A DNA stretch of 57,780 nt from Candidatus Poribacteria bacterium (GTDB lineage Bacteria > Poribacteria > WGA-4E > WGA-3G): positions 1 through 57,780 of the forward strand of contig JAPOZO010000099.1 in assembly GCA_026706025.1 (NCBI GenBank). Direction: 5' to 3'. A program made the position numbers and the translations under genes. How positions within the stretch are numbered: position 1 is the stretch's first letter; each line of letters starts with the position of its first letter. Shown one piece after another: positions 1 to 57,780 of the stretch. The notes under the pieces were generated by a model. It was given only the letters and a program-made list of their open reading frames with translations. It did no database searches and had not been told where the DNA came from.

Positions 1-309
1 GAGTTCGGACGAACCGTTTATTGCCAAGGTAAGCTCAGTCGGGATAACTACGGACGTGACCATCACCCGAAATGCTTTACACGTTGGATGGCTGGCGGTG
101 GTATAAAGGGGGGTGTCGTTCATGGCGAAACGGATGACTTTAGCTACAATATCGTCAAAGACCCTGTCTCTGCACGGGATATAAACGCTACAATTCTTCA
201 TCAACTCGGCATCGATCACCAGCGGTTAACCTATAAGTTCCAAGGACTTGATCACCGGTTAACGGGGGTTGAGGAGAAAGCACGGGTTATCACTGAACTC
301 TTGGCATAA
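1..309 (+). CDS. DUF1501 family protein, C-terminal fragment (cut by window edge)
   Basis: The reading frame is open from base 1 to a TAA at 307-309 and gives 102 visible residues beginning EFGRTVYC. It matches the C-terminal hundred residues of the complete neighbour at 405-1883 almost residue for residue, including [10 protein letters not shown], the WMAGGGIK segment, [11 protein letters not shown] and the ending GVEEKARV. The two genes are therefore tandem paralogues in the same orientation, 95 bases apart. DUF1501 proteins are exported, sulfatase-like proteins of the alkaline phosphatase superfamily; the H/D-rich C-terminal segment is typical. Their substrate is not known. The true start lies upstream of the window. 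Confidence 0.9.
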
Positions 310-404
310 CAACTGTCAGGCGAGGGAACCTCGTAAGCACCTGTCAACAATTTTGAGAAATGCACCGCAACACATGGAAGTAGGTATCACAAAGGAGATA
401 CGCA

Positions 405-1883
405 ATGGACCCAATTAAAGAATACCTCAAGCTTGAAACGCGCCGCCAATTTTTCGGTAAATGTGCCATGGGTCTCGGTGGTGCAGCCCTCGCCTCACTG
501 CTACCGAACACGCTTGTAGATGCTCTTGAACAACAAGCGATGCCACAGATGGGCGGGTTGCCTGAACTCCCGCATTTTGCGCCGAAAGCGAAACGCGCGA
601 TCTATCTCTTCATGTCCGGCGCACCGTCGCAGATGGATCTGTATGACTATAAACCGACGATGGGGGAATGGTTTGATAAAGACCTCCCAGAAACAGTACG
701 GATGGGACAACGTCTCACGACGATGACCTCCGGCCAGAACCGTTTCCCGATTGCCCCCTCTATCTTCGAGTTCAAGCAGCACGACAATGGCAGCGATGGC
801 GCATGGCTCAGCGAGTTACTACCGCATACCGCTTCTATGGTCAAAGACATCGCGATTATTAAATCGTTACACACCGAAGCGATTAATCATGACCCGGCTA
901 TCACTTATGTTTGTACCGGCAATGAGACTCCCGGCAAACCGAGCCTCGGCGCATGGCTCAGTTATGGGTTAGGTACGGAAAACAATAACCTCCCATCCTT
1001 TATTGTGATGAATGCTACGTGGACAGGTAGGAAGTCCGCACAAGCACTCTATAACCGACTCTGGGGGGCTGGATTCCTTCCGTCCGAACACCAAGGTGTG
1101 CTACTCCGTAGCCAAGGCGACCCGGTGCTATTCCTCTCAAATCCGAAAGGTATGAGTGAAAACGCACGGAAACGGATGCTGGATTCGTTGGTCAAACTCA
1201 ACGAGGAACTCTACCAAGAAGTCGGGGATCCAGAAACGCATGCCCGTATCTCGCAATATGAGATGGCGTACCGCATGCAGTCGTCTGTTCCTGAACTGAC
1301 AGACCTGAAGCAGGAACCTGCCAATATTCTTGAAATGTATGGTCCTGATGTTAACACACCTGGCACATTTGCACACTGCTGTATCCTTGCACGACGGATG
1401 ATGGAACGCGATGTTCGACTCGTCCAAATTTTCCATCGCGGGTGGGACCAGCACGGAAACCTACCAAATGACATCCGCAATCAAGCACGTGACATTGATC
1501 AACCTTCAACAGCACTCGTCCAAGACCTAAAACAACGCGGTATGTTGGACGATACTCTCGTTATTTGGGGTGGTGAATTTGGACGGACTGTTTACTGCCA
1601 AGGCGCGCTCAAGAAGGATAACTACGGACGCGACCATCACCCGAAGTGTTTCACGATGTGGATGGCTGGCGGTGGTATAAAAAGCGGGATCGTCCACGGC
1701 GAAACCGATGATTTCAGCTACAATATCATCAAGGACCCTGTCTCCGTCCGAGACCTAAACGCTACGATCCTCAATCAACTCGGTATTGACCACGAACGGT
1801 TAACCTTCAAGTTCCAAGGGCTTGACCATCGGTTAACAGGTGTCGAAGAGAAAGCACGGGTTGTTAGTGAGATATTGGCATGA
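405..1883 (+). CDS. DUF1501 family exported protein with Tat-type signal
   Basis: A 492-residue protein, full length for DUF1501. The start is fixed by a strong AAAGGAG ribosome site 7-8 bases before the ATG at 405. The N terminus carries a twin-arginine motif (T12-R13-R14-Q15-F16-F17) followed by a hydrophobic segment rich in Gly, Ala and Leu, so Tat export to the periplasm or beyond is likely. The segment around [12 protein letters not shown] and the late [10 protein letters not shown] and GRDHHPKCF stretches are typical of the family, which is related to alkaline phosphatases and sulfatases. In related bacteria such genes usually sit beside DUF1553 cytochrome-like genes; any such partner would be upstream of the window. 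The physiological substrate is unknown. Confidence 0.85.
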
Positions 1884-1994
1884 GAGTAAAGGCATCGTAA
1901 ATTCTCTAATTCCATAAGGTGCACCCGTCTTCGGCCCTATCTATATCTCAAACTTTCGCGTTTGCTGTTTCGCAAGAACGTAGGGATTACAGGC

Positions 1995-3155
1995 ATGCAA
2001 ATTTACCATGGTACTGAACAGACCCTTGATGCAAGAACGTTCCTCTCAATTCTACGCGAGGACTATGAAAGTGTGTTTTTGACGAGTTGTGTCATTGAAG
2101 GAGCTGCCATCTTTTCAACCGAGTCCACAATAGACGCGGGGGAACAGGCCGTGGTTAACAAGGAAATTGTCTGCATTGGGTGCACGTTTAAAAACGTCGT
2201 TAAATTTGAGAAAACTGACTTCCAAAAGGAGGTCTTTTTCGGCAATTCTGTTTTCCAAGAGGCTGTTCATTTCCGGGGTGCGGTGTTTCAAAGTACCTGT
2301 GACTTCGGGGACTCAACGTTTGAAGGACCCGTTTTCTTTAGAGAGGCAGTTTTTTGCGGAAAGGTGAACTTTCGACAGACGCGTTTCCAGCGGGTTGCCG
2401 ATTTCAACGAGGTGAAATTCTTGGAAAACACTGTTTTCAAAAATGCCGCGTTCCGAGAAGCTGCACATTTTAGTCAGGCATTTTTCAGAAAAGAACTGGA
2501 CTTTGTGCAAACCCATTTCTCCGAAACCACGGTCTTTAATCATTCAACATTCCTCGGAAAAACTGACTTCACCTCCGCACAGTTCGCTGTTGCAGCATCC
2601 TACCGGAATGTAAATTATACGCCAAACACGATATGGCAATCGCTTAACAATAAACAAAAACGGCAGTCTGAGGAGCCAACGGAATTCTACCTCGATAGCG
2701 AAGATATTAATGAGGTTTTGAATCCTTTTTTCAAACGTTACGTAGCGGATCAGCAGTTCATACGTGCCTTTCAAGAGAGAAATCCGTTCTGGGCTCAGGT
2801 TTGGCGGTGGAGTTCGGATTATGGGCGCAGTTTAGCACTCTGGGCACTCTGGTCTATGCTCATAGCCCTTTCATTCTCACTATTATATATGCCGGGGCCT
2901 TCCTGGCTGCCAGAAGGACTACAAGGAGTGATGCCTCAGTTCCATCAAGTGACCGGCGAGAACGTAGATGAACCGCTGACGTTTTGGAAATCCTTTTACT
3001 TTAGTATTGTGACCTTTACGACTCTCGGGTTCGGGGATGTCGTTGCGGACAATACCTCAGCACGTATCTTTGTTACCCTTGAGGTCATCTTCGGCTATGT
3101 TATGTTAGGAGGTTTGATTAGCATCTTCGCCAATAAACTTGCCAGTCGGAGTTAA
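1995..3155 (+). CDS. Pentapeptide-repeat protein with C-terminal two-helix potassium channel domain (copy 1)
   Basis: A predicted 386-residue membrane protein. Residues of about 60-190 show Phe at nearly every fifth position (VFQEAVHF, DFGDSTF and so on), which is the pattern of a pentapeptide-repeat beta-helix. The C terminus has a hydrophobic helix (ALWALWSMLIALSF), a pore loop with selectivity filter T343-L-G-F-G-D348, and a second helix (FGYVMLGGLISIF). TLGFGD is a variant of the K+ channel signature T-V-G-Y-G-D, so a two-helix K+-selective pore gated or scaffolded by the cytoplasmic beta-helix is inferred. I chose the ATG at 1995 rather than the TTG at 1962 because it aligns exactly with the start of the paralogue at 6177, giving both proteins 386 residues. 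Confidence 0.85.
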   Translation: MQIYHGTEQTLDARTFLSILREDYESVFLTSCVIEGAAIFSTESTIDAGEQAVVNKEIVCIGCTFKNVVKFEKTDFQKEVFFGNSVFQEAVHFRGAVFQSTCDFGDSTFEGPVFFREAVFCGKVNFRQTRFQRVADFNEVKFLENTVFKNAAFREAAHFSQAFFRKELDFVQTHFSETTVFNHSTFLGKTDFTSAQFAVAASYRNVNYTPNTIWQSLNNKQKRQSEEPTEFYLDSEDINEVLNPFFKRYVADQQFIRAFQERNPFWAQVWRWSSDYGRSLALWALWSMLIALSFSLLYMPGPSWLPEGLQGVMPQFHQVTGENVDEPLTFWKSFYFSIVTFTTLGFGDVVADNTSARIFVTLEVIFGYVMLGGLISIFANKLASRS

Positions 3156-3233
3156 ACTTAGGTTTTCTCGGTAAGAATCCTTTCCAAATTTGCTCAGATA
3201 GTTTGTGGGAGCGCGGAGACACAAAAATCAGGA

Positions 3234-4418
3234 ATGTCAAAAAAATTAAAAGCGGTTGTTGTCGGCGCAGGTTGGTCGGCAGAAGGACACACAAAGGCTT
3301 TTCAACATTACGGTGTTGAAGTGTTGGCGATCTGTGCCAGAAAACCAGATATCGTGCAGAAAGTCGCATCCGATTTAGGCGTGCCTGACGCTTCAACGGA
3401 TTGGCGAAAGAGTTTGTTGACCCATAAACCGGACATCGTCGCGTTGACAACGCCTGCGATTCTGCGGACCGAGGTCATCGAATTGGCGGTGGAACTCGGG
3501 TGCCATATCATCAGCGAGAAACCGTTAGCACTTACCGCAGTGGAAGCCGAACACATCTACAATCTCATCAAAGACACGGGGTTGAAACACGGGTTCGCCG
3601 CAACGCATCTATACGACCCAAGCGTCGCTTACGTGCGAGAACTGTTGACGCAGCAGCACAGCATCGGCGAGTTAACAGCTGTCGATATCGGATACAGCCG
3701 TCGGATTCCACACAACACCTCTTCAAAAACAGTGAAACCGTGGAATTGGATGAGTTCGTTGGCACACGGTGGCGGTGCCTTGAACAATGGGCTCACACAT
3801 CGGCTCGGTATGCTGGAACGGATGACTGGTATGAAAATCGTCTCGGCTGTCGGTGAAGCCAAAACGGCTATTAGAGAAGCACCCGTTGTGCCGGAGATCC
3901 GTGACTTTCGGGTGTGGCGGCGTAAAGAGATTACAACCGAAGAGGCATCGAAACTCGAATGGCGGGTGTGTGATGCGGAATGGGATTATTCGGCGTTTTT
4001 TAAATTGGGGTCTTCAGAGCCTTCAGATACTGAAGATAGCATTCTCGTAACAATGCGCACGCATCCGGGGGTGCCCACCCACTCCCCAAAAGGGGGTTGG
4101 TATTTCTATGGGACGCAAGGAACGCTTGTCGGAAGGGGCGGACATATCCTGTCGCCGCTTACAAAACACGTTGGTGAAACGACTGAGGAACTGTCTGTTC
4201 CGCAAACTTTAACAGAGGACCTACCGCGCATCGGGGACGACATCCAAAACAAATGGGTCGCGCTTGTTCGAGATTTCCTCGCGGATATTGAGGAGCACCC
4301 ACACGACCCGTATTTAACATTCCAAGACGGCTGGCGTTACCAAATCGCTATCGACGCAATCCGGGCAAGCACAGGATGGACACAGATCCCCGGTCCCCGG
4401 TTAAACCACAGCAAATAG
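3234..4418 (+). CDS. Gfo/Idh/MocA family NAD(P)-dependent oxidoreductase
   Basis: A 394-residue cytoplasmic enzyme. The N terminus has the Rossmann motif VVVGAGWSAEGHTKAF, and residues near 88 carry the SEKPLALT loop that holds the catalytic Lys of this family. The rest is the alpha/beta substrate domain with the GGGALNNGLTHRLGML helix. Family members oxidise or epimerise sugars, inositols or related polyols; the substrate cannot be read from sequence. It is one of three members in the window (also 32452-33474 and 40870-41889), and they are not close copies of each other. An SD-like AGGA lies immediately before the ATG, which is close spacing. The stretch near 4068-4100 (G/C-rich, encoding HPGVPTHSPKGGW) resembles repeat-derived insertions seen elsewhere here. 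Confidence 0.85.
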   Translation: MSKKLKAVVVGAGWSAEGHTKAFQHYGVEVLAICARKPDIVQKVASDLGVPDASTDWRKSLLTHKPDIVALTTPAILRTEVIELAVELGCHIISEKPLALTAVEAEHIYNLIKDTGLKHGFAATHLYDPSVAYVRELLTQQHSIGELTAVDIGYSRRIPHNTSSKTVKPWNWMSSLAHGGGALNNGLTHRLGMLERMTGMKIVSAVGEAKTAIREAPVVPEIRDFRVWRRKEITTEEASKLEWRVCDAEWDYSAFFKLGSSEPSDTEDSILVTMRTHPGVPTHSPKGGWYFYGTQGTLVGRGGHILSPLTKHVGETTEELSVPQTLTEDLPRIGDDIQNKWVALVRDFLADIEEHPHDPYLTFQDGWRYQIAIDAIRASTGWTQIPGPRLNHSK

Positions 4419-4537
4419 GAATCCCGACCCAAAAAGGTCGTGTCTACAAGAAGCGGCTACCTGAGAACTCCCTGATTAAACCCTTGCCTCGCCAAGGGGT
4501 AGTCTGAATCACCTACGCCTTATGTTATGGAAACTCC

Positions 4538-5971
4538 ATGCCTAAATTATTTGTCAAAAACTTTATAAATATCCAAGAAGCAGAAATCGACATGGATAAA
4601 ACCTTAGTCGTTTTCATCGGCGCGACTGCCAGCGGCAAAAGCGTTCTCGCGAAGCTGCTCTACTTTTTTCACGAATTAATCCGCGATTTTCGGCAATATA
4701 TTAAACAAATCAACGCTTACCCGCCGGAAGATATAAAACCCGTTGCACCCGACCTGTCAACGGTATTTCGCGCGCAAATTTTGTATAAATTCCGAGAGTT
4801 TTTCGGCGACGCAAGCGATCTGACACTGATCACAGATAATGACGATGTCATAAAACCGTTTGAAATTACCTATCACTGGACAACGGATAGCACAATCACG
4901 TTGACATTAGACGCCGAAAAAACGCTTGAGATCCAGCTGCCCAGCGTTATGGACGAAGTTGAAACGCTCTGTTACGCCTTACAAGAAAAATTGAGGCAGT
5001 TTGATAAAAAACAACTCAGCAGTAAAATAAAGGAGGCTGATCTCCCCACAAAAGTAGATACGTCTTCAACTGATAACGAGCCAGAATCTAAAACGAGCGA
5101 GCGGTTCTTTTTTATTTTAAAAATGGCAATCGGCATAAGCGACATCACGGAGAAGTTGGCAGGTACATACCGTGACAGTCTTTTCATACCTGCGGATCGG
5201 AATATCGCTGTCAACTATCCCGATGCTCTTAAACGGATCTTCTATGGCGGCATAAAAAGTGATCTCCAAACACGTGCTGCCACTCGTCCGCGTGTGAACC
5301 TACATCTCATTGCACGCTTTTTGGAAAAGAACGAGGAATTCCTTGACACCTTCAGCACACAGAATTTCCACAATATCTTTGATGAAAAAGCCGAAGCGGA
5401 ATCAGAGAGCATTGATAAACCGATGATGGAATTCCTACTTAAAAAGATCTCATGCATCCTAAGGAGCGAATACGAAACTATCGGTGAGATTTCCGAATCG
5501 CGACTCTTTTCGCATCCGACCGGCGAGAATGCGGCTTTTTTAGAGAAGGCATCAACAGGGCAGCAAAATATCATACGGATTCTACAAGATATGTTCATGA
5601 ACGTGCTTTACAATGAAGTCATCTTCCGAGTGATTGAAGAACCCGAAGCACACCTACACCCGATAGCACAAAAACATCTCATGCATATCATTGCCCTGAT
5701 GCGGAATCATATCGATAGCCAGATTGTTATAACAACACATAGCCCATATCTTTTGGCGGTTCTTAAAAATCTATTAACCGCAGGACAACTGTCGGGAAAA
5801 AAACCAGAGGCTGCTGCAGAGACAGAAGCACTCACGCCCAAGTTATGTTGGTTAAATCCTGACGACGTTGAGGTTTACCATCTTAAAGACGGTATAAGTC
5901 ATGCCATTGTGCAGCCAGAAGCGGAACCTATTCTCGAAAACCCGCTTGCCGACCTTTTGGCAGAATTTTAA
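4538..5971 (+). CDS. AAA family ATPase (AAA_15/OLD-like, no visible nuclease domain)
   Basis: A 477-residue protein with an ABC/SMC-type ATPase fold. The Walker A is G28-A-T-A-S-G-K34-S35, the signature-like STGQQN lies about residue 344, the Walker B with catalytic glutamate is FRVIEEPEAHLHP at about 363-375, and the H-loop is TTHSPYLL at about 398. This set is typical of AAA_15/AAA_21 and OLD-type ATPases. The protein ends soon after the H-loop without the TOPRIM nuclease of OLD or GajA proteins, and the neighbouring genes encode no nuclease. Possible roles are DNA repair, phage defence or regulation, none of them supported further here. It stands alone between a Gfo/Idh gene and a MITE-like element. 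Confidence 0.75.
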   Translation: MPKLFVKNFINIQEAEIDMDKTLVVFIGATASGKSVLAKLLYFFHELIRDFRQYIKQINAYPPEDIKPVAPDLSTVFRAQILYKFREFFGDASDLTLITDNDDVIKPFEITYHWTTDSTITLTLDAEKTLEIQLPSVMDEVETLCYALQEKLRQFDKKQLSSKIKEADLPTKVDTSSTDNEPESKTSERFFFILKMAIGISDITEKLAGTYRDSLFIPADRNIAVNYPDALKRIFYGGIKSDLQTRAATRPRVNLHLIARFLEKNEEFLDTFSTQNFHNIFDEKAEAESESIDKPMMEFLLKKISCILRSEYETIGEISESRLFSHPTGENAAFLEKASTGQQNIIRILQDMFMNVLYNEVIFRVIEEPEAHLHPIAQKHLMHIIALMRNHIDSQIVITTHSPYLLAVLKNLLTAGQLSGKKPEAAAETEALTPKLCWLNPDDVEVYHLKDGISHAIVQPEAEPILENPLADLLAEF

Positions 5972-6012
5972 ACCGGCACCACGCAAGAACAGAACATTGG
6001 CGCAGTATATAA

Positions 6013-6149
6013 TAGGACTTACGCATCATGACGCTGTTCGGACGGGATAGAAACCTCGGTTCTATGCCAATCCGAACCCCAACACACGCAGGGAGGGCTC
6101 GGAGACCCTGCGGAACATAGTAGCGATGAACGTCCATTGCGTAAGCCCT
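6013..6149. mobile_element. MITE-like element with terminal inverted repeats
   Basis: The 205-base gap between the ATPase gene and the second K+ channel gene contains a 137-base element. Its left end TAGGACTTACGCA (6013-6025) and right end TGCGTAAGCCCT (6138-6149) are inverted repeats. Inside are a long imperfect stem (GTTCGGA near 6035 pairing with TCCGAAC near 6072, with an inner ATAGAA/TTCTAT pair) and a second stem CAGGG...CCCTG near 6088-6109. A TATA follows the right end and a TATATAA precedes the left end, so a short AT target duplication is possible. It has no coding capacity. Confidence 0.6.
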
Positions 6150-6176
6150 GTATAAAAAACAAGGTAAAAGGCAGAG

Positions 6177-7337
6177 ATGTACGAAAAGCACAACGAGATA
6201 ATTAAAGCGCAAGTTTTCCTTGAAGCACTTCAAAGCGATGTGACATCCGTTACATTCTCGAATTGTATCATCGAAGGGATTGTCGATATCTTTTCCGTCG
6301 AATTGGAACGCGACGAAAATGACAGGATCCTTCTCAACAAGAGCCTCTCTTGTACCGGGTGTACGTTTAAAAATATCGTCAATTTTCGGACGGTCATCTT
6401 TGAAAAAGATGTGGACTTTCGGCGCACCCTCTTTGAGGCAGATCTTGATTTCGATGAAGCCATTTTACGTGGTTCTTGTGCATTCCGTGAGGCTACCTTT
6501 CAGAGGCGCGCCGATTTTCACAATGCGACCTTCCACAAGAGCGTCAGCTTTTGGCGAGCGAGATTTAACAACGTCGCCGATTTTCATAGGGTTGAATTCC
6601 ATAGAAACGCCGTATTTCATGAGGCTTATTTCTACAATGAAGTCAATTTTCGGCGCGCCCTATTCCAAGGTATACTTGACTGCACAAGAACATGGTTCTC
6701 CGAGACAACAACGTTCAACAACGCCACATTCCTTGGTACCGCTAACTTTACCGCTGCGCAGTTTGTTGGTGTCGCCGCCTTTCGCGATATTCAGTATATC
6801 CCAAACACCCTTTTCCCGTTAATCGGAGCGAAACTTAGGAAAAAACGGTATCGCGCAACCGAATTCTATTTGGATAGTCAACATGTAGATGAAGTCGAGA
6901 ACCCTTTTTTCAAACGATACGTCGCTGACCAGCAGTTCATTCGCGCCTTCAACCAAGCGAATCCGGTTTTGGCGCGTTTATGGCGATGGAGTTCCGATTA
7001 TGGACGGAGTTTAGCACTCTGGGCATCTTGGTCCATCCTTTTTGTTTTTCTTTTCGCCATTGCATACAGATTTCCATTTCCAGCGTGGATGTCGTTATGG
7101 TTAGTAGATCTCACACCACACTTTGATCAAATCACAGGGGGGTATAGCGAGAAGCCGTTAACTCTCTGGGGCTGTTTCTATTTTAGCGTCGTTACTTTCA
7201 CAACACTCGGTTTCGGTGATGTGGTAGCGGATAATACCGCCGCGCGTTTCCTCGTCACTTTAGAGGTAATTTTTGGGTATGTGATGTTAGGTGGGTTAAT
7301 CAGTATCTTCGCAAACAAACTTGCGAGTCGAAGTTAA
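6177..7337 (+). CDS. Pentapeptide-repeat protein with C-terminal two-helix potassium channel domain (copy 2)
   Basis: A 386-residue paralogue of the protein at 1995-3155, the same length and with the same layout. An F-every-five pentapeptide region spans residues of about 60-190, then comes a conserved linker (NPFFKRYVADQQFIRAF in both), a first helix (LALWASWSILFVFLFAI), a pore with TLGFGD at 343-348, and a second helix. The last 38 residues differ from copy 1 at only two positions, while the repeat region has diverged, so the channel domain is under stronger constraint than the beta-helix. The gene is followed after 11 bases by the protease-TPR gene, suggesting a two-gene transcript. The start ATG at 6177 is close to the right end of the MITE-like element. 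Confidence 0.85.
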   Translation: MYEKHNEIIKAQVFLEALQSDVTSVTFSNCIIEGIVDIFSVELERDENDRILLNKSLSCTGCTFKNIVNFRTVIFEKDVDFRRTLFEADLDFDEAILRGSCAFREATFQRRADFHNATFHKSVSFWRARFNNVADFHRVEFHRNAVFHEAYFYNEVNFRRALFQGILDCTRTWFSETTTFNNATFLGTANFTAAQFVGVAAFRDIQYIPNTLFPLIGAKLRKKRYRATEFYLDSQHVDEVENPFFKRYVADQQFIRAFNQANPVLARLWRWSSDYGRSLALWASWSILFVFLFAIAYRFPFPAWMSLWLVDLTPHFDQITGGYSEKPLTLWGCFYFSVVTFTTLGFGDVVADNTAARFLVTLEVIFGYVMLGGLISIFANKLASRS

Positions 7338-7348
7338 GGAATTTTTGA

Positions 7349-9799
7349 ATGAAAATTAGAACACAATACACTTTTTGGCGTAGGCTGTTGTCAAAACTTG
7401 TTAACCTCGAAACTATCTCTAAAAACATCTTGAACCTTACGTTAATCAGTTTCACGCTCATACTATTTTACACCGGAAACCTGCAGATTGCGATAGCACA
7501 CGATGCCCACGGGCGTAGAGGTTGGGTTGCCCAACCCGTGCAGACACACTATTTCGATCATATTACACTTTTTTCTCAAGGCAGAATCACCCGTTTTACG
7601 CAGATGCCGATCCGGGTCTACATCTCGCCCATCCTAAAAGAGAGCCCGTATCTACCGGAAATCCGATATGCCATGCAAGAATGGCACACCGCCAGCGAGG
7701 GTAACATCCGCTTTGAAGAAACGGAAGCACCTCGGAACGCCGACATTCGCGTCAGTTGGGGACACAGCGGTCTCCATGCCGACTTTCAGGACATGAGACT
7801 CGGTAGTGCAGAACTCACGCGCCTCAAGGATACAAAACAGATAGTCGCGCAAGATCCAGCGGATGCCTCACCGCCGTTTACCGTCGAGGTTATACTTATG
7901 TTGGAAGGCGACGGCACTATCGGCGAACTATCACAGAAAGAGATGCGGACAGTTTGCCTCCACGAGTTTGGACACGCAATCGGATTATGGGGACACAGCC
8001 CACATCCGAGTGATATCAGTTATCCGACAGCAACAGTGCAACATCCATCAGCACGCGATATAACCACGTTGCGTAAACTCTACAATACACCCCTTAATAC
8101 ACCACAACACGACATCGCTATCAAGGTTTTGACATCCGAGATTGAAGCGAAACCCTATGCGGAAAAGCGAAAACGTCTCCGACATCATTACCTGTTGGGA
8201 ACTGTCTATTTTGATGAAGGCAACACAGAAGCCGCAATCGGGAGTTTTCTGACCTGCCAGGCGTTAGATGCTAAGTTTCAACCCGCAATAGAGAAACTGA
8301 TTCAAGTCTACCATGAAACCGGAAAGACCCATGATGCAATCGCGCTCCTTGAGAAACGGATCACCCAGAAACCGTCGCCAGCGGATTACAATACACTCGG
8401 TATCTTCTTCTATGAAAGAAAAGAGGCAGAAAAGGCGATACAAGCGTTTGAAAAAGCACTTCATATCGCACCGTATCATAAAGCCGCACGGCGAAATCTA
8501 CATCAACTCCTTCGGGCAAAGGGATTCAAAGCGTTAGCAGCAAAAGACTTTGAGACCGCAACCACAACTTTTGAACGGGTGATCCGGATGGACCCGCTCG
8601 ACGCGCCTACCTATCAATTGATGGGCAACGGATACGCCCAAGTTGGACAATTTGAGACAGCGATCAATTATTACCAGAAAGCAATTGATATTAACCCAGT
8701 CGATGCGCTCACGAAGCACCATCTTGCAGAATGCTATAACAACTACGGAGTCGCCCTGCGAAATCGTGGCGAATGGGATGCGGCAATTGAAGCGTATCGC
8801 AACGCGTTGTTGTTAATGCCGACACTCGGTGTTGCCCGCACAAATTTAGGCGATGCGTTCACCCGAAAGGCGAAGGCACATAACGAAGCAGGCGAATTAG
8901 ACGAAGCCGCAAATGCGTATCTCGAATTAAAGAAACTTTACCCGAACGAATTGCACATCCGCAACCTGCTCGGTGAGTTATACCTGAAAAAAGGCGACTA
9001 TGCCGAGGCACTGTCCGCATTCCAACACGTTTACAATATCACCCCGAACGCAGCGCACGCGCTCCATAATCTCATCGCTGCTTATCACCATTATGCGCGA
9101 AGCCTCAGTGATACGGAGGAATATATCACAGCGATCCAACTGCTTCAGAAGGCTCTCCGACTCGCGCCGACCGATCTAAATTTACGTTTGAGTCTCGCAA
9201 ATGCCTATCAGGGAGCGGGCGACTATGAGCGTGCTACCATAGAGGTGTCCCGTGTCTTGGCACAAGAACCGGAGAACCCACAAGCGAAGGAAGAAGAGAT
9301 TAACCTCCGAATCCGGCGCGGGAATGCACTTATGGGACAACGGCAGTACGCCGCCGCTATCGCTGAATTCGAGGGGATCCCGGAATCCAAGCGTAACACC
9401 GAAATTTACAATACCCTCGGTTATCTCTATCTCGTGGAGGGTGAACACCAGAAAGCACTTGCGGGTTTTGAAACTGTTCTCCAGAAAGACCCGATTAACA
9501 TGCCCGCGTTCAGGAATCTATTGTCCTTAGAATCACAACTGATCCGGCATCATTTTGATAGAATCAAAAGAGATACGCTCACCAAAGTCCGATGTGCCCT
9601 CGCCCTTACTTTAATCAAACGTAAACAGACGAATGCAGCGATCGAAAAATATCAATCCGCATTGAAATCTAAATCTGAAGAGATGAACCCCCTTCTTATT
9701 GAAACGGGTAAACAACTCGCAAACTGGTTTCAGCAATACGGCAACACCGAGAACCGTGAGAGGGTTCTCCGTTGGGTTGAAGAGCGGAGTAGTAGATGA
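7349..9799 (+). CDS. Matrixin-like zinc metalloprotease with long TPR array
   Basis: An 816-residue protein starting 11 bases after the K+ channel gene, with an AAGGA site before the ATG. Residues of about 27-50 are a hydrophobic segment ending at an Ala-rich site, so export is likely. The zinc site is H205-E-F-G-H209-A-I-G212-L-W-G-H216, which fits the HE-F-G-H-x-x-G-L-W-G-H form found in bacterial M10-like zincins. The expected Met-turn after it reads SDISYPT, with Ser where Met is usual. From about residue 270 to the end the protein consists of TPR units (for example YNTLGIFFYERKEAEKAIQ and YQLMGNGYAQVGQFETAI), giving a protein-binding superhelix. Bases 7520-7536 are a perfect 7+3+7 palindrome inside the coding sequence. 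Confidence 0.8.
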   Translation: MKIRTQYTFWRRLLSKLVNLETISKNILNLTLISFTLILFYTGNLQIAIAHDAHGRRGWVAQPVQTHYFDHITLFSQGRITRFTQMPIRVYISPILKESPYLPEIRYAMQEWHTASEGNIRFEETEAPRNADIRVSWGHSGLHADFQDMRLGSAELTRLKDTKQIVAQDPADASPPFTVEVILMLEGDGTIGELSQKEMRTVCLHEFGHAIGLWGHSPHPSDISYPTATVQHPSARDITTLRKLYNTPLNTPQHDIAIKVLTSEIEAKPYAEKRKRLRHHYLLGTVYFDEGNTEAAIGSFLTCQALDAKFQPAIEKLIQVYHETGKTHDAIALLEKRITQKPSPADYNTLGIFFYERKEAEKAIQAFEKALHIAPYHKAARRNLHQLLRAKGFKALAAKDFETATTTFERVIRMDPLDAPTYQLMGNGYAQVGQFETAINYYQKAIDINPVDALTKHHLAECYNNYGVALRNRGEWDAAIEAYRNALLLMPTLGVARTNLGDAFTRKAKAHNEAGELDEAANAYLELKKLYPNELHIRNLLGELYLKKGDYAEALSAFQHVYNITPNAAHALHNLIAAYHHYARSLSDTEEYITAIQLLQKALRLAPTDLNLRLSLANAYQGAGDYERATIEVSRVLAQEPENPQAKEEEINLRIRRGNALMGQRQYAAAIAEFEGIPESKRNTEIYNTLGYLYLVEGEHQKALAGFETVLQKDPINMPAFRNLLSLESQLIRHHFDRIKRDTLTKVRCALALTLIKRKQTNAAIEKYQSALKSKSEEMNPLLIETGKQLANWFQQYGNTENRERVLRWVEERSSR
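7520..7536. repeat. Palindromic repeat inside the metalloprotease coding sequence
   Basis: The sequence GGTTGGG-TTG-CCCAACC forms a perfect 7-bp stem and is flanked by a GTAG-like edge, the same design as the palindromes at 19021-19039 and 22424-22446. It encodes part of GRRGWVAQPVQ just after the signal segment, ahead of the catalytic domain. Confidence 0.6.
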
Positions 9800-9815
9800 T
9801 TTTCGTACCGAGTTG

Positions 9816-9888
9816 ATTCACGCATACTTTGCCTGAAAAAGAAAAAGGGTCAGGCAAAATGCCCGACCCATAATATGAGTGCGTGAAT
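9816..9888. terminator. Nested hairpins between convergent genes, probable bidirectional terminator
   Basis: Three stems lie between the ends of two converging genes. The outer one pairs ATTCACGCA (9816-9824) with TGCGTGAAT (9880-9888). An inner one pairs TTTGCCTGA (9828-9836) with TCAGGCAAA (9850-9858). An alternative pairs GGGTC (9847-9851) with GACCC (9865-9869), with GGC/GCC inside. There is no long T-run, so the terminator role is inferred from position and structure. Confidence 0.55.
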
Positions 9889-9916
9889 GAAACACGCGGC
9901 TGCTTCTAAACGATGA

Positions 9917-10438
9917 CTACTGATTACCACCGCCACGACGACCGCGTTCACCACCCTGACGATTTCCACGTTGCTGCATTTCTGTCTGACGCTTTTTCGT
10001 CAATTCGTTGAGTTTAGTCATCTGCTCTTTCGTCAAAACCTCTTTGAGGCTCGCTTGGAATTCGGGTCCGACCGTAGCGACAAGTTTCTGCATTTCGGAC
10101 CGCATCGCTTGCCAATTACCGGAGGCACGTAATTCTTTCATCTTCGCTGCGAATTTGTCACGAGTCATCTGATAAACAGGGCGCGCTTTGACGAGTGTCT
10201 CATCGTCTACCTTCACGGAGAATGTTAAGTCAATCCAAGAATTATCAACGATGGACATAGGATTCATTATTCCCGGCATGCCGCCTCTGTTTCCACGTTC
10301 ACCGCCTTGACGATTTCCACGTTGCTGATTCTGAGCGTTCCGGTCTGGACGTTGTGCCAACGTTGCATATTCAAAAACAAAGACTCCGACGATTGCGAGG
10401 ACTGCGACTGCACCGATTGCAAAAAATTTCTGCTTCAT
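9917..10438 (-). CDS. Small exported protein with Spy/LTXXQ-like helical core and Arg/Gly-rich ends
   Basis: A 173-residue protein with an AGGAG ribosome site before the ATG. It begins with a lysine, a hydrophobic stretch (AIGAVAVLAIVGVFVF) and a likely signal cleavage region, so it is exported or anchored. The middle (residues of about 75-150) is helical and charged, with LTKEQMTKLNEL, which resembles the LTxxQ motif of Spy/CpxP-type periplasmic chaperone and metal-sensing proteins. Both ends carry low-complexity RGNRQGGERG segments, the same ten residues occurring near 39 and 157. The function is unknown; a periplasmic stress or RNA/polyanion-binding role is speculation. Confidence 0.6.
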   Translation of the reverse strand: MKQKFFAIGAVAVLAIVGVFVFEYATLAQRPDRNAQNQQRGNRQGGERGNRGGMPGIMNPMSIVDNSWIDLTFSVKVDDETLVKARPVYQMTRDKFAAKMKELRASGNWQAMRSEMQKLVATVGPEFQASLKEVLTKEQMTKLNELTKKRQTEMQQRGNRQGGERGRRGGGNQ

Positions 10439-10609
10439 TTTTACTTCTCCTATAAGATTTTGAGTTGTGTGAATACCGCCAATGTTATTTCAAAGGCGTT
10501 CACATTTTGGTTTCGCTTCTTTAGTCAGATGTGTTCAGGAAAGGTTCGTTTTTTATTTTTCGCAAACGTGAAACACGAGACTCAATACCTTTTGTTCTCC
10601 TCACAGACT

Positions 10610-10638
10610 TTGACAACCGCCAATGTATATGCTATAAT
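10610..10638 (+). promoter_or_regulatory. Consensus sigma-70 promoter of murB
   Basis: TTGACA at 10610-10615 and TATAAT at 10633-10638 are separated by exactly 17 bases, a perfect housekeeping promoter. Transcription should start near 10645, leaving a very short leader with a purine-rich ribosome site before the ATG at 10659. Confidence 0.85.
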
Positions 10639-10658
10639 AGAGAGGAAGGGAGGGGCGA

Positions 10659-11567
10659 ATGGATTGGAAAGAGGCACTGCTGGAAATTGTAACGCAACCC
10701 GGCTCACGGCTCCGGTTTCGGGAGCCGCTCGCAAAACATACCCACTTCGGTATCGGTGGCGAAGCGATGGCTTATATTGAAGTCAGCACGGTCTCCGAAC
10801 TGGCGGCATTGGCACGCTTCCACAAAGCGTGGGATGTCCCGGTTGCGCTCATCGGTCGCGGGTCCAATCTGCTGGTGAGTGATAGTGGTTTCAAAGGTAT
10901 CAGTATCAGGTTAGTCGGCGAGTTGGCAAAACTGGAGGTGGACGAAAATATCGTTTCGGTGGGTGCGGGACTTGCACTGCCAGCCCTGTCAAAAACAATG
11001 TCACAACGTGGTTTGAGCGGCGTGGAATTCGCGCTCGGTATCCCCGGATCTGTTGGCGGTGCGCTGATTATGAACGCCGGTGCATGGGGCAGCAGTTTCG
11101 GAGATGTCGTCACAAATGTTACCGCCATGACTGACACCAGCGAACTTGTTAATCTAACCCACGCTGAAGCAAAATTTGAATATCGACACAGCAGTTTGGA
11201 CACCTATTTCTGTGTTACAGGTGCAACCCTGACACTTGAACCCGGAGATGTTGACACCATCACAGCGCGGATGCAAACGCTCTTCAAACAGAAAGTCGAA
11301 ACGCAACCCTTCGTCGAAGAAAATGCGGGGTGTATGTTCAAAAATCCCCCCGGCGATTCCGCTGGACGGTTGATTGACATTAGCGGACTGAAAGGCTACC
11401 GTATCGGCGGTGCAGAGGTATCCACGATCCACGGGAACTTCATCCTCAACATTGACAATGCAACAGCAGAAGATGTGCTGAAGTTAGTCGCACACATCCA
11501 ACAACAGGTCCGTGAAAAGACTGGGATCTCCCTCCAGACAGAGGTCAAACGGTTGGGGTTTGACTAA
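10659..11567 (+). CDS. murB: UDP-N-acetylenolpyruvoylglucosamine reductase
   Basis: A 302-residue flavoenzyme that reduces UDP-GlcNAc-enolpyruvate to UDP-MurNAc with NADPH, the second step of peptidoglycan precursor synthesis in the cytoplasm. The FAD-binding domain shows HTHFGIGGEA, LIGRGSNLLVSD and the GSVGGALIMNAGAWG segment. The substrate region has EYRHSSL and the C-terminal GAEVSTIHGNFILN. The length suits a type II enzyme. The residue before MFKNP in NAGCMFKNP is Cys where many MurB enzymes have the catalytic Ser; Cys in this place is known or plausible for some groups and should still act as proton donor. The gene has its own consensus promoter. Nothing suggests it is damaged. Confidence 0.95.
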   Translation: MDWKEALLEIVTQPGSRLRFREPLAKHTHFGIGGEAMAYIEVSTVSELAALARFHKAWDVPVALIGRGSNLLVSDSGFKGISIRLVGELAKLEVDENIVSVGAGLALPALSKTMSQRGLSGVEFALGIPGSVGGALIMNAGAWGSSFGDVVTNVTAMTDTSELVNLTHAEAKFEYRHSSLDTYFCVTGATLTLEPGDVDTITARMQTLFKQKVETQPFVEENAGCMFKNPPGDSAGRLIDISGLKGYRIGGAEVSTIHGNFILNIDNATAEDVLKLVAHIQQQVREKTGISLQTEVKRLGFD

Positions 11568-11601
11568 ACCCATTTACTTTGTCCCGTCAGGTGAATGCAC
11601 G

Positions 11602-11628
11602 TCGCATTTGGGCGTGTACGCCGCAAAA
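11602..11628. repeat. 27-bp dispersed repeat, copy 1
   Basis: Twenty-seven bases here are identical to 54481-54507; the core is TTTGGGCGTGTACGCCG, holding the short stem GGCGT/ACGCC. A GAATGCA precedes the repeat in both places. Here it ends six bases before the ATG of the TPR gene; the other copy lies just past the mutL stop codon. Confidence 0.75.
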
Positions 11629-11633
11629 TAGCG

Positions 11634-13046
11634 ATGAAAACTTTACTTCGTTGGCTATCTATCACATTATGCCTTTATGCGTTAGGTGGACACCCTGCTA
11701 CCGCCCAAAACGCTTACGAACTTGGAGAAGCAGCACTCCAACTCGAAAATTACGAAGAAGCCATCCAACACTTCACCAGTGCAGAGAAAAGTGGGAAGAC
11801 GCTTGCTCGTTTAGGGTACGCCCACTCCCAACTCGGTCACTATGCAGAAGCCACCCGCGCCTACCAAGAAGCACTCCACAAAGACAACGTGGAAAGCCAG
11901 ACCGCAGTGGCACAAGCACTGTTAGGTTTGGGTTATATCGCGTACCAACAGGGAAAGTTTGATGACGCAATCCGACGCTATACGGAAGTGGTTCAGCAAG
12001 ACATGGCAGGTATTGCCGAGGCACATCATAACCTCGGTAGAATCTATGCAGGACGTGGAGAGATTGAGAAGGCAGTCACCGCACAACAGCACGCTATTGC
12101 GGAAGATCCAAATCTTGCCGAGGCACACTACCATCTCGGCATCCTTTACAGCCGCAAGCAGGATTGGCAAACGGCGATTGCTGCGTATCAGAAAACTATT
12201 GCCCTAACGCCAACGATGCCGAATGCATACTACCAACTTGCCCGATGCTACCAGCAAACTGGCGATATACTCGAAACTGAAAAGGCGATGCAGCGGTTCC
12301 GTGATTTAAAAGTGGCGGACACAGAAATCCAGAAACAACTTGAAGCAGTTTTCGTTGCGGATACCGATGAAAAAGCCGAAGCACTCCTCCAGCTCGCGAA
12401 TACCTATCTCAAACACGAAAGATACGAAAAGGCGACCCAGACGTTCAAGCGTATCGGTAAATATAGCACATCGGATACGCATACTGCACAAGTGTCCGCT
12501 GGACTCGCCAGCGTTGCATTGGAGCAAGGACACCCAAAACAAGCAGTCACACACTACGAACGTGCGATCGTCCTCGGCTTAGAGACAGCAGAGATTTATC
12601 ACAATCTCGGTATCGCCTACATGCAGAACCGAGACGGAGAGAACGCCTTAAAGCAGCTCCATCGCGCGCTTGAGATTAACCCCAATTTGCCAGAAACCTT
12701 GACAATGCTTGGTACACTCTATGCGGCGAAGAATAAGTTTGATGAAGCAGAGACGCACTACGAACGGGCTATTGTGCTCGCGCCGGAAGCGGCGATGGCG
12801 TACCACGGACTCGCTTATTTGTATGGACGACACAATCAGAAGTTGGAAAAAGCGGTTGAATTGGCACGCCACGCGACAAAATTATCCCCCGATTCCGCGC
12901 CTTACTACAACACCTTATCGTGGTTGTGCTATAAGATCAGGAAATACGATGCAGCAGAAACAGCGATTTTAAAGGCGATTGAACTCGCGCCTGATAATCC
13001 GCTCTATCAAGAAGGTTTAGCAGAAATCCGGCAGCGCGAGAAATAG
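11634..13046 (+). CDS. Exported tetratricopeptide-repeat protein
   Basis: A 470-residue protein. I start it at the ATG at 11634 because the sequence then opens with a clean signal peptide (MKTLLRWLSITLCLYALGG, cleavage after ATAQ); the upstream ATG at 11595 would add residues encoded by a dispersed repeat. The rest is TPR units from about residue 25 to the end, with typical W/Y-x-x-L-G-x-x-Y-x-x-x-x-x-x-x-A patterns such as HYHLGILYSRKQDWQTAI and YNTLSWLCYKIRKYDAAE. It is predicted to act as a periplasmic or outer-membrane scaffold. It lies 66 bases after murB on the same strand and may be cotranscribed. It has no enzymatic domain. Confidence 0.75.
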   Translation: MKTLLRWLSITLCLYALGGHPATAQNAYELGEAALQLENYEEAIQHFTSAEKSGKTLARLGYAHSQLGHYAEATRAYQEALHKDNVESQTAVAQALLGLGYIAYQQGKFDDAIRRYTEVVQQDMAGIAEAHHNLGRIYAGRGEIEKAVTAQQHAIAEDPNLAEAHYHLGILYSRKQDWQTAIAAYQKTIALTPTMPNAYYQLARCYQQTGDILETEKAMQRFRDLKVADTEIQKQLEAVFVADTDEKAEALLQLANTYLKHERYEKATQTFKRIGKYSTSDTHTAQVSAGLASVALEQGHPKQAVTHYERAIVLGLETAEIYHNLGIAYMQNRDGENALKQLHRALEINPNLPETLTMLGTLYAAKNKFDEAETHYERAIVLAPEAAMAYHGLAYLYGRHNQKLEKAVELARHATKLSPDSAPYYNTLSWLCYKIRKYDAAETAILKAIELAPDNPLYQEGLAEIRQREK

Positions 13047-13051
13047 AGGAA

Positions 13052-13852
13052 CTACAAGCCAGCTTTCAGTTTCCCCCATATTGTTGTCAACTTACTTTCG
13101 GGTTCTACCGCCAACAAACCTGTTGCCTTTTCAAGTCCATTTTCCATGATGGTTTTGATGTCGTCCTGCTCAAGTGGAACATTGAAGAGTGCGACTTCAT
13201 CAAGCAACCCTTCACACTGGTGTCCACCGTTTGATCCATCCCCAATCCGCATTCGAGCTGGATTGGCATCGAGACTCGGCTTTGCATACGCTTGCTTGCC
13301 GACTTCCTCACCGTCGGTGTAGATAACCAGACCGGCTTTCTCGCCGACAACGCCCGCGAGGTGATGCCATCCATCACCTGTAACGACGGGGCCGCCGATC
13401 GGACCTCCCCATGCACCCGGTGCCCCCTTGGTAAGGCTGAATTGGAGCTTTTGACTGTCTTTATCCACAGCCAACAGATAGTTGCGTGGATTCTGACCGC
13501 GCATCATGATGGATTGCCAACGCGCACCTTGCGAGGGTTCCAGATTTGCCCACGCGACAATTGTTAATTCTTCAAGCGTAATGCTCTTATTGGATTCCAC
13601 TTCTACATAGACATCATTGCCATTGAATTCCAAGGCTTGTCCAAACTTTCCATCGCGCCACTTTTTGGGTCCGGCAATGGTCCCGTCATTTCCAGTCTTG
13701 GAAGTATCCTTAGCAACATCGCCCGCACCCTCTTCAAATAGCCACATGCCGACAACGGTATCCGGATCAACTTTAGCGAGTGCAGACGGACTTGCAGCCA
13801 GCATAAGCGTGACAACAAGACTAAGGATCATAACAAAAAATCTGTTATCCAT
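13052..13852 (-). CDS. Secreted LamG/concanavalin-like domain protein with C-terminal WG-x-x-K motif
   Basis: A 266-residue protein. The start at 13852 is set by GGAGG seven bases upstream and by the signal peptide that follows (MDNRFFVMILSLVVTLMLAA, cleavage after ALA); an upstream TTG-type extension to 13897 lacks this. Residues of about 28-235 are a LamG/laminin-G jelly-roll domain: VVGMWLFEEGAGD, KDTSKTGNDGTI, FNGNDVYVEV, a middle GDGWHHLAGVV and the end GLLDEVALFNVPL. Such domains bind carbohydrate or act as adhesins. The protein ends with VEPESKLTTIWGKLKAGL, a tail shared with two other secreted proteins in this window. Its stop codon is 5 bases from the convergent TPR gene stop. Confidence 0.8.
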   Translation of the reverse strand: MDNRFFVMILSLVVTLMLAASPSALAKVDPDTVVGMWLFEEGAGDVAKDTSKTGNDGTIAGPKKWRDGKFGQALEFNGNDVYVEVESNKSITLEELTIVAWANLEPSQGARWQSIMMRGQNPRNYLLAVDKDSQKLQFSLTKGAPGAWGGPIGGPVVTGDGWHHLAGVVGEKAGLVIYTDGEEVGKQAYAKPSLDANPARMRIGDGSNGGHQCEGLLDEVALFNVPLEQDDIKTIMENGLEKATGLLAVEPESKLTTIWGKLKAGL

Positions 13853-13916
13853 TAGATCTTCCTCCATAAAAGTTGTAGGAAAATTAAGACTTAGCAACCT
13901 CGTCTAAGCAATCAAC

Positions 13917-15596
13917 TTAATTTGATATGATACCTTTACCTTCTCGAATTGTCAACCACTGATTGCATTGAACATTTACAATGACATCCTGAACGCCATT
14001 CTGCCAGTAGACAACTATCCTGTCAACCTGATCTGCTGTCCCTAACCCAATCAAGAGTCGATGTGCGTTTTGTGAGAGATAACTCGCCCCACTTTTTACT
14101 TCTCGGAGCAGTTGTACATCGCCACTCTGAAGTATCACCTTCGCGCCTATGCCGTCGCGATTTGACTTTTCACCGACGAGTTTAATCCCTAACCAGTGAT
14201 GCGTCCGTGGCGTATCGTTCCGGAGTAGATCCGGTGTATCGGCAATGTTCGTGACAAGGATGTCCAGATCGCCGTCGTTATCATAGTCGCCGAAAATTGC
14301 ACCACGGCTGGACTTCTTGATTAACATACCATCACCAGATATACCAGAAATATCCGTGTATGTCCCGTCGCTGCTATTGCGGAAAAGTTGGTTTTGTTGT
14401 TTGTAGATCCCGATCTCTTCCAATTCTTCAATATTATCGTGGAGGTGACCATTCGCAAAAAAGAGGTCCAGCCAACCGTCATTGTCAAAATCGACGAAGC
14501 CGGTGCCCCATGCCAATGGTAAAAGTGTCGGTTCACTCAGGTGGCTTTGCGCGGTGACATCCCAAAAGACCCCGTTCCCATCGTTTTGATAGAGTGTATT
14601 TGTTTCGGCTTGATAGTGTGTGAGGATGACATCAAAATCACCATCGTTATCGTAATCCGCCGTATCAATACCCATACTACTTTCAACATCGCCGTGCTCA
14701 TTGCGTGCGATGCCGTGCAATTCACCGAGTTCCGTAAAAGTGCCATCGCCGTTATTCCGATAGAGAAAGTTAGGCTCCCGGTCATTGGCAATGTAAAGAT
14801 CAGGAAAACCGTCATTATCAACATCCATCCAGACTGCGCCGAGTCCTCTGCCGAGTGTGGTGAGTCCGGCATCCTGCGTTACATTGGTGAAGGTACCGTC
14901 GCCATTGTTTCGGTAGAGTATATCTGATGCCGGAGGAAAGTCTTCTGGACGGCAATACGCGGGTATCCCGGCTTGCGAGCAATCTGGAGCGGACGCTAAA
15001 TCAACCAATACATAGTTAACAACGACGAGATCAAGCCAGCCATCGTTATCGTAATCGGCAAAAGCACATCCAGCTGAGAAACAGGGTTCACCAACGATAC
15101 GAGCATCGCTTGTCACGTCCGTAAAAGTGCCATCGCCATCGTTTCGATAGAGGATATTCTCCCCGAAGTTGGTAATAAATAAATCCCAGTTACCATCGTT
15201 ATCGTAATCGGCGACACAACAACCGATGCCGTAACCGGTGTCCCCGATGCCAGCGTGTTGTGTCACGTCGGTAAAGGTACCATCGCCGTTATTCTGATAG
15301 AGTCGATTTGTCGGTAGGGCATCGGGGTTAAAAACCCCTCCTACATTGTCCCGAGAGTCCATATGCGACTCTCGTATAGGTGCCCCGTTGACGAAATAGA
15401 GATCCAAGTCGTCATCGTTATCGTAATCCAAGAAAGCAGCACCGCCACCCATCGTCTCCACGAGATGTTTTTCGCTGGTCGCCCCGTTAAAGTGACGAAA
15501 TTGGATGCCTGCTTCGTCAGTCACCCGCGTAAACTGGATCTCTGCGTATGCGAAACCCACTAAGAATGCAAAAGCAGCATAAACAATAGATTTCAT
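13917..15596 (-). CDS. Secreted FG-GAP/VCBS beta-propeller protein with ASPIC/UnbV C-terminal domain
   Basis: A 559-residue protein with an N-terminal signal peptide (MKSIVYAAFAFLVGFAYA). At least ten FG-GAP/VCBS units follow, each with a calcium-binding DxDxDG-type loop (DYDNDDDLD, DYDNDGNWD, DVDNDGFPD and so on) paired with NNGDGTFTDVT segments, forming an integrin-alpha-like beta-propeller. Residues of about 465-545 are the ASPIC/UnbV domain (HHWLGIKLVG, NRDGIGAKV, DRIVVYWQNG). Relatives occur in many environmental bacteria as extracellular CRTAC1-like proteins of unknown function. Bases 15324-15374 carry two palindromes inside the coding region. The start ATG abuts a dispersed hairpin repeat at 15599-15648 and has no clear ribosome site. 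Confidence 0.85.
   Translation of the reverse strand: MKSIVYAAFAFLVGFAYAEIQFTRVTDEAGIQFRHFNGATSEKHLVETMGGGAAFLDYDNDDDLDLYFVNGAPIRESHMDSRDNVGGVFNPDALPTNRLYQNNGDGTFTDVTQHAGIGDTGYGIGCCVADYDNDGNWDLFITNFGENILYRNDGDGTFTDVTSDARIVGEPCFSAGCAFADYDNDGWLDLVVVNYVLVDLASAPDCSQAGIPAYCRPEDFPPASDILYRNNGDGTFTNVTQDAGLTTLGRGLGAVWMDVDNDGFPDLYIANDREPNFLYRNNGDGTFTELGELHGIARNEHGDVESSMGIDTADYDNDGDFDVILTHYQAETNTLYQNDGNGVFWDVTAQSHLSEPTLLPLAWGTGFVDFDNDGWLDLFFANGHLHDNIEELEEIGIYKQQNQLFRNSSDGTYTDISGISGDGMLIKKSSRGAIFGDYDNDGDLDILVTNIADTPDLLRNDTPRTHHWLGIKLVGEKSNRDGIGAKVILQSGDVQLLREVKSGASYLSQNAHRLLIGLGTADQVDRIVVYWQNGVQDVIVNVQCNQWLTIREGKGIISN
15324..15374. repeat. Two palindromes embedded in the FG-GAP coding sequence
   Basis: GGGGTT-AAA-AACCCC (15324-15338) and CGAGAGTC (15352-15359) pairing with GACTCTCG (15367-15374) lie between two normal FG-GAP repeats. 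They encode the residues between FVNGAPI and LPTNRLY, longer than the same linker in other repeats, so they look like an in-frame insertion of intergenic-type repeat. Confidence 0.55.
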
Positions 15597-15598
15597 GG

Positions 15599-15648
15599 TT
15601 TTAACTATTGGGTTTTCGCGCCGCTTGCTGCTGTTGCAAGCGGGTTTC
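15599..15648 (+). repeat. Start-codon-proximal hairpin repeat (family B), divergent copy
   Basis: This copy begins TTTTAACTATTGGGTTTTCG and contains an 8-bp stem CCGCTTGC (15621-15628) pairing with GCAAGCGG (15636-15643), then GGTTTC. The layout matches copies at 56450-56500 and 19198-19299, but the stem sequence is different on both sides, as in compensatory change. It lies directly against the ATG of the FG-GAP gene. Confidence 0.55.
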
Positions 15649-15685
15649 TGACAAGTTTCAAACCGTGAGCAGTTCTACGATTCAC

Positions 15686-16879
15686 CTAAGGGCGGATAAC
15701 TGTGCCATCCATCCGACGCACCGGTGCCCAACCGCCGTTGAGCGGATGTTCTGGGAACGGGAAGCGTGCCGCGAGTTCCTCGTTTAGGTCCATACCGAGT
15801 CCGGGTTCATCATTTGCCCAAAAACAGCCGTCTCGAATCTCAGGGCACCCAGGAAAGACCTCTTTGGTATTCTCACCGAAAACGTGCTGCTCCTGAATCC
15901 CAAAGTTATAGCATGCCAGATCCAGCGCAACATTGGCAGCATGCCCGACAGGGGAAACATCACCCGGTCCGTGCCATGCCGTGCGCACACCAAAGAATTC
16001 ACAAAATGCGGCAAGCTTACGCGCAGGGCTGATGCCACCGATCTGTGAGATATGTACCCGAATAAAGTCAATAAGCCGGTCCTTGATAAGATGAACATAC
16101 TCATTCGGATTATTGAACAATTCTCCCATAGCAATAGGGATACTTGTCTGCTGGCGCATCAGTTGGAAATAATCAACGTCCTCCGGGGCAAACGGGTCTT
16201 CAAGGAAAAAGAGATTATAGGGTTCAAGCCCCTTGGCGAGATTAATCGCCTGTATGGGTGGGATACGCTCATGTACATCGTGGAGGAGTTCGACCTCGTC
16301 GCCAAGATTTGTGCGCAGATGATCAAAGAGTTTGATGATGGTATTCACATAAGGAGTCGGCTCAAAGGCAGGGGAACTTCGCTTTCCACCGCCTGCGCCG
16401 TAAGTGGAATATCCGGGTATTGCCACCTGTGCGCGGACATAGCGATAGCCTTGCTCCATATAACGACGGATGCTTGCCTCTACTTCCTCGAAAGTTCCGC
16501 CGCCTGCGTGCGCATAAAGCGTTGCAGCCTCACGGCATTTGCCACCGAGCAGTTGGTAGACAGGCATGTTGGCACGTTTGCCCATAATGTCCCATAAGGC
16601 GATGTCTACACCGCTGAGAGCATTATTGAGTACCGGTCCGTTTCGCCAATAGGAACTGACAAAACTGGTCTGGAAGATGTCCTCTATATTTGCCGGATCT
16701 TTTCCAACAAGAAAGGGTTTGAGATATTCATCGACTGCTGTGGCTACGGCAAGCGGACGTTGTGTAAACGTGGCACAACCGATGCCGTATAAACCGGGTT
16801 CGCTCGTTTCAATCTTAACAACAACAAGCCGAATCCCATTGGGTGCTGTCAAAATCGTTTTTACATCTGTAATTTTCAT
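15686..16879 (-). CDS. Mandelate racemase/enolase superfamily protein, D-mannonate dehydratase-like (ManD/RspA type)
   Basis: A 397-residue enzyme when started at the ATG at 16879 (MKITDVKTILTAPNG); the open frame further upstream translates a dispersed repeat and is not enolase-like. The capping domain (residues 1-125) is followed by the barrel with RAQVAIPGYSTYG, which matches the RVQ-x-G-x-PG-x-x-STYG segment of D-mannonate dehydratases. Likely Mg ligands are the Asp in LLHDVHERI and the Glu residues in FFLEDPF and MGELFNN. The catalytic His lies in WHGPGDVSPVGHAA. The expected reaction is dehydration of a sugar acid such as D-mannonate or D-gluconate; many ManD-like proteins have low activity. 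It heads a minus-strand run of catabolic genes. Confidence 0.8.
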   Translation of the reverse strand: MKITDVKTILTAPNGIRLVVVKIETSEPGLYGIGCATFTQRPLAVATAVDEYLKPFLVGKDPANIEDIFQTSFVSSYWRNGPVLNNALSGVDIALWDIMGKRANMPVYQLLGGKCREAATLYAHAGGGTFEEVEASIRRYMEQGYRYVRAQVAIPGYSTYGAGGGKRSSPAFEPTPYVNTIIKLFDHLRTNLGDEVELLHDVHERIPPIQAINLAKGLEPYNLFFLEDPFAPEDVDYFQLMRQQTSIPIAMGELFNNPNEYVHLIKDRLIDFIRVHISQIGGISPARKLAAFCEFFGVRTAWHGPGDVSPVGHAANVALDLACYNFGIQEQHVFGENTKEVFPGCPEIRDGCFWANDEPGLGMDLNEELAARFPFPEHPLNGGWAPVRRMDGTVIRP

Positions 16880-16975
16880 GTTTTTAATTTTCCTTGCGGT
16901 TCGGTGAGAGGTAATTTGAAATTTCACGTGCCTTTCCGTAGCCCCGTCCTCCACTACGTTACAGGCTACAATTTG
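16871..16975 (-). repeat. Leader repeat (family A), copy 1, at the start of the ManD-like gene
   Basis: Read on the minus strand, about 100 bases ending at the ATG are alike to 30761-30845: CTACG-x-x-ACGGG hairpin elements, then CACCGAACCGCAAGGAAA, a T-to-A rich run and the start codon. The repeat supplies the AAGGA ribosome site of the gene. The same core (CCGCAAGGAAAAATTAAAAA) also sits inside the hydantoinase gene at 18414-18435. Confidence 0.7.
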
Positions 16976-17036
16976 GATGCTATGAAGACAAAGTATATCA
17001 AACAGGATGCACTGTGTCAAAGGAATTTGGACAGTC

Positions 17037-19337
17037 CTATTTCTTCGTCAAAATAAGATTCTGATACACATCAACAACGGCGGCGAAATTCGGTGGTATT
17101 ACAGTGGTTGCGCTGAATTCTGTTATAACTGCGGGACCTGCGACTTGGTTGCCAGGCTGCAACGCTTCACGGCGATAGAAATCGGTTGGGAGTGCTTCAC
17201 CCTCAAAGACAACACGGTTTTGGACAGTAAATGCTTCAGATGGATCAGCATCAACGAGTGGTAAGGGTTGGATGGAAGGCTTGTCGGTCTCCCCAGTTGC
17301 CGTAAGTCGTAGGTTTACAACTTCAACCGGTGCGTCTGTTCGCGCATAACCGAACCGCTGACCGTGTGCAGCGTGAAATCTCTGAACAAGTGCATGTGCC
17401 CCTATTTCAGTAAAATAGGGGATATTTAGTTCATAAGACTGTCCTTCGTATCGTATATCAAGAGAACGGTCAATTTTAAGTTGATCAGGTGTGAATCCTT
17501 CCGGTTTCATCTCATTCTCCGCACGGGTTAAGAGTTCATCGAACCCAGCGTTTAACGCTTCAATGACTGTCTCGCCACCTGTTTCAAACCGCCATAGCAC
17601 TGTCTGTGAATAGTCTTTGACGACATCGGCAAAGAGCATCCCGTAAGCGGAGAGTAAACCGCCGTTTGGTGGAATCAGGATTGTTTCGATGCCGAGGTTC
17701 TCCGCCATAAAGGCAGCATGCAAACCACCAGCACCACCGAAGGAAACGAGTGTGAAGTCGCGTGTATCAAATCCTCGTTCCACTGAGATAACCTTGATGG
17801 CACGTTCCATGGCTGCGTTTGCAACTTTGAGAATACCGTCGGCAGCTTGCAGTGCAGGAATGCCGAGTTGTGCCGCAAATTTTTCAATGTGTGCGCCGGG
17901 CTTATCAAGGTTAAGTGACATCGCACCGCCTAAAAACTGAGTCGCAGCGATGCGTCCTAAGAAGAGGTTCGCATCGGTTACTGTGATGTCTTCTCCGTTA
18001 TTGTCATAGCAAATTGGGCCTGGATCTGCGCCTGCACTCTCTGGTCCGACGCGCAAGGCACCACCTGCGTCCAGAGTTGCGATAGAACCGCCGCCTGCGC
18101 CGACGGTATGGATGTCAATTAACGGCACCTTGATCGGGAGGCCGCTAATCGTGCTTTCCGTCGTGAGCGAGATGCCGTCATTACAGAGGCTCACATCCGT
18201 GGAGGTGCCACCCATATCAAATGTGATGATCTGGTTGTAGCCAGCAGTTTTAGCGATTTGATAAGCACCGAGAACCCCGCCAGCGGGACCAGAGAGGACC
18301 GTGCGGATACCAACAGACGTATCTTGGGACGGTAAGTTTTCAGCTTGCAATCTTCCCTGAAATGCCTCTACGGAAATACTACCGCCATTGGAGAGCATCA
18401 GTCGAAACGATTTTTTAATTTTTCCTTGCGGATAAGTATCGGCTGCTTGTTTCTTGACGCTTTTCGTGTTCGGGTCTCCCGCCATTTCATTACGAACCAC
18501 GGTTTCGTTAGAACTGTACAGCAAATCAGAATCTGTCAGTGTAGAGAGGTGCCGTTCTAAGGTAGGACGGATGTACGCATTCGCGACGGTGGTGCTGAAA
18601 CGTGCATACTCGCGGTATTCCGGTAGGACCTCGTGTGAACATGAAATTGGTATCCCAAGCCGTGCGAGGTGTGCTGCAACGATTTGTTCATTCTGCGGGT
18701 TGACATAGGCGAAAAGGAAACAGATTGCGACTGCATCAAGTTCCAACGCAGCGAGTTTGGAGGCAAGTGCATCCAAATCGGTGGATTCAATCTCGGTCTG
18801 GATTTCGCCTGTGTGCAGTGTTCGTTCCGGTATACCGAAACGTCTGTCGGCAGGGACAAGTGGTGCTGGACGTTCCACAAAGAAATCGTAGAGACTTGGA
18901 CGTGCCTGTCTGCCTATCTCTAAAACGTCTTCAAAGCCTTTCGTTGTGACAAGTGCAATGCGCGCGCCTCTCCGTTCAAGGAGCGCGTTCGTCGCGACTG
19001 TCGATCCGTGGACGATGTAAGGGCTGGGTGACCCAGCCCCTACGGCATCGGCACTGTGAAGACGCAGGATTTCGCTCACACCTTGTATCACGGCGTGTGC
19101 TGGATTTTGGGGTGTAGATAGGACTTTGTGCGTGAACAGTTCTCCATTGATACGCATCACGATGTCCGTGAAAGTGCCGCCCGTATCAACACCTATATTT
19201 TTAACTATGGGGGTCTCCTCTCGATTTTCTTCGTTGTCGAAAATCGGCTTTTTAACTATGGGGGTTTCTTCTCGATTTTCTCCGTTGTCGAAAATCGGTT
19301 TCTGGTGAGACTCAAGTTTATTTGGAACCAATTGCAT
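17037..19337 (-). CDS. Hydantoinase/oxoprolinase subunit A with repeat-derived insertions
   Basis: A 766-residue ATP-dependent amidohydrolase of the HyuA/5-oxoprolinase A class, which opens lactam or hydantoin rings. The ATPase fold shows GVDTGGTFTDIVM at about 48-60, the GSTVATNALLERRGAR segment, LSGPAGGVLGAYQIA and FDMGGTSTDVSL, and the hydantoinase domain continues to the end. The usual partner HyuB is absent from the window. Three parts look foreign. Residues of about 12-45 are two tandem 17-residue units encoded by a 51-bp DNA repeat. Residues of about 98-107 come from a palindrome at 19017-19043. Residues of about 301-308 (QGKIKKSF) match a leader repeat. A GAAG-type ribosome site precedes the ATG at 19337. 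The family core itself looks intact. Confidence 0.8.
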   Translation of the reverse strand: MQLVPNKLESHQKPIFDNGENREETPIVKKPIFDNEENREETPIVKNIGVDTGGTFTDIVMRINGELFTHKVLSTPQNPAHAVIQGVSEILRLHSADAVGAGSPSPYIVHGSTVATNALLERRGARIALVTTKGFEDVLEIGRQARPSLYDFFVERPAPLVPADRRFGIPERTLHTGEIQTEIESTDLDALASKLAALELDAVAICFLFAYVNPQNEQIVAAHLARLGIPISCSHEVLPEYREYARFSTTVANAYIRPTLERHLSTLTDSDLLYSSNETVVRNEMAGDPNTKSVKKQAADTYPQGKIKKSFRLMLSNGGSISVEAFQGRLQAENLPSQDTSVGIRTVLSGPAGGVLGAYQIAKTAGYNQIITFDMGGTSTDVSLCNDGISLTTESTISGLPIKVPLIDIHTVGAGGGSIATLDAGGALRVGPESAGADPGPICYDNNGEDITVTDANLFLGRIAATQFLGGAMSLNLDKPGAHIEKFAAQLGIPALQAADGILKVANAAMERAIKVISVERGFDTRDFTLVSFGGAGGLHAAFMAENLGIETILIPPNGGLLSAYGMLFADVVKDYSQTVLWRFETGGETVIEALNAGFDELLTRAENEMKPEGFTPDQLKIDRSLDIRYEGQSYELNIPYFTEIGAHALVQRFHAAHGQRFGYARTDAPVEVVNLRLTATGETDKPSIQPLPLVDADPSEAFTVQNRVVFEGEALPTDFYRREALQPGNQVAGPAVITEFSATTVIPPNFAAVVDVYQNLILTKK
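18414..18435 (-). repeat. Fragment of leader repeat (family A) inside the hydantoinase gene
   Basis: On the minus strand the sequence CCGCAAGGAAAAATTAAAAA lies in frame and encodes QGKIKK just before the conserved MLSNGG segment. The same core forms the ribosome-site part of the leaders at 16871 and 30761. Confidence 0.5.
19017..19043. repeat. Palindromic repeat inside the hydantoinase gene
   Basis: GGGCTGGGT-G-ACCCAGCCC (19021-19039) is a perfect palindrome with a one-base centre, framed by GTA and CTAC. It encodes VGAGSPSPY ahead of the conserved VHGSTVATNALLER block, where typical HyuA proteins have only a short loop. Confidence 0.65.
19198..19299 (+). repeat. Two tandem 51-bp family B hairpin repeats forming the hydantoinase N terminus
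   Basis: The units 19198-19248 and 19249-19299 differ at only a few positions. Each begins TTTTTAACTATGGGGGT and contains CGATTTTC, a 9-base loop and GAAAATCG. Both are multiples of three and translate on the minus strand as KPIFDN-x-ENREETPIVK. Single units of the same family lie in untranslated sequence at 56450 and 30850. Confidence 0.8.
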
Positions 19338-19378
19338 TTCTTCTCTCTTCTAACTACAACAATTTCTCTTACGAAAGC

Positions 19379-20338
19379 TCAAACAACTACATTTTGTGGT
19401 TTGCCTTCGAGGAAAGCGATGATATTATCTACCGCGCCTTCGTTTAGCAGTTCAACACCCTCCGGTGTCATATCGGCACAATGCGGTGTTAGAATTACCT
19501 GTTCACATTCTAAGAGCGGATAGTTAGCTGGGGGTGGCTCTTGGTCGTAAACATCAATTGCAGCACCACCGAGGTGTCCGCTGTCCAGCGCACGGATAAG
19601 CGCGTCGGTGTCAAGCACGCCGCCACGGGCAACGTTGATTAAGAGCGCGCCAGGTTTCATCAAGCCAAATTCACGTTCACCGATGAGATGGTGACTCTCC
19701 TCTGTCAACCTGACATGCAAACTGACGACATCGGCAGTACGGAGAAGTTCATCAAGAGAAACAAACTGAACGCCGAGTGCCTCTGCACGCGATGCTGAAG
19801 GGTTATACGTCCACGCGATCACATTCATCCCGACGGCTCGCCCGAGACGTGCCATCTCTGTCCCGATATGCCCGGTGCCGACAATTCCTAAAGTTTTCCC
19901 TTGCAAGTAGATGTTGTCCATACGGGGCCATCCGCCTGCCTTCATTGAGGCTGTGAGGAATGCTGCGCGTTTGGCGAGCGCGAACATCAGCCCGAACCCG
20001 TGCTCCGCAACAACCGGCGCGGTGCGTCCGGGTTGATTGCAAACAGTAATTCCACGCGCTTTCGCCTCCTCAAGTCCAATCATATCCGTTCCGATGGAGC
20101 AGAGCGAAATTAACTTGAGTTTAGGCAGTTGACGTAAGATGTCTGCGGGCCACTTGACGATCCCGCGCGAATTGATGAGGATGTCTGCACCTTCAGCGCG
20201 GCGGATTTTCTCCTCGTTCGTCTCGGGTCGGTCGGTGTAGAGGACAACATCGCCGTAGGGTTTCAAGCGTTCGAGATGCGGCGAGCCTTGGATTTGTGGT
20301 GGTGAATCACCGGGGACAACAATCTTGGGTCTGTTCAC
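19379..20338 (-). CDS. D-isomer-specific 2-hydroxyacid dehydrogenase
   Basis: A 319-residue NAD-dependent dehydrogenase starting at a GTG with AAGGA upstream. The cofactor domain shows LGIVGTGHIGTEMARLGR (GxGxxG). The catalytic Arg is in INVARGGVLD, the Glu in VYDQEPPPANYPL and the His in ILTPHCADMTPEG, which is the complete Arg-Glu-His set. It should interconvert a 2-oxoacid and the D-2-hydroxyacid (glyoxylate, hydroxypyruvate or phosphoglycerate types); the length is short for SerA, which carries regulatory domains. It lies 41 bases before the hydantoinase gene on the same strand and may share its transcript. Confidence 0.85.
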   Translation of the reverse strand: MNRPKIVVPGDSPPQIQGSPHLERLKPYGDVVLYTDRPETNEEKIRRAEGADILINSRGIVKWPADILRQLPKLKLISLCSIGTDMIGLEEAKARGITVCNQPGRTAPVVAEHGFGLMFALAKRAAFLTASMKAGGWPRMDNIYLQGKTLGIVGTGHIGTEMARLGRAVGMNVIAWTYNPSASRAEALGVQFVSLDELLRTADVVSLHVRLTEESHHLIGEREFGLMKPGALLINVARGGVLDTDALIRALDSGHLGGAAIDVYDQEPPPANYPLLECEQVILTPHCADMTPEGVELLNEGAVDNIIAFLEGKPQNVVV

Positions 20339-20364
20339 AAGTTATTCCTTATTTTTACCATCAT

Positions 20365-20414
20365 CTTCGGAGTCAAGACCCCGTCCTTCAGGATGAAGAT
20401 ATAGACGCTACCTA
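20365..20414 (+). repeat. 50-bp IS200/IS605-end-like hairpin repeat, copy 1
   Basis: This segment begins CTTCGGAGTCAAGACCCCG, has a small stem around TTCAGG, and ends GATATAGACGCTACCTA. It aligns without gaps to 39681-39730 at roughly three positions in four. Both lie just upstream of minus-strand start codons. The layout resembles the right-end hairpin of IS200/IS605 elements. The rest of the 284-base gap before 20623 shows nothing clear. Confidence 0.5.
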
Positions 20415-20622
20415 AGGTGTTGCTTAACGGAAAATTTGATTTTTGAAGATGGTCGTGATACAATGTTAGCGATGTACAGCACTGCACCACACTACGCGCA
20501 TTGATAATGTGCAAATGCAGGCGGTCAGTTTCCCTCACTTAGCCACCTACATTTTAAGGTGTTTTAAAAAAGAAATCAAGCACTTTTCATTGGCACTCCA
20601 CAATCTACGTTTGATGGATTAG

Positions 20623-21891
20623 ATGATGAAAATCAACACTGTCAATAAATTCTTACTCATCTCAATTGATTGCTGGCGGTTCGATGCACTCAGTCGGACG
20701 AACCCCCTTTTTAACACGCCGAAGTTCGACCTACTGACCCAGGATTTCTCGTTTGCTGAAAAGTTTTTTGTGCCAGCACCGGCGACACGTCCATCTCATA
20801 CCTCCTATTTCACCGGACTTTATCCATTTGAACACGGTCTCTATGGGCAGGCTTACCTTAAGATGTTCGAGGGTATCCCAAATCTATTTCAGATATTTAG
20901 TGATGCTGGTTATCACATCACCGGGCGTTCAGAATATCCGGATGTGTTCCGATTCCTCGACTTTGAGCCGTTCATTACAGCAATTGACCCGAATGCATCG
21001 GCACAACACCTCGGCTCACTTGAAGACTTGATCCGACAGTTCAAGCAGCCTTCGGACGTACCGCAGTTCTGTTTCCTGCATTTCTGGTATGCACACGCTG
21101 AATATGGCATGAGCGGAATTCCAGGGGCTCCAAGTTTCGGGTGGCTCGTCAATAACAATAGGATGGATGAGGCGTTACGTACCTACTACGCCGCTGTGAC
21201 GCATATACTCGAATTTAAGCTCGTTGAAATTTTGAAGCAACTTCATCTCTCAGAGTGGGCAATTTTCATCTTCGGAGATCACGGTGAAGGTATCTGCGAT
21301 GAGATTATAAACCACGGTGCCACACTCCATCAGAACGTGCTACACGTGCCGTTGTTAGCACATATCCCTGACGTGGGGAATCTGGAATTTCCGAATCCGC
21401 CGATTTCAGCGATTGATTTGTTCCCGACCCTTACAAACCTCGCAGGTATTGATGTGGACTATCATGGCTATGGACAAGACCTGCTATCTCCATCTAAAAT
21501 TGACGCAAACCGATTGGTCCTGTCGGAGTTGGATAGTCTCTACGGTGTTAGGTTTCTTGATAAAAATAACTTGGAGATACCGCACCATCGCGTAACTTCC
21601 CGGGCAATGGTTGATAACATAGAGATTGATAGGTATTCGGAAGGCGTTCGACTCTGGTCCCTAACGGATGGTAAGTATCTGTATCGTGAAAATGAACGGA
21701 CAAGTGAGTTCGTGTACCGACATGTCCTGAGTGGTGAAGAGTTTGCTTGTGAAGATCCAGATCGCTTCCGAGACGCCTATGATAACATCCTCATGAATTC
21801 TAATTACCACCACCTGAAAACGCAAGAATCTACGGCTGAGGAGACAGAGATTCTGGAAGGTAAGTTACGGGATCTTGGATATATTGAGTAG
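20623..21891 (+). CDS. Sulfatase-like alkaline phosphatase superfamily hydrolase with Thr at the nucleophile position
   Basis: A 422-residue protein with the sulfatase/alkaline phosphatase fold. The N terminus LLISIDCWRFDAL gives the first metal-binding Asp (D16). The nucleophile segment reads ATRPSHTSYFTGLYPFEHG, so the formylglycine Cys or Ser of true sulfatases (C/S-x-P-x-R) is replaced by Thr55 and the Arg by His59. FGDHGEG at about 218-224 gives further metal ligands, and HQNVLHVPLLAHIP follows as usual. The Thr form is common in phosphodiesterase, phosphoglycerol transferase and archaeal-type members, so a phosphoester rather than sulfate ester substrate is more likely. There is no signal peptide, so it is probably cytoplasmic. 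The N-terminal ATG is doubled (20623 and 20626). Confidence 0.75.
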   Translation: MMKINTVNKFLLISIDCWRFDALSRTNPLFNTPKFDLLTQDFSFAEKFFVPAPATRPSHTSYFTGLYPFEHGLYGQAYLKMFEGIPNLFQIFSDAGYHITGRSEYPDVFRFLDFEPFITAIDPNASAQHLGSLEDLIRQFKQPSDVPQFCFLHFWYAHAEYGMSGIPGAPSFGWLVNNNRMDEALRTYYAAVTHILEFKLVEILKQLHLSEWAIFIFGDHGEGICDEIINHGATLHQNVLHVPLLAHIPDVGNLEFPNPPISAIDLFPTLTNLAGIDVDYHGYGQDLLSPSKIDANRLVLSELDSLYGVRFLDKNNLEIPHHRVTSRAMVDNIEIDRYSEGVRLWSLTDGKYLYRENERTSEFVYRHVLSGEEFACEDPDRFRDAYDNILMNSNYHHLKTQESTAEETEILEGKLRDLGYIE

Positions 21892-22013
21892 GTTCAACAG
21901 GTGCTTTTTTATCTGACACAATCAACGAATTATGTGATAATGACATATCCTGTATCATATTTTCACTTGCGCGCTGCCAAGCACGCTTCTTCTAAGAAAA
22001 GGAAATTCTAACA

Positions 22014-22382
22014 ATGAAAGTTACGTTTGACCACGTCCATCTTCGGTGCGAGGACTTGGACGGTGCAATCAGTTATTACGAAAAGATATTTGACGGCAAA
22101 GTCTTAGAAACAGTTGATGTCGGTAGGTTAAAAGTCGTCCGTATGGAAATCGGTGGGGAACGGATATTCCTCTCCTCTAAATTACCGGATATGGAGGTAG
22201 AAGATAGCAGCGGCAATCCGCGCTGGGGGCTCTTCCAACTCGCCTTCACTGTAGAAGACCTCGACGCGACCGTCGCAGAACTCCAGGCGAAAGGCGCAGA
22301 ACTCGACTATCTGATACCTGAGTTCAAAAGGGCGTTTTTCAAGGGACCTGACAACGTTCAAATCGAACTCATTGGGATGTAA
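22014..22382 (+). CDS. VOC/glyoxalase-bleomycin resistance family protein
   Basis: A 122-residue single-domain protein with AAGGAAA before the ATG. It has two beta-alpha-beta-beta-beta units: VTFDHVHLRCEDLDGAISYYE in the first half and LFQLAFTVEDLDATVAELQ in the second, ending KGPDNVQIELIG. His24-like and Glu ligands (HVHLR early, QIELI late) suit a metal-dependent lyase, dioxygenase or isomerase, but the substrate cannot be told. The length is standard for the family. Confidence 0.8.
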   Translation: MKVTFDHVHLRCEDLDGAISYYEKIFDGKVLETVDVGRLKVVRMEIGGERIFLSSKLPDMEVEDSSGNPRWGLFQLAFTVEDLDATVAELQAKGAELDYLIPEFKRAFFKGPDNVQIELIGM

Positions 22383-22423
22383 TGGTTCACAGAACCTGCA
22401 CCTTTGTTCTGGCAAATCGTGGT

Positions 22424-22446
22424 GGGTGAGGTCCCGTGCCTCACCC
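22424..22446. repeat. Intergenic palindrome after the VOC gene
   Basis: GGGTGAGG, a 7-base loop and CCTCACCC form an 8-bp stem 42 bases after the VOC stop codon. It is of the same general kind as the palindromes found inside coding regions here. It has no T-run, so a terminator role is uncertain. Confidence 0.5.
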
Positions 22447-22527
22447 CTCTCTATATCCGTCCATAGTGGATTGGTAATTGAAAGCTTACTATAACGTGAG
22501 TAAGGTTGAGGTTACCTCATTAGAATT

Positions 22528-23427
22528 ATGATAGAAAAAGAATTTAGAAACGAAGATCCGCCCGGTAAGATTATTGCCCTTGTATTGTCTACCATTTCTC
22601 TTTACGGCGGGAATTCACTCGCTGTTAAGATCAGTTTGCAAGGCATTCCGCCGCTGAAAATGGCATTTCTTCGTTATATATTAGGGACTCTTGCTGTTGG
22701 TGGTGTGGGCTTTTTCCAGGGAATGTCAATGCGGTTGCGTTTTGAAGAAGTGCGCCGGTTGTCCGTAGTTGCGGTATTGCACGCATTTCATACCGTCCTG
22801 TTGAACATCGGCACTGAACTCACTATTGCTTCTCGCTCAACCATTTTTTTCGCGCTTTACCCAATTTTTACTGTCATATTCGGGCACTTTTGGCTTCCCG
22901 ATGATCGGCTCTCTGTTAGGAAGATATTAGGGATTCTCTCTGCCTTTGGTGGTGTTGTTGCAGCCATCGCGCCGAACCTACGAGGCGATGGCACCTTGGA
23001 GTCTCTCATCGGAGACCTGATTGTAACGCTGGCTGCCTGTCTCTTTGGACTCCGCATTACACTCACGAAGGTGTTTGTTCAAGACATTTACCCTCACCGC
23101 CTCCTCGTCTGGTTGTTGAGTTTAAACATTCCCTGTTTTCTATTTTTGAGTTATTTCCTTGAGCGTGGGAAACCGATTGCATTGACGTTGGCAAATGGAG
23201 CAGGAATGCTCTATCAAGGCTGGATACTCACGGGTTTCTGTTTTCTGACATTGACATCGGTGCTAAGAAAATACAAAGCAAGCAAATTGGTAGTCTTGTA
23301 TTTTTTCATGCCTGTGTCCGGTGTATTGTTTAGCAATCTGTTTTTGGGGGATGAACTGTCGTTGAGTATATTAGCAGGAACTGTATTGGTAGCAGCAGGG
23401 ATTTATCTGGTAAATATGAGGCGTTAA
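22528..23427 (+). CDS. EamA/DMT family transporter
   Basis: A 299-residue inner-membrane protein with about ten hydrophobic helices in two EamA halves. The first half shows GGNSLAVKISLQGIPPLKMAFLR and LRYILGTLAVGGVGFF, with the second half starting near LIGDLIVTLAACLFGLRITL and ending LSILAGTVLVAAGIYLV. The P-x-x-x-x-x-R pattern of helix 2 and the C-terminal small-residue-rich helix are typical of drug/metabolite exporters. The substrate is unknown. It is probably transcribed alone or with the VOC gene 145 bases upstream. Confidence 0.8.
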   Translation: MIEKEFRNEDPPGKIIALVLSTISLYGGNSLAVKISLQGIPPLKMAFLRYILGTLAVGGVGFFQGMSMRLRFEEVRRLSVVAVLHAFHTVLLNIGTELTIASRSTIFFALYPIFTVIFGHFWLPDDRLSVRKILGILSAFGGVVAAIAPNLRGDGTLESLIGDLIVTLAACLFGLRITLTKVFVQDIYPHRLLVWLLSLNIPCFLFLSYFLERGKPIALTLANGAGMLYQGWILTGFCFLTLTSVLRKYKASKLVVLYFFMPVSGVLFSNLFLGDELSLSILAGTVLVAAGIYLVNMRR

Positions 23428-23606
23428 AGTAGATATCGATGTGTAGAAAACGAGCGATGGGTGAGGCGTTGCACACCAATTATTAGGTTTCGACAGATCT
23501 GCGATACACTCGGTTTCAACTGGAGTAGTCTTTATTAGGTCTAAATTAACGTTGGCACTTCAGGAATCCCTATCTAACAATCTTTTCATGCGGTTGGTGT
23601 TCATTT

Positions 23607-24209
23607 TCATTCAGCACCCCAATCGTGCGTTTTTGTGCCGCCGTCATAGATAACGGCGTGTCCTGCTTCTATCAACGCCTCAGCGACATCAGTAGATACA
23701 CCATCTTTGAAACATATCACATCCGCGATGATGCGACCTGCATATTTATCCAGCGCTGGATTCTGGATCACGAATCCGAGCGTGCCGTCATCTTTACTGT
23801 TGTCAAGGAGCAATTGTTTAAGAAAGTCCGTTGCGGCTTCAGCACGTTCTTTTTCCCGTTGAATTGAGATTTCGGTGCGGTCGCCGCGGATCGGACGCTT
23901 TTCAGGCGTATCTACCCCCGCTATTCTGATGTTTGTGATGCTATAAATGCCGTCAACACGACGTTCAATACCGGGCCAGAGGGTTAATTGCGCCTCGCTC
24001 ATGCCCGGCGTTGGTGAATGAAACGGATAGATTAAGATCGCTACATCTTGGATTGTGTCGCCATCGTAGACATCGTCGATATTATCAATCGTTCCATAAT
24101 AAATCGGTGCGCTGCTTTCGGGGAGCAGCACATCAGAAGTCTCACACGCGGCAAACAACAGGCACAATAGGAACGCCAAGGTTATTTTTCTGAGAATTGC
24201 GCGAGGCAT
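23607..24209 (-). CDS. Thermonuclease (SNase)-like lipoprotein
   Basis: A 200-residue protein if started at the ATG at 24209; the frame is open to 24263, where a start would overlap the alcohol dehydrogenase stop by ten bases. The shorter form opens with a lipoprotein signal (LLCLLFAAC, lipidated Cys22). Residues of about 40-190 are an SNase/OB-fold domain with the catalytic set VYDGDTIQD (metal Asp), RIAGVDTPEKRP (Arg, Asp-Thr and Glu) and KYAGRIIADV (second Arg). It would cleave DNA or RNA outside the cytoplasmic membrane with calcium. It follows the alcohol dehydrogenase gene closely on the same strand, though no functional link is evident. Confidence 0.75.
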   Translation of the reverse strand: MPRAILRKITLAFLLCLLFAACETSDVLLPESSAPIYYGTIDNIDDVYDGDTIQDVAILIYPFHSPTPGMSEAQLTLWPGIERRVDGIYSITNIRIAGVDTPEKRPIRGDRTEISIQREKERAEAATDFLKQLLLDNSKDDGTLGFVIQNPALDKYAGRIIADVICFKDGVSTDVAEALIEAGHAVIYDGGTKTHDWGAE

Positions 24210-24253
24210 ACCATGCTTTGCGTCAACGGCACGGCGGCGCGTGCCCACCACTT

Positions 24254-25414
24254 TTAAAAACACTGACGATACAACGCAACGATCTCTTCAGCAGTCGCTT
24301 GCCGTGGATTGTTGGCAGGGCTTCCACTGGCAATGGCATCGGCTGCCATCTGTTCAATCACGTCCTCAAATTTCTCTCTGTCAATTTTATCGATTTCGCC
24401 GAGTCGCGGCATCTGAATATCGGTGACGAGTCGTTCAACGGCAGAAACCGCTGCGTCTGCCTGATGCATCGGGGATAATCCATCAAGTGGTTCACCCATC
24501 GCACGTGCAATATCGGCAAAGCGGTCGGGCACCCCGACGACGCTAAATGCCATCACATCGCGTAACAACACCGAATTCGAGAGTCCATGATGAACGTGGA
24601 AATACGCACCAATTGGACGCGACATGCCGTGGACCAGCGCGACAGAGGAATTGCTGAACGCCATCCCTGCGATAGACGCACCGATCATCATATCCGTGCG
24701 TGCGGGGATATTTTCGCCGTCTGCCCACGCCTGCCGCAGCGACCCCGAAATCATCTCAATCGCCTTCAATGCAAGTGCGTCGGTGATCGGTTGCGCGCGT
24801 TTGGAGATGTATGCCTCTATTGCATGCGTCAACGCGTCAACACCGACTGCTGCCGTCAAGTGCGGTGGTGTTGTCAGAGACAACAGCGGGTCCACAAGTG
24901 CGACGTGTGCAAGTAGACAAGCGCTGCTGAGCATCATCTTCACATTCCGCACAGCATCCGTAATAACGGTAACCTTGGAGACTTCACTTCCAGTGCCGCC
25001 CGTTGTCGGTATCGCAATAAGGGGTGCGCCGGGATTCGGGATTTTATCCACACCCATATAATCAGCAAAATCGCCATCATTGGTTAGTTTCATGGCGATG
25101 CCTTTTCCGCAGTCAATTGCGCTGCCACCGCCGATACTCACAATAATATCACATGCTTCGTCATCGTACTGTTTTAGCCCATCCTGCACGTTCTGTAAAG
25201 TCGGATCGGGTGTGACATCAGAGAAGCAGGTGCTGCTTATGCCAGCAGCGTGTAAATTTTGGGCAATCTGGTCGGCGTATCCGATTTTAGCGATACCCGG
25301 ATCGGTCACGACGAGTGCGTTCGTTGCACCGAGCCGTTTCGCCTGTTCACCGACATTCTCGGACGCGCCTGCGCCTGTAATTATTATGGGTGGGAGTGTT
25401 AGTGTGGTAGCCAA
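24254..25414 (-). CDS. Iron-containing alcohol dehydrogenase
   Basis: A 386-residue group III alcohol dehydrogenase. The NAD(P)-binding part has SIGGGSAIDCGKGIAM and PTTGGTGSEVSKVTVITD. The metal site region has the conserved ALTHAIEAYIS and HGMSRPIGAYFHVHHGLSNSVLL, giving the Asp and three His ligands of the family. Members oxidise alcohols or reduce aldehydes and some act on lactaldehyde, 1,2-diols or hydroxybutyrate; the substrate is not readable here. The start codon is TTG at 25414 with AGGAAA upstream. The length equals the family norm. Confidence 0.9.
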   Translation of the reverse strand: MATTLTLPPIIITGAGASENVGEQAKRLGATNALVVTDPGIAKIGYADQIAQNLHAAGISSTCFSDVTPDPTLQNVQDGLKQYDDEACDIIVSIGGGSAIDCGKGIAMKLTNDGDFADYMGVDKIPNPGAPLIAIPTTGGTGSEVSKVTVITDAVRNVKMMLSSACLLAHVALVDPLLSLTTPPHLTAAVGVDALTHAIEAYISKRAQPITDALALKAIEMISGSLRQAWADGENIPARTDMMIGASIAGMAFSNSSVALVHGMSRPIGAYFHVHHGLSNSVLLRDVMAFSVVGVPDRFADIARAMGEPLDGLSPMHQADAAVSAVERLVTDIQMPRLGEIDKIDREKFEDVIEQMAADAIASGSPANNPRQATAEEIVALYRQCF

Positions 25415-25442
25415 ATTTCAATTTCCTATAAGGATTTACTGT

Positions 25443-25715
25443 TCAACTGGAGGGAGAACGGATTAAGGGCAAATCGCTGATCTGAGTTTGTGCAGAAAGA
25501 CCAGAAGGTAGTTCTTTTTCATGTGCCAAAAATGATTCAATGAGCAAATCAACAGCGTCTTGCAGATTCTTTAAAGTCTCTTTTTGCGTATACCCCCAAC
25601 TCGAAGCTCCTTGATGCTCTAAAGCGGGAATATAGGCTCGCCAGACAGCGTTTTCATCTGGCTCATCGGGCCACTTGTCTTTTTCTAAGACGACTTGAAA
25701 TGAGTATGTTTTCAC
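25443..25715 (-). CDS. HicB-like antitoxin-fold protein (second copy in the module)
   Basis: A 90-residue protein with a GTG start behind a strong GGAGGA. It has the partial RNase H-like HicB fold: a first strand (YSFQVVLEKDKW), an AYIPALEHQGASSWGYT core in which the GCxxxGxT-type turn is changed, and the helix ETLKNLQDAVDLLIESFLAHEKELP. There is no C-terminal DNA-binding helix-turn-helix, only a low-complexity tail. It follows the first HicB gene after ten bases, giving a three-gene HicA-HicB-HicB order. A role as a second antitoxin or a decoy is inferred. Confidence 0.7.
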   Translation of the reverse strand: MKTYSFQVVLEKDKWPDEPDENAVWRAYIPALEHQGASSWGYTQKETLKNLQDAVDLLIESFLAHEKELPSGLSAQTQISDLPLIRSPSS

Positions 25716-25725
25716 CCATTCCTCC

Positions 25726-25971
25726 TTAGTGATTACCTGCCCCGTTCAAAAATTCCTCAATGTTTTTACCGATAGTCGGCGGTGGGAGTGCCTCATTGTC
25801 TCGGTGGAAAATTTCTATCCACTCGTCAACGATCTCACATAACTGCTGGTAAACTTCAATTTCATCAGTGCCGTGGCAACATGGACCAATGATTCCCGGG
25901 CAGTACCCGATAAAGCATTCGTCCTCGTCTGACCACTCAACGATCTTAATGTACTGTGCGCTTTCAGTCAT
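25726..25971 (-). CDS. HicB-family antitoxin
   Basis: An 81-residue HicB-type protein with the strand EYIKIVEW-like opening (YIKIVEWSDEDECFIGYCP), the turn CCHGTDEIEVYQQL and a helix ending EIFHRDNEALPPP. It overlaps the HicA stop codon by four bases (ATGA at 25968-25971), so translation is coupled. In HicAB modules it would bind HicA and keep it from cutting mRNA. The downstream gene is a second protein of the same fold. Confidence 0.8.
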   Translation of the reverse strand: MTESAQYIKIVEWSDEDECFIGYCPGIIGPCCHGTDEIEVYQQLCEIVDEWIEIFHRDNEALPPPTIGKNIEEFLNGAGNH

Positions 25972-26162
25972 CTTTGAGACTCCTCAATTCCTTTTTTTAT
26001 TAATTTTTCTTGAAAAGGCTTGGCATCATCGCCGAGTTTTCCAGAAATCGTAACTCGTGGACCTTTAGGATGCTTGAAATTCCGATGGCTTCCTTTCCCA
26101 CCTGTGTTTACAAAACCGGCTTTTCTCAAATCCGAGATGAGTTGTCGTATTTTTCTGGGCAT
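25968..26162 (-). CDS. hicA: HicA-family mRNA interferase toxin
   Basis: A 64-residue protein with the double-stranded RNA-binding-like HicA fold. It starts with a helix (MPRKIRQLISDLRKAGF) followed by the catalytic strand GGKGSHRNFKHPKGPRVTI, whose His sits in the conserved G-S-H motif. Its C terminus (DDAKPFQEKLIKKG) differs from the standard KGTLRSILKQAG ending, as in one known subgroup. The toxin gene comes first, as usual for hicAB, and overlaps the antitoxin start. Confidence 0.85.
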   Translation of the reverse strand: MPRKIRQLISDLRKAGFVNTGGKGSHRNFKHPKGPRVTISGKLGDDAKPFQEKLIKKGIEESQR

Positions 26163-26291
26163 AGAATATCACAAAAATCGTCGAATGTCCAGTTTGTTCA
26201 AAAACTGTAGCGTCAAATAGGAAATTGCCCATATCTCAGTCAATCGAAAGAAACAGAAAATATCTGTCTCCTATTGTACAGTCTGTGAAAA

Positions 26292-26807
26292 TCAGCGTAC
26301 ATTTGATCTGCAAACCAATTTTTCCCAATTCCTTGCCTCAACGCGGTCTAAGACCCTAATATCATCGCGTTTGGCTATTTCTTGGGCGGGTTTGGAATTC
26401 ATGTATTGAGGGTCTAATATATATCCGACTCGACCTATATCCAATCGATCGGCATCCCAGCATGCTGCGATCGTAACATCATCCGTCGTTCTCTGATCCG
26501 TATGCCATTCACATGCATAGTAAAATTTATCAAAGTCGTCCGAGGGGATATTGATGAGTTCATTTTTGATTTGAACGGCATATTCGGCACCTCTACGTCC
26601 ATGCCCAGGATCAATATCATCGTTCTGGCGCATGCAGTCATGGAATACTGCGAACAACTGAACGATTATCTTATCAGCTCCTGTTTTCTGTGCCACATAA
26701 AGACCATTCCTTTCAACACGTGCCCAATGATCGGGACCGTGTATAGAGGAATGTGCAACAGAGGTGTCTTTTAGCACCCGATACCAAACTGCTTCTAAAT
26801 TTACCAT
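26292..26807 (-). CDS. HD-domain phosphohydrolase-like protein
   Basis: A 171-residue protein started at the ATG at 26807, which has GAGGTG just upstream (a GTG at 26813 lies within that site). It shows the HD pattern: His in IHGPDHWARV, the paired His-Asp in AVFHDCMRQ, and a later Asp in CWDADRLDIGRV. The family hydrolyses phosphate monoesters or diesters of nucleotides or related metabolites with divalent metals; the substrate cannot be predicted. It stands between the HicAB module and purH, with no obvious partner. Confidence 0.75.
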   Translation of the reverse strand: MVNLEAVWYRVLKDTSVAHSSIHGPDHWARVERNGLYVAQKTGADKIIVQLFAVFHDCMRQNDDIDPGHGRRGAEYAVQIKNELINIPSDDFDKFYYACEWHTDQRTTDDVTIAACWDADRLDIGRVGYILDPQYMNSKPAQEIAKRDDIRVLDRVEARNWEKLVCRSNVR

Positions 26808-26885
26808 ATTCACCTCAAGTTAGGCATCCATATTCACACAAAGTTCTCTTGTTGATCCTAATACCCTAACTGTTAGACATTGGTC

Positions 26886-28487
26886 TTAATGCCGGAAATG
26901 TCGGATGCTTGTTAGAACCATCGCCATGCCGTAAGCGTCAGCAGTCTCAATCACAGGCTCGTCGTTGACGGAACCACCGGGTTGGATAATCGCACTGATG
27001 CCCGCCTCACCGGCAATTTCGACACCATCTGGAAATGGGAAGTAGGCATCCGAGGCTAACACGGCACCTTTTGCTTTTTCGCCTGCTTTCCGAATAGCGA
27101 TGATGGCGGCATCCACGCGGCTCATCTGCCCCGCACCGATACCGACGCTCTGCGTGTCGTTTGCCAACAAAATGCAGTTGGATTTGACATGTTTGCAGGC
27201 TTTCCAGGCGAACAGTAGAGAGTTTATCTCCTCGTCTGTAGGCGGACGTTTGGTGGCAACCTGTAGTGCTGCTGCTTCCATGTCGTGAACATCCGGGTCT
27301 TGGACGAGTATACCGCCGGTAATGTTGCGAATCTGCAAAACAGGGTCGGAGGTTGACAACGACCCAACTTCAAGGATAGGACGGCGTTTGACACGTGACA
27401 ACGCACGCAATGCCTTCTCGGTATAACTCGGTGCGATAATTGCATCAATTTTCACGCCTGCTTGTGCAGCTTCGCGGATCGTGTTCGCTGTCTGGATTGT
27501 CACTTTGCGGTTTAACCCGACAATCGAACCGAAGGCAGAGGTCCGATCACATTCCAATGCATTTGTGAAGGCTTCTTGTAAATTGCCAGCCGTCGCGAGT
27601 CCACACGGATTGTTATGTTTGATGATGGCACACGCGGGCGTTGCAAAGTCCTTGACAATTTCCAAAGCGGCGTCTAAATCAAGGAGATTATTGAAGGAGA
27701 GCGGTTGCCCACTGAGTTGACTCGCCCATGCAGCGGACGGTCCTGGTGTGGTTTCAGTTCTGTAGAAAGCGGCGCGCTGATGTGGGTTTTCGCCATAACG
27801 GAGTGTACGTTCCTTCTTGAAATGGAGGGTTAGGTTATCCGCGAATGCGTCTGTTTCGGAATCCTCTGCTTTATTAACCCCCGTTATCAGAGGGGAATCA
27901 TTATTGGTAAGATAGGCAGCAATTGCAGTGTCGTAGTGAGCGGTATGTGCAAACGCTGCTTTTGCCAATTCAAATCGCCGTGCTTCCGAGAGGCAGCCGT
28001 CATTGGCATCTAAGTCGGCAATAATTTGTGGGTATTGGCTCGGATCCGTGAGGGCAGCGACGTGTCGATAATTTTTTGCCGCCGCACGAATCATCGTCGG
28101 ACCGCCGATGTCAATATTCTCAATCGCTTCGGGAAGTGTTACATCTGGCTTGGCGACAGTTGCTTCAAACGGATATAGGTTGCATATCACTATGTCAATG
28201 GAACCGATATCGTGTGCTTCCGCTTGTGCGTTGTGTTCGGCATTATCTCGTTCAGCGAGGAGGCCGCCATGGATTTTGGGATGGAGGGTTTTGACCCGAC
28301 CATCCATCATTTCAGGAAAGCCGGTGTAATCGGAAACATCAACGATGTCAATCCCTGCGTCCCGAAGGTGTTGTGCCGTGCCGCCGGTGGAGAGGATTTC
28401 CACACCATGTTGTGCAAGGGCAGTTGCTATTTCTAAAAGGTTCGTTTTGTCGTAGACGCTGATCAAAGCGCGCGCTATCTTTTTCAT
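26886..28487 (-). CDS. purH: Bifunctional AICAR formyltransferase/IMP cyclohydrolase
   Basis: A 533-residue enzyme of the last two steps of de novo IMP synthesis. The N-terminal MGS-like cyclohydrolase domain (residues 1-195) has [30 protein letters not shown] and [15 protein letters not shown]. The transformylase domain follows with [11 protein letters not shown], the catalytic [25 protein letters not shown] and the C-terminal [15 protein letters not shown]. The length and motifs are complete. GAGGAAAT precedes the ATG. The RelE module downstream is separated by 45 bases; there is no recognisable purine riboswitch in the short upstream gap of 42 bases downstream of its neighbour. Confidence 0.97.
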
Positions 28488-28529
28488 ATTTCCTCATGTT
28501 TTTTTGACGACGGACGGGAACGGTTATAT

Positions 28530-28784
28530 TTAATAGACCCTGCTCCGGTGTCCGACTTCATGGACAGTCAACACTCTTGTCTGCCTATCAAAAGTATAGA
28601 GAGCACGGTAGTCGTTTATTTTCAAAGTAAATTTTCCTTTGTGTTCACCCTTCAGTGCTTTATGCTGCCGATTGTCGCAATTCTCACAGAGCCATCTTAA
28701 TTTATTGCGGATCCGCTGGGCCACCGCTGGATCTAAACGCTGTATATCTGTTCGGGCACGTCGTGAGTGCCGCAATGTATACAC
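28530..28784 (-). CDS. RelE/ParE-superfamily toxin
   Basis: An 84-residue toxin starting at GTG, with AAGGAG located inside the last codons of the antitoxin gene two bases upstream. The RelE fold is clear: YTLRHSRRARTDIQRLDPAV, a basic helical hairpin (IRNKLRWLCENC), HKALKGEHKGKFTLKINDYRAL and the last strand LTVHEVGHRSRVY. RelE members cut mRNA on the ribosome; ParE members poison gyrase. The C-terminal GHRSRVY matches RelE-type toxins better. Confidence 0.85.
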   Translation of the reverse strand: MYTLRHSRRARTDIQRLDPAVAQRIRNKLRWLCENCDNRQHKALKGEHKGKFTLKINDYRALYTFDRQTRVLTVHEVGHRSRVY

Positions 28785-28786
28785 AA

Positions 28787-29473
28787 CTATTCTCCTTCTA
28801 ACTTCTCGAAAACTTCTTCAAGCGAATATGTCTTACCACCTGCCTCAATATCCGCTATGCTTTGTTCAAGCCTTTCGATGACCTCTGGTCGTAATTCCAA
28901 TCCCTCATCAGGGTCATAATGATACGCTTCCAATGCAAGTTCCAAGAGTTCGTAGGCGACGAAAAATTCTCGAAACGCAACATCTAATTCGGCAAGTGGG
29001 GCGTTTCGCTCCAGCAATGCGAGGAAACGTTCCTGCACCGGGAAAAACTCCAAACTCACGAGCATGCGTAACAGTTTTCGATATTCGTCTGTTGGCAGCT
29101 CCAAGATTTTCTGCTCTGGCATCGGATCGCTGTGCATGTAAGCACCAGCGCGTCTGGACATCCGCTCTTCCAGGGTCGTCTTCCGATTGGCAAGAATATA
29201 TTCACGTTGCCGTTTTAACTTTTTCGATAGTGATGTGTGCGGCGGCAGCCCCTCTAATGGGTCCTCCTCATACGTTTCAAGAAAGAACGCAAGACTTTCA
29301 TAACCACAATAGAATTCACGGAACTCTGTCTCAAGTTCCCGTCTGTTCTCAGCGGAAGGGGGTTCGTTAAGCAACACTATGAGCCGCTCGCGCGCCGCGA
29401 AAATCTGATCGTTCACGAGGATATTTAGCAGCTCAAGGGCTTCAATAGGATCTATCTCCATGATGTTTTTCAT
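28787..29473 (-). CDS. Internally duplicated antitoxin-like protein paired with RelE
   Basis: A 228-residue acidic protein starting at ATG with GGAG seven bases before it. It contains two versions of one helical unit of about 95 residues. Unit 1 (from about 10) has LNILVNDQIFAARERLIVLL, then FREFYCGYESLAFFLETYEEDP. Unit 2 (from about 130) has LRMLVSLEFFPVQERFLALL, then FREFFVAYELLELALEAYHYDP. The C terminus (IADIEAGGKTYSLEEVFEKL) is the toxin-binding tail typical of RelB/Phd-type antitoxins, and the gene ends two bases before relE. Ordinary antitoxins of this class are about 70-90 residues, so this is a much enlarged form with no recognisable DNA-binding domain at the N terminus. Confidence 0.7.
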   Translation of the reverse strand: MKNIMEIDPIEALELLNILVNDQIFAARERLIVLLNEPPSAENRRELETEFREFYCGYESLAFFLETYEEDPLEGLPPHTSLSKKLKRQREYILANRKTTLEERMSRRAGAYMHSDPMPEQKILELPTDEYRKLLRMLVSLEFFPVQERFLALLERNAPLAELDVAFREFFVAYELLELALEAYHYDPDEGLELRPEVIERLEQSIADIEAGGKTYSLEEVFEKLEGE

Positions 29474-29488
29474 CTTTTTTCTCCATAG

Positions 29489-30763
29489 TCAGACTATATA
29501 TCGTGGGAATCCGAACCCGTCGTTTGCGACGTGACTTCGTGCGGGAATCTGTGCGCGGTTGGGTATAATCAAGTCCATTTCCGATGTGTTTTCAATGACG
29601 GTACCATCTCCAATGCGTACCTCATCCCCTATATAAATTCGTCCAGGGCTTTCCGACGCGCCCCGAATAGTACCAATAACAACCGATGAACCGATACGGC
29701 ATCGCTGCGCAATTTCAACGAACCCGTAGATTTCGGTGTTGGTGCCTATGGTACAATAGTCGTCGATTTGAACGGGGCCGAGAAGACTGGTGTCGGTGCC
29801 GACTTCAACAAAGTCGCCGATGACCGGATGCCGTTGCTTGACTTTGACGCTCAATCCACCAAATGTACTCGGATAGATAACGCATCCAGAACCGATAATT
29901 CCTGTTTGTCCGGTGGTTACGCCGCGATGCGGATGCTCAAGGAAATTAGCGTCACCGATCTGTGTTTCTGGGTGTAAATCGGCTTGATAGTAACGTCCGG
30001 CGAGTTCGGAAATAGCACGCGGCAACAGAGGGACAGGGACTCTTTGGATGTCTGGACTCTCCTCGGGGGCTTCACTGCACGTCAAAGCGTGTGCGACGTC
30101 GTGGTAAAAGAGCACACGCCACCCTGGGTACGTACTCCCTACCAATTGGAGTTGATAGTCCAAAACGGCGGCAAGATTCAGCGTGCCGAGAAAGTCTTGA
30201 TACGGTTCAAAGGTTCGCTCCTGAATTGCGGTGTCAACTTGGGATCGAAAATCAATGGCTGCGAGTTTTTCTCGTGAAATACCGGTGTGAAGAAGATACG
30301 CATCCCAAACAGCAGGGTCTTTGAGAGAGGCGAATCGATTCCAGAGTGCTCGACTTTTAAACCGCGGTAGTTCCGAGAGCAGCGAAAAAGCAGTTTCAAG
30401 CGCAGTATCAAGTGGTGTTTCGTCTTTGACAGCCAAAAAAGATTGTGCGACCATTGCATAGAGTTGGTCCGCCACCTCTTCGATTGCCGCGGCAAGTTCG
30501 CGTTTCTGATGCGCGAGATGCGGCGCATTGTGTGACCCTGGCGCGACACATTCAAGCAAATTGCCGAGTACCGTTTCAAGGATATCCCGATTGACAAACC
30601 CGCGCCCGGAACGTTGTGCTAATCCCTCGCGGCTCATACTATCAATACGTAAAAAATCCAATTCCGACTTACTATAAATGGGACGGAGCCGTTCTAACGT
30701 CTGGGTTAGTAGTGGCTTTTTTCGCTGCTCATACGAGGCATCAAAAAGTGTCGTCTCAGACAT
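29489..30763 (-). CDS. Serine O-acetyltransferase-like hexapeptide-repeat protein
   Basis: A 424-residue protein started at the ATG at 30763; the longer frame would translate a dispersed leader repeat. The N-terminal 170 residues are helical. The region from about 200 resembles CysE: LVGSTYPGWRVLFYHDVAHAL, VPLLPRAISELAGRY, then DLHPETQIGDANFLEHPHRGV and a left-handed beta-helix of hexapeptide units (TGIIGSGCVIYPS, VEVGTDTSLLG, CTIGTNTEIYG). CysE acetylates serine as the first step of cysteine synthesis, but this protein is longer than CysE and has a second hexapeptide block, so another acyltransferase substrate is possible. It lies between an aminotransferase gene and the RelE module. Confidence 0.7.
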   Translation of the reverse strand: MSETTLFDASYEQRKKPLLTQTLERLRPIYSKSELDFLRIDSMSREGLAQRSGRGFVNRDILETVLGNLLECVAPGSHNAPHLAHQKRELAAAIEEVADQLYAMVAQSFLAVKDETPLDTALETAFSLLSELPRFKSRALWNRFASLKDPAVWDAYLLHTGISREKLAAIDFRSQVDTAIQERTFEPYQDFLGTLNLAAVLDYQLQLVGSTYPGWRVLFYHDVAHALTCSEAPEESPDIQRVPVPLLPRAISELAGRYYQADLHPETQIGDANFLEHPHRGVTTGQTGIIGSGCVIYPSTFGGLSVKVKQRHPVIGDFVEVGTDTSLLGPVQIDDYCTIGTNTEIYGFVEIAQRCRIGSSVVIGTIRGASESPGRIYIGDEVRIGDGTVIENTSEMDLIIPNRAQIPARSHVANDGFGFPRYIV

Positions 30764-30845
30764 ACTTTTAACTTTCCTTGCGGTTCGGTGAGGTGAGTCG
30801 GTACTTTGAAGTTTCATTCCGTAGACCCGTCCTCCATTACATTAC
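30761..30845 (-). repeat. Leader repeat (family A), copy 2, at the start of the CysE-like gene
   Basis: Read on the minus strand this ends at the ATG and contains GGAGGACGGGTCTACGG, then CACCGAACCGCAAGGAAAG, matching 16871-16975 along about 90 bases. It provides the ribosome site AAGGA. The two downstream genes are unrelated. Confidence 0.7.
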
Positions 30846-30854
30846 GGACTACGT

Positions 30855-30916
30855 TTTTGTTTTTTTATCGGAAACCCGATTTTGACATCGGAAAAATCGG
30901 AGCAGAAACCTAATAT
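30855..30916 (-). repeat. Family B hairpin repeat overlapping the aminotransferase stop codon
   Basis: On the minus strand: TATTAGGTTTCTGCT, stem CCGATTTT, loop TCCGATGTC, stem AAAATCGG, then GTTTCC. It matches the repeat at 56450-56500 with the same 9-base loop and one compensated stem pair. It starts within the last codons (Tyr, stop) of the aminotransferase gene and runs into the intergenic region. Confidence 0.75.
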
Positions 30917-32052
30917 TTAAGAACACGAAAAACCTCTTGTGCAGCGGTAACTCCGGCACCGAGCGGAATATCACAACCGATTTCCACTAATCCGCGCTCA
31001 AACGCAGAAATAGCGACGATAACGTCGTTTTCATTCATCCAACCGAGGTGTGCAATTCGGACGATTTTTCCACTTAACTGGCTCTGACCACCAGCATAGG
31101 TGATACCGTATTCCCCGAGCATCAGATTGATGAAAGCCTTCCCATCAACTGCTTCTGGTAACCGGATTGATGTTACAGTATTCGCTGGCGATACCGCAAA
31201 CAGGGAAAGCCCTAACGCCTTAACTGCACTTCGGGTCGCAGCAGCTAAGCGGCTGTGACGCGCAATCGTCCTACGGATACCCTCTTCACAGATGCGATTT
31301 AGCGCACATTGCAGTGCCGTCAGCAGTGTCACTGCCGGTGTATAGGGGACAGAACCCTGTAAGCCGGTCTCATAAGCCTTACGGAAGTCAAAATAATATT
31401 TCGGGAGGTCAGAACGTTCAACTGCCTCCCAGGCACGCTGATTGAGTGCTACGATCGATAGCCCGGGTGGGGTCATTAACCCTTTTTGCGCACAAGAAAC
31501 AACGACATCCACACCCCAATTGTCCATCTGTAAATCGTCAGCACCGAGTCCGCTGACAGCATCAACAATCAAGAGTGTTGGGCGCACTCGGGTCAGGCGT
31601 GCGAGTGCCTCAATGTCGTGTAGAACACCCGTCGAGGTCTCACAAAGTGTTGCGTAAACCGCTTTTACATCAGGATGTTCAACTAAAAGCGTTTCTACTG
31701 CCTGCGGGTCAACAGAATTTCCATACGTTACGTCAATCGGTATAATTTCAACCCCGAAGGCGGTGCAGATGTCGCCCCAGCGTTCCCCGAATTTACCACT
31801 CCGGATCACAATCACTTTGTCTCCACGAGACAGTAGATTCGCAACTGCACCTTCCATACCACCGGTACCAGATGATGTTAAGAAGAGGACATCGTTCTCG
31901 GTTTGGAAAACATGTTTGAGTTTTTCGAGAACGTCTTTAATTAATGCGACAGTATCTTCGCTGCGGTGGTAATCAATCGGTTGCGCCATCGCCAACAATG
32001 CTTCGGGCGGAATCGGCGTGGGGCCGGGGGTAAAAAGCCATTTCTTTTTCAT
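30910..32052 (-). CDS. Class V pyridoxal-phosphate aminotransferase (alanine/serine-glyoxylate type)
   Basis: A 380-residue PLP enzyme. It opens with WLFTPGPTPIPPEALLAM, the standard start of the alanine-glyoxylate/serine-pyruvate aminotransferase group. The phosphate-binding LTSSGTGGMEGAV, the Asp of LLIVDAVSGLGA and the Schiff-base Lys in VSCAQKGLMTPPG are all present. It would transfer an amino group between alanine or serine and glyoxylate or pyruvate, or act in phosphonate or purine catabolism. The stop codon falls in a family B repeat. The gene is the third in a minus-strand run after the Gfo/Idh gene and a small unknown gene. Confidence 0.88.
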   Translation of the reverse strand: MKKKWLFTPGPTPIPPEALLAMAQPIDYHRSEDTVALIKDVLEKLKHVFQTENDVLFLTSSGTGGMEGAVANLLSRGDKVIVIRSGKFGERWGDICTAFGVEIIPIDVTYGNSVDPQAVETLLVEHPDVKAVYATLCETSTGVLHDIEALARLTRVRPTLLIVDAVSGLGADDLQMDNWGVDVVVSCAQKGLMTPPGLSIVALNQRAWEAVERSDLPKYYFDFRKAYETGLQGSVPYTPAVTLLTALQCALNRICEEGIRRTIARHSRLAAATRSAVKALGLSLFAVSPANTVTSIRLPEAVDGKAFINLMLGEYGITYAGGQSQLSGKIVRIAHLGWMNENDVIVAISAFERGLVEIGCDIPLGAGVTAAQEVFRVLKY

Positions 32053-32211
32053 ATTTTTTAACAGCTATCATGCTTCGCAGTGAGAACAGTGCGATTTTTT
32101 CTACGAAAAATCTTTCAGTTATCAGCAGTGTCCAGTCACCAGATGTGTCCTTTCTGGCAACTGGACACTGGATACTGGCAACTTCTTTACCGATAACTGA
32201 AAACTATTAAA

Positions 32212-32427
32212 TCAAGCGGTGCTGACAGCCACGACCGTTTTGCCCTCAACGTTAACCATAACCCATTCCTGGTCAAGGAGCTCACACAATTCTATAATAG
32301 CGGCGCGTTGTGCTGTGCTATCCATCGGTACTTCGATGGTAAGCGTAGCGAATTCCTCACGCTGCATCGCGCCCTCTTTGTCGAATTTCATGGGTGTAAT
32401 CTGAATCTTTCTTAATCTTGCATCCAT
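32212..32427 (-). CDS. Small protein of unknown function
   Basis: A 71-residue protein with AGGAAAA before its ATG. It is 24 bases after the Gfo/Idh gene, so cotranscription is likely. It has charged N-terminal residues, an amphipathic helix (AQRAAIIELCELLDQEW) and a short strand-rich end (VMVNVEGKTVVAVST). I recognise no family. The 159-base gap after it, before the aminotransferase gene, contains short repeated phrases such as CAGTTATCAGCAGT and CTGGACACTGGA that look like degenerate repeat sequence. Confidence 0.5.
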   Translation of the reverse strand: MDARLRKIQITPMKFDKEGAMQREEFATLTIEVPMDSTAQRAAIIELCELLDQEWVMVNVEGKTVVAVSTA

Positions 32428-32451
32428 AATTTTTCCTTTCTTGATTTTTAA

Positions 32452-33474
32452 TTATACGTCATTCATAAACGACGCGACATCAATACATTCCCCGTTACGA
32501 CGGGCGGATTTCCAGCCAGCCAAAACAGGTGCCAAAGAGAACAGACCATCGTGGTAATCGCTGCATAAAATGCTTGCATCGTCGGTCAATATAGCGCGGA
32601 TAAAGGTTTTATCCTGTTCCAACCACGGGTCGAATTCGTCGGCTTGATAAAGGATTTTACCATTGACCTCAATCCTATCGTATTGGTAAATTTCAAGGCA
32701 TCCGTCTTCATAGAAAACCGTAAACCACGGTTCGTTTCTCGGACTGGAACCAGCTGAGACGAAACTCAGCGTCATCGTAGCACCATTGTCAAAACAGTAA
32801 TTGAAACTTGACGACAAAGCGGTTGCATAAGCAGAACGTTCACAATAGAAGGCTTGCGCCCGTGCGACATCCAAACCCGTCATAAACCGGCTATAATCCG
32901 TTGCATGGACTCCCCAATCGAGGGCACGACCACCGGATTTGTCCATCTCCGCCCACCACGTTTTAGCACCACCATCCGTTGAAGGCGGTAATCCACCGAA
33001 ACTCTGGAAACGGACATGCACAATCTGTTTGTCCACCAAGAATTGACGTGCCTCTTGAAAGAGAGGACGATACCTTTCACGAAATCCGACGGTACTGATA
33101 ACGCCCGCCTGCTGCACAGCGTCATCTATTCGGCGTGCGACTTGCATCGTGATCGCTTGTGGTTTCTCACTGAAGAGATGGATACCCTTTTTCACTGCGC
33201 TCACTTCGACATCGGTTCGTACGTACGCTGGCACGATAGAGTATAACACGTCAATGGCTTCAGCGTCAAGCATCTTATACGCGCCATCATTTTCGGTGTG
33301 ATAGACGTGTGGCACCTTAAAGTCGGTGGCGATTTCCTGCGCTGCTTGTAAATTGCTATCACATACAGCGACAATATCGACCGCATCTGTCTGTAATAGG
33401 TTTGGAATGCGCGTCCGTTTCGCAAAATTGCCGCAGCCGTAGATAGCGACCCGGAGGCGTTGATCTGTTGACAC
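32452..33474 (-). CDS. Gfo/Idh/MocA family NAD(P)-dependent oxidoreductase
   Basis: A 340-residue enzyme started at GTG (33474) with GGAGA about ten bases before it. The Rossmann start VAIYGCGNFAKRTRIPNL, the catalytic Lys loop LFSEKPQAITMQVAR, and STVGFRERYRP follow family order, and GGRALDWGVHATDYSRFM gives the catalytic His/Asp helix. Substrate specificity is unknown; sugar or inositol oxidation is the usual role. It heads a minus-strand group with the 71-residue protein and the aminotransferase. Confidence 0.85.
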   Translation of the reverse strand: MSTDQRLRVAIYGCGNFAKRTRIPNLLQTDAVDIVAVCDSNLQAAQEIATDFKVPHVYHTENDGAYKMLDAEAIDVLYSIVPAYVRTDVEVSAVKKGIHLFSEKPQAITMQVARRIDDAVQQAGVISTVGFRERYRPLFQEARQFLVDKQIVHVRFQSFGGLPPSTDGGAKTWWAEMDKSGGRALDWGVHATDYSRFMTGLDVARAQAFYCERSAYATALSSSFNYCFDNGATMTLSFVSAGSSPRNEPWFTVFYEDGCLEIYQYDRIEVNGKILYQADEFDPWLEQDKTFIRAILTDDASILCSDYHDGLFSLAPVLAGWKSARRNGECIDVASFMNDV

Positions 33475-33611
33475 GTTAACTTTTCTCCAAATTTTGACCA
33501 GGATTTATATGATTGAAAGATTATCCATAATAAAAAACCTCCTTGTCCTTATCACGGTAAATCTTACAATCATCTTCAATCTCGGTTGTTTTTCAGCGTT
33601 TATCGATTGCC

Positions 33612-35678
33612 CTAACTGTCTCCGAAATGGGATGCGACGAGTACTAAGTCTTGGATATTCACAACACCATCACCGTTTACGTCTCCAGGACTCAGCCCGG
33701 TCTCACCGAGATGGGATGCGACGAGTACCAAGTCTTGGATATTCACAACACCATCACTGTTCACATCCACTATTATCTTCGGTTCAATAGGCGTAAACTC
33801 CCATAAGAGAATCGTGCCATCATCACCTCCGCTTGCAAGGGTGCCACCATAGCGAGAGAGTGCGAGCGTGTTAACACCAGCAGTATGCCCTGTGAGTGTT
33901 GCTTGAAGCTGTCCTGTTTGTGTATCCCACAACCGAATTGTATCATCCCAACTGCCACTGGCAAGCGTTTTCCCATCAGGAAAGAACACAATAGATTTGA
34001 CACGAGACGTATGTCCCATGAGCGTAACGTAGGATTGTCCTGTCTGTATATTCCACAATCGAACTGTGTTATCCCAACTACCGCTGGCAAGGGTACCACC
34101 ATCAGGACTAAACGCCACCGCATCAACAAGACGTGTGTGTTCTTCCAAAGATGTTAGGTGTTCTCCTCTCTCTACATCCCATAAGTGAATTGCATTGTCC
34201 CGCCCTCCGCTGGCAAGCGTCCGACTATCTGGGCTGAATGCTACAGTAAAGACAGTGGCACCGGCTCTGAGCGTTGCTTTGTGTTCACTTGTATCGGCAT
34301 CCCACAATCGAACTGTGCTGTCCCAACTGCCACTTGCCATTGTGCTACCGTCTGGACTAAACATGATGGACTCCACACCATGTTTATGGCTTGTGATAGG
34401 TACTTTGGGTTGCCCGGCGTGGACATCCCATAACCGAATTGCGTTATCCCCCCACCCACCGCCGCTGGCGAGCGTTTGGCTATCTGGACTAAATGCAACG
34501 GAAAAGACACGTCCACCATGTTCAGTGAGTGTATCCTGAAGCTGCCCTGTGTCGGTGTCCCACAAACGAATCGCTTTACCATCGCCGGCACTCGCGAAAG
34601 TCTGTCCATCGGGCGCGAACGCAATCTCATTAACTGGAAAAGTATGACCGGTGATAGTAGACTTGTGTTGGAAGGCGACATAATCCCAAAATTGGATCAT
34701 CTGGTCATCACCTGCACTGGCAAGGGTTCGTCCATCTGGACTGAACGCAACAGAGGCATCCCAACCGGTATGTCCAGTGAAAGTTGTCTTGAGCGTTTCA
34801 GTGACAGGATCCCATAACCGAACGGTTTCGTCCCTGCCCACACTCGCGAGTGTTTGCCCATCCGGAGAAAACGCAACGGAAGTGACATCCTGTGTGTGTT
34901 CACTGAGGGTCGCCTTGTGTTCCCTGGTATGTGGATCCCACAATCGAATTGTATTATCCGTACTTCCACTGACAAGCATCCGTCCATCTGGACTGAACGC
35001 AACGGACGTAACGCCATATTCATGCCCTGCAAGGGTGGTGACAGTGAGACGGAAATTACGGAAATTATCGTTTGCATTCCACAATCGAATTGTATTGTCT
35101 TCGTGCCCACCACCACTGGCAAGCATTAGTCCGTCTGGACTGAACGCAACAGAAGTGACGGATCCCGGATGTCCCATTAAAGTCGTTATGTAGTTGCCTG
35201 TACTCGCGCCCCACAATCGAATTGTTTTGTCTGAACTACCACTTGCAAGTAAGTCGATCTGCGACAAAGGCGAAAACGCGAGCGAAGTAATACGACCGCG
35301 ATTGTGTCCTCTCGGAGACGCTTTCTGTTCGCCGGTACGCGGGTTCCACAACTGGATCGTTCCGTCCGTACTGCCAGCAGCCAGTGTATTTCCATTCGGA
35401 GAAAATGCGACGGCTGAGATCTGCGCTGTATGGCCGACAAGCAAGTTAATTTCTTGATGGGTGTCCGCATCGTAAAGCCAGACACCAATGGAACTCGAAA
35501 CCGCCAGTAGACTACCATCTGGAGAATACTGGATATTTCCGGTTATTGTGCCTTTACCGAGGCGTGCTTTGGCACCCTCGGGTAAATTCCACTCGGTATA
35601 ATCTTGGGCAGAGACATTCGCGTGAAACAATAGTAAAACAAAAAGTATCGTCAAAATCAGAAAACGTGTCGGTTTCAT
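33612..35678 (-). CDS. Secreted 14-repeat WD40 protein with C-terminal dockerin-type repeats
   Basis: A 688-residue protein with a signal peptide (FLILTILFVLLLFHANVSA) and AGGAA before the ATG. After a short DYTEWNLPEGAKARLGKG block come 14 WD40 repeats (for example HTAQISAVAFSPNGNTLAAG and DNTIRLWD), enough for two seven-bladed propellers. The last 55 residues hold two dockerin-like calcium loops (DVNSDGVVNIQDLVLVASH and DVNGDGVVNIQDLVLVASH). In cellulosomal bacteria dockerins bind cohesins; in this lineage they may be general anchors or structural ends. The same WD40 leader block occurs in 44617-47121 and 50666-52549. Confidence 0.88.
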   Translation of the reverse strand: MKPTRFLILTILFVLLLFHANVSAQDYTEWNLPEGAKARLGKGTITGNIQYSPDGSLLAVSSSIGVWLYDADTHQEINLLVGHTAQISAVAFSPNGNTLAAGSTDGTIQLWNPRTGEQKASPRGHNRGRITSLAFSPLSQIDLLASGSSDKTIRLWGASTGNYITTLMGHPGSVTSVAFSPDGLMLASGGGHEDNTIRLWNANDNFRNFRLTVTTLAGHEYGVTSVAFSPDGRMLVSGSTDNTIRLWDPHTREHKATLSEHTQDVTSVAFSPDGQTLASVGRDETVRLWDPVTETLKTTFTGHTGWDASVAFSPDGRTLASAGDDQMIQFWDYVAFQHKSTITGHTFPVNEIAFAPDGQTFASAGDGKAIRLWDTDTGQLQDTLTEHGGRVFSVAFSPDSQTLASGGGWGDNAIRLWDVHAGQPKVPITSHKHGVESIMFSPDGSTMASGSWDSTVRLWDADTSEHKATLRAGATVFTVAFSPDSRTLASGGRDNAIHLWDVERGEHLTSLEEHTRLVDAVAFSPDGGTLASGSWDNTVRLWNIQTGQSYVTLMGHTSRVKSIVFFPDGKTLASGSWDDTIRLWDTQTGQLQATLTGHTAGVNTLALSRYGGTLASGGDDGTILLWEFTPIEPKIIVDVNSDGVVNIQDLVLVASHLGETGLSPGDVNGDGVVNIQDLVLVASHFGDS

Positions 35679-35744
35679 TGTAGTAATTCCTTGCGCGTAG
35701 GCACATTTCGGGAACAGTGAACGTAGAAATCGCTAATCGTAATC

Positions 35745-36635
35745 TTATCCTCGCCACGGCGGAACGTCCCAAGTATTGAACCACTCCCATTTCCAGATGA
35801 CCTGTTTTTGCGGCATCTCTACTTCGTATTCCACGCCTGCGGTAAAGGGGAGGAGTTGTGTTCTATTGCCAATAATGGCACGCATCGATTCAATGAACGC
35901 CATTTCATCGGTGACGTTTGGGGGCCAATGTCCCTCTGGAATAGGGTCGGATTTTCGGTCGGTTCGATAGTGCGTCGGTATCATGTAGTGAGGTTGAATC
36001 AGTTCCAATAATTCGATGAGTCGAGGTGCAAGCCCACCACCGATGCCGAGTTTCATGTGAATCAGGAAATCCACCTTGCCGTGGAGGTTTGCCAATGCCG
36101 GATAGGGTTCGTGTAAATCACCAATGTGTAAGATCGAGACATTCTTTTTTGTGTGTGTTATGAGATACCCGTTTGTCGGTAGATTTGGGGTCTGATTTTC
36201 GCCACTTTCGATTGTTTCAACTTGAATATCGCCGAGGCTGAGCGTGTCTGATCCTTGAAAATTGCGCGATACGCCCTGTCTCTCGTTGAGATGTTTCGGG
36301 TAGAGAATTTGTACTTTATCAGCGGGAACGTGTTTAGTGATTGGCAGGTCGCGTTCAAATGCGGCATCCCCATATTTCTCGGCGATGGGTTGTGCGGGTG
36401 TCATGCATCCGGGGTTGACGAACAGTTTTTTAAAGTGCTTGCCGCGACATAACTTTCGCAAGGTTTCGGGGTGGCAGTGATCGAAATGCTCATGGGAAAT
36501 AAAGATATAGTCGTATATCGGTTGGACATCCGCTAAGTTCTGATTGAAGAGATAGGGATCAAAGGCGATATTGATGTCGCCAAAGCAGGCATCAAATGCG
36601 CCACATCCCCACCACCTGAAAAATATATTTTCCAT
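35745..36635 (-). CDS. Metallo-beta-lactamase-fold metal-dependent hydrolase
   Basis: A 296-residue protein when begun at the ATG at 36635 (MENIFFRWWGCGAF), four bases after the preceding gene's stop. The zinc motif H48-E-H50-F-D52-H53 is intact. Further ligands lie in HIGDLHEPYP (Asp/His) and in the late PTHYRTD (His). The length and the early FRWWGCGAFD resemble the UlaG/L-ascorbate-6-phosphate lactonase branch, though the substrate is unclear. The extended frame upstream to 36809 is not supported because it runs through the neighbouring gene. Confidence 0.8.
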   Translation of the reverse strand: MENIFFRWWGCGAFDACFGDINIAFDPYLFNQNLADVQPIYDYIFISHEHFDHCHPETLRKLCRGKHFKKLFVNPGCMTPAQPIAEKYGDAAFERDLPITKHVPADKVQILYPKHLNERQGVSRNFQGSDTLSLGDIQVETIESGENQTPNLPTNGYLITHTKKNVSILHIGDLHEPYPALANLHGKVDFLIHMKLGIGGGLAPRLIELLELIQPHYMIPTHYRTDRKSDPIPEGHWPPNVTDEMAFIESMRAIIGNRTQLLPFTAGVEYEVEMPQKQVIWKWEWFNTWDVPPWRG

Positions 36636-36639
36636 TTGG

Positions 36640-36924
36640 CTATCGGCTATCGGTAAGTCGTTCTTTCGATTTTTCTCTCTGTTTTCGCACCCATTCAACA
36701 CTATCACGCATATCCTCTCGGTCTGCCCACATCCCAAAGAAAGGTAGATTAGCAAATTCCTCAGATTCATTGGAATCTTTATCTTGACTATTATCTTCAC
36801 TAATAGCATCTGGATCCACGGGTTCTATCTGTACGCGTACTTCAGTACCCTCCGGTAAGGAAAGAGGTTTAGATAGGACAATGTGTCCATTGCTTATTTT
36901 CCCTTCTTCTACTATTAAAGTCAT
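36640..36924 (-). CDS. AF2212-like/VapB-type antitoxin without a neighbouring toxin
   Basis: A 94-residue protein started at the ATG at 36924, which has GGAGG five bases upstream (an earlier ATG at 36936 lies inside that site). It begins with an AbrB/DUF104-like strand block (TLIVEEGKISNGHIVLSKPLSL, then PEGTEVRVQIEP). After an acidic linker comes a terminal FFGMWADREDMRDSVEWV segment, which is typical of toxin-binding tails of VapB-type antitoxins. The expected PIN-domain toxin is missing: the next gene is an MBL hydrolase four bases on. It is either an orphan antitoxin or a transcription factor. Confidence 0.65.
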   Translation of the reverse strand: MTLIVEEGKISNGHIVLSKPLSLPEGTEVRVQIEPVDPDAISEDNSQDKDSNESEEFANLPFFGMWADREDMRDSVEWVRKQREKSKERLTDSR

Positions 36925-36988
36925 TTTCTCCTCCATTCTAACCTCGTTCCATTTAGTTTAGAAATTATCACAAGGCTAGGAATTATGC

Positions 36989-38866
36989 CTACTTCATTAA
37001 CCACATTTTCCGAACGCTTTGGGTATCGCCTGCCTTGAACTGATAAAAATAGATGCCACTGGCGACAGTTTCTCCCTCTCGGTTTTTACCATCCCAATAG
37101 AGGATCTTTTCGCCATGCGCCTGATGTCCGAGGTTGAAGTTGCGAATCAGTTCACCCGTTTGGGAGTAGATTGATATCTGGACATCGCTGGATTCAAAGA
37201 GTCGGTAGGGAATCCAAGTTTCCGGATTAAACGGGTTCGGATAGTTCTGAAAGACCTCGGCAGCTTTGACTTTGCCCCATGTTGTGCCCAGTTTCCCAGT
37301 CGGTTCAACAGCCGTTACCACATCACCTGCTTCTGTAAAGATATAGACATCCCCACCAAATCCAAATTGATGCGTTTCGACAATCCCGGAGGGCCATGCC
37401 AAGGTAATAGAACCCGATTGATACAATCCAGCAAAGCCAAATTCGAGTTCTAAACTGTCACTGCCCAAGAAACCTGTACCACAGATTAATTCTTGTGTTT
37501 GAACGTGGTTACCCACTGCTACTGTCACGCGTGTGCCGATGCCATCTCGGTTGCTTTCTGTGCCGATCAACCGGATTTTGATGCGTCGATTCTTAGATTG
37601 GACGAACCGATTGTTAGATTTCGGAAAGCCAGGATCCAGATCGTTTTGGAGAAGGGTATTGCCGGTGTTGTTGACGACATAGAAATCGACATCGCCATCG
37701 TTATCAAAATCACCAGAGGTTGCACCGCGTGCGACCGCATCAACAGTGGCGTTGAGTGCATCGGCACGGTCAACAAATTGTCCGTTCTGATTATGATAGA
37801 GGCGATTGCGATTGGTCTTTTGTGAGCCATCAACATCACCGTTGACGACGTAGAGATCGCGCCAACCGTCGTTGTCATAGTCAACAAAACTGGCGTACCA
37901 GCCTACACCCTCGTTTGCGACCCCAGCAGCTTCAGCCACATTCGTGAAAGTGCCGTCACCGTTATTTCGCCAGAGGAGATCCGCATCGTAGTTAGTGATG
38001 AAAAAGTCTAAGTCAGTGTCGTTATCATAGTCGCCGACGCAGAGTCCCATCGCGCCTGTCGGTTTCCCGTTGATTTCGGTTACGATGCCAGACGACTCTG
38101 AAACATCAGCAAAAGTGCCATCGCCTCTGTTGCGATAGAGTTTGTCAGGTCCGTGATCGTTTGCGACGAACAGGTCTGCCCAAGTATCGCCATCGTAGTC
38201 AAAGAAGATTGCCCCCCAAGCGATCCCGTCATCTTCAACGCCAGCGATTTTTGTAACTTCTTCAAAGGTGCCATCCCCTCGATTTCGGTAGAGGACGTTG
38301 GTTTTTGGAGCAGGAATTGGGTTTAAGAGGGAGGGTGCTCGTCCCCAATTAGCGATATAGATGTCCAACCATCCATCGTGATCATAATCAGCGATTACGG
38401 GACCGGTGCCGTGTTTTTCATCGGCAACACCTGCGTGTTCGCTTACGTCTGTGAAGGTACCATCTCCGTTGTTTTCAAAGAGAAAATTGGGACCGGCACA
38501 GGTTACATAGAGGTCGCGCCATCCGTCATTGTTGTAATCGAACCAGACACACCCGCGCCCATTCGGTGTATGAGCGATACCTGCCTTCGCCGCTATATCT
38601 GTGAATGTTCCATCCTGATTGTTGTGGTAAAGTGCGTTGGGTAAACCGCCATCGCCAACGACGAAGATATCAAGCCAACAACCGTCATTATTGTAATCTA
38701 CAGCGGCAGTACCGGGACCCCACCAGGCCCCGGACTCCGTGTCAACGGGTGTTTCACGTTGATAGACATTTGCGGTGCGACTGACATCCTTGAAGGTGGA
38801 TGCCGCGAGTGCGGAAACACCGAAGAAAATAAAAATAAGGATCAGATAATACCGCATAATTTGCAT
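36989..38866 (-). CDS. Secreted FG-GAP/UnbV protein with C-terminal FlgD-like sorting domain
   Basis: A 625-residue exported protein (signal YYLILIFIFFGVSALAAS). Residues of about 40-390 are FG-GAP/VCBS propeller repeats (DYNNDGWRD, DYDNDTDLD, DYDNDGWRD) with NNGDGTFTDVA partners. Residues of about 430-510 are the ASPIC/UnbV domain (NRDGIGTRVTV, GSITLAWPSG). Then come the motif VEPTGKLGTTWGKVKAAE and a final FlgD-Ig/type IX-like sorting domain: FQNYPNPFNPETWIPYRL, VQISIYSQTGELIR and a last WDGKNREGE turn. This domain anchors or exports proteins across the outer membrane in Bacteroidetes relatives. It lies 6 bases after the lectin-like gene on the same strand. Confidence 0.85.
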   Translation of the reverse strand: MQIMRYYLILIFIFFGVSALAASTFKDVSRTANVYQRETPVDTESGAWWGPGTAAVDYNNDGCWLDIFVVGDGGLPNALYHNNQDGTFTDIAAKAGIAHTPNGRGCVWFDYNNDGWRDLYVTCAGPNFLFENNGDGTFTDVSEHAGVADEKHGTGPVIADYDHDGWLDIYIANWGRAPSLLNPIPAPKTNVLYRNRGDGTFEEVTKIAGVEDDGIAWGAIFFDYDGDTWADLFVANDHGPDKLYRNRGDGTFADVSESSGIVTEINGKPTGAMGLCVGDYDNDTDLDFFITNYDADLLWRNNGDGTFTNVAEAAGVANEGVGWYASFVDYDNDGWRDLYVVNGDVDGSQKTNRNRLYHNQNGQFVDRADALNATVDAVARGATSGDFDNDGDVDFYVVNNTGNTLLQNDLDPGFPKSNNRFVQSKNRRIKIRLIGTESNRDGIGTRVTVAVGNHVQTQELICGTGFLGSDSLELEFGFAGLYQSGSITLAWPSGIVETHQFGFGGDVYIFTEAGDVVTAVEPTGKLGTTWGKVKAAEVFQNYPNPFNPETWIPYRLFESSDVQISIYSQTGELIRNFNLGHQAHGEKILYWDGKNREGETVASGIYFYQFKAGDTQSVRKMWLMK

Positions 38867-38872
38867 CCACCC

Positions 38873-39661
38873 TTAATATTGGGATTTGACTGCTGCCCAA
38901 GTTGTCGTCGCTTTTCCGCCGGGTTCAACGGGGAACGGATTCAGATTGTCGTTGAAGTATTCGTATTCGACCTCCAGATTTCCTGCGCCTGCTGCGACAC
39001 CGGCATAAATTCCGAGCCATAACGGCGGCGTGAGTTCAAATTCACCTTCTCCAATATCCACCCAATCCTTATCTTCCGCTGCCTTATACCAAGCAGTATA
39101 TGTATCGCCATCTTTTTTGAGTCGGAGGGACAATTCGACCTCACCCCAATCACCAAACTTCCAATGGATATCAGGCGGACCCATCCCGGCTTGCTTGGTT
39201 TGATATTGGATTTGTCCTTTTGGTCCTGCATCTCGCGACCAGAATTTAATGGTTACCCAATTATCGTCGCTCGGGCTTTTCACGACCAGTCCATTGACTC
39301 CTGAACTGGTATCCCATTTGGCGAAGAAGTGGGTTTCGACATCAAACATATCGGTATCGGTTTCCTGATACAGGAAATGAGATGCGTCTGTTGCCCAGAG
39401 ATTTCGGTTCGGTTCACTGTCAATATACAGGAAATCCGCGCGGGTTTTGCCGACATCCCATTTCGGGGGTTCGTTCTGCCATTCCCAATTAGGATTCTTC
39501 AAGTCGCCCCCTTCAAACGGGTCCCCGAACGAATCCGCTGCGTTTGCAACGCCTACAAAGAGGAGCATGGATAGACATATACTTGCACTATACGTGATAA
39601 TTCTTCCAAATTTTGGCAGCGTTTGTAAGCCAAAATTTGCTGTTAAAAATCGTGTTTTCAT
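38873..39661 (-). CDS. Secreted concanavalin-like (DUF1349-like) protein with C-terminal WG/WA-x-x-K motif
   Basis: A 262-residue protein with a signal peptide (SASICLSMLLFVGVANA) after a basic start. Residues of about 45-240 are a beta-sandwich like DUF1349/xylosidase C-terminal domains: DPFEGGDLKNPNWEWQNEP, YIDSEPNRNLW, VETHFFAKWDTSSGVNGLVV, WVTIKFWSRDAG and PPLWLGIYAGV. It may bind glycans. The last residues VEPGGKATTTWAAVKSQY match the tail motif of 13052-13852 and 36989-38866. It precedes the FG-GAP gene by 6 bases, so the two are cotranscribed. Confidence 0.75.
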   Translation of the reverse strand: MKTRFLTANFGLQTLPKFGRIITYSASICLSMLLFVGVANAADSFGDPFEGGDLKNPNWEWQNEPPKWDVGKTRADFLYIDSEPNRNLWATDASHFLYQETDTDMFDVETHFFAKWDTSSGVNGLVVKSPSDDNWVTIKFWSRDAGPKGQIQYQTKQAGMGPPDIHWKFGDWGEVELSLRLKKDGDTYTAWYKAAEDKDWVDIGEGEFELTPPLWLGIYAGVAAGAGNLEVEYEYFNDNLNPFPVEPGGKATTTWAAVKSQY

Positions 39662-39680
39662 AAGTCAGTTTTATCCTATT

Positions 39681-39730
39681 CTTCGGTGTCAAAACCCCCT
39701 ACTTCAGTGGAGGGATGTAGACACTGCCTA
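39681..39730 (+). repeat. 50-bp IS200/IS605-end-like hairpin repeat, copy 2
   Basis: This begins CTTCGGTGTCAAAACCCCC, has a stem CCCTAC-TTCA-GTGGAGGG and ends GATGTAGACACTGCCTA. It aligns with 20365-20414. It lies 20 bases upstream of the lectin-like gene on the minus strand. Confidence 0.5.
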
Positions 39731-39959
39731 TGTTTTTCGTTGTTTTCGTCTAAACGTTTTTCTCTCTAAATCGTCTAAATAAGTAGTGTTCGGCATTGGT
39801 TGTAGTTAATGTTGTGGTAGATACACTAAACAAGTGAGATAACTACGTAAAAGCCTCACACGCCTCTATACTTGTTGAAAATCTGCTTGTCAGTCGTTAG
39901 TAGGGAAAGATTGCTTAAAAGCACATCCCATCTGAAACAGACGACTCAAAACTTTTCGT

Positions 39960-40108
39960 AAGGACACTTCGGTGTCGCAGTTAGGGCATTAACTGTTGCA
40001 GGAGGCTTTGTAAGACTTGCTATGCAAGCTAAGGTCGTTGATCGCACGATCTGCCCCGCGCAGGGTGTTTCTAAGAATCCCCCTGCTTTAGCGGGGGGAG
40101 TATGTCAA
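39960..40108 (+). ncRNA. Structured IS200/IS605 right-end-like sequence, possible omega-RNA remnant without tnpB
   Basis: The 527-base gap between 39662 and 40188 has no gene but contains successive stems: GACAC-TTCG-GTGTC (39963-39976), GCAGTTA (39977-39983) pairing with TAACTGTTGC (39990-39999), CTTGC-TAT-GCAAG (40016-40028), and finally CCCCC-TGC-TTTA-GC-GGGGGG (40079-40098) followed by AGTATGTCAAA. The last element has the form of the right-end hairpin of IS200/IS605 elements, where the omega-RNA of TnpB ends and its guide begins. No tnpB or tnpA is present. The RNA role is inferred from structure alone. Confidence 0.45.
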
Positions 40109-40188
40109 AACCTCCTTCTCCAATTTTAAAACAGATTTTCGAGATTGTCAAGACAAATCAAATTGTGTCTCCACGATGCGGTTCTTGA

Positions 40189-40605
40189 TCAATCCTGTTT
40201 AATTCCGACGACCACGTTCTCAGATGACACGTCCTCCGGTATCACGACAAAAATTTTTCCAGATTCAGAAGATTCGCTCTGTTTTTCGAGATACTCTGTT
40301 ATTTCGTTCGCATCAAGAAAAATGGTGCCACCTGCAGCCGCTTCAGGTAGTGGTGTATATTCGGATCCAAATTTTCGGATCCATTTGAAGACGGTACTCG
40401 GTGCCACCGAGAACATCCGTGCTATATCGCTTATAGAGACCCCACGGCAGTATAAGAAAACCGCCAAGGCTCGCTGCCATGGTGGTCTCCCGCGAGTCGT
40501 CTGACGTGTAAACTGAAAACCGCAGGCTTTACATTTGTAGCGTTGACTTCCCCTGGCTTTCCCATTTTTGACGGCATCTCTCCGTTTACAACGTGGGCAG
40601 TTCAT
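40189..40605 (-). CDS. IS1 InsA-like zinc-ribbon/HTH protein, possibly domesticated
   Basis: A 138-residue protein started at the ATG at 40605 (MNCPRCKRRDAVKNG). Residues 3-28 are a zinc ribbon (CPRC ... CKACGFQF) and residues of about 30-75 are the InsA helix-turn-helix with RGRPPWQRALAVFLYCRG, ISDIARMFSV and STVFKWIRKF. In IS1 the frame continues into the InsB catalytic domain with a DDE motif, but here the last 50 residues (FLDANEITEYLEKQ, then IFVVIPEDVSSENVV) do not look like a transposase. The gene appears intact with no inverted repeats around it, so it may be a DNA-binding protein derived from a transposase. Confidence 0.65.
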   Translation of the reverse strand: MNCPRCKRRDAVKNGKARGSQRYKCKACGFQFTRQTTRGRPPWQRALAVFLYCRGVSISDIARMFSVAPSTVFKWIRKFGSEYTPLPEAAAGGTIFLDANEITEYLEKQSESSESGKIFVVIPEDVSSENVVVGIKQD

Positions 40606-40869
40606 TACGGCACACCCCTCTTTCAAAATTTGATGAGAAAAGTATACCACAAAAGCGTCAGTGCCGCAACATCTCCATTTTGGATTTTACGGAGTTCTGC
40701 AGAATAATTTTCACTTGTTATTTTTTTTTGCATGATATACTATATGTTGTAGGTAGAGATACATCTGCCGAAGACAGATTCTAAAGATGAAGGTCGTAGG
40801 TCGGATTAGAACTTTAGTAGGAGCACATTTTGCTCGCGGCGCGCCCAGCGCGTAAAGGAGAACACGATT

Positions 40870-41889
40870 ATGGCAGGGAAACTGAAAGTTGCAGCAGTTG
40901 GGTGCGGTGGTATAGGACGTCTGCATCAACTCGGCTATCTGCAGCATCCGGGGGCGGAATTGGTGGCAGTGTGTGATATAGATGCCGCTAAAGCGCAAGC
41001 ACGTGCCGAAGAACTCAATATTGCCAAGTGGTATCCCTCCATCCAGGAGATGCTTGCGCATGAAGAATGCGACTTGGTAGATGTCGTAACCGCCGACCAT
41101 CTGCACTTTGAACCCGTGATGGAATGCCTGGAAGCAGGTAAACATGTTATTTCCGAGAAACCGCTCTCGCTTTATATTGACGAAGCAGAACAGATGGTAG
41201 CCAAAGCAGAAGAGAAGGGTGTTCACCTCGCTATCGACTACAATCGCCGATTCGCACCGGGATATGTCCAAGCACGGAAATGGTTTGACGCAGGGGCAAT
41301 TGGGCAGACGTATTACTTAGACATGAAATTATCGCAAGGTGGCCCGGCTTCAACATGGAAGGGAGAATATTACCTACTTTACGAACTCGAGACGCATGCC
41401 ATTGATCTGCTCCGCTGGTTCGGTGGCGAAATTGTTGCCGTTTGTGCGCAGATGGCGAAACCGCGGCAACATGAAGCGCGCGAAGGCGAGGACGCATGCT
41501 ATACCAGTATGGCGATCTCGTTCCGTTATGAAACGGAAGTCGTCGCGACACTCTTAGCGAGCTGGGACAGCGATTTTATCCACCCGATCGAACACCTTGA
41601 AATTTGCGGCTCTGATGGCGAAATCGTGGTCAATAATGTGCTCTCACGCGCCACTCTAATGAAACGAGATAATCAGGTCGTTGAAGAATATCGACCCTCC
41701 ATTTTTAGAGCCGAACAGCTTGCTTTTGATGGGACATTCGCACTACGGATGGCGGCTCTCGTTGATGATCTACTCACCGATCGCCCGCCCGCACCGACAG
41801 GAAGAGATGGCTTGCAAGCACTACGGATTACCGAAGCGATTGTGGAATCATGGAAGGAAAAACGGGAAATAACAGTTAAGCTCGATTGA
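40870..41889 (+). CDS. Gfo/Idh/MocA family NAD(P)-dependent oxidoreductase
   Basis: A 339-residue enzyme with a strong AAAGGAG before the ATG. The Rossmann start VAAVGCGGIGRLHQLGYL, the loop VISEKPLSLYIDEAEQMV with catalytic Lys, DYNRRFAPGYV, and the helix YELETHAIDLLRWFGGE with the catalytic His all match. It is followed by the C39-like and GH127 genes on the same strand, suggesting sugar catabolism, possibly of arabinose-containing glycans. The gap before it, 40606-40869, has an AT-rich run with a weak promoter-like TTGTTA (40715-40720) and TATACT (40736-40741), but the spacing is only 15. Confidence 0.88.
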   Translation: MAGKLKVAAVGCGGIGRLHQLGYLQHPGAELVAVCDIDAAKAQARAEELNIAKWYPSIQEMLAHEECDLVDVVTADHLHFEPVMECLEAGKHVISEKPLSLYIDEAEQMVAKAEEKGVHLAIDYNRRFAPGYVQARKWFDAGAIGQTYYLDMKLSQGGPASTWKGEYYLLYELETHAIDLLRWFGGEIVAVCAQMAKPRQHEAREGEDACYTSMAISFRYETEVVATLLASWDSDFIHPIEHLEICGSDGEIVVNNVLSRATLMKRDNQVVEEYRPSIFRAEQLAFDGTFALRMAALVDDLLTDRPPAPTGRDGLQALRITEAIVESWKEKREITVKLD

Positions 41890-41949
41890 TAACGATATGT
41901 AAACCGTTTCTCAGGCAAGCCGTTTCTATGTGCAAGGAGGAATAAAATT

Positions 41950-42636
41950 ATGAAACGCCATCCGTTTTTTTTAAGAGGAGTGCGTCAGGTACGACTTCCT
42001 AACTCTTCATATTCGACTGTGTGCGCTTGTGTCGCATCGCTTGTTTTTCTGTTTCTATCAATAAACTGCGGTCCGCCACCGCAAGGTCAATACCATGTCC
42101 CAGAATCCGCGATCACTGCCGCCGAGAGGAACATGACGCCTCAGTCAAAACAGAATCAATCCAGCTTGCCTGAAAATGCTTTCGTCCGTTTGCAAGAACG
42201 GCCATACGTTGGAAACGCTTTCAAGGCACCACCGAACGCGAATACCAGAGGTGGACTTGATGATTTCTATGCGAAGACGCGTGGCGCAGCACAGCACGCT
42301 GCTATTATCTCCAACTGTTCGTTCGATGTCCTAAAAGCGTTTATCGCGAAAGGGTGGGTTCCGATTGTAAAGATCGAATTTTCACGTGGGCACCCGGAGA
42401 TTCTACCCTTAACGCGTTATAACGACGCTACAAGTGAAGTATCCTTTCAAAACCCAGCGAGTTTCTCTGAGCGTCGATTAAGTTATAAGGATTTTGAGAC
42501 CTCTTGGACAACGAGTTCACGGAACAAATGCGTCTTAATCACGCCACAGCAGCTTTCGGACTCAGACCTTGAAAAAGTGTTAGGAAAATATTTACCGAAA
42601 GAAGCGTTCCAACAGGTCAGCATGAGAAGCCGTTGA
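41950..42636 (+). CDS. Exported C39-peptidase-like protein of unknown function
   Basis: A 228-residue protein with AAGGAGG before its ATG. A hydrophobic segment (VASLVFLFLSINC) ends at Cys40, which could be lipidated, although Asn before the Cys is unusual. The C-terminal half has the outline of a C39-like peptidase fold: SNCSFDVLKAFIAKGWVPIV, then RGHPEILPLTRYND, SFQNPASFSERRLSYKDFETSW, and VLITP. Where C39 enzymes keep a catalytic Cys near the N terminus of the domain, none is obvious here, so it may be inactive. It lies between the Gfo/Idh and GH127 genes. Confidence 0.5.
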   Translation: MKRHPFFLRGVRQVRLPNSSYSTVCACVASLVFLFLSINCGPPPQGQYHVPESAITAAERNMTPQSKQNQSSLPENAFVRLQERPYVGNAFKAPPNANTRGGLDDFYAKTRGAAQHAAIISNCSFDVLKAFIAKGWVPIVKIEFSRGHPEILPLTRYNDATSEVSFQNPASFSERRLSYKDFETSWTTSSRNKCVLITPQQLSDSDLEKVLGKYLPKEAFQQVSMRSR

Positions 42637-42698
42637 TACGACGTTAACTCGATCGTCCATCGAGGTACCCATACCTTAGTTTTGCCTGACTCGACAAC

Positions 42699-44600
42699 AT
42701 GGAAAAGGATAAAATTTTGAGAGCACTTCCGTTTACGGCTGTCACGATTAGCGACCAGTTTTGGGCACCTCGACAGAAAACGAATTCCGAGGCGACAATT
42801 CCACATGAACTCGCGCAGTGCCAAATAACCGGCAGGATTGATAACTTCGCGAAAGCCGCTGGCTTGATGTCTGGGGATTTTGAAGGGATCTTCTTCAACG
42901 ATTCGGATGTCCATAAATGGATAGAAGCGGCAGCGTATACACTCTGGACGCATCCGAATCCAGAATGGGAAGCGGAACTCGATGAAGTCATCGCAAAGAT
43001 CGCCGCGAGCCAACAGCCCGATGGTTACCTGAATACCTACTTTACATTGGTTGAACCGACAAAACGGTGGCAGAACCTCGGTATGATGCACGAACTGTAT
43101 TGTGCCGGACACCTCTTTGAAGCAGGTGTCGCGCATTACCAAGCCACAGGAAAGCAGACGCTGTTAGACGTTGCGTGTCGGTTCGCGGATCTGATAGATA
43201 ACACCTTCGGCCCCGGCAAACGAGACGGGTTGCCCGGACATGAAGGGATCGAACTCGCGCTCGTGAAACTGGCGCGTGTGACAGGCGAAGTCCGCTACAT
43301 GTCCCTCGCGGATTACTTTGTCAGACAGCGTGGACATTCTCCGTCAATTTTTGAGAAAGAATTACAGAACCCGGACCTTCCGGGTGGACTCGGTGCATAT
43401 CAACACCACTTCACACGCGATGGAAAATTCGAGGGACATTACGCCCAAGCCCATCTCCCGATACAGGAACAGACAGAGTGTGTCGGGCACGCTGTGCGCG
43501 CGATGTATCTTTATAGTGGTGCCGCCGAGATCGCTTACGAAACCGGTGATACCGCTATTACACACGCGCTTGAAGCCCTCTGGCAGAACGTCGGGAAACG
43601 TCTATATATCACTGGTGGTGTGGGCCCCTCTGGACACAACGAAGGTTTCACGAAAGATTATGAATTGCCCAATTTCTCTGCTTATGCCGAAACGTGCGCC
43701 TCTATCGGACTGATATTCTGGGCACATCGGATGTTCTTGCTGCGTGGGGAGTCTCGTTTTGTTGATGTATTGGAGACGGCGCTCTACAACGGCGCACTCT
43801 CCGGCATCTCGCTCGATGGCACGGGTTTCTTCTATCAGAATCCATTGGCAAGCCACGGGGATAGGCATCGACACGAATGGTTCGGTTGTGCGTGCTGCCC
43901 ACCGAATATCGCTCGACTTCTCGCCTCTATTGGACAGTACATCTACGCCGAATCGGAAGAAGGTTTATGGGTGAACCTGTATGTCGGCGGCACCGCCGAT
44001 GCGATTGTCGCACGGAATGTCCCAGTGAGACTGACACAAGCAACCGATTACCCGTGGACAGGCGACGTAACGCTAACAATCACGCCACAAGCACCGGTAT
44101 CCTTCAGTTTGAAACTACGGATTCCGGGGTGGTGTGAAGAGTTTGAAGCACGGGTCAACGGTGAAGTCTACAACGCACAAGCGAATTCGGACGGTTATCT
44201 CTCTATCACACGAGAATGGCGCGCCGGTGACCGTGTGGCACTTCAACTCGCGATGCCTGTTACACGTGTCCACGCGCATCCACTTGTGAGAGAAAACCTT
44301 GGACGCTCTGCTTTACGCCGCGGTCCGCTCGTCTACTGTTTTGAAGATGTTGACAACCCTGATGGCGCGTTTCAGACGCTGGCTCTCACCAACAATAACG
44401 CACTGGAGACGACATTTAATAGTGACTTATTGGGAGGTGTAACGCTTATCCGTGGTACGGGCAGCGTCCTGAACGATACCGAGTGGGGAGATAATCTCTA
44501 TCTCACGGGCCCGAGTGCGAAGCAGATAGAAGTTACCGCGATTCCGTATTATGCATGGTGTAATCGTGGCACCGGCAAGATGGCAGTGTGGATCCTCTAA
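42699..44600 (+). CDS. GH127 beta-L-arabinofuranosidase (DUF1680)
   Basis: A 633-residue glycosidase of family GH127, which removes beta-L-arabinofuranose residues. The (alpha/alpha)6 barrel includes IEAAAYTLW, GYLNTYF, LYCAGHLFEAGVAHYQATG and HAVRAMYLYSG. The zinc-coordinating and catalytic set is visible as Glu-x-Cys in YAETCASIGLIFWAHRM and paired Cys in FGCACCPPNIARLL (about residue 395), matching the catalytic Cys and its neighbours in HypBA1. The C-terminal beta-sandwich (ARVNGEVYNAQANSDGYL, WRAGDRVAL) is present and the length is normal. No signal peptide is seen, so it acts on imported oligosaccharides or is released otherwise. The upstream Gfo/Idh may process a product. Confidence 0.9.
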   Translation: MEKDKILRALPFTAVTISDQFWAPRQKTNSEATIPHELAQCQITGRIDNFAKAAGLMSGDFEGIFFNDSDVHKWIEAAAYTLWTHPNPEWEAELDEVIAKIAASQQPDGYLNTYFTLVEPTKRWQNLGMMHELYCAGHLFEAGVAHYQATGKQTLLDVACRFADLIDNTFGPGKRDGLPGHEGIELALVKLARVTGEVRYMSLADYFVRQRGHSPSIFEKELQNPDLPGGLGAYQHHFTRDGKFEGHYAQAHLPIQEQTECVGHAVRAMYLYSGAAEIAYETGDTAITHALEALWQNVGKRLYITGGVGPSGHNEGFTKDYELPNFSAYAETCASIGLIFWAHRMFLLRGESRFVDVLETALYNGALSGISLDGTGFFYQNPLASHGDRHRHEWFGCACCPPNIARLLASIGQYIYAESEEGLWVNLYVGGTADAIVARNVPVRLTQATDYPWTGDVTLTITPQAPVSFSLKLRIPGWCEEFEARVNGEVYNAQANSDGYLSITREWRAGDRVALQLAMPVTRVHAHPLVRENLGRSALRRGPLVYCFEDVDNPDGAFQTLALTNNNALETTFNSDLLGGVTLIRGTGSVLNDTEWGDNLYLTGPSAKQIEVTAIPYYAWCNRGTGKMAVWIL

Positions 44601-44616
44601 ACTATACCTATTAGTA

Positions 44617-47121
44617 CTAACGCAGCTCCCATAGGAGAATTGTCCCGTCGTGGCTTCCACTGGCAATGGTGTTTCCATCTGGAGAAAACACTACGTTGTT
44701 AACACCCCCCGTATGTCCCGTGAGTGTTGCTATGTGTTCTCCTGTATTTGTGTCCCAGAACTGCACCGGTTTGTCCCTACTGCCAGTAAGCACTTTATCC
44801 CCATTCGGTGAGAACACAACACTGATGTACCTCAATTGAGGCGGTGTTTTAATTATAGTTTTCTGCTCTCCTTCGCGAACGTCCCACAGTCGAACCGACT
44901 TGTCGTCACTTGCACTTGCCAAAGTTGTACCATCCGACGAGAATGCGATGGAATTGGGACCTTGCGTATGTCCTTCAAGCGTTGTTATAATCTGCCTTGT
45001 TTGAACGTCCCACAATCGGATTGTTTTGTCATTACTGGCACTGGCGAGTGTTGCGCCGTCTGGAGAAAAGGCAACGCAATTGAGAGCTGCTGTATGTCCC
45101 CTGAGTGTGGCTATTTGTTGCCCTGTTTGTGCATCCCAAAAACAGACCGTTCCATCCCTACCGCCCGTAGCAATAGTGTTTCCATCGGGTGCGTATGCCA
45201 TAGATCTAAATGCGTCCGGATGCTTTACAATTGATGTTTCGGGCTTTCTTGTGTGTTCCTGCGATACATCATTGCCAGCATCCCACAAGCGGACTGTCCC
45301 ATCCCTACCGGCAGTAGCGATAGTATTCTCATCTGAGGCATAGACAACAGCAGTGATATAATTCGTGTGCCCTTTGAGTGTGGCTATTTTTTGTTTCGTT
45401 TGAACGTCCCATAAGGAACCGACTCCATTCCGATTCCCTGAAAGGATAGTTTTTCCATTCGGCGAATATGCCAAAGAAGTGAGACTACCCGCATAACCTT
45501 TGAACGTTGTTCTGTGTTTTCCTGTTTGAATATCCCACAACCGCACCGTATTGTCTGAACCAGCAGAAGCGAGCGTACTTCCATCTGGGGAAAACGCGAT
45601 GGATGGAACACCTCTGCTATGCCCTTCAAAGGTCGTTATAGGGTCGCCTGTTTGTATATCCCACAAGCGGACTGTATCATACGCGCCAGTAGCAAGAGTC
45701 GCGCCATCAGGCGAGAACGCTACTGTAAAGACATCTCCGTTATGTTCTTTGATCGTAATTTTATGTGTACCTGTCTGTTCGTCCAACAATTGCACTGCGT
45801 CAGGATAGGCAATGGCAAGGACTTTTCCATCCGGTGAATACGTAACAGAAGAGACCCGTCCCCAGTTTTCGTTGAGCGTAGATTTGTGTTCTCCTGTTTG
45901 TGGATCCCACAATTGCACCGTCTGGTCATTACTGCTGCTTGCGAGCGTGCTTCCATCCGGAGAAAATGCGACACAAGTGATCCGTTTCGTATGTCCTGTG
46001 AGTGTCGTTATATGTTCTCCTGTTTGGACATTCCACAATCTGACTTCCGGCACTATTTTTTCTATTTCTTCAATACTCCCATTGCCGGTGGCGAGCGTAC
46101 TTCCATCCGGAGAAAACGCTATTGCTGTGATAGTCCATGTATGTCCCATGAATGTGCCTACCTGCTTGCCCGTGTCTACATCCCATAAGCGTACAGTTTT
46201 GTCTGAACCGCCACTCGCGATAATAGTGCCATCTGGCGAAAAAGCAAGAACATTGACCACTTCTGTATCCCCTGTGAACAGATCAAGTTCTTTTTCTTCA
46301 CCGAGACGTACATCATAGATCCAAATCCCGATAGCACTTCCAACCGCGAGTCGTGTACCATCCGGCGAGAAAGCGATATTTCCTGTCATTTCGCCTTTAC
46401 CGAGACGTGCTTTCGCGCCTTCGGGCAGCCGCCATCGCGTGTAGTCTCCGGGATCAGATAAAACCTGATTTGATGCCTGCCCTGTGTTATTACCTCTCCC
46501 GGGAGTATCGGAATTTTCTCCTACTAAATTTCGGACATCCGGTTTTGCATTGTTGAGTGCCTCGCGAATCATCGGTTCCTCCTTTTTTAGACGTCGTCGG
46601 GCGCGACTGAGTCGACTTTTGATAGCACTTGCAGATACGCCTAAAAACCGGCTAATTTCTTCACACGTCATTTCACCAAAGTAGTAGAGTGTTATCACCG
46701 TTCGGTCACTCTCTTTTAATTTGGAGAGTAACTTTTTAACGACCTCGCGTTGTGTCTCTATTGATACTTTTGCTTGTTCCGCTGCGATATATTTGGAATA
46801 CGCGGCACCTTCTATTATGTCAATATCAGCATCTTCAAGGGATTCAGTTTCCAAGCGTCTCTTACGGAGCCATGCGCGGCATCGGCGCGTAGCAATTACA
46901 TAAAGCCACCCAGAAAACTGATTCGGATTTTTCAGAGTTGACAGGTTTTGATAGACTTTGAGAAAGGTATCCTGCGTAATCTCTTCAGCGATGTGGAAAT
47001 CGCCGATCTTTCGCCAAGCGAGTGAATGCACCTGCTTTCGGTATTTATTCACCAAATTCTCAAAAGCAGCATCATCACCCGCGAGGATTCTGTGTATCAG
47101 TTCAACATCGTTATTTTTCAT
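44617..47121 (-). CDS. ECF sigma factor fused to 14 WD40 repeats
   Basis: An 834-residue protein started at the ATG at 47121, behind GAGG six bases upstream (a TTG at 47133 lies in that site). Residues 1-180 are an ECF sigma factor: region 2 (FENLVNKYRKQVHSLAWRK, then AEEITQDTFLKVYQNL) and region 4 (ESDRTVITLYYFGEM, then GVSASAIKSRLSRARRRL). After a flexible linker (GENSDTPGRGNNTG) comes the same leader block as in secreted WD40 proteins (DYTRWRLPEGAKARLGKG), then 14 WD40 repeats. No membrane segment separates the parts, so the propellers are cytoplasmic, probably sensing or scaffolding. ECF-WD40 fusions are known from Planctomycetes-like bacteria. A matching promoter lies at 47155-47210. Confidence 0.88.
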   Translation of the reverse strand: MKNNDVELIHRILAGDDAAFENLVNKYRKQVHSLAWRKIGDFHIAEEITQDTFLKVYQNLSTLKNPNQFSGWLYVIATRRCRAWLRKRRLETESLEDADIDIIEGAAYSKYIAAEQAKVSIETQREVVKKLLSKLKESDRTVITLYYFGEMTCEEISRFLGVSASAIKSRLSRARRRLKKEEPMIREALNNAKPDVRNLVGENSDTPGRGNNTGQASNQVLSDPGDYTRWRLPEGAKARLGKGEMTGNIAFSPDGTRLAVGSAIGIWIYDVRLGEEKELDLFTGDTEVVNVLAFSPDGTIIASGGSDKTVRLWDVDTGKQVGTFMGHTWTITAIAFSPDGSTLATGNGSIEEIEKIVPEVRLWNVQTGEHITTLTGHTKRITCVAFSPDGSTLASSSNDQTVQLWDPQTGEHKSTLNENWGRVSSVTYSPDGKVLAIAYPDAVQLLDEQTGTHKITIKEHNGDVFTVAFSPDGATLATGAYDTVRLWDIQTGDPITTFEGHSRGVPSIAFSPDGSTLASAGSDNTVRLWDIQTGKHRTTFKGYAGSLTSLAYSPNGKTILSGNRNGVGSLWDVQTKQKIATLKGHTNYITAVVYASDENTIATAGRDGTVRLWDAGNDVSQEHTRKPETSIVKHPDAFRSMAYAPDGNTIATGGRDGTVCFWDAQTGQQIATLRGHTAALNCVAFSPDGATLASASNDKTIRLWDVQTRQIITTLEGHTQGPNSIAFSSDGTTLASASDDKSVRLWDVREGEQKTIIKTPPQLRYISVVFSPNGDKVLTGSRDKPVQFWDTNTGEHIATLTGHTGGVNNVVFSPDGNTIASGSHDGTILLWELR

Positions 47122-47154
47122 CGGATACCTCAAAAAAAGATAGATTGCTCACTA

Positions 47155-47210
47155 TCGTCTCAATATATAGTGACGCGGGGTAGAGCAAAAAGGTGGCATA
47201 ATTCAGAAAA
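47155..47210 (-). promoter_or_regulatory. ECF-type promoter repeat, copy 1, upstream of the sigma-WD40 gene
   Basis: On the minus strand: TGCCACCTTTTT then, 16 bases after the ACC (47192-47194), CGTC (47172-47175) followed by ACTATATA. This layout fits an ECF promoter (ACC-type -35, CGTC -10). The 56 bases match 50473-50528 at 53 positions. It lies 34 bases before the ATG of the sigma gene, so autoregulation is likely. Confidence 0.7.
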
Positions 47211-47219
47211 AATTATTTT

Positions 47220-48695
47220 TTATTCTATCTCTTTGCGCAGTAAAGAGAGAAAAGTACTAATGAACAGCACCAATAGGAACAGAATCAAAAGCAGTAGGTC
47301 AACGATTGCGGCATTAAAATCCGCGCTAAAGCGGTGTCGATCTTCAAATTTGGGGATGGCCTCGAAGTTCACAGGTTTCTGTGATGTACCTTCGGGGATG
47401 CCAATAGCGTGCGGACTCTCCGGATCTGTTCGATCTGTATCAATGAGGAACTGCCGAAACTGTTTCGCGTATTGGCGTGTTTGAGAGATGAAGTCTAAAT
47501 GGCGGGGCAAGCCGGTGCCTGCAAATGCTTCAAAAGCATACTGCACAACCGCTGCGGGTGAGACACGGGTCAGGGACCGAGCCGTTTGGATCTGACGGAG
47601 TTCGGTGGAGAGGTAATCTGCATGCAAGCGATCGCGTAATTCTGCGTCTTTATTGACGTATTCCGCCCCTAACGCTGTCGCGACCGTCGCAGGGATTTCT
47701 CGTCTCGGAGGTTCTTTAATCCGAGCAAAATAGCGTGTCTGTAAATCTTGACGCGAGTTCCGATACTGCGTCACGAATTCTTTCGGGGATGGCCGGGCGT
47801 GCAGGCGACTGCTAAGGGAGCCAAGCGCGTTTGGTGTCAGCACCACCCAAACCGTCCAGATCAATAGGAGGATGACCAGACTCGTTGAAGACTGTTTAGT
47901 AAGCGTCGAAACGAGGATGCCTAATAAAATGAAAATTGAGGTATAGACGAGCGCGACACAGACGATGACCCCCATCCGCATCCAATCGCTACCCTTGAAT
48001 TGAATGGCTTCAGAAAGATATATGATGGAAAGACTAACAATTGTTCCAATCAAAAAAGGGATGGCGATGCTAAAAAATGCGCCGAGAAACTTACCACAAA
48101 TCACGGCGTTCCGTGAAACGCTGTTTGCCAACATCAACCGCAGTGTTCCATGTTCTTGCTCACCAGAGATCGCATCAAACGTAAATAGAATGCCCATGAA
48201 ACTCAACACAATAGCCGTTACGAATGCCCAATCAATTTTGATAAAATCTGGCAGGATGCTCCACGTATTTGACCTGCGCGGTGAAAAAAATCCGAGATCG
48301 GGACTGGCTTGCGGATAGACTAATCGCCAGATTTCTGTGAACCGGTATGAGGTGTCTTCCCCTTCCCAACGGCGAGTTCGACTAGCGGTGCCGCCGCGAA
48401 CATGCCTAAACAAAAGGTCTGTTCCCCCATCTGCACAAAATGCTAAAGGGCTCGGTTTTTTATAGAGGTCGCCAGGCCCCTTTAACACCAAGTGATAGAG
48501 TGTGTCAGAATGCCGTTTCAGCCGGTTGTGCGTCGCCGCAACGTTGTTCTGATATATGTTCATTTGCTGCTTGTATTCTCCGAGATACGCAACAGCATTG
48601 ACGATCATCAGTATCAAAATCAATAACGTTGTCAGTGCAAAACGGAGGCTACTCAAGTGATCGTAGAGTTCACGTTTGACAATATGAAAAATCAT
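47220..48695 (-). CDS. ABC-2 type permease subunit, DUF3526-like (second gene)
   Basis: A 491-residue membrane protein started at the ATG at 48695, with GAGGA six bases upstream. The N-terminal helix (LTTLLILILMIVNAVAYLGEY) is followed by a 150-residue extracytoplasmic loop, then the characteristic FDAISGEQEHGTLRLMLANSVSRN-type segment (split: FDAISGEQEHGTL and MLANSVSR) and five further helices. A second extracytoplasmic domain precedes the last helix (LLLILFLLVLFISTFLSLL). It would form a heterodimer with the homologous permease just upstream. No ABC ATPase is in the window, so the energising subunit is elsewhere. The substrate is unknown. Confidence 0.8.
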   Translation of the reverse strand: MIFHIVKRELYDHLSSLRFALTTLLILILMIVNAVAYLGEYKQQMNIYQNNVAATHNRLKRHSDTLYHLVLKGPGDLYKKPSPLAFCADGGTDLLFRHVRGGTASRTRRWEGEDTSYRFTEIWRLVYPQASPDLGFFSPRRSNTWSILPDFIKIDWAFVTAIVLSFMGILFTFDAISGEQEHGTLRLMLANSVSRNAVICGKFLGAFFSIAIPFLIGTIVSLSIIYLSEAIQFKGSDWMRMGVIVCVALVYTSIFILLGILVSTLTKQSSTSLVILLLIWTVWVVLTPNALGSLSSRLHARPSPKEFVTQYRNSRQDLQTRYFARIKEPPRREIPATVATALGAEYVNKDAELRDRLHADYLSTELRQIQTARSLTRVSPAAVVQYAFEAFAGTGLPRHLDFISQTRQYAKQFRQFLIDTDRTDPESPHAIGIPEGTSQKPVNFEAIPKFEDRHRFSADFNAAIVDLLLLILFLLVLFISTFLSLLRKEIE

Positions 48696-48728
48696 CTTAT
48701 GTCCTCGGTGGAAGACGGTGTTTGAAGT

Positions 48729-48794
48729 GTTGGGTTTCACTCACACCTTTTCGAGGTTTGGTCCCTCTTTTCAGCTCCGTTCAACCCAACCTAC
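48729..48794. repeat. GTTGGGTT-type inverted repeat
   Basis: GTTGGGTTTCAC (48729-48740) and GTTCAACCCAACCTAC (48779-48794) form an inverted pair in the gap between the two permease genes. Related sequences lie at 56612-56845. Repeats of this wording are widespread in bacterial genomes. Confidence 0.65.
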
Positions 48795-48796
48795 AG

Positions 48797-50299
48797 CTAG
48801 ATTTCCTGCCTGACGAAAATGGCGAAGGTGGCAAGGAACAGCAGAATATTGAGTAATAGCAGCAACTGAAGATCGGGGAGTGCGCGTGAAGCGTTTGTCC
48901 AGAGACTGGCACGCTGATATACAAATCTCGGTAGATCATCTAAGTTGATGGTCCCTTTATCGCTGGCGAACCACTGTCGGCTTGAGAAGGCATCTTTATC
49001 ATAAAAGTAGTCAATCAGCGTGCGTCGATACTGCCTCGCGTCTTCAAAGAAATCGGTAACCCCATAAAGATCGGTTCCTGCCCACGCTTGTGTTGCGAGG
49101 TCATACATCGCGGCAGGGGAGAGCCGAAGCAGGTTTCGCGCTATTTTTGCTCGCCAAAACCGGGTCTGCTTGAATACCGGCATGCGCACCAAACCCATTT
49201 TCTCTGCGGCACGAATGCGTAGCGGTGTCAAGAATTGATGGTAGCGGATGGCGTGAGGAATAAATTTCTCGGATTCCGGGGTAATGACCCGCCAATCATA
49301 AGATTTAAACTCTATATGATTTGCTATCTCTAAGGCACTTACACCAATGTGTACCAAATACCTGTCCCTTAAGAAGCGGTCAATTTCTCCGTTGACTCCA
49401 TTGTTCTTAAGATATTCTCTCTCTTCTTTGTTAACTGTCTCTTGTATTTGCCAAATTGCGCCGAAACTGGAATTTATCTTACTATCTCGTTCACGGGTTA
49501 ACTGGCTGACCGCGAACACGCTAACGGAGGGATAGACCAATATCAGTACTACCCAGATGAATAGAGAGAGCATGAGTGCTGTGGCAGTGCGGTGCACCCC
49601 GGCGGAAATCAGCAGCCCGATCAAGTAGATAGCAGAGAGATAGATAATCGAAGTTAGCAAGATGCCTGCGATTCTCAGAAAATCGTCTCCACTGAAAAAG
49701 ATTGATCCTGATAAAACGATCCATATTAAGGCAATAGCGAAACTGATAATGAGCGGAAAAACCAGACAAATCATCGCGCCAAAGTATTTCGCTCCCAAGA
49801 TAGCACTTCGGCTTACCGGGTGGCTCATTGTGAGCCGCAATGTGCCGGCTTCGCGTTCTCCAGCAATCGCATCGTAGGCGAACAGTAACGCGAGTAGAGA
49901 AAGAACAAATTGAAAAATAAAGACTAAGTCAATTCGATAAAAATAATCAATGAAAAGGTTACCAGAGCCGTGGGACTCGGCATCCCAGAGGAGGGGCATG
50001 TTCGTGTAATAAATCCGCAGTGTATTGCCAAGCCGGTCGTCCATACCGGCATTAAAAATGCTTAACGGACTCGGCGGACGATCAATTTTTGGTCTCAAAT
50101 CAGAATAGGTTCGCGTGGACAGAAGTGCTTCACTGTGGACATTTCTGGCGGTATTGTAACCCGCCAACCGTTGCTCGTAGTCGTCAATTCTGATGAGCGT
50201 GGTTATGACAACGAGCAGCAGGCAGACGATCACCGTAATTGCAAAACGAAATGTTATCAGATGCGCGAGAATCTCACGCCTCAGTAGCACTAAAAACAT
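48797..50299 (-). CDS. ABC-2 type permease subunit, DUF3526-like (first gene)
   Basis: A 500-residue membrane protein started at the ATG at 50299, with GAGGA eight bases upstream (a TTG at 50320 is the only longer alternative). The layout parallels the gene at 47220-48695: one N-terminal helix (FAITVIVCLLLVVITTLI), an extracytoplasmic region, FAYDAIAGEREAGTLRLTMSHPVSRSAILGAKYFGAM in its conserved core (here split as AGEREAGTLRLT and SHPVSRSA), multiple helices and a last one (LLLLLNILLFLATFAIF). The two permeases are paralogues expected to work together. Two ECF-type promoters lie upstream at 50398-50430 and 50473-50528. The transporter's substrate is unknown. Confidence 0.8.
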   Translation of the reverse strand: MFLVLLRREILAHLITFRFAITVIVCLLLVVITTLIRIDDYEQRLAGYNTARNVHSEALLSTRTYSDLRPKIDRPPSPLSIFNAGMDDRLGNTLRIYYTNMPLLWDAESHGSGNLFIDYFYRIDLVFIFQFVLSLLALLFAYDAIAGEREAGTLRLTMSHPVSRSAILGAKYFGAMICLVFPLIISFAIALIWIVLSGSIFFSGDDFLRIAGILLTSIIYLSAIYLIGLLISAGVHRTATALMLSLFIWVVLILVYPSVSVFAVSQLTRERDSKINSSFGAIWQIQETVNKEEREYLKNNGVNGEIDRFLRDRYLVHIGVSALEIANHIEFKSYDWRVITPESEKFIPHAIRYHQFLTPLRIRAAEKMGLVRMPVFKQTRFWRAKIARNLLRLSPAAMYDLATQAWAGTDLYGVTDFFEDARQYRRTLIDYFYDKDAFSSRQWFASDKGTINLDDLPRFVYQRASLWTNASRALPDLQLLLLLNILLFLATFAIFVRQEI

Positions 50300-50397
50300 C
50301 GAACGATTCCTCAGTGTCAATCCAATTTTCTCATAGGATTAATGTAAAATCTTCGTTTTTCATCAAAAAACCCAGAAAGCGTATTTTTCTTCGCTTG

Positions 50398-50430
50398 TAT
50401 ATAAAGACGCGAGTTATGTGACAAAAGGTG
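50398..50430 (-). promoter_or_regulatory. ECF-type promoter, copy 3
   Basis: On the minus strand: TGCACCTTTTG, then 17 bases after ACC (50427-50429) CGTC (50406-50409) followed by TTTATATA. The wording matches the two longer copies, but this site is otherwise diverged. It lies 99 bases before the first permease ATG. Confidence 0.6.
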
Positions 50431-50472
50431 CATGATTTAAAGACGAAGTTAAGAAGGATAACTTGATCGCTG

Positions 50473-50528
50473 TCGTCTCAATATATAGTGACGCGGGTTC
50501 GGGCAAAAAGGTGGCATAATTCAGAAAA
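50473..50528 (-). promoter_or_regulatory. ECF-type promoter repeat, copy 2
   Basis: Fifty-six bases match the sigma gene promoter at 47155-47210 at 53 positions, with ACC at 50510-50512 and CGTC at 50490-50493 separated by 16. It lies downstream of the WD40 gene stop and upstream of the permease genes, reading toward them. The gap 50300-50665 holds this site, copy 3 and no gene. Confidence 0.7.
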
Positions 50529-50665
50529 ACATTTTTTAACGCCATCCTGTCAAATCCCATACTTTAACTTGCCAGCAAGGCGTTTTCATAAATCCTGATA
50601 TGTTAAGATTGTTGATGAATTTCACGAGAGGATGTTCTAAAATAAAGAGGAAAGTAGCGAGACAA

Positions 50666-52549
50666 CTAACGTATTTTCCACAGAAGAATCGTGCCATCGT
50701 CGCTGCTACTGGCGAGCATGTTTCTATCGGGAGAGAATGCTACAGAAGTAACACCTTCTGTATGTCCTGAGAATGTGGCAAGGTGTGTTCCTGTTTTCGC
50801 GTCCCACAATCGCACTGTTTTGTCCTCACTGCCAGTCGCTATTTTGGTGCCATCATGAGAATATGCTATGGAACGGATAACACTTGTATGCCCTGAGAAT
50901 GTAGCGATGTGCTTTCCGGTGCTCACGTCCCATAACCACACTGCGTGGTTGTTGGCACTGGAAATGCCAGTAGCGAGCGTTTCTGCATCCGGCGAATAGG
51001 CTATCGACAGGACCACACCTTGAAATTTAGGGAAAGTCGCAATGTGTTTGCCTGTCTGTGGGTCCCACAACCGAACTGTTGCGTCGGCACTCGCAGTTGC
51101 GAGGGTCGTCCCATCCGGGGCATACGCTATAGACAGGACTGAACTCGTATGCCCAGTGAGTGTGGCGATGCGTTTTCCAGATTGTGCGTCCCACAGGCGC
51201 GCTGTCTTGTCCCGGCTGGCGGTTGCAAGCGTGCGCGCAATCGGAGAAAATGCAACAGAATAGATAAAGCTCGTATGTCCTGTGAGTGTGGTAACGTGTT
51301 CCCAAGTTTGTGCGTTCGATAACCGCAACTTTCCATCTCTACCACCCGTAGCAATTATTTTGCCATTCGGAGAATATGCCACAGCAAAGACATCACGCAC
51401 ATGCTCCGAAAGCGTGGTTTTGTGCGCGCCTGTGCGTGCGTCCCAGAGTTGTGATGTCCCTCTGCCTGCAGTGAAACCACCGCTGGCAATAGTTCCACCG
51501 TCCGGTGAATACGCTATGGCGGATATTGACCGCGTATGCCCTGAGAACGTCGCAATGTGTTTTCCTGTTTTTGCGTTCCATAACCGGACTGTGTCGTCTG
51601 CACTTGCGGTAGCGATCATTTTGCCATCAGGGGAATATACGATGGAATGGACAACAGCCGTGTGTCCTCTCAGTGCAGCTTTGTGCCGTCCAGAGTATGC
51701 GCTCCACAACCGCGCCGTACCGTCCCAATTTCCAGTAGCGAGCGTTTTGCCATCAGGGGAATACACGACAGCACGGAACCCATCTGTGGGCCGTCTCAGT
51801 GTTTTTTTACGTTGCCCAGTCATCGCGTCCCACAACCGTACTGTTTTGTCATTACTGCCAGTCGCAAGCGTTTTGCCATCAGGGGAATACGCTACAGCAT
51901 CAATACGGCTCGTGTGCTCTGTTAGTGTGGTTTTGAGTTTTCCAGTTTGGGTATCCCACAAACAGGCAGTATTGTCCCGACTGCCAGTCGCAAGCGTTTT
52001 GCCATCGGGCGAAAATGTTACAGACATGACATGACCCGAATGCCCTGAAAGTGTGGTTTTGTGCTGTCCTGTGTGTGCGTCCCATAAGCGTGCTGTGTTG
52101 TCCCAACTGCCAGTCGCAAGCGTTTTGCCATCAGGGGAATACGCGAGAGAATAGATAGCATTCGTATGTCCTTGAAGCGTCGTTTGGCGTTCCCCCGTGA
52201 CGGCATTCCACAGGTTCACTGTTCCATCGTTGCTGCTACTCGCCGCGATTGTGCTGGCATCTGGAGAATATGCTATAGATAGGATTCGCTGCGTGTGACC
52301 AGCAATCAAATCAAGTTCTTTTTCTTTGTCGGGACGTACATCGTAGATCCAAATCCCGATAGCACTACCAACCGCAAGCCGTGTACCGTCTGGTGAGAAC
52401 GCGATATTTACGCCTTTGCTACCTTTACTAAGACGCATTGTCGCTCCATCGGGTAAACTCCATTTTGTATAATCTTGAGCGGTTGCGCTTGGCAGCAAGA
52501 GGAGAAAAGTTAAAAGTAGGGTGATGAGGTATAGGCGTGTCGTTTTCAT
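50666..52549 (-). CDS. Secreted 14-repeat WD40 protein
   Basis: A 627-residue protein started at the ATG at 52549 (a TTG directly before it is less likely). A signal peptide (LYLITLLLTFLLLLPSATA) is followed by DYTKWSLPDGATMRLSKG and 14 WD40 repeats (for example HTNAIYSLAYSPDGKTLATG and TVRLWDAMTG), enough for two seven-bladed propellers. It ends directly after the last repeat without dockerin. The WD40 part resembles that of the sigma fusion closely (both have SAIGIWIYDVR). The protein is therefore the exported counterpart of the cytoplasmic sigma-linked propellers, in a cluster with two permeases. Its ligand is unknown. Confidence 0.88.
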   Translation of the reverse strand: MKTTRLYLITLLLTFLLLLPSATAQDYTKWSLPDGATMRLSKGSKGVNIAFSPDGTRLAVGSAIGIWIYDVRPDKEKELDLIAGHTQRILSIAYSPDASTIAASSSNDGTVNLWNAVTGERQTTLQGHTNAIYSLAYSPDGKTLATGSWDNTARLWDAHTGQHKTTLSGHSGHVMSVTFSPDGKTLATGSRDNTACLWDTQTGKLKTTLTEHTSRIDAVAYSPDGKTLATGSNDKTVRLWDAMTGQRKKTLRRPTDGFRAVVYSPDGKTLATGNWDGTARLWSAYSGRHKAALRGHTAVVHSIVYSPDGKMIATASADDTVRLWNAKTGKHIATFSGHTRSISAIAYSPDGGTIASGGFTAGRGTSQLWDARTGAHKTTLSEHVRDVFAVAYSPNGKIIATGGRDGKLRLSNAQTWEHVTTLTGHTSFIYSVAFSPIARTLATASRDKTARLWDAQSGKRIATLTGHTSSVLSIAYAPDGTTLATASADATVRLWDPQTGKHIATFPKFQGVVLSIAYSPDAETLATGISSANNHAVWLWDVSTGKHIATFSGHTSVIRSIAYSHDGTKIATGSEDKTVRLWDAKTGTHLATFSGHTEGVTSVAFSPDRNMLASSSDDGTILLWKIR

Positions 52550-52845
52550 CAAAAGTTGCTATGAAATTTTGTGTATAGGGGTCAGTTATCAGTTTTTGGT
52601 TGTCAGTTATCAGTAGTTAGTATGCAGCTGAGACAAAGGTTGCCTCTATTAAGCTGAAATAGAAATGATAAATGTTTTTCCGAAATAATGATATTTTTAG
52701 ATAGCCATAACTCCTGACCGTGTCTCGGTTCAACGCGAATATCATAACGGAGTCATGATAGGATCATAGTGCCTTGTTCGTTTGATATTTTGTGTTGAAG
52801 TTTCCGATGCGATCTGCGGTAAAAAAGTTACCAATCTGGTTAGAA

Positions 52846-52863
52846 AGTTACCAAATGGTAACT
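52846..52863. promoter_or_regulatory. Perfect GTTACC palindrome (possible operator)
   Basis: AGTTACCAAATGGTAACT has 7-base arms around a 4-base centre. A half site GTTACC lies 19 bases before it (52827-52832), and another palindrome of the same core, TTACCATGGTAA, lies at 52962-52973. Function as a binding site is inferred. Confidence 0.45.
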
Positions 52864-53221
52864 TTTTCTACTTTTTTGTAATTTTGAGAATTAGGTCGTA
52901 AACATAGTTTCTGTAAGGGTTTAGAGGCGTTTTTTGTGGTTGTCCCGTTCTCAGAAAAAAGTTACCATGGTAAAGTAAGGTTTTTGATAAGTGTTGATCT
53001 ATTTTCAGATTTTTGTGTAAGGATTTTGCCATATCATTCTTTAGGCAAAATTATCGAAAGCAGTCGGTATTCCGTTGTTAACTGTCTTTTTCATGTAATT
53101 TGGAATTTACGCCATCGATTAAAAATGGGTTATACTTTGTAGTTATGACAAGCATCACTCTTTCGCAAGATGGTGAAACGCGTCTGATAGGGTTCTGATT
53201 TCATGAAAATTACCTTAAAAA

Positions 53222-53239
53222 TGTTACACCAGTGTAACA
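53222..53239. promoter_or_regulatory. GTTACAC palindrome (possible operator)
   Basis: TGTTACACCAGTGTAACA has 8-base perfect arms around a CA centre. It resembles the GTTACC palindromes 260-370 bases away. A further half-site AGTGTAAC lies at about 53336. Confidence 0.45.
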
Positions 53240-53530
53240 TTTGGTGTATAGTGGTTATCGTGTAGAACCCAGTTGTTGTAAGGGTTTATAGGCGTTTTTG
53301 TGCTGAGTCTCCATTGTGAAAAAAAAAAAGCAGAAGTGTAACTTTTTGGATATTGACTTTCAATTGTTCTCACGGGTTGCTTGATTGTTAGTTTTTTAGA
53401 TTGCTAACATAACATGCTATAAGCATAACATATATAAAGGGAAAAGTCAAATAAACATGCCGCCCTTACAGGGCTTATATCTTTTTTCGCCAAATGCGGC
53501 TATAGACATACCGTCCCCTACGGGACTGAA

Positions 53531-53579
53531 GAGGTATTTGAAGTCTTCAAGGTTTCCGCGTAGAATCCGGTTCGGTTGA
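53531..53579 (+). repeat. Flanking direct repeat, left copy
   Basis: GAGGTATTTGAAGTC, then TCAAGGTTT, then TAGAATCCGG and CGGTTG; this aligns with 54424-54470 with few differences. The two copies flank the GH108-like gene. Confidence 0.6.
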
Positions 53580-53608
53580 AAAAAAATCAAGAAATTCCTA
53601 TAGGGTTT

Positions 53609-53624
53609 CCGCCCCTACAGGGCT
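53609..53624. repeat. CCGCCC-type mini-hairpin (one of three)
   Basis: CCGCCCCTACAGGGCT here, CCGCCCTTACAGGGCT at 53460-53475 and CCGTCCCCTACGGGACT at 53511-53527 share one design: a C-run, TAC and a matching G-run. Similar small palindromes occur in many environmental genomes as dispersed repeats. Confidence 0.6.
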
Positions 53625-53711
53625 AAAAAAACGGTGTCCCCACGTCCTTTTAGGTTTTACTATAGAGGATTTTATCGTCTATTCCCCATCATGTGCGGCA
53701 TTATAAATCAA

Positions 53712-54389
53712 CTATTTTTTCCCCGTCAAAACGGGTTGCATGTAGATTTTTAAATCGTCCGAGCGTTTGAGCCATTTCTGGAGGTGGGTGGTGTACTTCT
53801 CTGGATTCTCTTTTGCCAGCGATTGGAAAACGGCACGTTTTTGTCTATCAAATTGGAGGAATACCTCCCACGCGTGGTATGGGTCCTGAGAACGTTTTGC
53901 TTCAAAATCGCCATTGAACGCTCTAACGGCATCCGCGGTGCCCATTCCCCATTGCCCGTCCGCTTCAACATCTACGAGTTTCTGGACCTCTTTTACCGCT
54001 TCTCTGCCGACCAGTGTAACGAAATCGGCATAGATCAGTTGGAGTGCGGGGTGAATGTCCCAGACGTGCCACCTTCTTTGGAGCGTGTCATAGTAGTAGC
54101 GTTTGATGATGGTAATATCGACTTTTGGATCCTTGAGCGGATTGAGTTTGGGGTCACCCGGAAGTTCTCGAACATATCTCGGCAGGTGGCGGATATCGCC
54201 CTGTTTGCTGCGCCATATCTCCCACTTTTTCTGGGTGATACCGGCATAATTGTTGGCATCGTTGACACTCTCATCGTGTGCGATAATGAACACGAGGGCG
54301 TGATCGTGGTCAATTGGCACACCGTTGTAACTGGTCAATATAGCGTAAACCGCAAAAACGGAGCAGACAGCGATAATCGGTTTAAGCAT
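53712..54389 (-). CDS. GH108-like (zliS/TtsA-type) lysozyme or endolysin-like exported protein
   Basis: A 225-residue protein started at the ATG at 54389, behind AGGAG seven bases upstream. The N-terminal MLKPIIAVCSVFAVYAIL is a signal or anchor helix. HDESVNDANNYAGITQKKWEIW resembles the GH108 start (E-x-x-x-x-x-D-x-x-x-x-G-I-T) with the likely catalytic Glu. The middle IYADFVTLVGREAVKEVQKLV and DGQWGMGTADAVRAFN match the peptidoglycan-binding end of that family. It would cleave cell-wall glycan strands. The gene sits between two near-identical direct repeats and is not linked to phage genes. I am fairly but not fully sure of the family. Confidence 0.6.
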   Translation of the reverse strand: MLKPIIAVCSVFAVYAILTSYNGVPIDHDHALVFIIAHDESVNDANNYAGITQKKWEIWRSKQGDIRHLPRYVRELPGDPKLNPLKDPKVDITIIKRYYYDTLQRRWHVWDIHPALQLIYADFVTLVGREAVKEVQKLVDVEADGQWGMGTADAVRAFNGDFEAKRSQDPYHAWEVFLQFDRQKRAVFQSLAKENPEKYTTHLQKWLKRSDDLKIYMQPVLTGKK

Positions 54390-54423
54390 TTTCGTTCTCC
54401 TAATCGTTCTTATAGGATTCAAG

Positions 54424-54470
54424 AGAGGTTTGAAGTATCCAAGGTTTTTGTGTAAAATCCGATGCGGTTG
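54424..54470 (+). repeat. Flanking direct repeat, right copy
   Basis: GAGGTTTGAAGTA, then CCAAGGTTT, then TAAAATCCGA and GCGGTTG; it aligns with 53531-53579 in the same orientation. The gene between lies on the minus strand. Confidence 0.6.
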
Positions 54471-54480
54471 GGAATGCAGA

Positions 54481-54507
54481 TCGCATTTGGGCGTGTACGC
54501 CGCAAAA
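54481..54507. repeat. 27-bp dispersed repeat, copy 2
   Basis: Identical to 11602-11628 over 27 bases, core TTTGGGCGTGTACGCCG. It lies 24 bases beyond the mutL stop codon and directly after the right flanking repeat of the GH108-like gene. Confidence 0.75.
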
Positions 54508-54530
54508 CCGCACCTACCGGACCTGGGGAG

Positions 54531-56447
54531 TTACCGATGGAAACGGCGTTCCAATTCGTCGCGTCCCATTTCGACGATGATTGGCCGGGAGTGCGGACAA
54601 TTGAACGGGAGTTTCGCCTGGGATAACTCCTTGATGAGGTTCATCATCTCCTTGGTATCCAACGTATCCCCGGCTTTGACAGCGGATTTGCATGCGAGCG
54701 TTATCAAAGCGTTATCAATGGCTTCTGGGAGTTGCACCTCGGTATGCGGTGCTTCCGGGAGTTTGTCGAGTAGGTCGGTGACTGTCTGCGCGGCGGCACG
54801 GGTTGGTAGCGGCGATGGAATCGCCCGAATCAGGATTGTGTTTCCTCCAAACTCTTCCAGATCAAAACCGAGTTTCTCGAAAATATCACCGTGGATTTTC
54901 AAGGCACTGAGTTGCTGCGGTGTGGCTTCAAGCGTAACCGGCAGTAGCAACCCCTGTACGGGAATCCCGTCGGCTTGCATCTGGTTAACGAAGCGTTCAT
55001 AAAGCACACGCTCGGCAGCAACATGCTGGTCGATGAAGAAGATTTTGTCTTCCGCCTCAGCGACGATATACGTTTTAAAGAGATTCGTCTTGAGTTGGAC
55101 ATTCTCAAAGTCGAGTAGGCTGAGGTTTACGCCATCAGGGATCTCCTGCTGCGGGGGTTGTACGACGATTTCAGTCGGCGTGGCTGGGGCTTGCGCTTCC
55201 GAAGTGTCAACGGTTTCCGGTACTTGTTCGGTGTCCTCTGTTTCCTGTGTCGGGACCTGTGGGACGTGCGTCCGCTGTGTTGGTGCTATAGGCGTTGTGG
55301 CGCGTTGCCGCTGCCCAGTACCCGGTGTGTGGCGCCCCTTCCCAGTAACGGGTGGGGACCCCGGCGTGGAAACCCGTTGAGATAGACCGGTATCGCGGGT
55401 TTCGGTGTCTTCCTCGGATTGCGTCGGTTCAACGGGTGTCTCGATTTTGGGGATGTACTTCGCTTTATGGACAGCGTTGCGGAGTATTCGGACGATGCCG
55501 CTATAAATCGTCCGTTCGTTGCGAAACCGCACCTCAATTTTGGCGGGATGCACATTGACATCAACTGTCTCTGGTTCTAATGTGAGGAAAAGCAGTGCGA
55601 CCGGCTGCCGTCCCTTGGCTACCATAGCGTCGAGTGCCTCTGTGAGTGCGGCACCGATAATCCGACTGCGGATGGGTCGCTGATTGAGAAAAAAGAGTTG
55701 ATATTCTCGGTTCGGTTTCGTAAACTCCGGCTTTCCGAGCAATCCGTATACCTTCAGATCAGGCAAATCCTCTGTGAATTCAATAAGATTCTCAGCGAAC
55801 TCCTTGCCGTAGAGCAGACGTACCCGCTCCAGATGTGAATCGCAGGCACGGACATCAAGCATTGATCTGCCGTTATGCGTCAGCGAAAAATGGATGTTTG
55901 GATGCGCGAGTGCCGCCCATGTCACCTGATTCGTGACGTGGTTCATCTCGGTGGTATCGGTTTTGAGGAATTTCAGACGTGCGGGAACGTTGTAAAAGAG
56001 GTTGTTAATCGACATGTGCGTGCCGGGAGAGCATCCACTCTCTTGTACGGAACGGAAGACCCCACCATCAACGCTAACTTTCGTCCCCTCAAGTGCGTCG
56101 GCGGTGCGGGTGAGGAGTTCAAATTGTGAGACCGAGGCGATACTTGCCAACGCCTCGCCACGGAACCCAAACGTTTGAATACATTCGAGGTCTTCAATGC
56201 GGTCTACTTTACTCGTCGCGTGGCGTTCTAAGGCGAGCAGCGCGTCCTCGCGTTCCATGCCGACTCCGTTATCAGAGACATGGATGAGGCGTTTGCCGCC
56301 AGCACGGATTTCGACGCGGATGGAGGTGCTTCCTGCGTCCACAGCGTTCTCGATCAGCTCTTTGACGACTGAAGCGGGACGTTCAACGACTTCGCCAGCG
56401 GCGATCTTATTGGCAACATCTGCAGAGAGTATCTTAATCTTTCCCAT
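54531..56447 (-). CDS. mutL: DNA mismatch repair protein MutL
   Basis: A 638-residue mismatch-repair ATPase and matchmaker. The GHKL ATPase motifs are complete: ELIENAVDAGST, VSDNGVGMERED and TFGFRGEALASIASVS. The N-terminal half ends with VDVNVHPAKIEVRF. A Pro/Thr/Gln-rich linker (residues of about 345-425) separates it from the C-terminal domain with DQHVAAERVLYERF, ACKSAVKAGD and a late FNCPHSRP. DQH-V-x2-E-x4-E differs from the endonuclease motif DQHA(x)2E(x)4E only at the Ala, so it is probably an endonuclease-type MutL. The start codon is directly preceded by a family B hairpin repeat. MutS is not in the window. Confidence 0.95.
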   Translation of the reverse strand: MGKIKILSADVANKIAAGEVVERPASVVKELIENAVDAGSTSIRVEIRAGGKRLIHVSDNGVGMEREDALLALERHATSKVDRIEDLECIQTFGFRGEALASIASVSQFELLTRTADALEGTKVSVDGGVFRSVQESGCSPGTHMSINNLFYNVPARLKFLKTDTTEMNHVTNQVTWAALAHPNIHFSLTHNGRSMLDVRACDSHLERVRLLYGKEFAENLIEFTEDLPDLKVYGLLGKPEFTKPNREYQLFFLNQRPIRSRIIGAALTEALDAMVAKGRQPVALLFLTLEPETVDVNVHPAKIEVRFRNERTIYSGIVRILRNAVHKAKYIPKIETPVEPTQSEEDTETRDTGLSQRVSTPGSPPVTGKGRHTPGTGQRQRATTPIAPTQRTHVPQVPTQETEDTEQVPETVDTSEAQAPATPTEIVVQPPQQEIPDGVNLSLLDFENVQLKTNLFKTYIVAEAEDKIFFIDQHVAAERVLYERFVNQMQADGIPVQGLLLPVTLEATPQQLSALKIHGDIFEKLGFDLEEFGGNTILIRAIPSPLPTRAAAQTVTDLLDKLPEAPHTEVQLPEAIDNALITLACKSAVKAGDTLDTKEMMNLIKELSQAKLPFNCPHSRPIIVEMGRDELERRFHR

Positions 56448-56449
56448 AT

Positions 56450-56500
56450 TTTTAACGATTGGGTTTCTGCTCCGATTTGTCCGATGTCCAAATCGGGTTA
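56450..56500 (+). repeat. Family B hairpin repeat at the mutL start codon
   Basis: TTTTTAACGATTGGGTTTCTG, stem CCGATTTG (56472-56479), loop TCCGATGTC (56480-56488), stem CAAATCGG (56489-56496), then GTTA. In the mutL transcript this hairpin lies about 25 bases before the ATG. The mutL ribosome site is not clear. Confidence 0.75.
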
Positions 56501-56611
56501 TCGCCTAAATCTATCTCCATTTGGAGAAATTGCGTTTTTTATCTTTCGCAATTCGACGATAACGAACTTCTAACCCTGCTCCATATTTATTGCACGTTTT
56601 AGAACAAGCGC

Positions 56612-56845
56612 GTAGGTTGGGTTGAACGGAACCTTACTAACAAACCACACAAGGTAGATGATTTTCAAGTTCATCGGAAAACCTGAAATCACCAAAACAT
56701 GAGTGAAACCCAACGCATTAGCACATCAATAGCACTTGGCTTGTTGGGTTTCGCTATCTATATTTCTATCAACATGAGATTGAAAAATAGCATCATCCGT
56801 ATAAATAAGGCGACTCTTTGTCTTTTATCGCTCAACCCAACCTAC
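56612..56845. repeat. Element bounded by GTAGGTTGGGTTGA inverted repeats
   Basis: GTAGGTTGGGTTGAAC (56612-56627) and CTCAACCCAACCTAC (56831-56845) are inverted ends, and inside them GTGAAACCCAAC (56703-56714) and GTTGGGTTTCGC (56743-56754) form a second inverted pair. The 429-base gap 56448-56876 contains this element, the family B repeat and no gene; a 78-codon reading frame across it is not credible. Confidence 0.65.
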
Positions 56846-56876
56846 AGTTACATCCTTCTTATTTTTATTATTGAAC

Positions 56877-57780
56877 TCACATTATTTCTTCAGCGTTTTG
56901 GTATAAGTAACAGTTGCATGAACGCGTTTGCGTGAAACGTGTTTCGTCTGGATATGTGTCCTTACACATAGGCATGACTTCTGGACAACGTGGATGAAAA
57001 TAACAGCCAGCGGGACGATTGATGGGTGACGGCACGTCGCCCTCCAGTCGAATTTTCTCAACACCGGTCTGCGGATCCATCTTCGGGACAGCAGAGAGGA
57101 GTGCCCGCGTATACGGATGCCTCGGCGAATCGAAAATTTCCTCTGTTGTCCCACGCTCAACAATTCTACCGAGATACATCACCGCTACCTCGTCCGCAAA
57201 GTACTCGACGACAGAAAGGTTATGTGTGATGAAGAGATAGGTGAGATTGAAATCGGTCTGTAGTGATTTCAGGAGATTCAGTATCTGCGCTTGGACGGAC
57301 ACGTCTAACGCACTCGTCGCCTCGTCACAGACGATGAACTCCGGATCGACAGCGAGACAGCGTGCGATACCGATGCGTTGCCTCTGACCGCCAGAGAATT
57401 CGTGCGGGTAGCGCGTCACCATGTCCGGTGATAAACCGACCCGCTGCATGAGTTCTGCAACTCGATTCTCGCGTTCCTCAGCAGATTCACCGATACCGTG
57501 TGCCTGCAGCCCCTCCTGAATAATCGCGCCTATGGTCATCCGAGGATTCAGAGAGGCGTAAGGATCCTGAAAGATAATCTGCATCCGTTTCCGATACGGG
57601 TGCAGATGTTGACGCGTGACAGTTGCGATGTTATCACCGTCATAGATAAGATCACCTTTGACCGGCACGCCTAATCGGAGAATCCCTTTACCGAAAGAGG
57701 TCTTGCCGGACCCGGATTCGCCGACAAGCGCAAGCGTCTTCCCGCGCGGAATATCAAGCGTAACATCATCAACAGCATAG
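56877..57780 (-). CDS. Oligopeptide/dipeptide ABC transporter ATP-binding protein, OppF/DppF type (N terminus beyond window)
   Basis: The frame is open to the end of the window and gives 300 residues; the first residues seen are AVDDVTLDIPRGKTL. The Walker A is GESGSGKT, the Q-loop is FQDPYASLNPRM, the signature is FSGGQRQRIGIAR, the Walker B is FIVCDEATSALD, and the H-loop is FITHNLSVVEY. The C-terminal oligopeptide-ABC domain shows HPYTRALLSAVP and CYFHPRCPEVMP. This is the second ATPase of a peptide/nickel-type importer; the companion OppD and permeases should be upstream, beyond the window. Only the first few dozen residues are missing. Confidence 0.92.
   Translation of the reverse strand, partial: YAVDDVTLDIPRGKTLALVGESGSGKTSFGKGILRLGVPVKGDLIYDGDNIATVTRQHLHPYRKRMQIIFQDPYASLNPRMTIGAIIQEGLQAHGIGESAEERENRVAELMQRVGLSPDMVTRYPHEFSGGQRQRIGIARCLAVDPEFIVCDEATSALDVSVQAQILNLLKSLQTDFNLTYLFITHNLSVVEYFADEVAVMYLGRIVERGTTEEIFDSPRHPYTRALLSAVPKMDPQTGVEKIRLEGDVPSPINRPAGCYFHPRCPEVMPMCKDTYPDETRFTQTRSCNCYLYQNAEEIM

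Follow-up and report, generated by a model that had tools for sequence, protein, structure and literature searches.

ECF-type promoter sites of a fusion sigma factor family upstream of a sigma-WD40 gene and an ABC-2 permease pair in Candidatus Poribacteria

Genes and promoter sites at the locus

The window, the whole stretch of 57,780 nucleotides that was analysed, is a single contig from the 6.27 Mb genome of a sponge-associated Candidatus Poribacteria bacterium. Its minus strand carries a gene for an ECF sigma factor fused to WD40 propellers, a pair of ABC-2 type permease genes and a gene for a further WD40 protein (Table 1). The C-terminal part of the sigma factor gave a WD40 match with an E-value of 5e-132, and no transmembrane helix was found in the linker between the sigma and WD40 parts. 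No anti-sigma factor was seen at the window locus. The permeases scored 30 and 23 bits with TIGR03518, the model for the gliding ABC permease GldF, and did not reach its cut-off of 288.5 bits. A fusion sigma gene was located within 3 kb and on the same strand for 7 of the 17 best-listed permease paralogues (P 2e-6, uniform placement), and fusion sigma genes and this ABC-2 permease family are thus linked more generally, beyond the window locus.

Table 1. Features of the sigma-WD40 and permease locus, in order of position in the window
Feature	Positions	Strand	Details
ECF sigma factor fused to WD40 propellers	44617..47121	-	ATG at 47121; sigma2 ~47055-46855; sigma4 ~residues 126-178; WD40 ~residues 285-833
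Promoter 1 (sigma gene)	47155..47210	-	-35 TGCCACC 47198-47192; -10 CGTC 47175-47172
ABC-2 type permease B	47220..48695	-	ATG at 48695; ABC2_membrane_2, DUF3526
ABC-2 type permease A	48797..50299	-	ATG at 50299; ABC2_membrane_2, DUF3526
Candidate decayed sigma start	50331..50363	-	ATG...TGA reading MKNEDFTLIL*; matches sigma N-terminus consensus MKNDDVQLIQRIL
Promoter 3 (proximal permease promoter)	50398..50437	-	TGCACC ... CGTC; A at -33
Promoter 2 (distal permease promoter)	50473..50528	-	53/56 identical to promoter 1
WD40 protein, signal-peptide-like N-terminus	50666..52552	-	upstream of permeases; position kept in syntenic locus

The preliminary description had placed three near-identical ECF-type promoters on the minus strand, one before the sigma-WD40 gene and two before the permease pair. 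All three sites were present with the sequence, gaps and placement given there. The pattern CACCTTTT-N10-CGCGTC occurred at 47195-47172 and 50513-50490, and CACCTTTT-N11-CGCGTC at 50430-50406 (site 3), so that the spacing of sites 1, 2 and 3 is ACC-N16-CGTC, ACC-N16-CGTC and ACC-N17-CGTC. Between the 56-mers 47210-47155 and 50528-50473 there are 3 mismatches, in agreement with the identity claimed for sites 1 and 2. Near-identity did not extend to site 3, which is no copy of the other two, as its A at -33 and its -10 and downstream bases match another sigma branch. The three sites were the only strong ones in the window, with scores of 32-34 against 15.2 for the next best. Profile scores were 30.2 bits (E 2.3e-6) for promoter 2 and 21.3 bits (E 0.0016) for promoter 3. 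Transcription would start from these sites, at promoter 1 a few bases past the -10 CGTC.

The promoter class in the genome and in relatives

The genome contained 83 sigma-70 region-2 matches, and 55 genes had long C-terminal extensions. Pfam Sigma70_r2 and r4_2 were detected in all 55 long members, with sigma2 and sigma4 as the only promoter-binding domains, which is characteristic of ECF sigma factors (group IV). Expectation-maximisation seeded from the window sites was run on the upstream regions of the ECF genes. The motif TGCA(A/C)CYTTT - 11 or 12 bp - (T/C)GCGTCAYTA was found in 44-46 of the 55 long genes, at a distance of about 120-340 bp upstream of the sigma2 domain, and was absent or weakly scoring in about 10. 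Only 3 of 26 short ECF genes had it upstream, and shuffled upstream regions mostly scored below 10 bits. With CGTC as -10, gaps of 16/16/17 bp and a -35 of ACC in the window and AAC or ACC in the family, the sites have the properties of ECF-type promoters.

Simple patterns were of little use for finding the class. The strict pattern CACCTTTT-N10/11-CGCGTC occurred 5 times in the 6.27 Mb, 3 times at the window locus and twice elsewhere, one of the latter preceding another ECF sigma gene, and a looser pattern gave 21 matches against 31 in the reversed control. Only a profile with flanks and spacing was therefore informative. Such a profile, calibrated and built from 43 sites upstream of fusion-type ECF sigma genes of this genome, detected 115 sites of at least 15.2 bits, and the reversed-profile control gave 4, the best with 14.0 bits. 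Fifty sites, including most of the training sites, lay before sigma genes, and 65, all outside the training set, lay elsewhere. Among these 65 only 2 were inside an ORF of at least 150 aa, compared with 71% of random positions in the same stretches, which supports the description of the sites as ECF-type promoters at gene starts. Among the genes behind the non-sigma sites, named from their ORF sequences, are those for ABC-2 permeases, ABC ATPases, a MoxR-type ATPase, secreted propeller proteins and sigma-54-type AAA+ proteins. The class is consequently not confined to the locus: it is carried by about 50 paralogous sigma genes and by at least 65 further sites, and cross-talk is possible.

The C-terminal extensions included unexpected partners. 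Sigma domains were fused to FtsZ, to the DNA polymerase beta clamp and to other proteins, and the first two fusions were conserved across the genus. Of 20 genomes, 17 had a full-length sigma-beta clamp fusion in a single frame (61-100% identity), with a further one at 38%, and sigma-FtsZ was present at full length in 18 of 20. A longer fusion containing FtsZ (frames of 1349-1758 aa) was found in 15 genomes and combines FtsZ with DNA polymerase III alpha in the genome studied here. As stand-alone FtsZ and DnaN genes are present in the same genome, the fused copies are extra.

Every one of the 18 genomes of the genus, among them that of the window, had sites of the class, with at least 18-100 per genome at E<=0.01; these counts are lower bounds with rough E-values, the best 150 candidates per genome having been scored. 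Under the same limits, each of 12 genomes from other families of the same order had 0-2 sites. Promoter 1 was conserved upstream of the orthologous sigma gene in 5 other assemblies (L124, L126, L127 and L131 are among the conserved cases). At orthologous loci the three promoters were kept while the intervening DNA had diverged. In another species, G044 (contig JAJDTM010000055), with a sigma factor 58% identical to that of the window, the order WD40 gene - two promoters - permease A - permease B - promoter - sigma-WD40 was intact. In G006, whose permease is 96% identical, both permease promoters were kept and the DNA between them was longer. The sigma gene of G005 has its promoter and no permeases alongside, so the coupling of sigma factor and permeases is not universal.

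The origin of the permease promoters could be followed in part. Downstream of the distal permease promoter, G006 has a copy (91% identical) of the 5' 105 bp of the sigma gene, and this copy extends across the ribosome site and includes a broken start codon. The claim that the likeness of promoters 1 and 2 arose by duplication is supported. The duplication is not recent, as had been proposed, but old, because the locus and all three sites are conserved in G044. G015 (3 differences) hints that promoters 1 and 2 evolve in concert within genomes, but G000 and G044 gave no clear sign of it, and it is not claimed here. A broken sigma gene on contig C60 has a 5' end that matches promoter 3 and the bases downstream of it (45/47 identical over the best stretch). 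The short reading frame behind promoter 3 reached 8.0 with the N-terminus profile, the highest of 130 controls reaching 3.7, and was aligned to the C60 sigma remnant; it looks like what remains of the sigma copy with which promoter 3 arrived. Judged from these alignments, the two permease promoters appear to be what is left of copied sigma-gene 5' ends from two different sigma branches. No sigma-start scars were found after other non-sigma promoters besides the window locus and the C60 remnant, so the seeding of promoters by sigma remnants was seen only at the window locus.

Matching of sigma factors to promoters

Mutual information between all sigma columns and all promoter columns was calculated blindly for 41 sigma-promoter pairs of the window's genome. 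Base -34 was associated with residue 169 (z 18.4), base -33 with residues 166 (z 13.8) and 169 (z 12.4), and base -31 with residue 168 (z 10.1). C at -34 was accompanied by S169 in 32 of 33 pairs, while S169 occurred in 0/8 pairs with other bases. The same rule applied to 35 held-out pairs from other genomes, some of which are orthologues of training genes: C-34 went with S169 in 28/28, and other bases went with other residues in 7/7. Independent changes were counted on a tree built without the covarying columns. For the -35 rules the independent lineages were few (4-5 for S169), all agreeing (p 0.125), and for the association of the -10 'CG' with residue 83 there were 7 independent pairs (sign test, p 0.016).

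Residues 166, 168 and 169 align with T168, K170 and T171 of SigW (PDB 5wuq; ungapped there, offset +2). In the crystal structure of SigW with -35 DNA, T171 contacts the base of A-34, T168 its backbone, and K170 contacts G'-31 (PMC6713349). The SigZ promoter has C-34 opposite a serine at the equivalent place (PMC6713349), which is the pairing of C-34 with S169 found in the present family.

The recognition helix of the window sigma factor has A166, K168 and S169, and in promoters 1 and 2 the bases at -34, -33 and -31 are all C. C is rare at -33 and is paired there with A166, in the window sigma factor as in its orthologues. At -33 promoter 3 carries A, which is associated with T166. The covariation of -35 bases with residues of the recognition helix supports autoregulation, and the case that each sigma factor reads its own promoter is good but not conclusive. 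The window sigma factor very probably drives its own gene and the distal permease promoter, and promoter 3 appears to fit a paralogue of the T166 type better, so that specificity would be split between sites 2 and 3. The earlier proposals of a local regulon and of a sigma factor driving itself and the permeases are thus partly supported: promoters 1 and 2 fit them, whereas promoter 3 fits them less well and the class is genome-wide.

Three other explanations of the sites were considered. Copies of a repeat or mobile element could travel with sigma genes and have no promoter role. Some copies are indeed near-identical over more than 50 bp and plainly duplicated, and C93, C63, C61, C34 and C101 carry one common cassette. 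However, both boxes and their spacing were kept while the flanks diverged, and the bases vary together with the residues by which the adjacent sigma factor contacts DNA. A mere repeat, with copies unrelated to gene starts, was rejected on the 2/65 sites in ORFs, and a repeat origin without promoter function is highly improbable. Control of all fusion-sigma genes by one shared housekeeping or other stand-alone ECF sigma factor was also judged improbable; the genome has 26 short ECF genes, 3 with the motif themselves, but under a single regulator no covariation would be expected between a promoter and the recognition helix of the gene's own product.

The sites might also be real promoters that are read collectively, the sigma paralogues cross-activating all targets as one global regulon without local wiring. 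The consensus TGCA(A/C)CYTTT-N-GCGTC is common to about 50 sigma factors, and taken as a whole the -35 showed no relation to sigma distance (Mantel r 0.007), so that cross-activation is conceivable among the many paralogues with a common -35. On the other hand, the -10 followed sigma distance (r 0.475), the residue-base rules predict differences between paralogues, and promoters 1 and 2 both carry C at -33, a rare base there that is matched by A166. A fully collective regulon is therefore possible but doubtful. The reading considered likely from the sequences is that the sites are promoters of a fusion ECF family of about 50 members and are mostly read by the adjacent sigma factor, with the window sigma factor reading promoters 1 and 2, a T166-type paralogue preferring promoter 3, and promoters 2 and 3 derived from decayed sigma 5' copies.

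Proposed mechanism, known systems and significance

In the mechanism proposed, an ECF sigma family would have expanded to about 50 fusion-type members, most of whose genes carry such a promoter upstream, and most family promoters would be read by their own product in positive autoregulation. The sigma-WD40 protein, gated by its WD40 part as a possible sensor, would bind RNA polymerase and activate its own gene from promoter 1 and the permease pair from promoter 2; the permeases would be the effectors. Preferential reading of promoter 3 by a T166-type paralogue would be a second input, so that the permeases would respond to at least two sigma factors. Copies of sigma-gene 5' ends would have landed upstream of the permease gene and decayed to promoter and scar.

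Autoregulation and AAC/CGT boxes are hallmarks of ECF sigma factors (PMC8103513), and the system appears to work like an autoregulated ECF (group IV). Promoters of that kind share the CGTC -10, the -35 of ACC or AAC type, the gap of 16-17 bp and the position before the sigma factor's own gene. The window locus differs in having no anti-sigma factor in view, and the genome in having about 50 paralogues on one promoter class. The best PDB matches of the sigma part in the family were SigW, SigH and SigE. B. subtilis SigW (5wuq, E 7e-25) has a -35 of GAAACCT, close to GCAACCT, and equivalent residues appear to read -34 and -31; in contrast to SigW, the base at -34 is C, as in the SigZ promoter, and SigW has no WD40 part. 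The NCBIfam equivalog cut-offs for SigW were not reached (106 bits against 209, and 103 against 243).

Compared by description, the group closest in architecture is ECF57, which has a WD40 C-terminal extension and a conserved pair of cysteines that links sigma2 with sigma4, with Singulisphaera acidiphila as an example (PMC8999054). The window sigma factor has the extension together with C81 (sigma2) and C153 (sigma4), but their equivalents occurred in 53/55 and 11/55 members, so that the cysteine pair is not a family feature. In further contrast to ECF57, most members have other extensions, many with a transmembrane helix, and the host belongs to Poribacteria. According to PMC8103513, Todor et al. 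2020 matched sigma2 and sigma4 residues position by position to own-promoter bases in autoregulated ECFs; the rules described here differ in lying within one genus-level expansion. A literature search of incomplete coverage turned up no publication about sigma fusions in Poribacteria or the promoters of such fusions. Autoregulation, the AAC/CGT boxes and a residue-base code for ECFs are already known (PMC8103513). What appears to be new is the scale, with one promoter class common to about 50 fusion sigma factors in one genus, and regulon growth by copies of sigma 5' ends.

A wider interpretation is offered tentatively. One promoter class may drive a network that spans the genus and consists of about 50 sigma fusions; these would activate themselves, and their C-termini would act as sensors or decoys (propellers behind a membrane helix, WD40, extra FtsZ, beta clamp, DnaE and PurC). 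Its regulon would grow whenever a sigma 5' end was copied before a new gene, the coding part of the deposited copy decaying and a promoter of matching specificity remaining.

With about 50 paralogues in one genome on one promoter class that is conserved across the genus, these sponge-associated bacteria are a natural experiment in how near-identical regulators stay separate or merge. The two putative scars before a permease gene represent a concrete route by which a regulon may gain targets, the 5' end of the regulator being copied ahead of a new gene. The residue-base rules provide specific, testable predictions for an uncultured organism.

Fusion partners of the ECF sigma factors

The full-length sigma-beta clamp fusion was present in 17 of 20 genomes of the genus at 61-100% identity, and in one further genome at 38%. 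The genome of the window (6.27 Mb) also gave three matches to stand-alone DnaN. Of the 20 genomes, 15 carried the longer of the two sigma-FtsZ types, with frame lengths of 1349-1758 aa. A stand-alone FtsZ is encoded on contig C83, besides the FtsZ fused to sigma, and the fused FtsZ parts could be sensors or decoys. Partners at the further fusion loci include SAICAR synthetase (PurC), a PnrA/Bmp substrate-binding protein, an AhpC/TSA redoxin (two cases), an M61 peptidase (two cases) and an S9 peptidase with a PD40 propeller.

Features of the window and its genome (C, contigs; L, extracted stretches with local coordinates)
Feature	Location	Remark
ECF sigma + full DNA polymerase III beta clamp	L094:3040-4767 (C60:136302 region)	576 aa, single frame
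ECF sigma + FtsZ	L114:7483-8673 (C94)	18/20 genus genomes
ECF sigma + FtsZ + DNA polymerase III alpha-like part	L105:1435-5460 (C77)	1342 aa
Further ECF sigma fusions	L093:5110-6618, L087:1435-2955, L068, L057, L090:14885-18178, L067, L078:1960-4770
Promoter cassette, near-identical copies	C93:56157, C63:130592, C63:204123, C61:27277, C34:92313, C101:3538
Tandem promoter pairs	C52:244923+245041, C20:116479+116574	almost identical
ABC-2 permease pair	window 47220-50299 (-)
WD40 protein	window 50666-52552	signal-peptide-like start

Repeated promoters

Several copies of the single cassette are followed by sigma-54-type AAA+ genes and one by a short ECF gene; its spread is probably recent. A fusion sigma gene lies downstream of one of the two tandem pairs.

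Permeases, WD40 protein and membrane tethering

The ABC-2 permease family is greatly expanded (62 matches genome-wide), and its members often adjoin fusion sigma genes. None of the ORFs immediately flanking the window pair was seen to encode an ABC ATPase. The lead-in of the WD40 protein, DYTKWSLPDGATMRLSKG, resembles DYTRWRLPEGAKARLGKG in the WD40 part of the window sigma; the two are likely related via duplication or fusion.

The window sigma has no predicted membrane helix, unlike about 39 of the 55 long ECF genes, whose products carry one near residue 221, directly after sigma4. BNR/sortilin-like propellers often stand C-terminal to this helix. By this predicted topology the helix-bearing fusion sigmas are membrane-tethered, with the outer propeller as a putative sensor.
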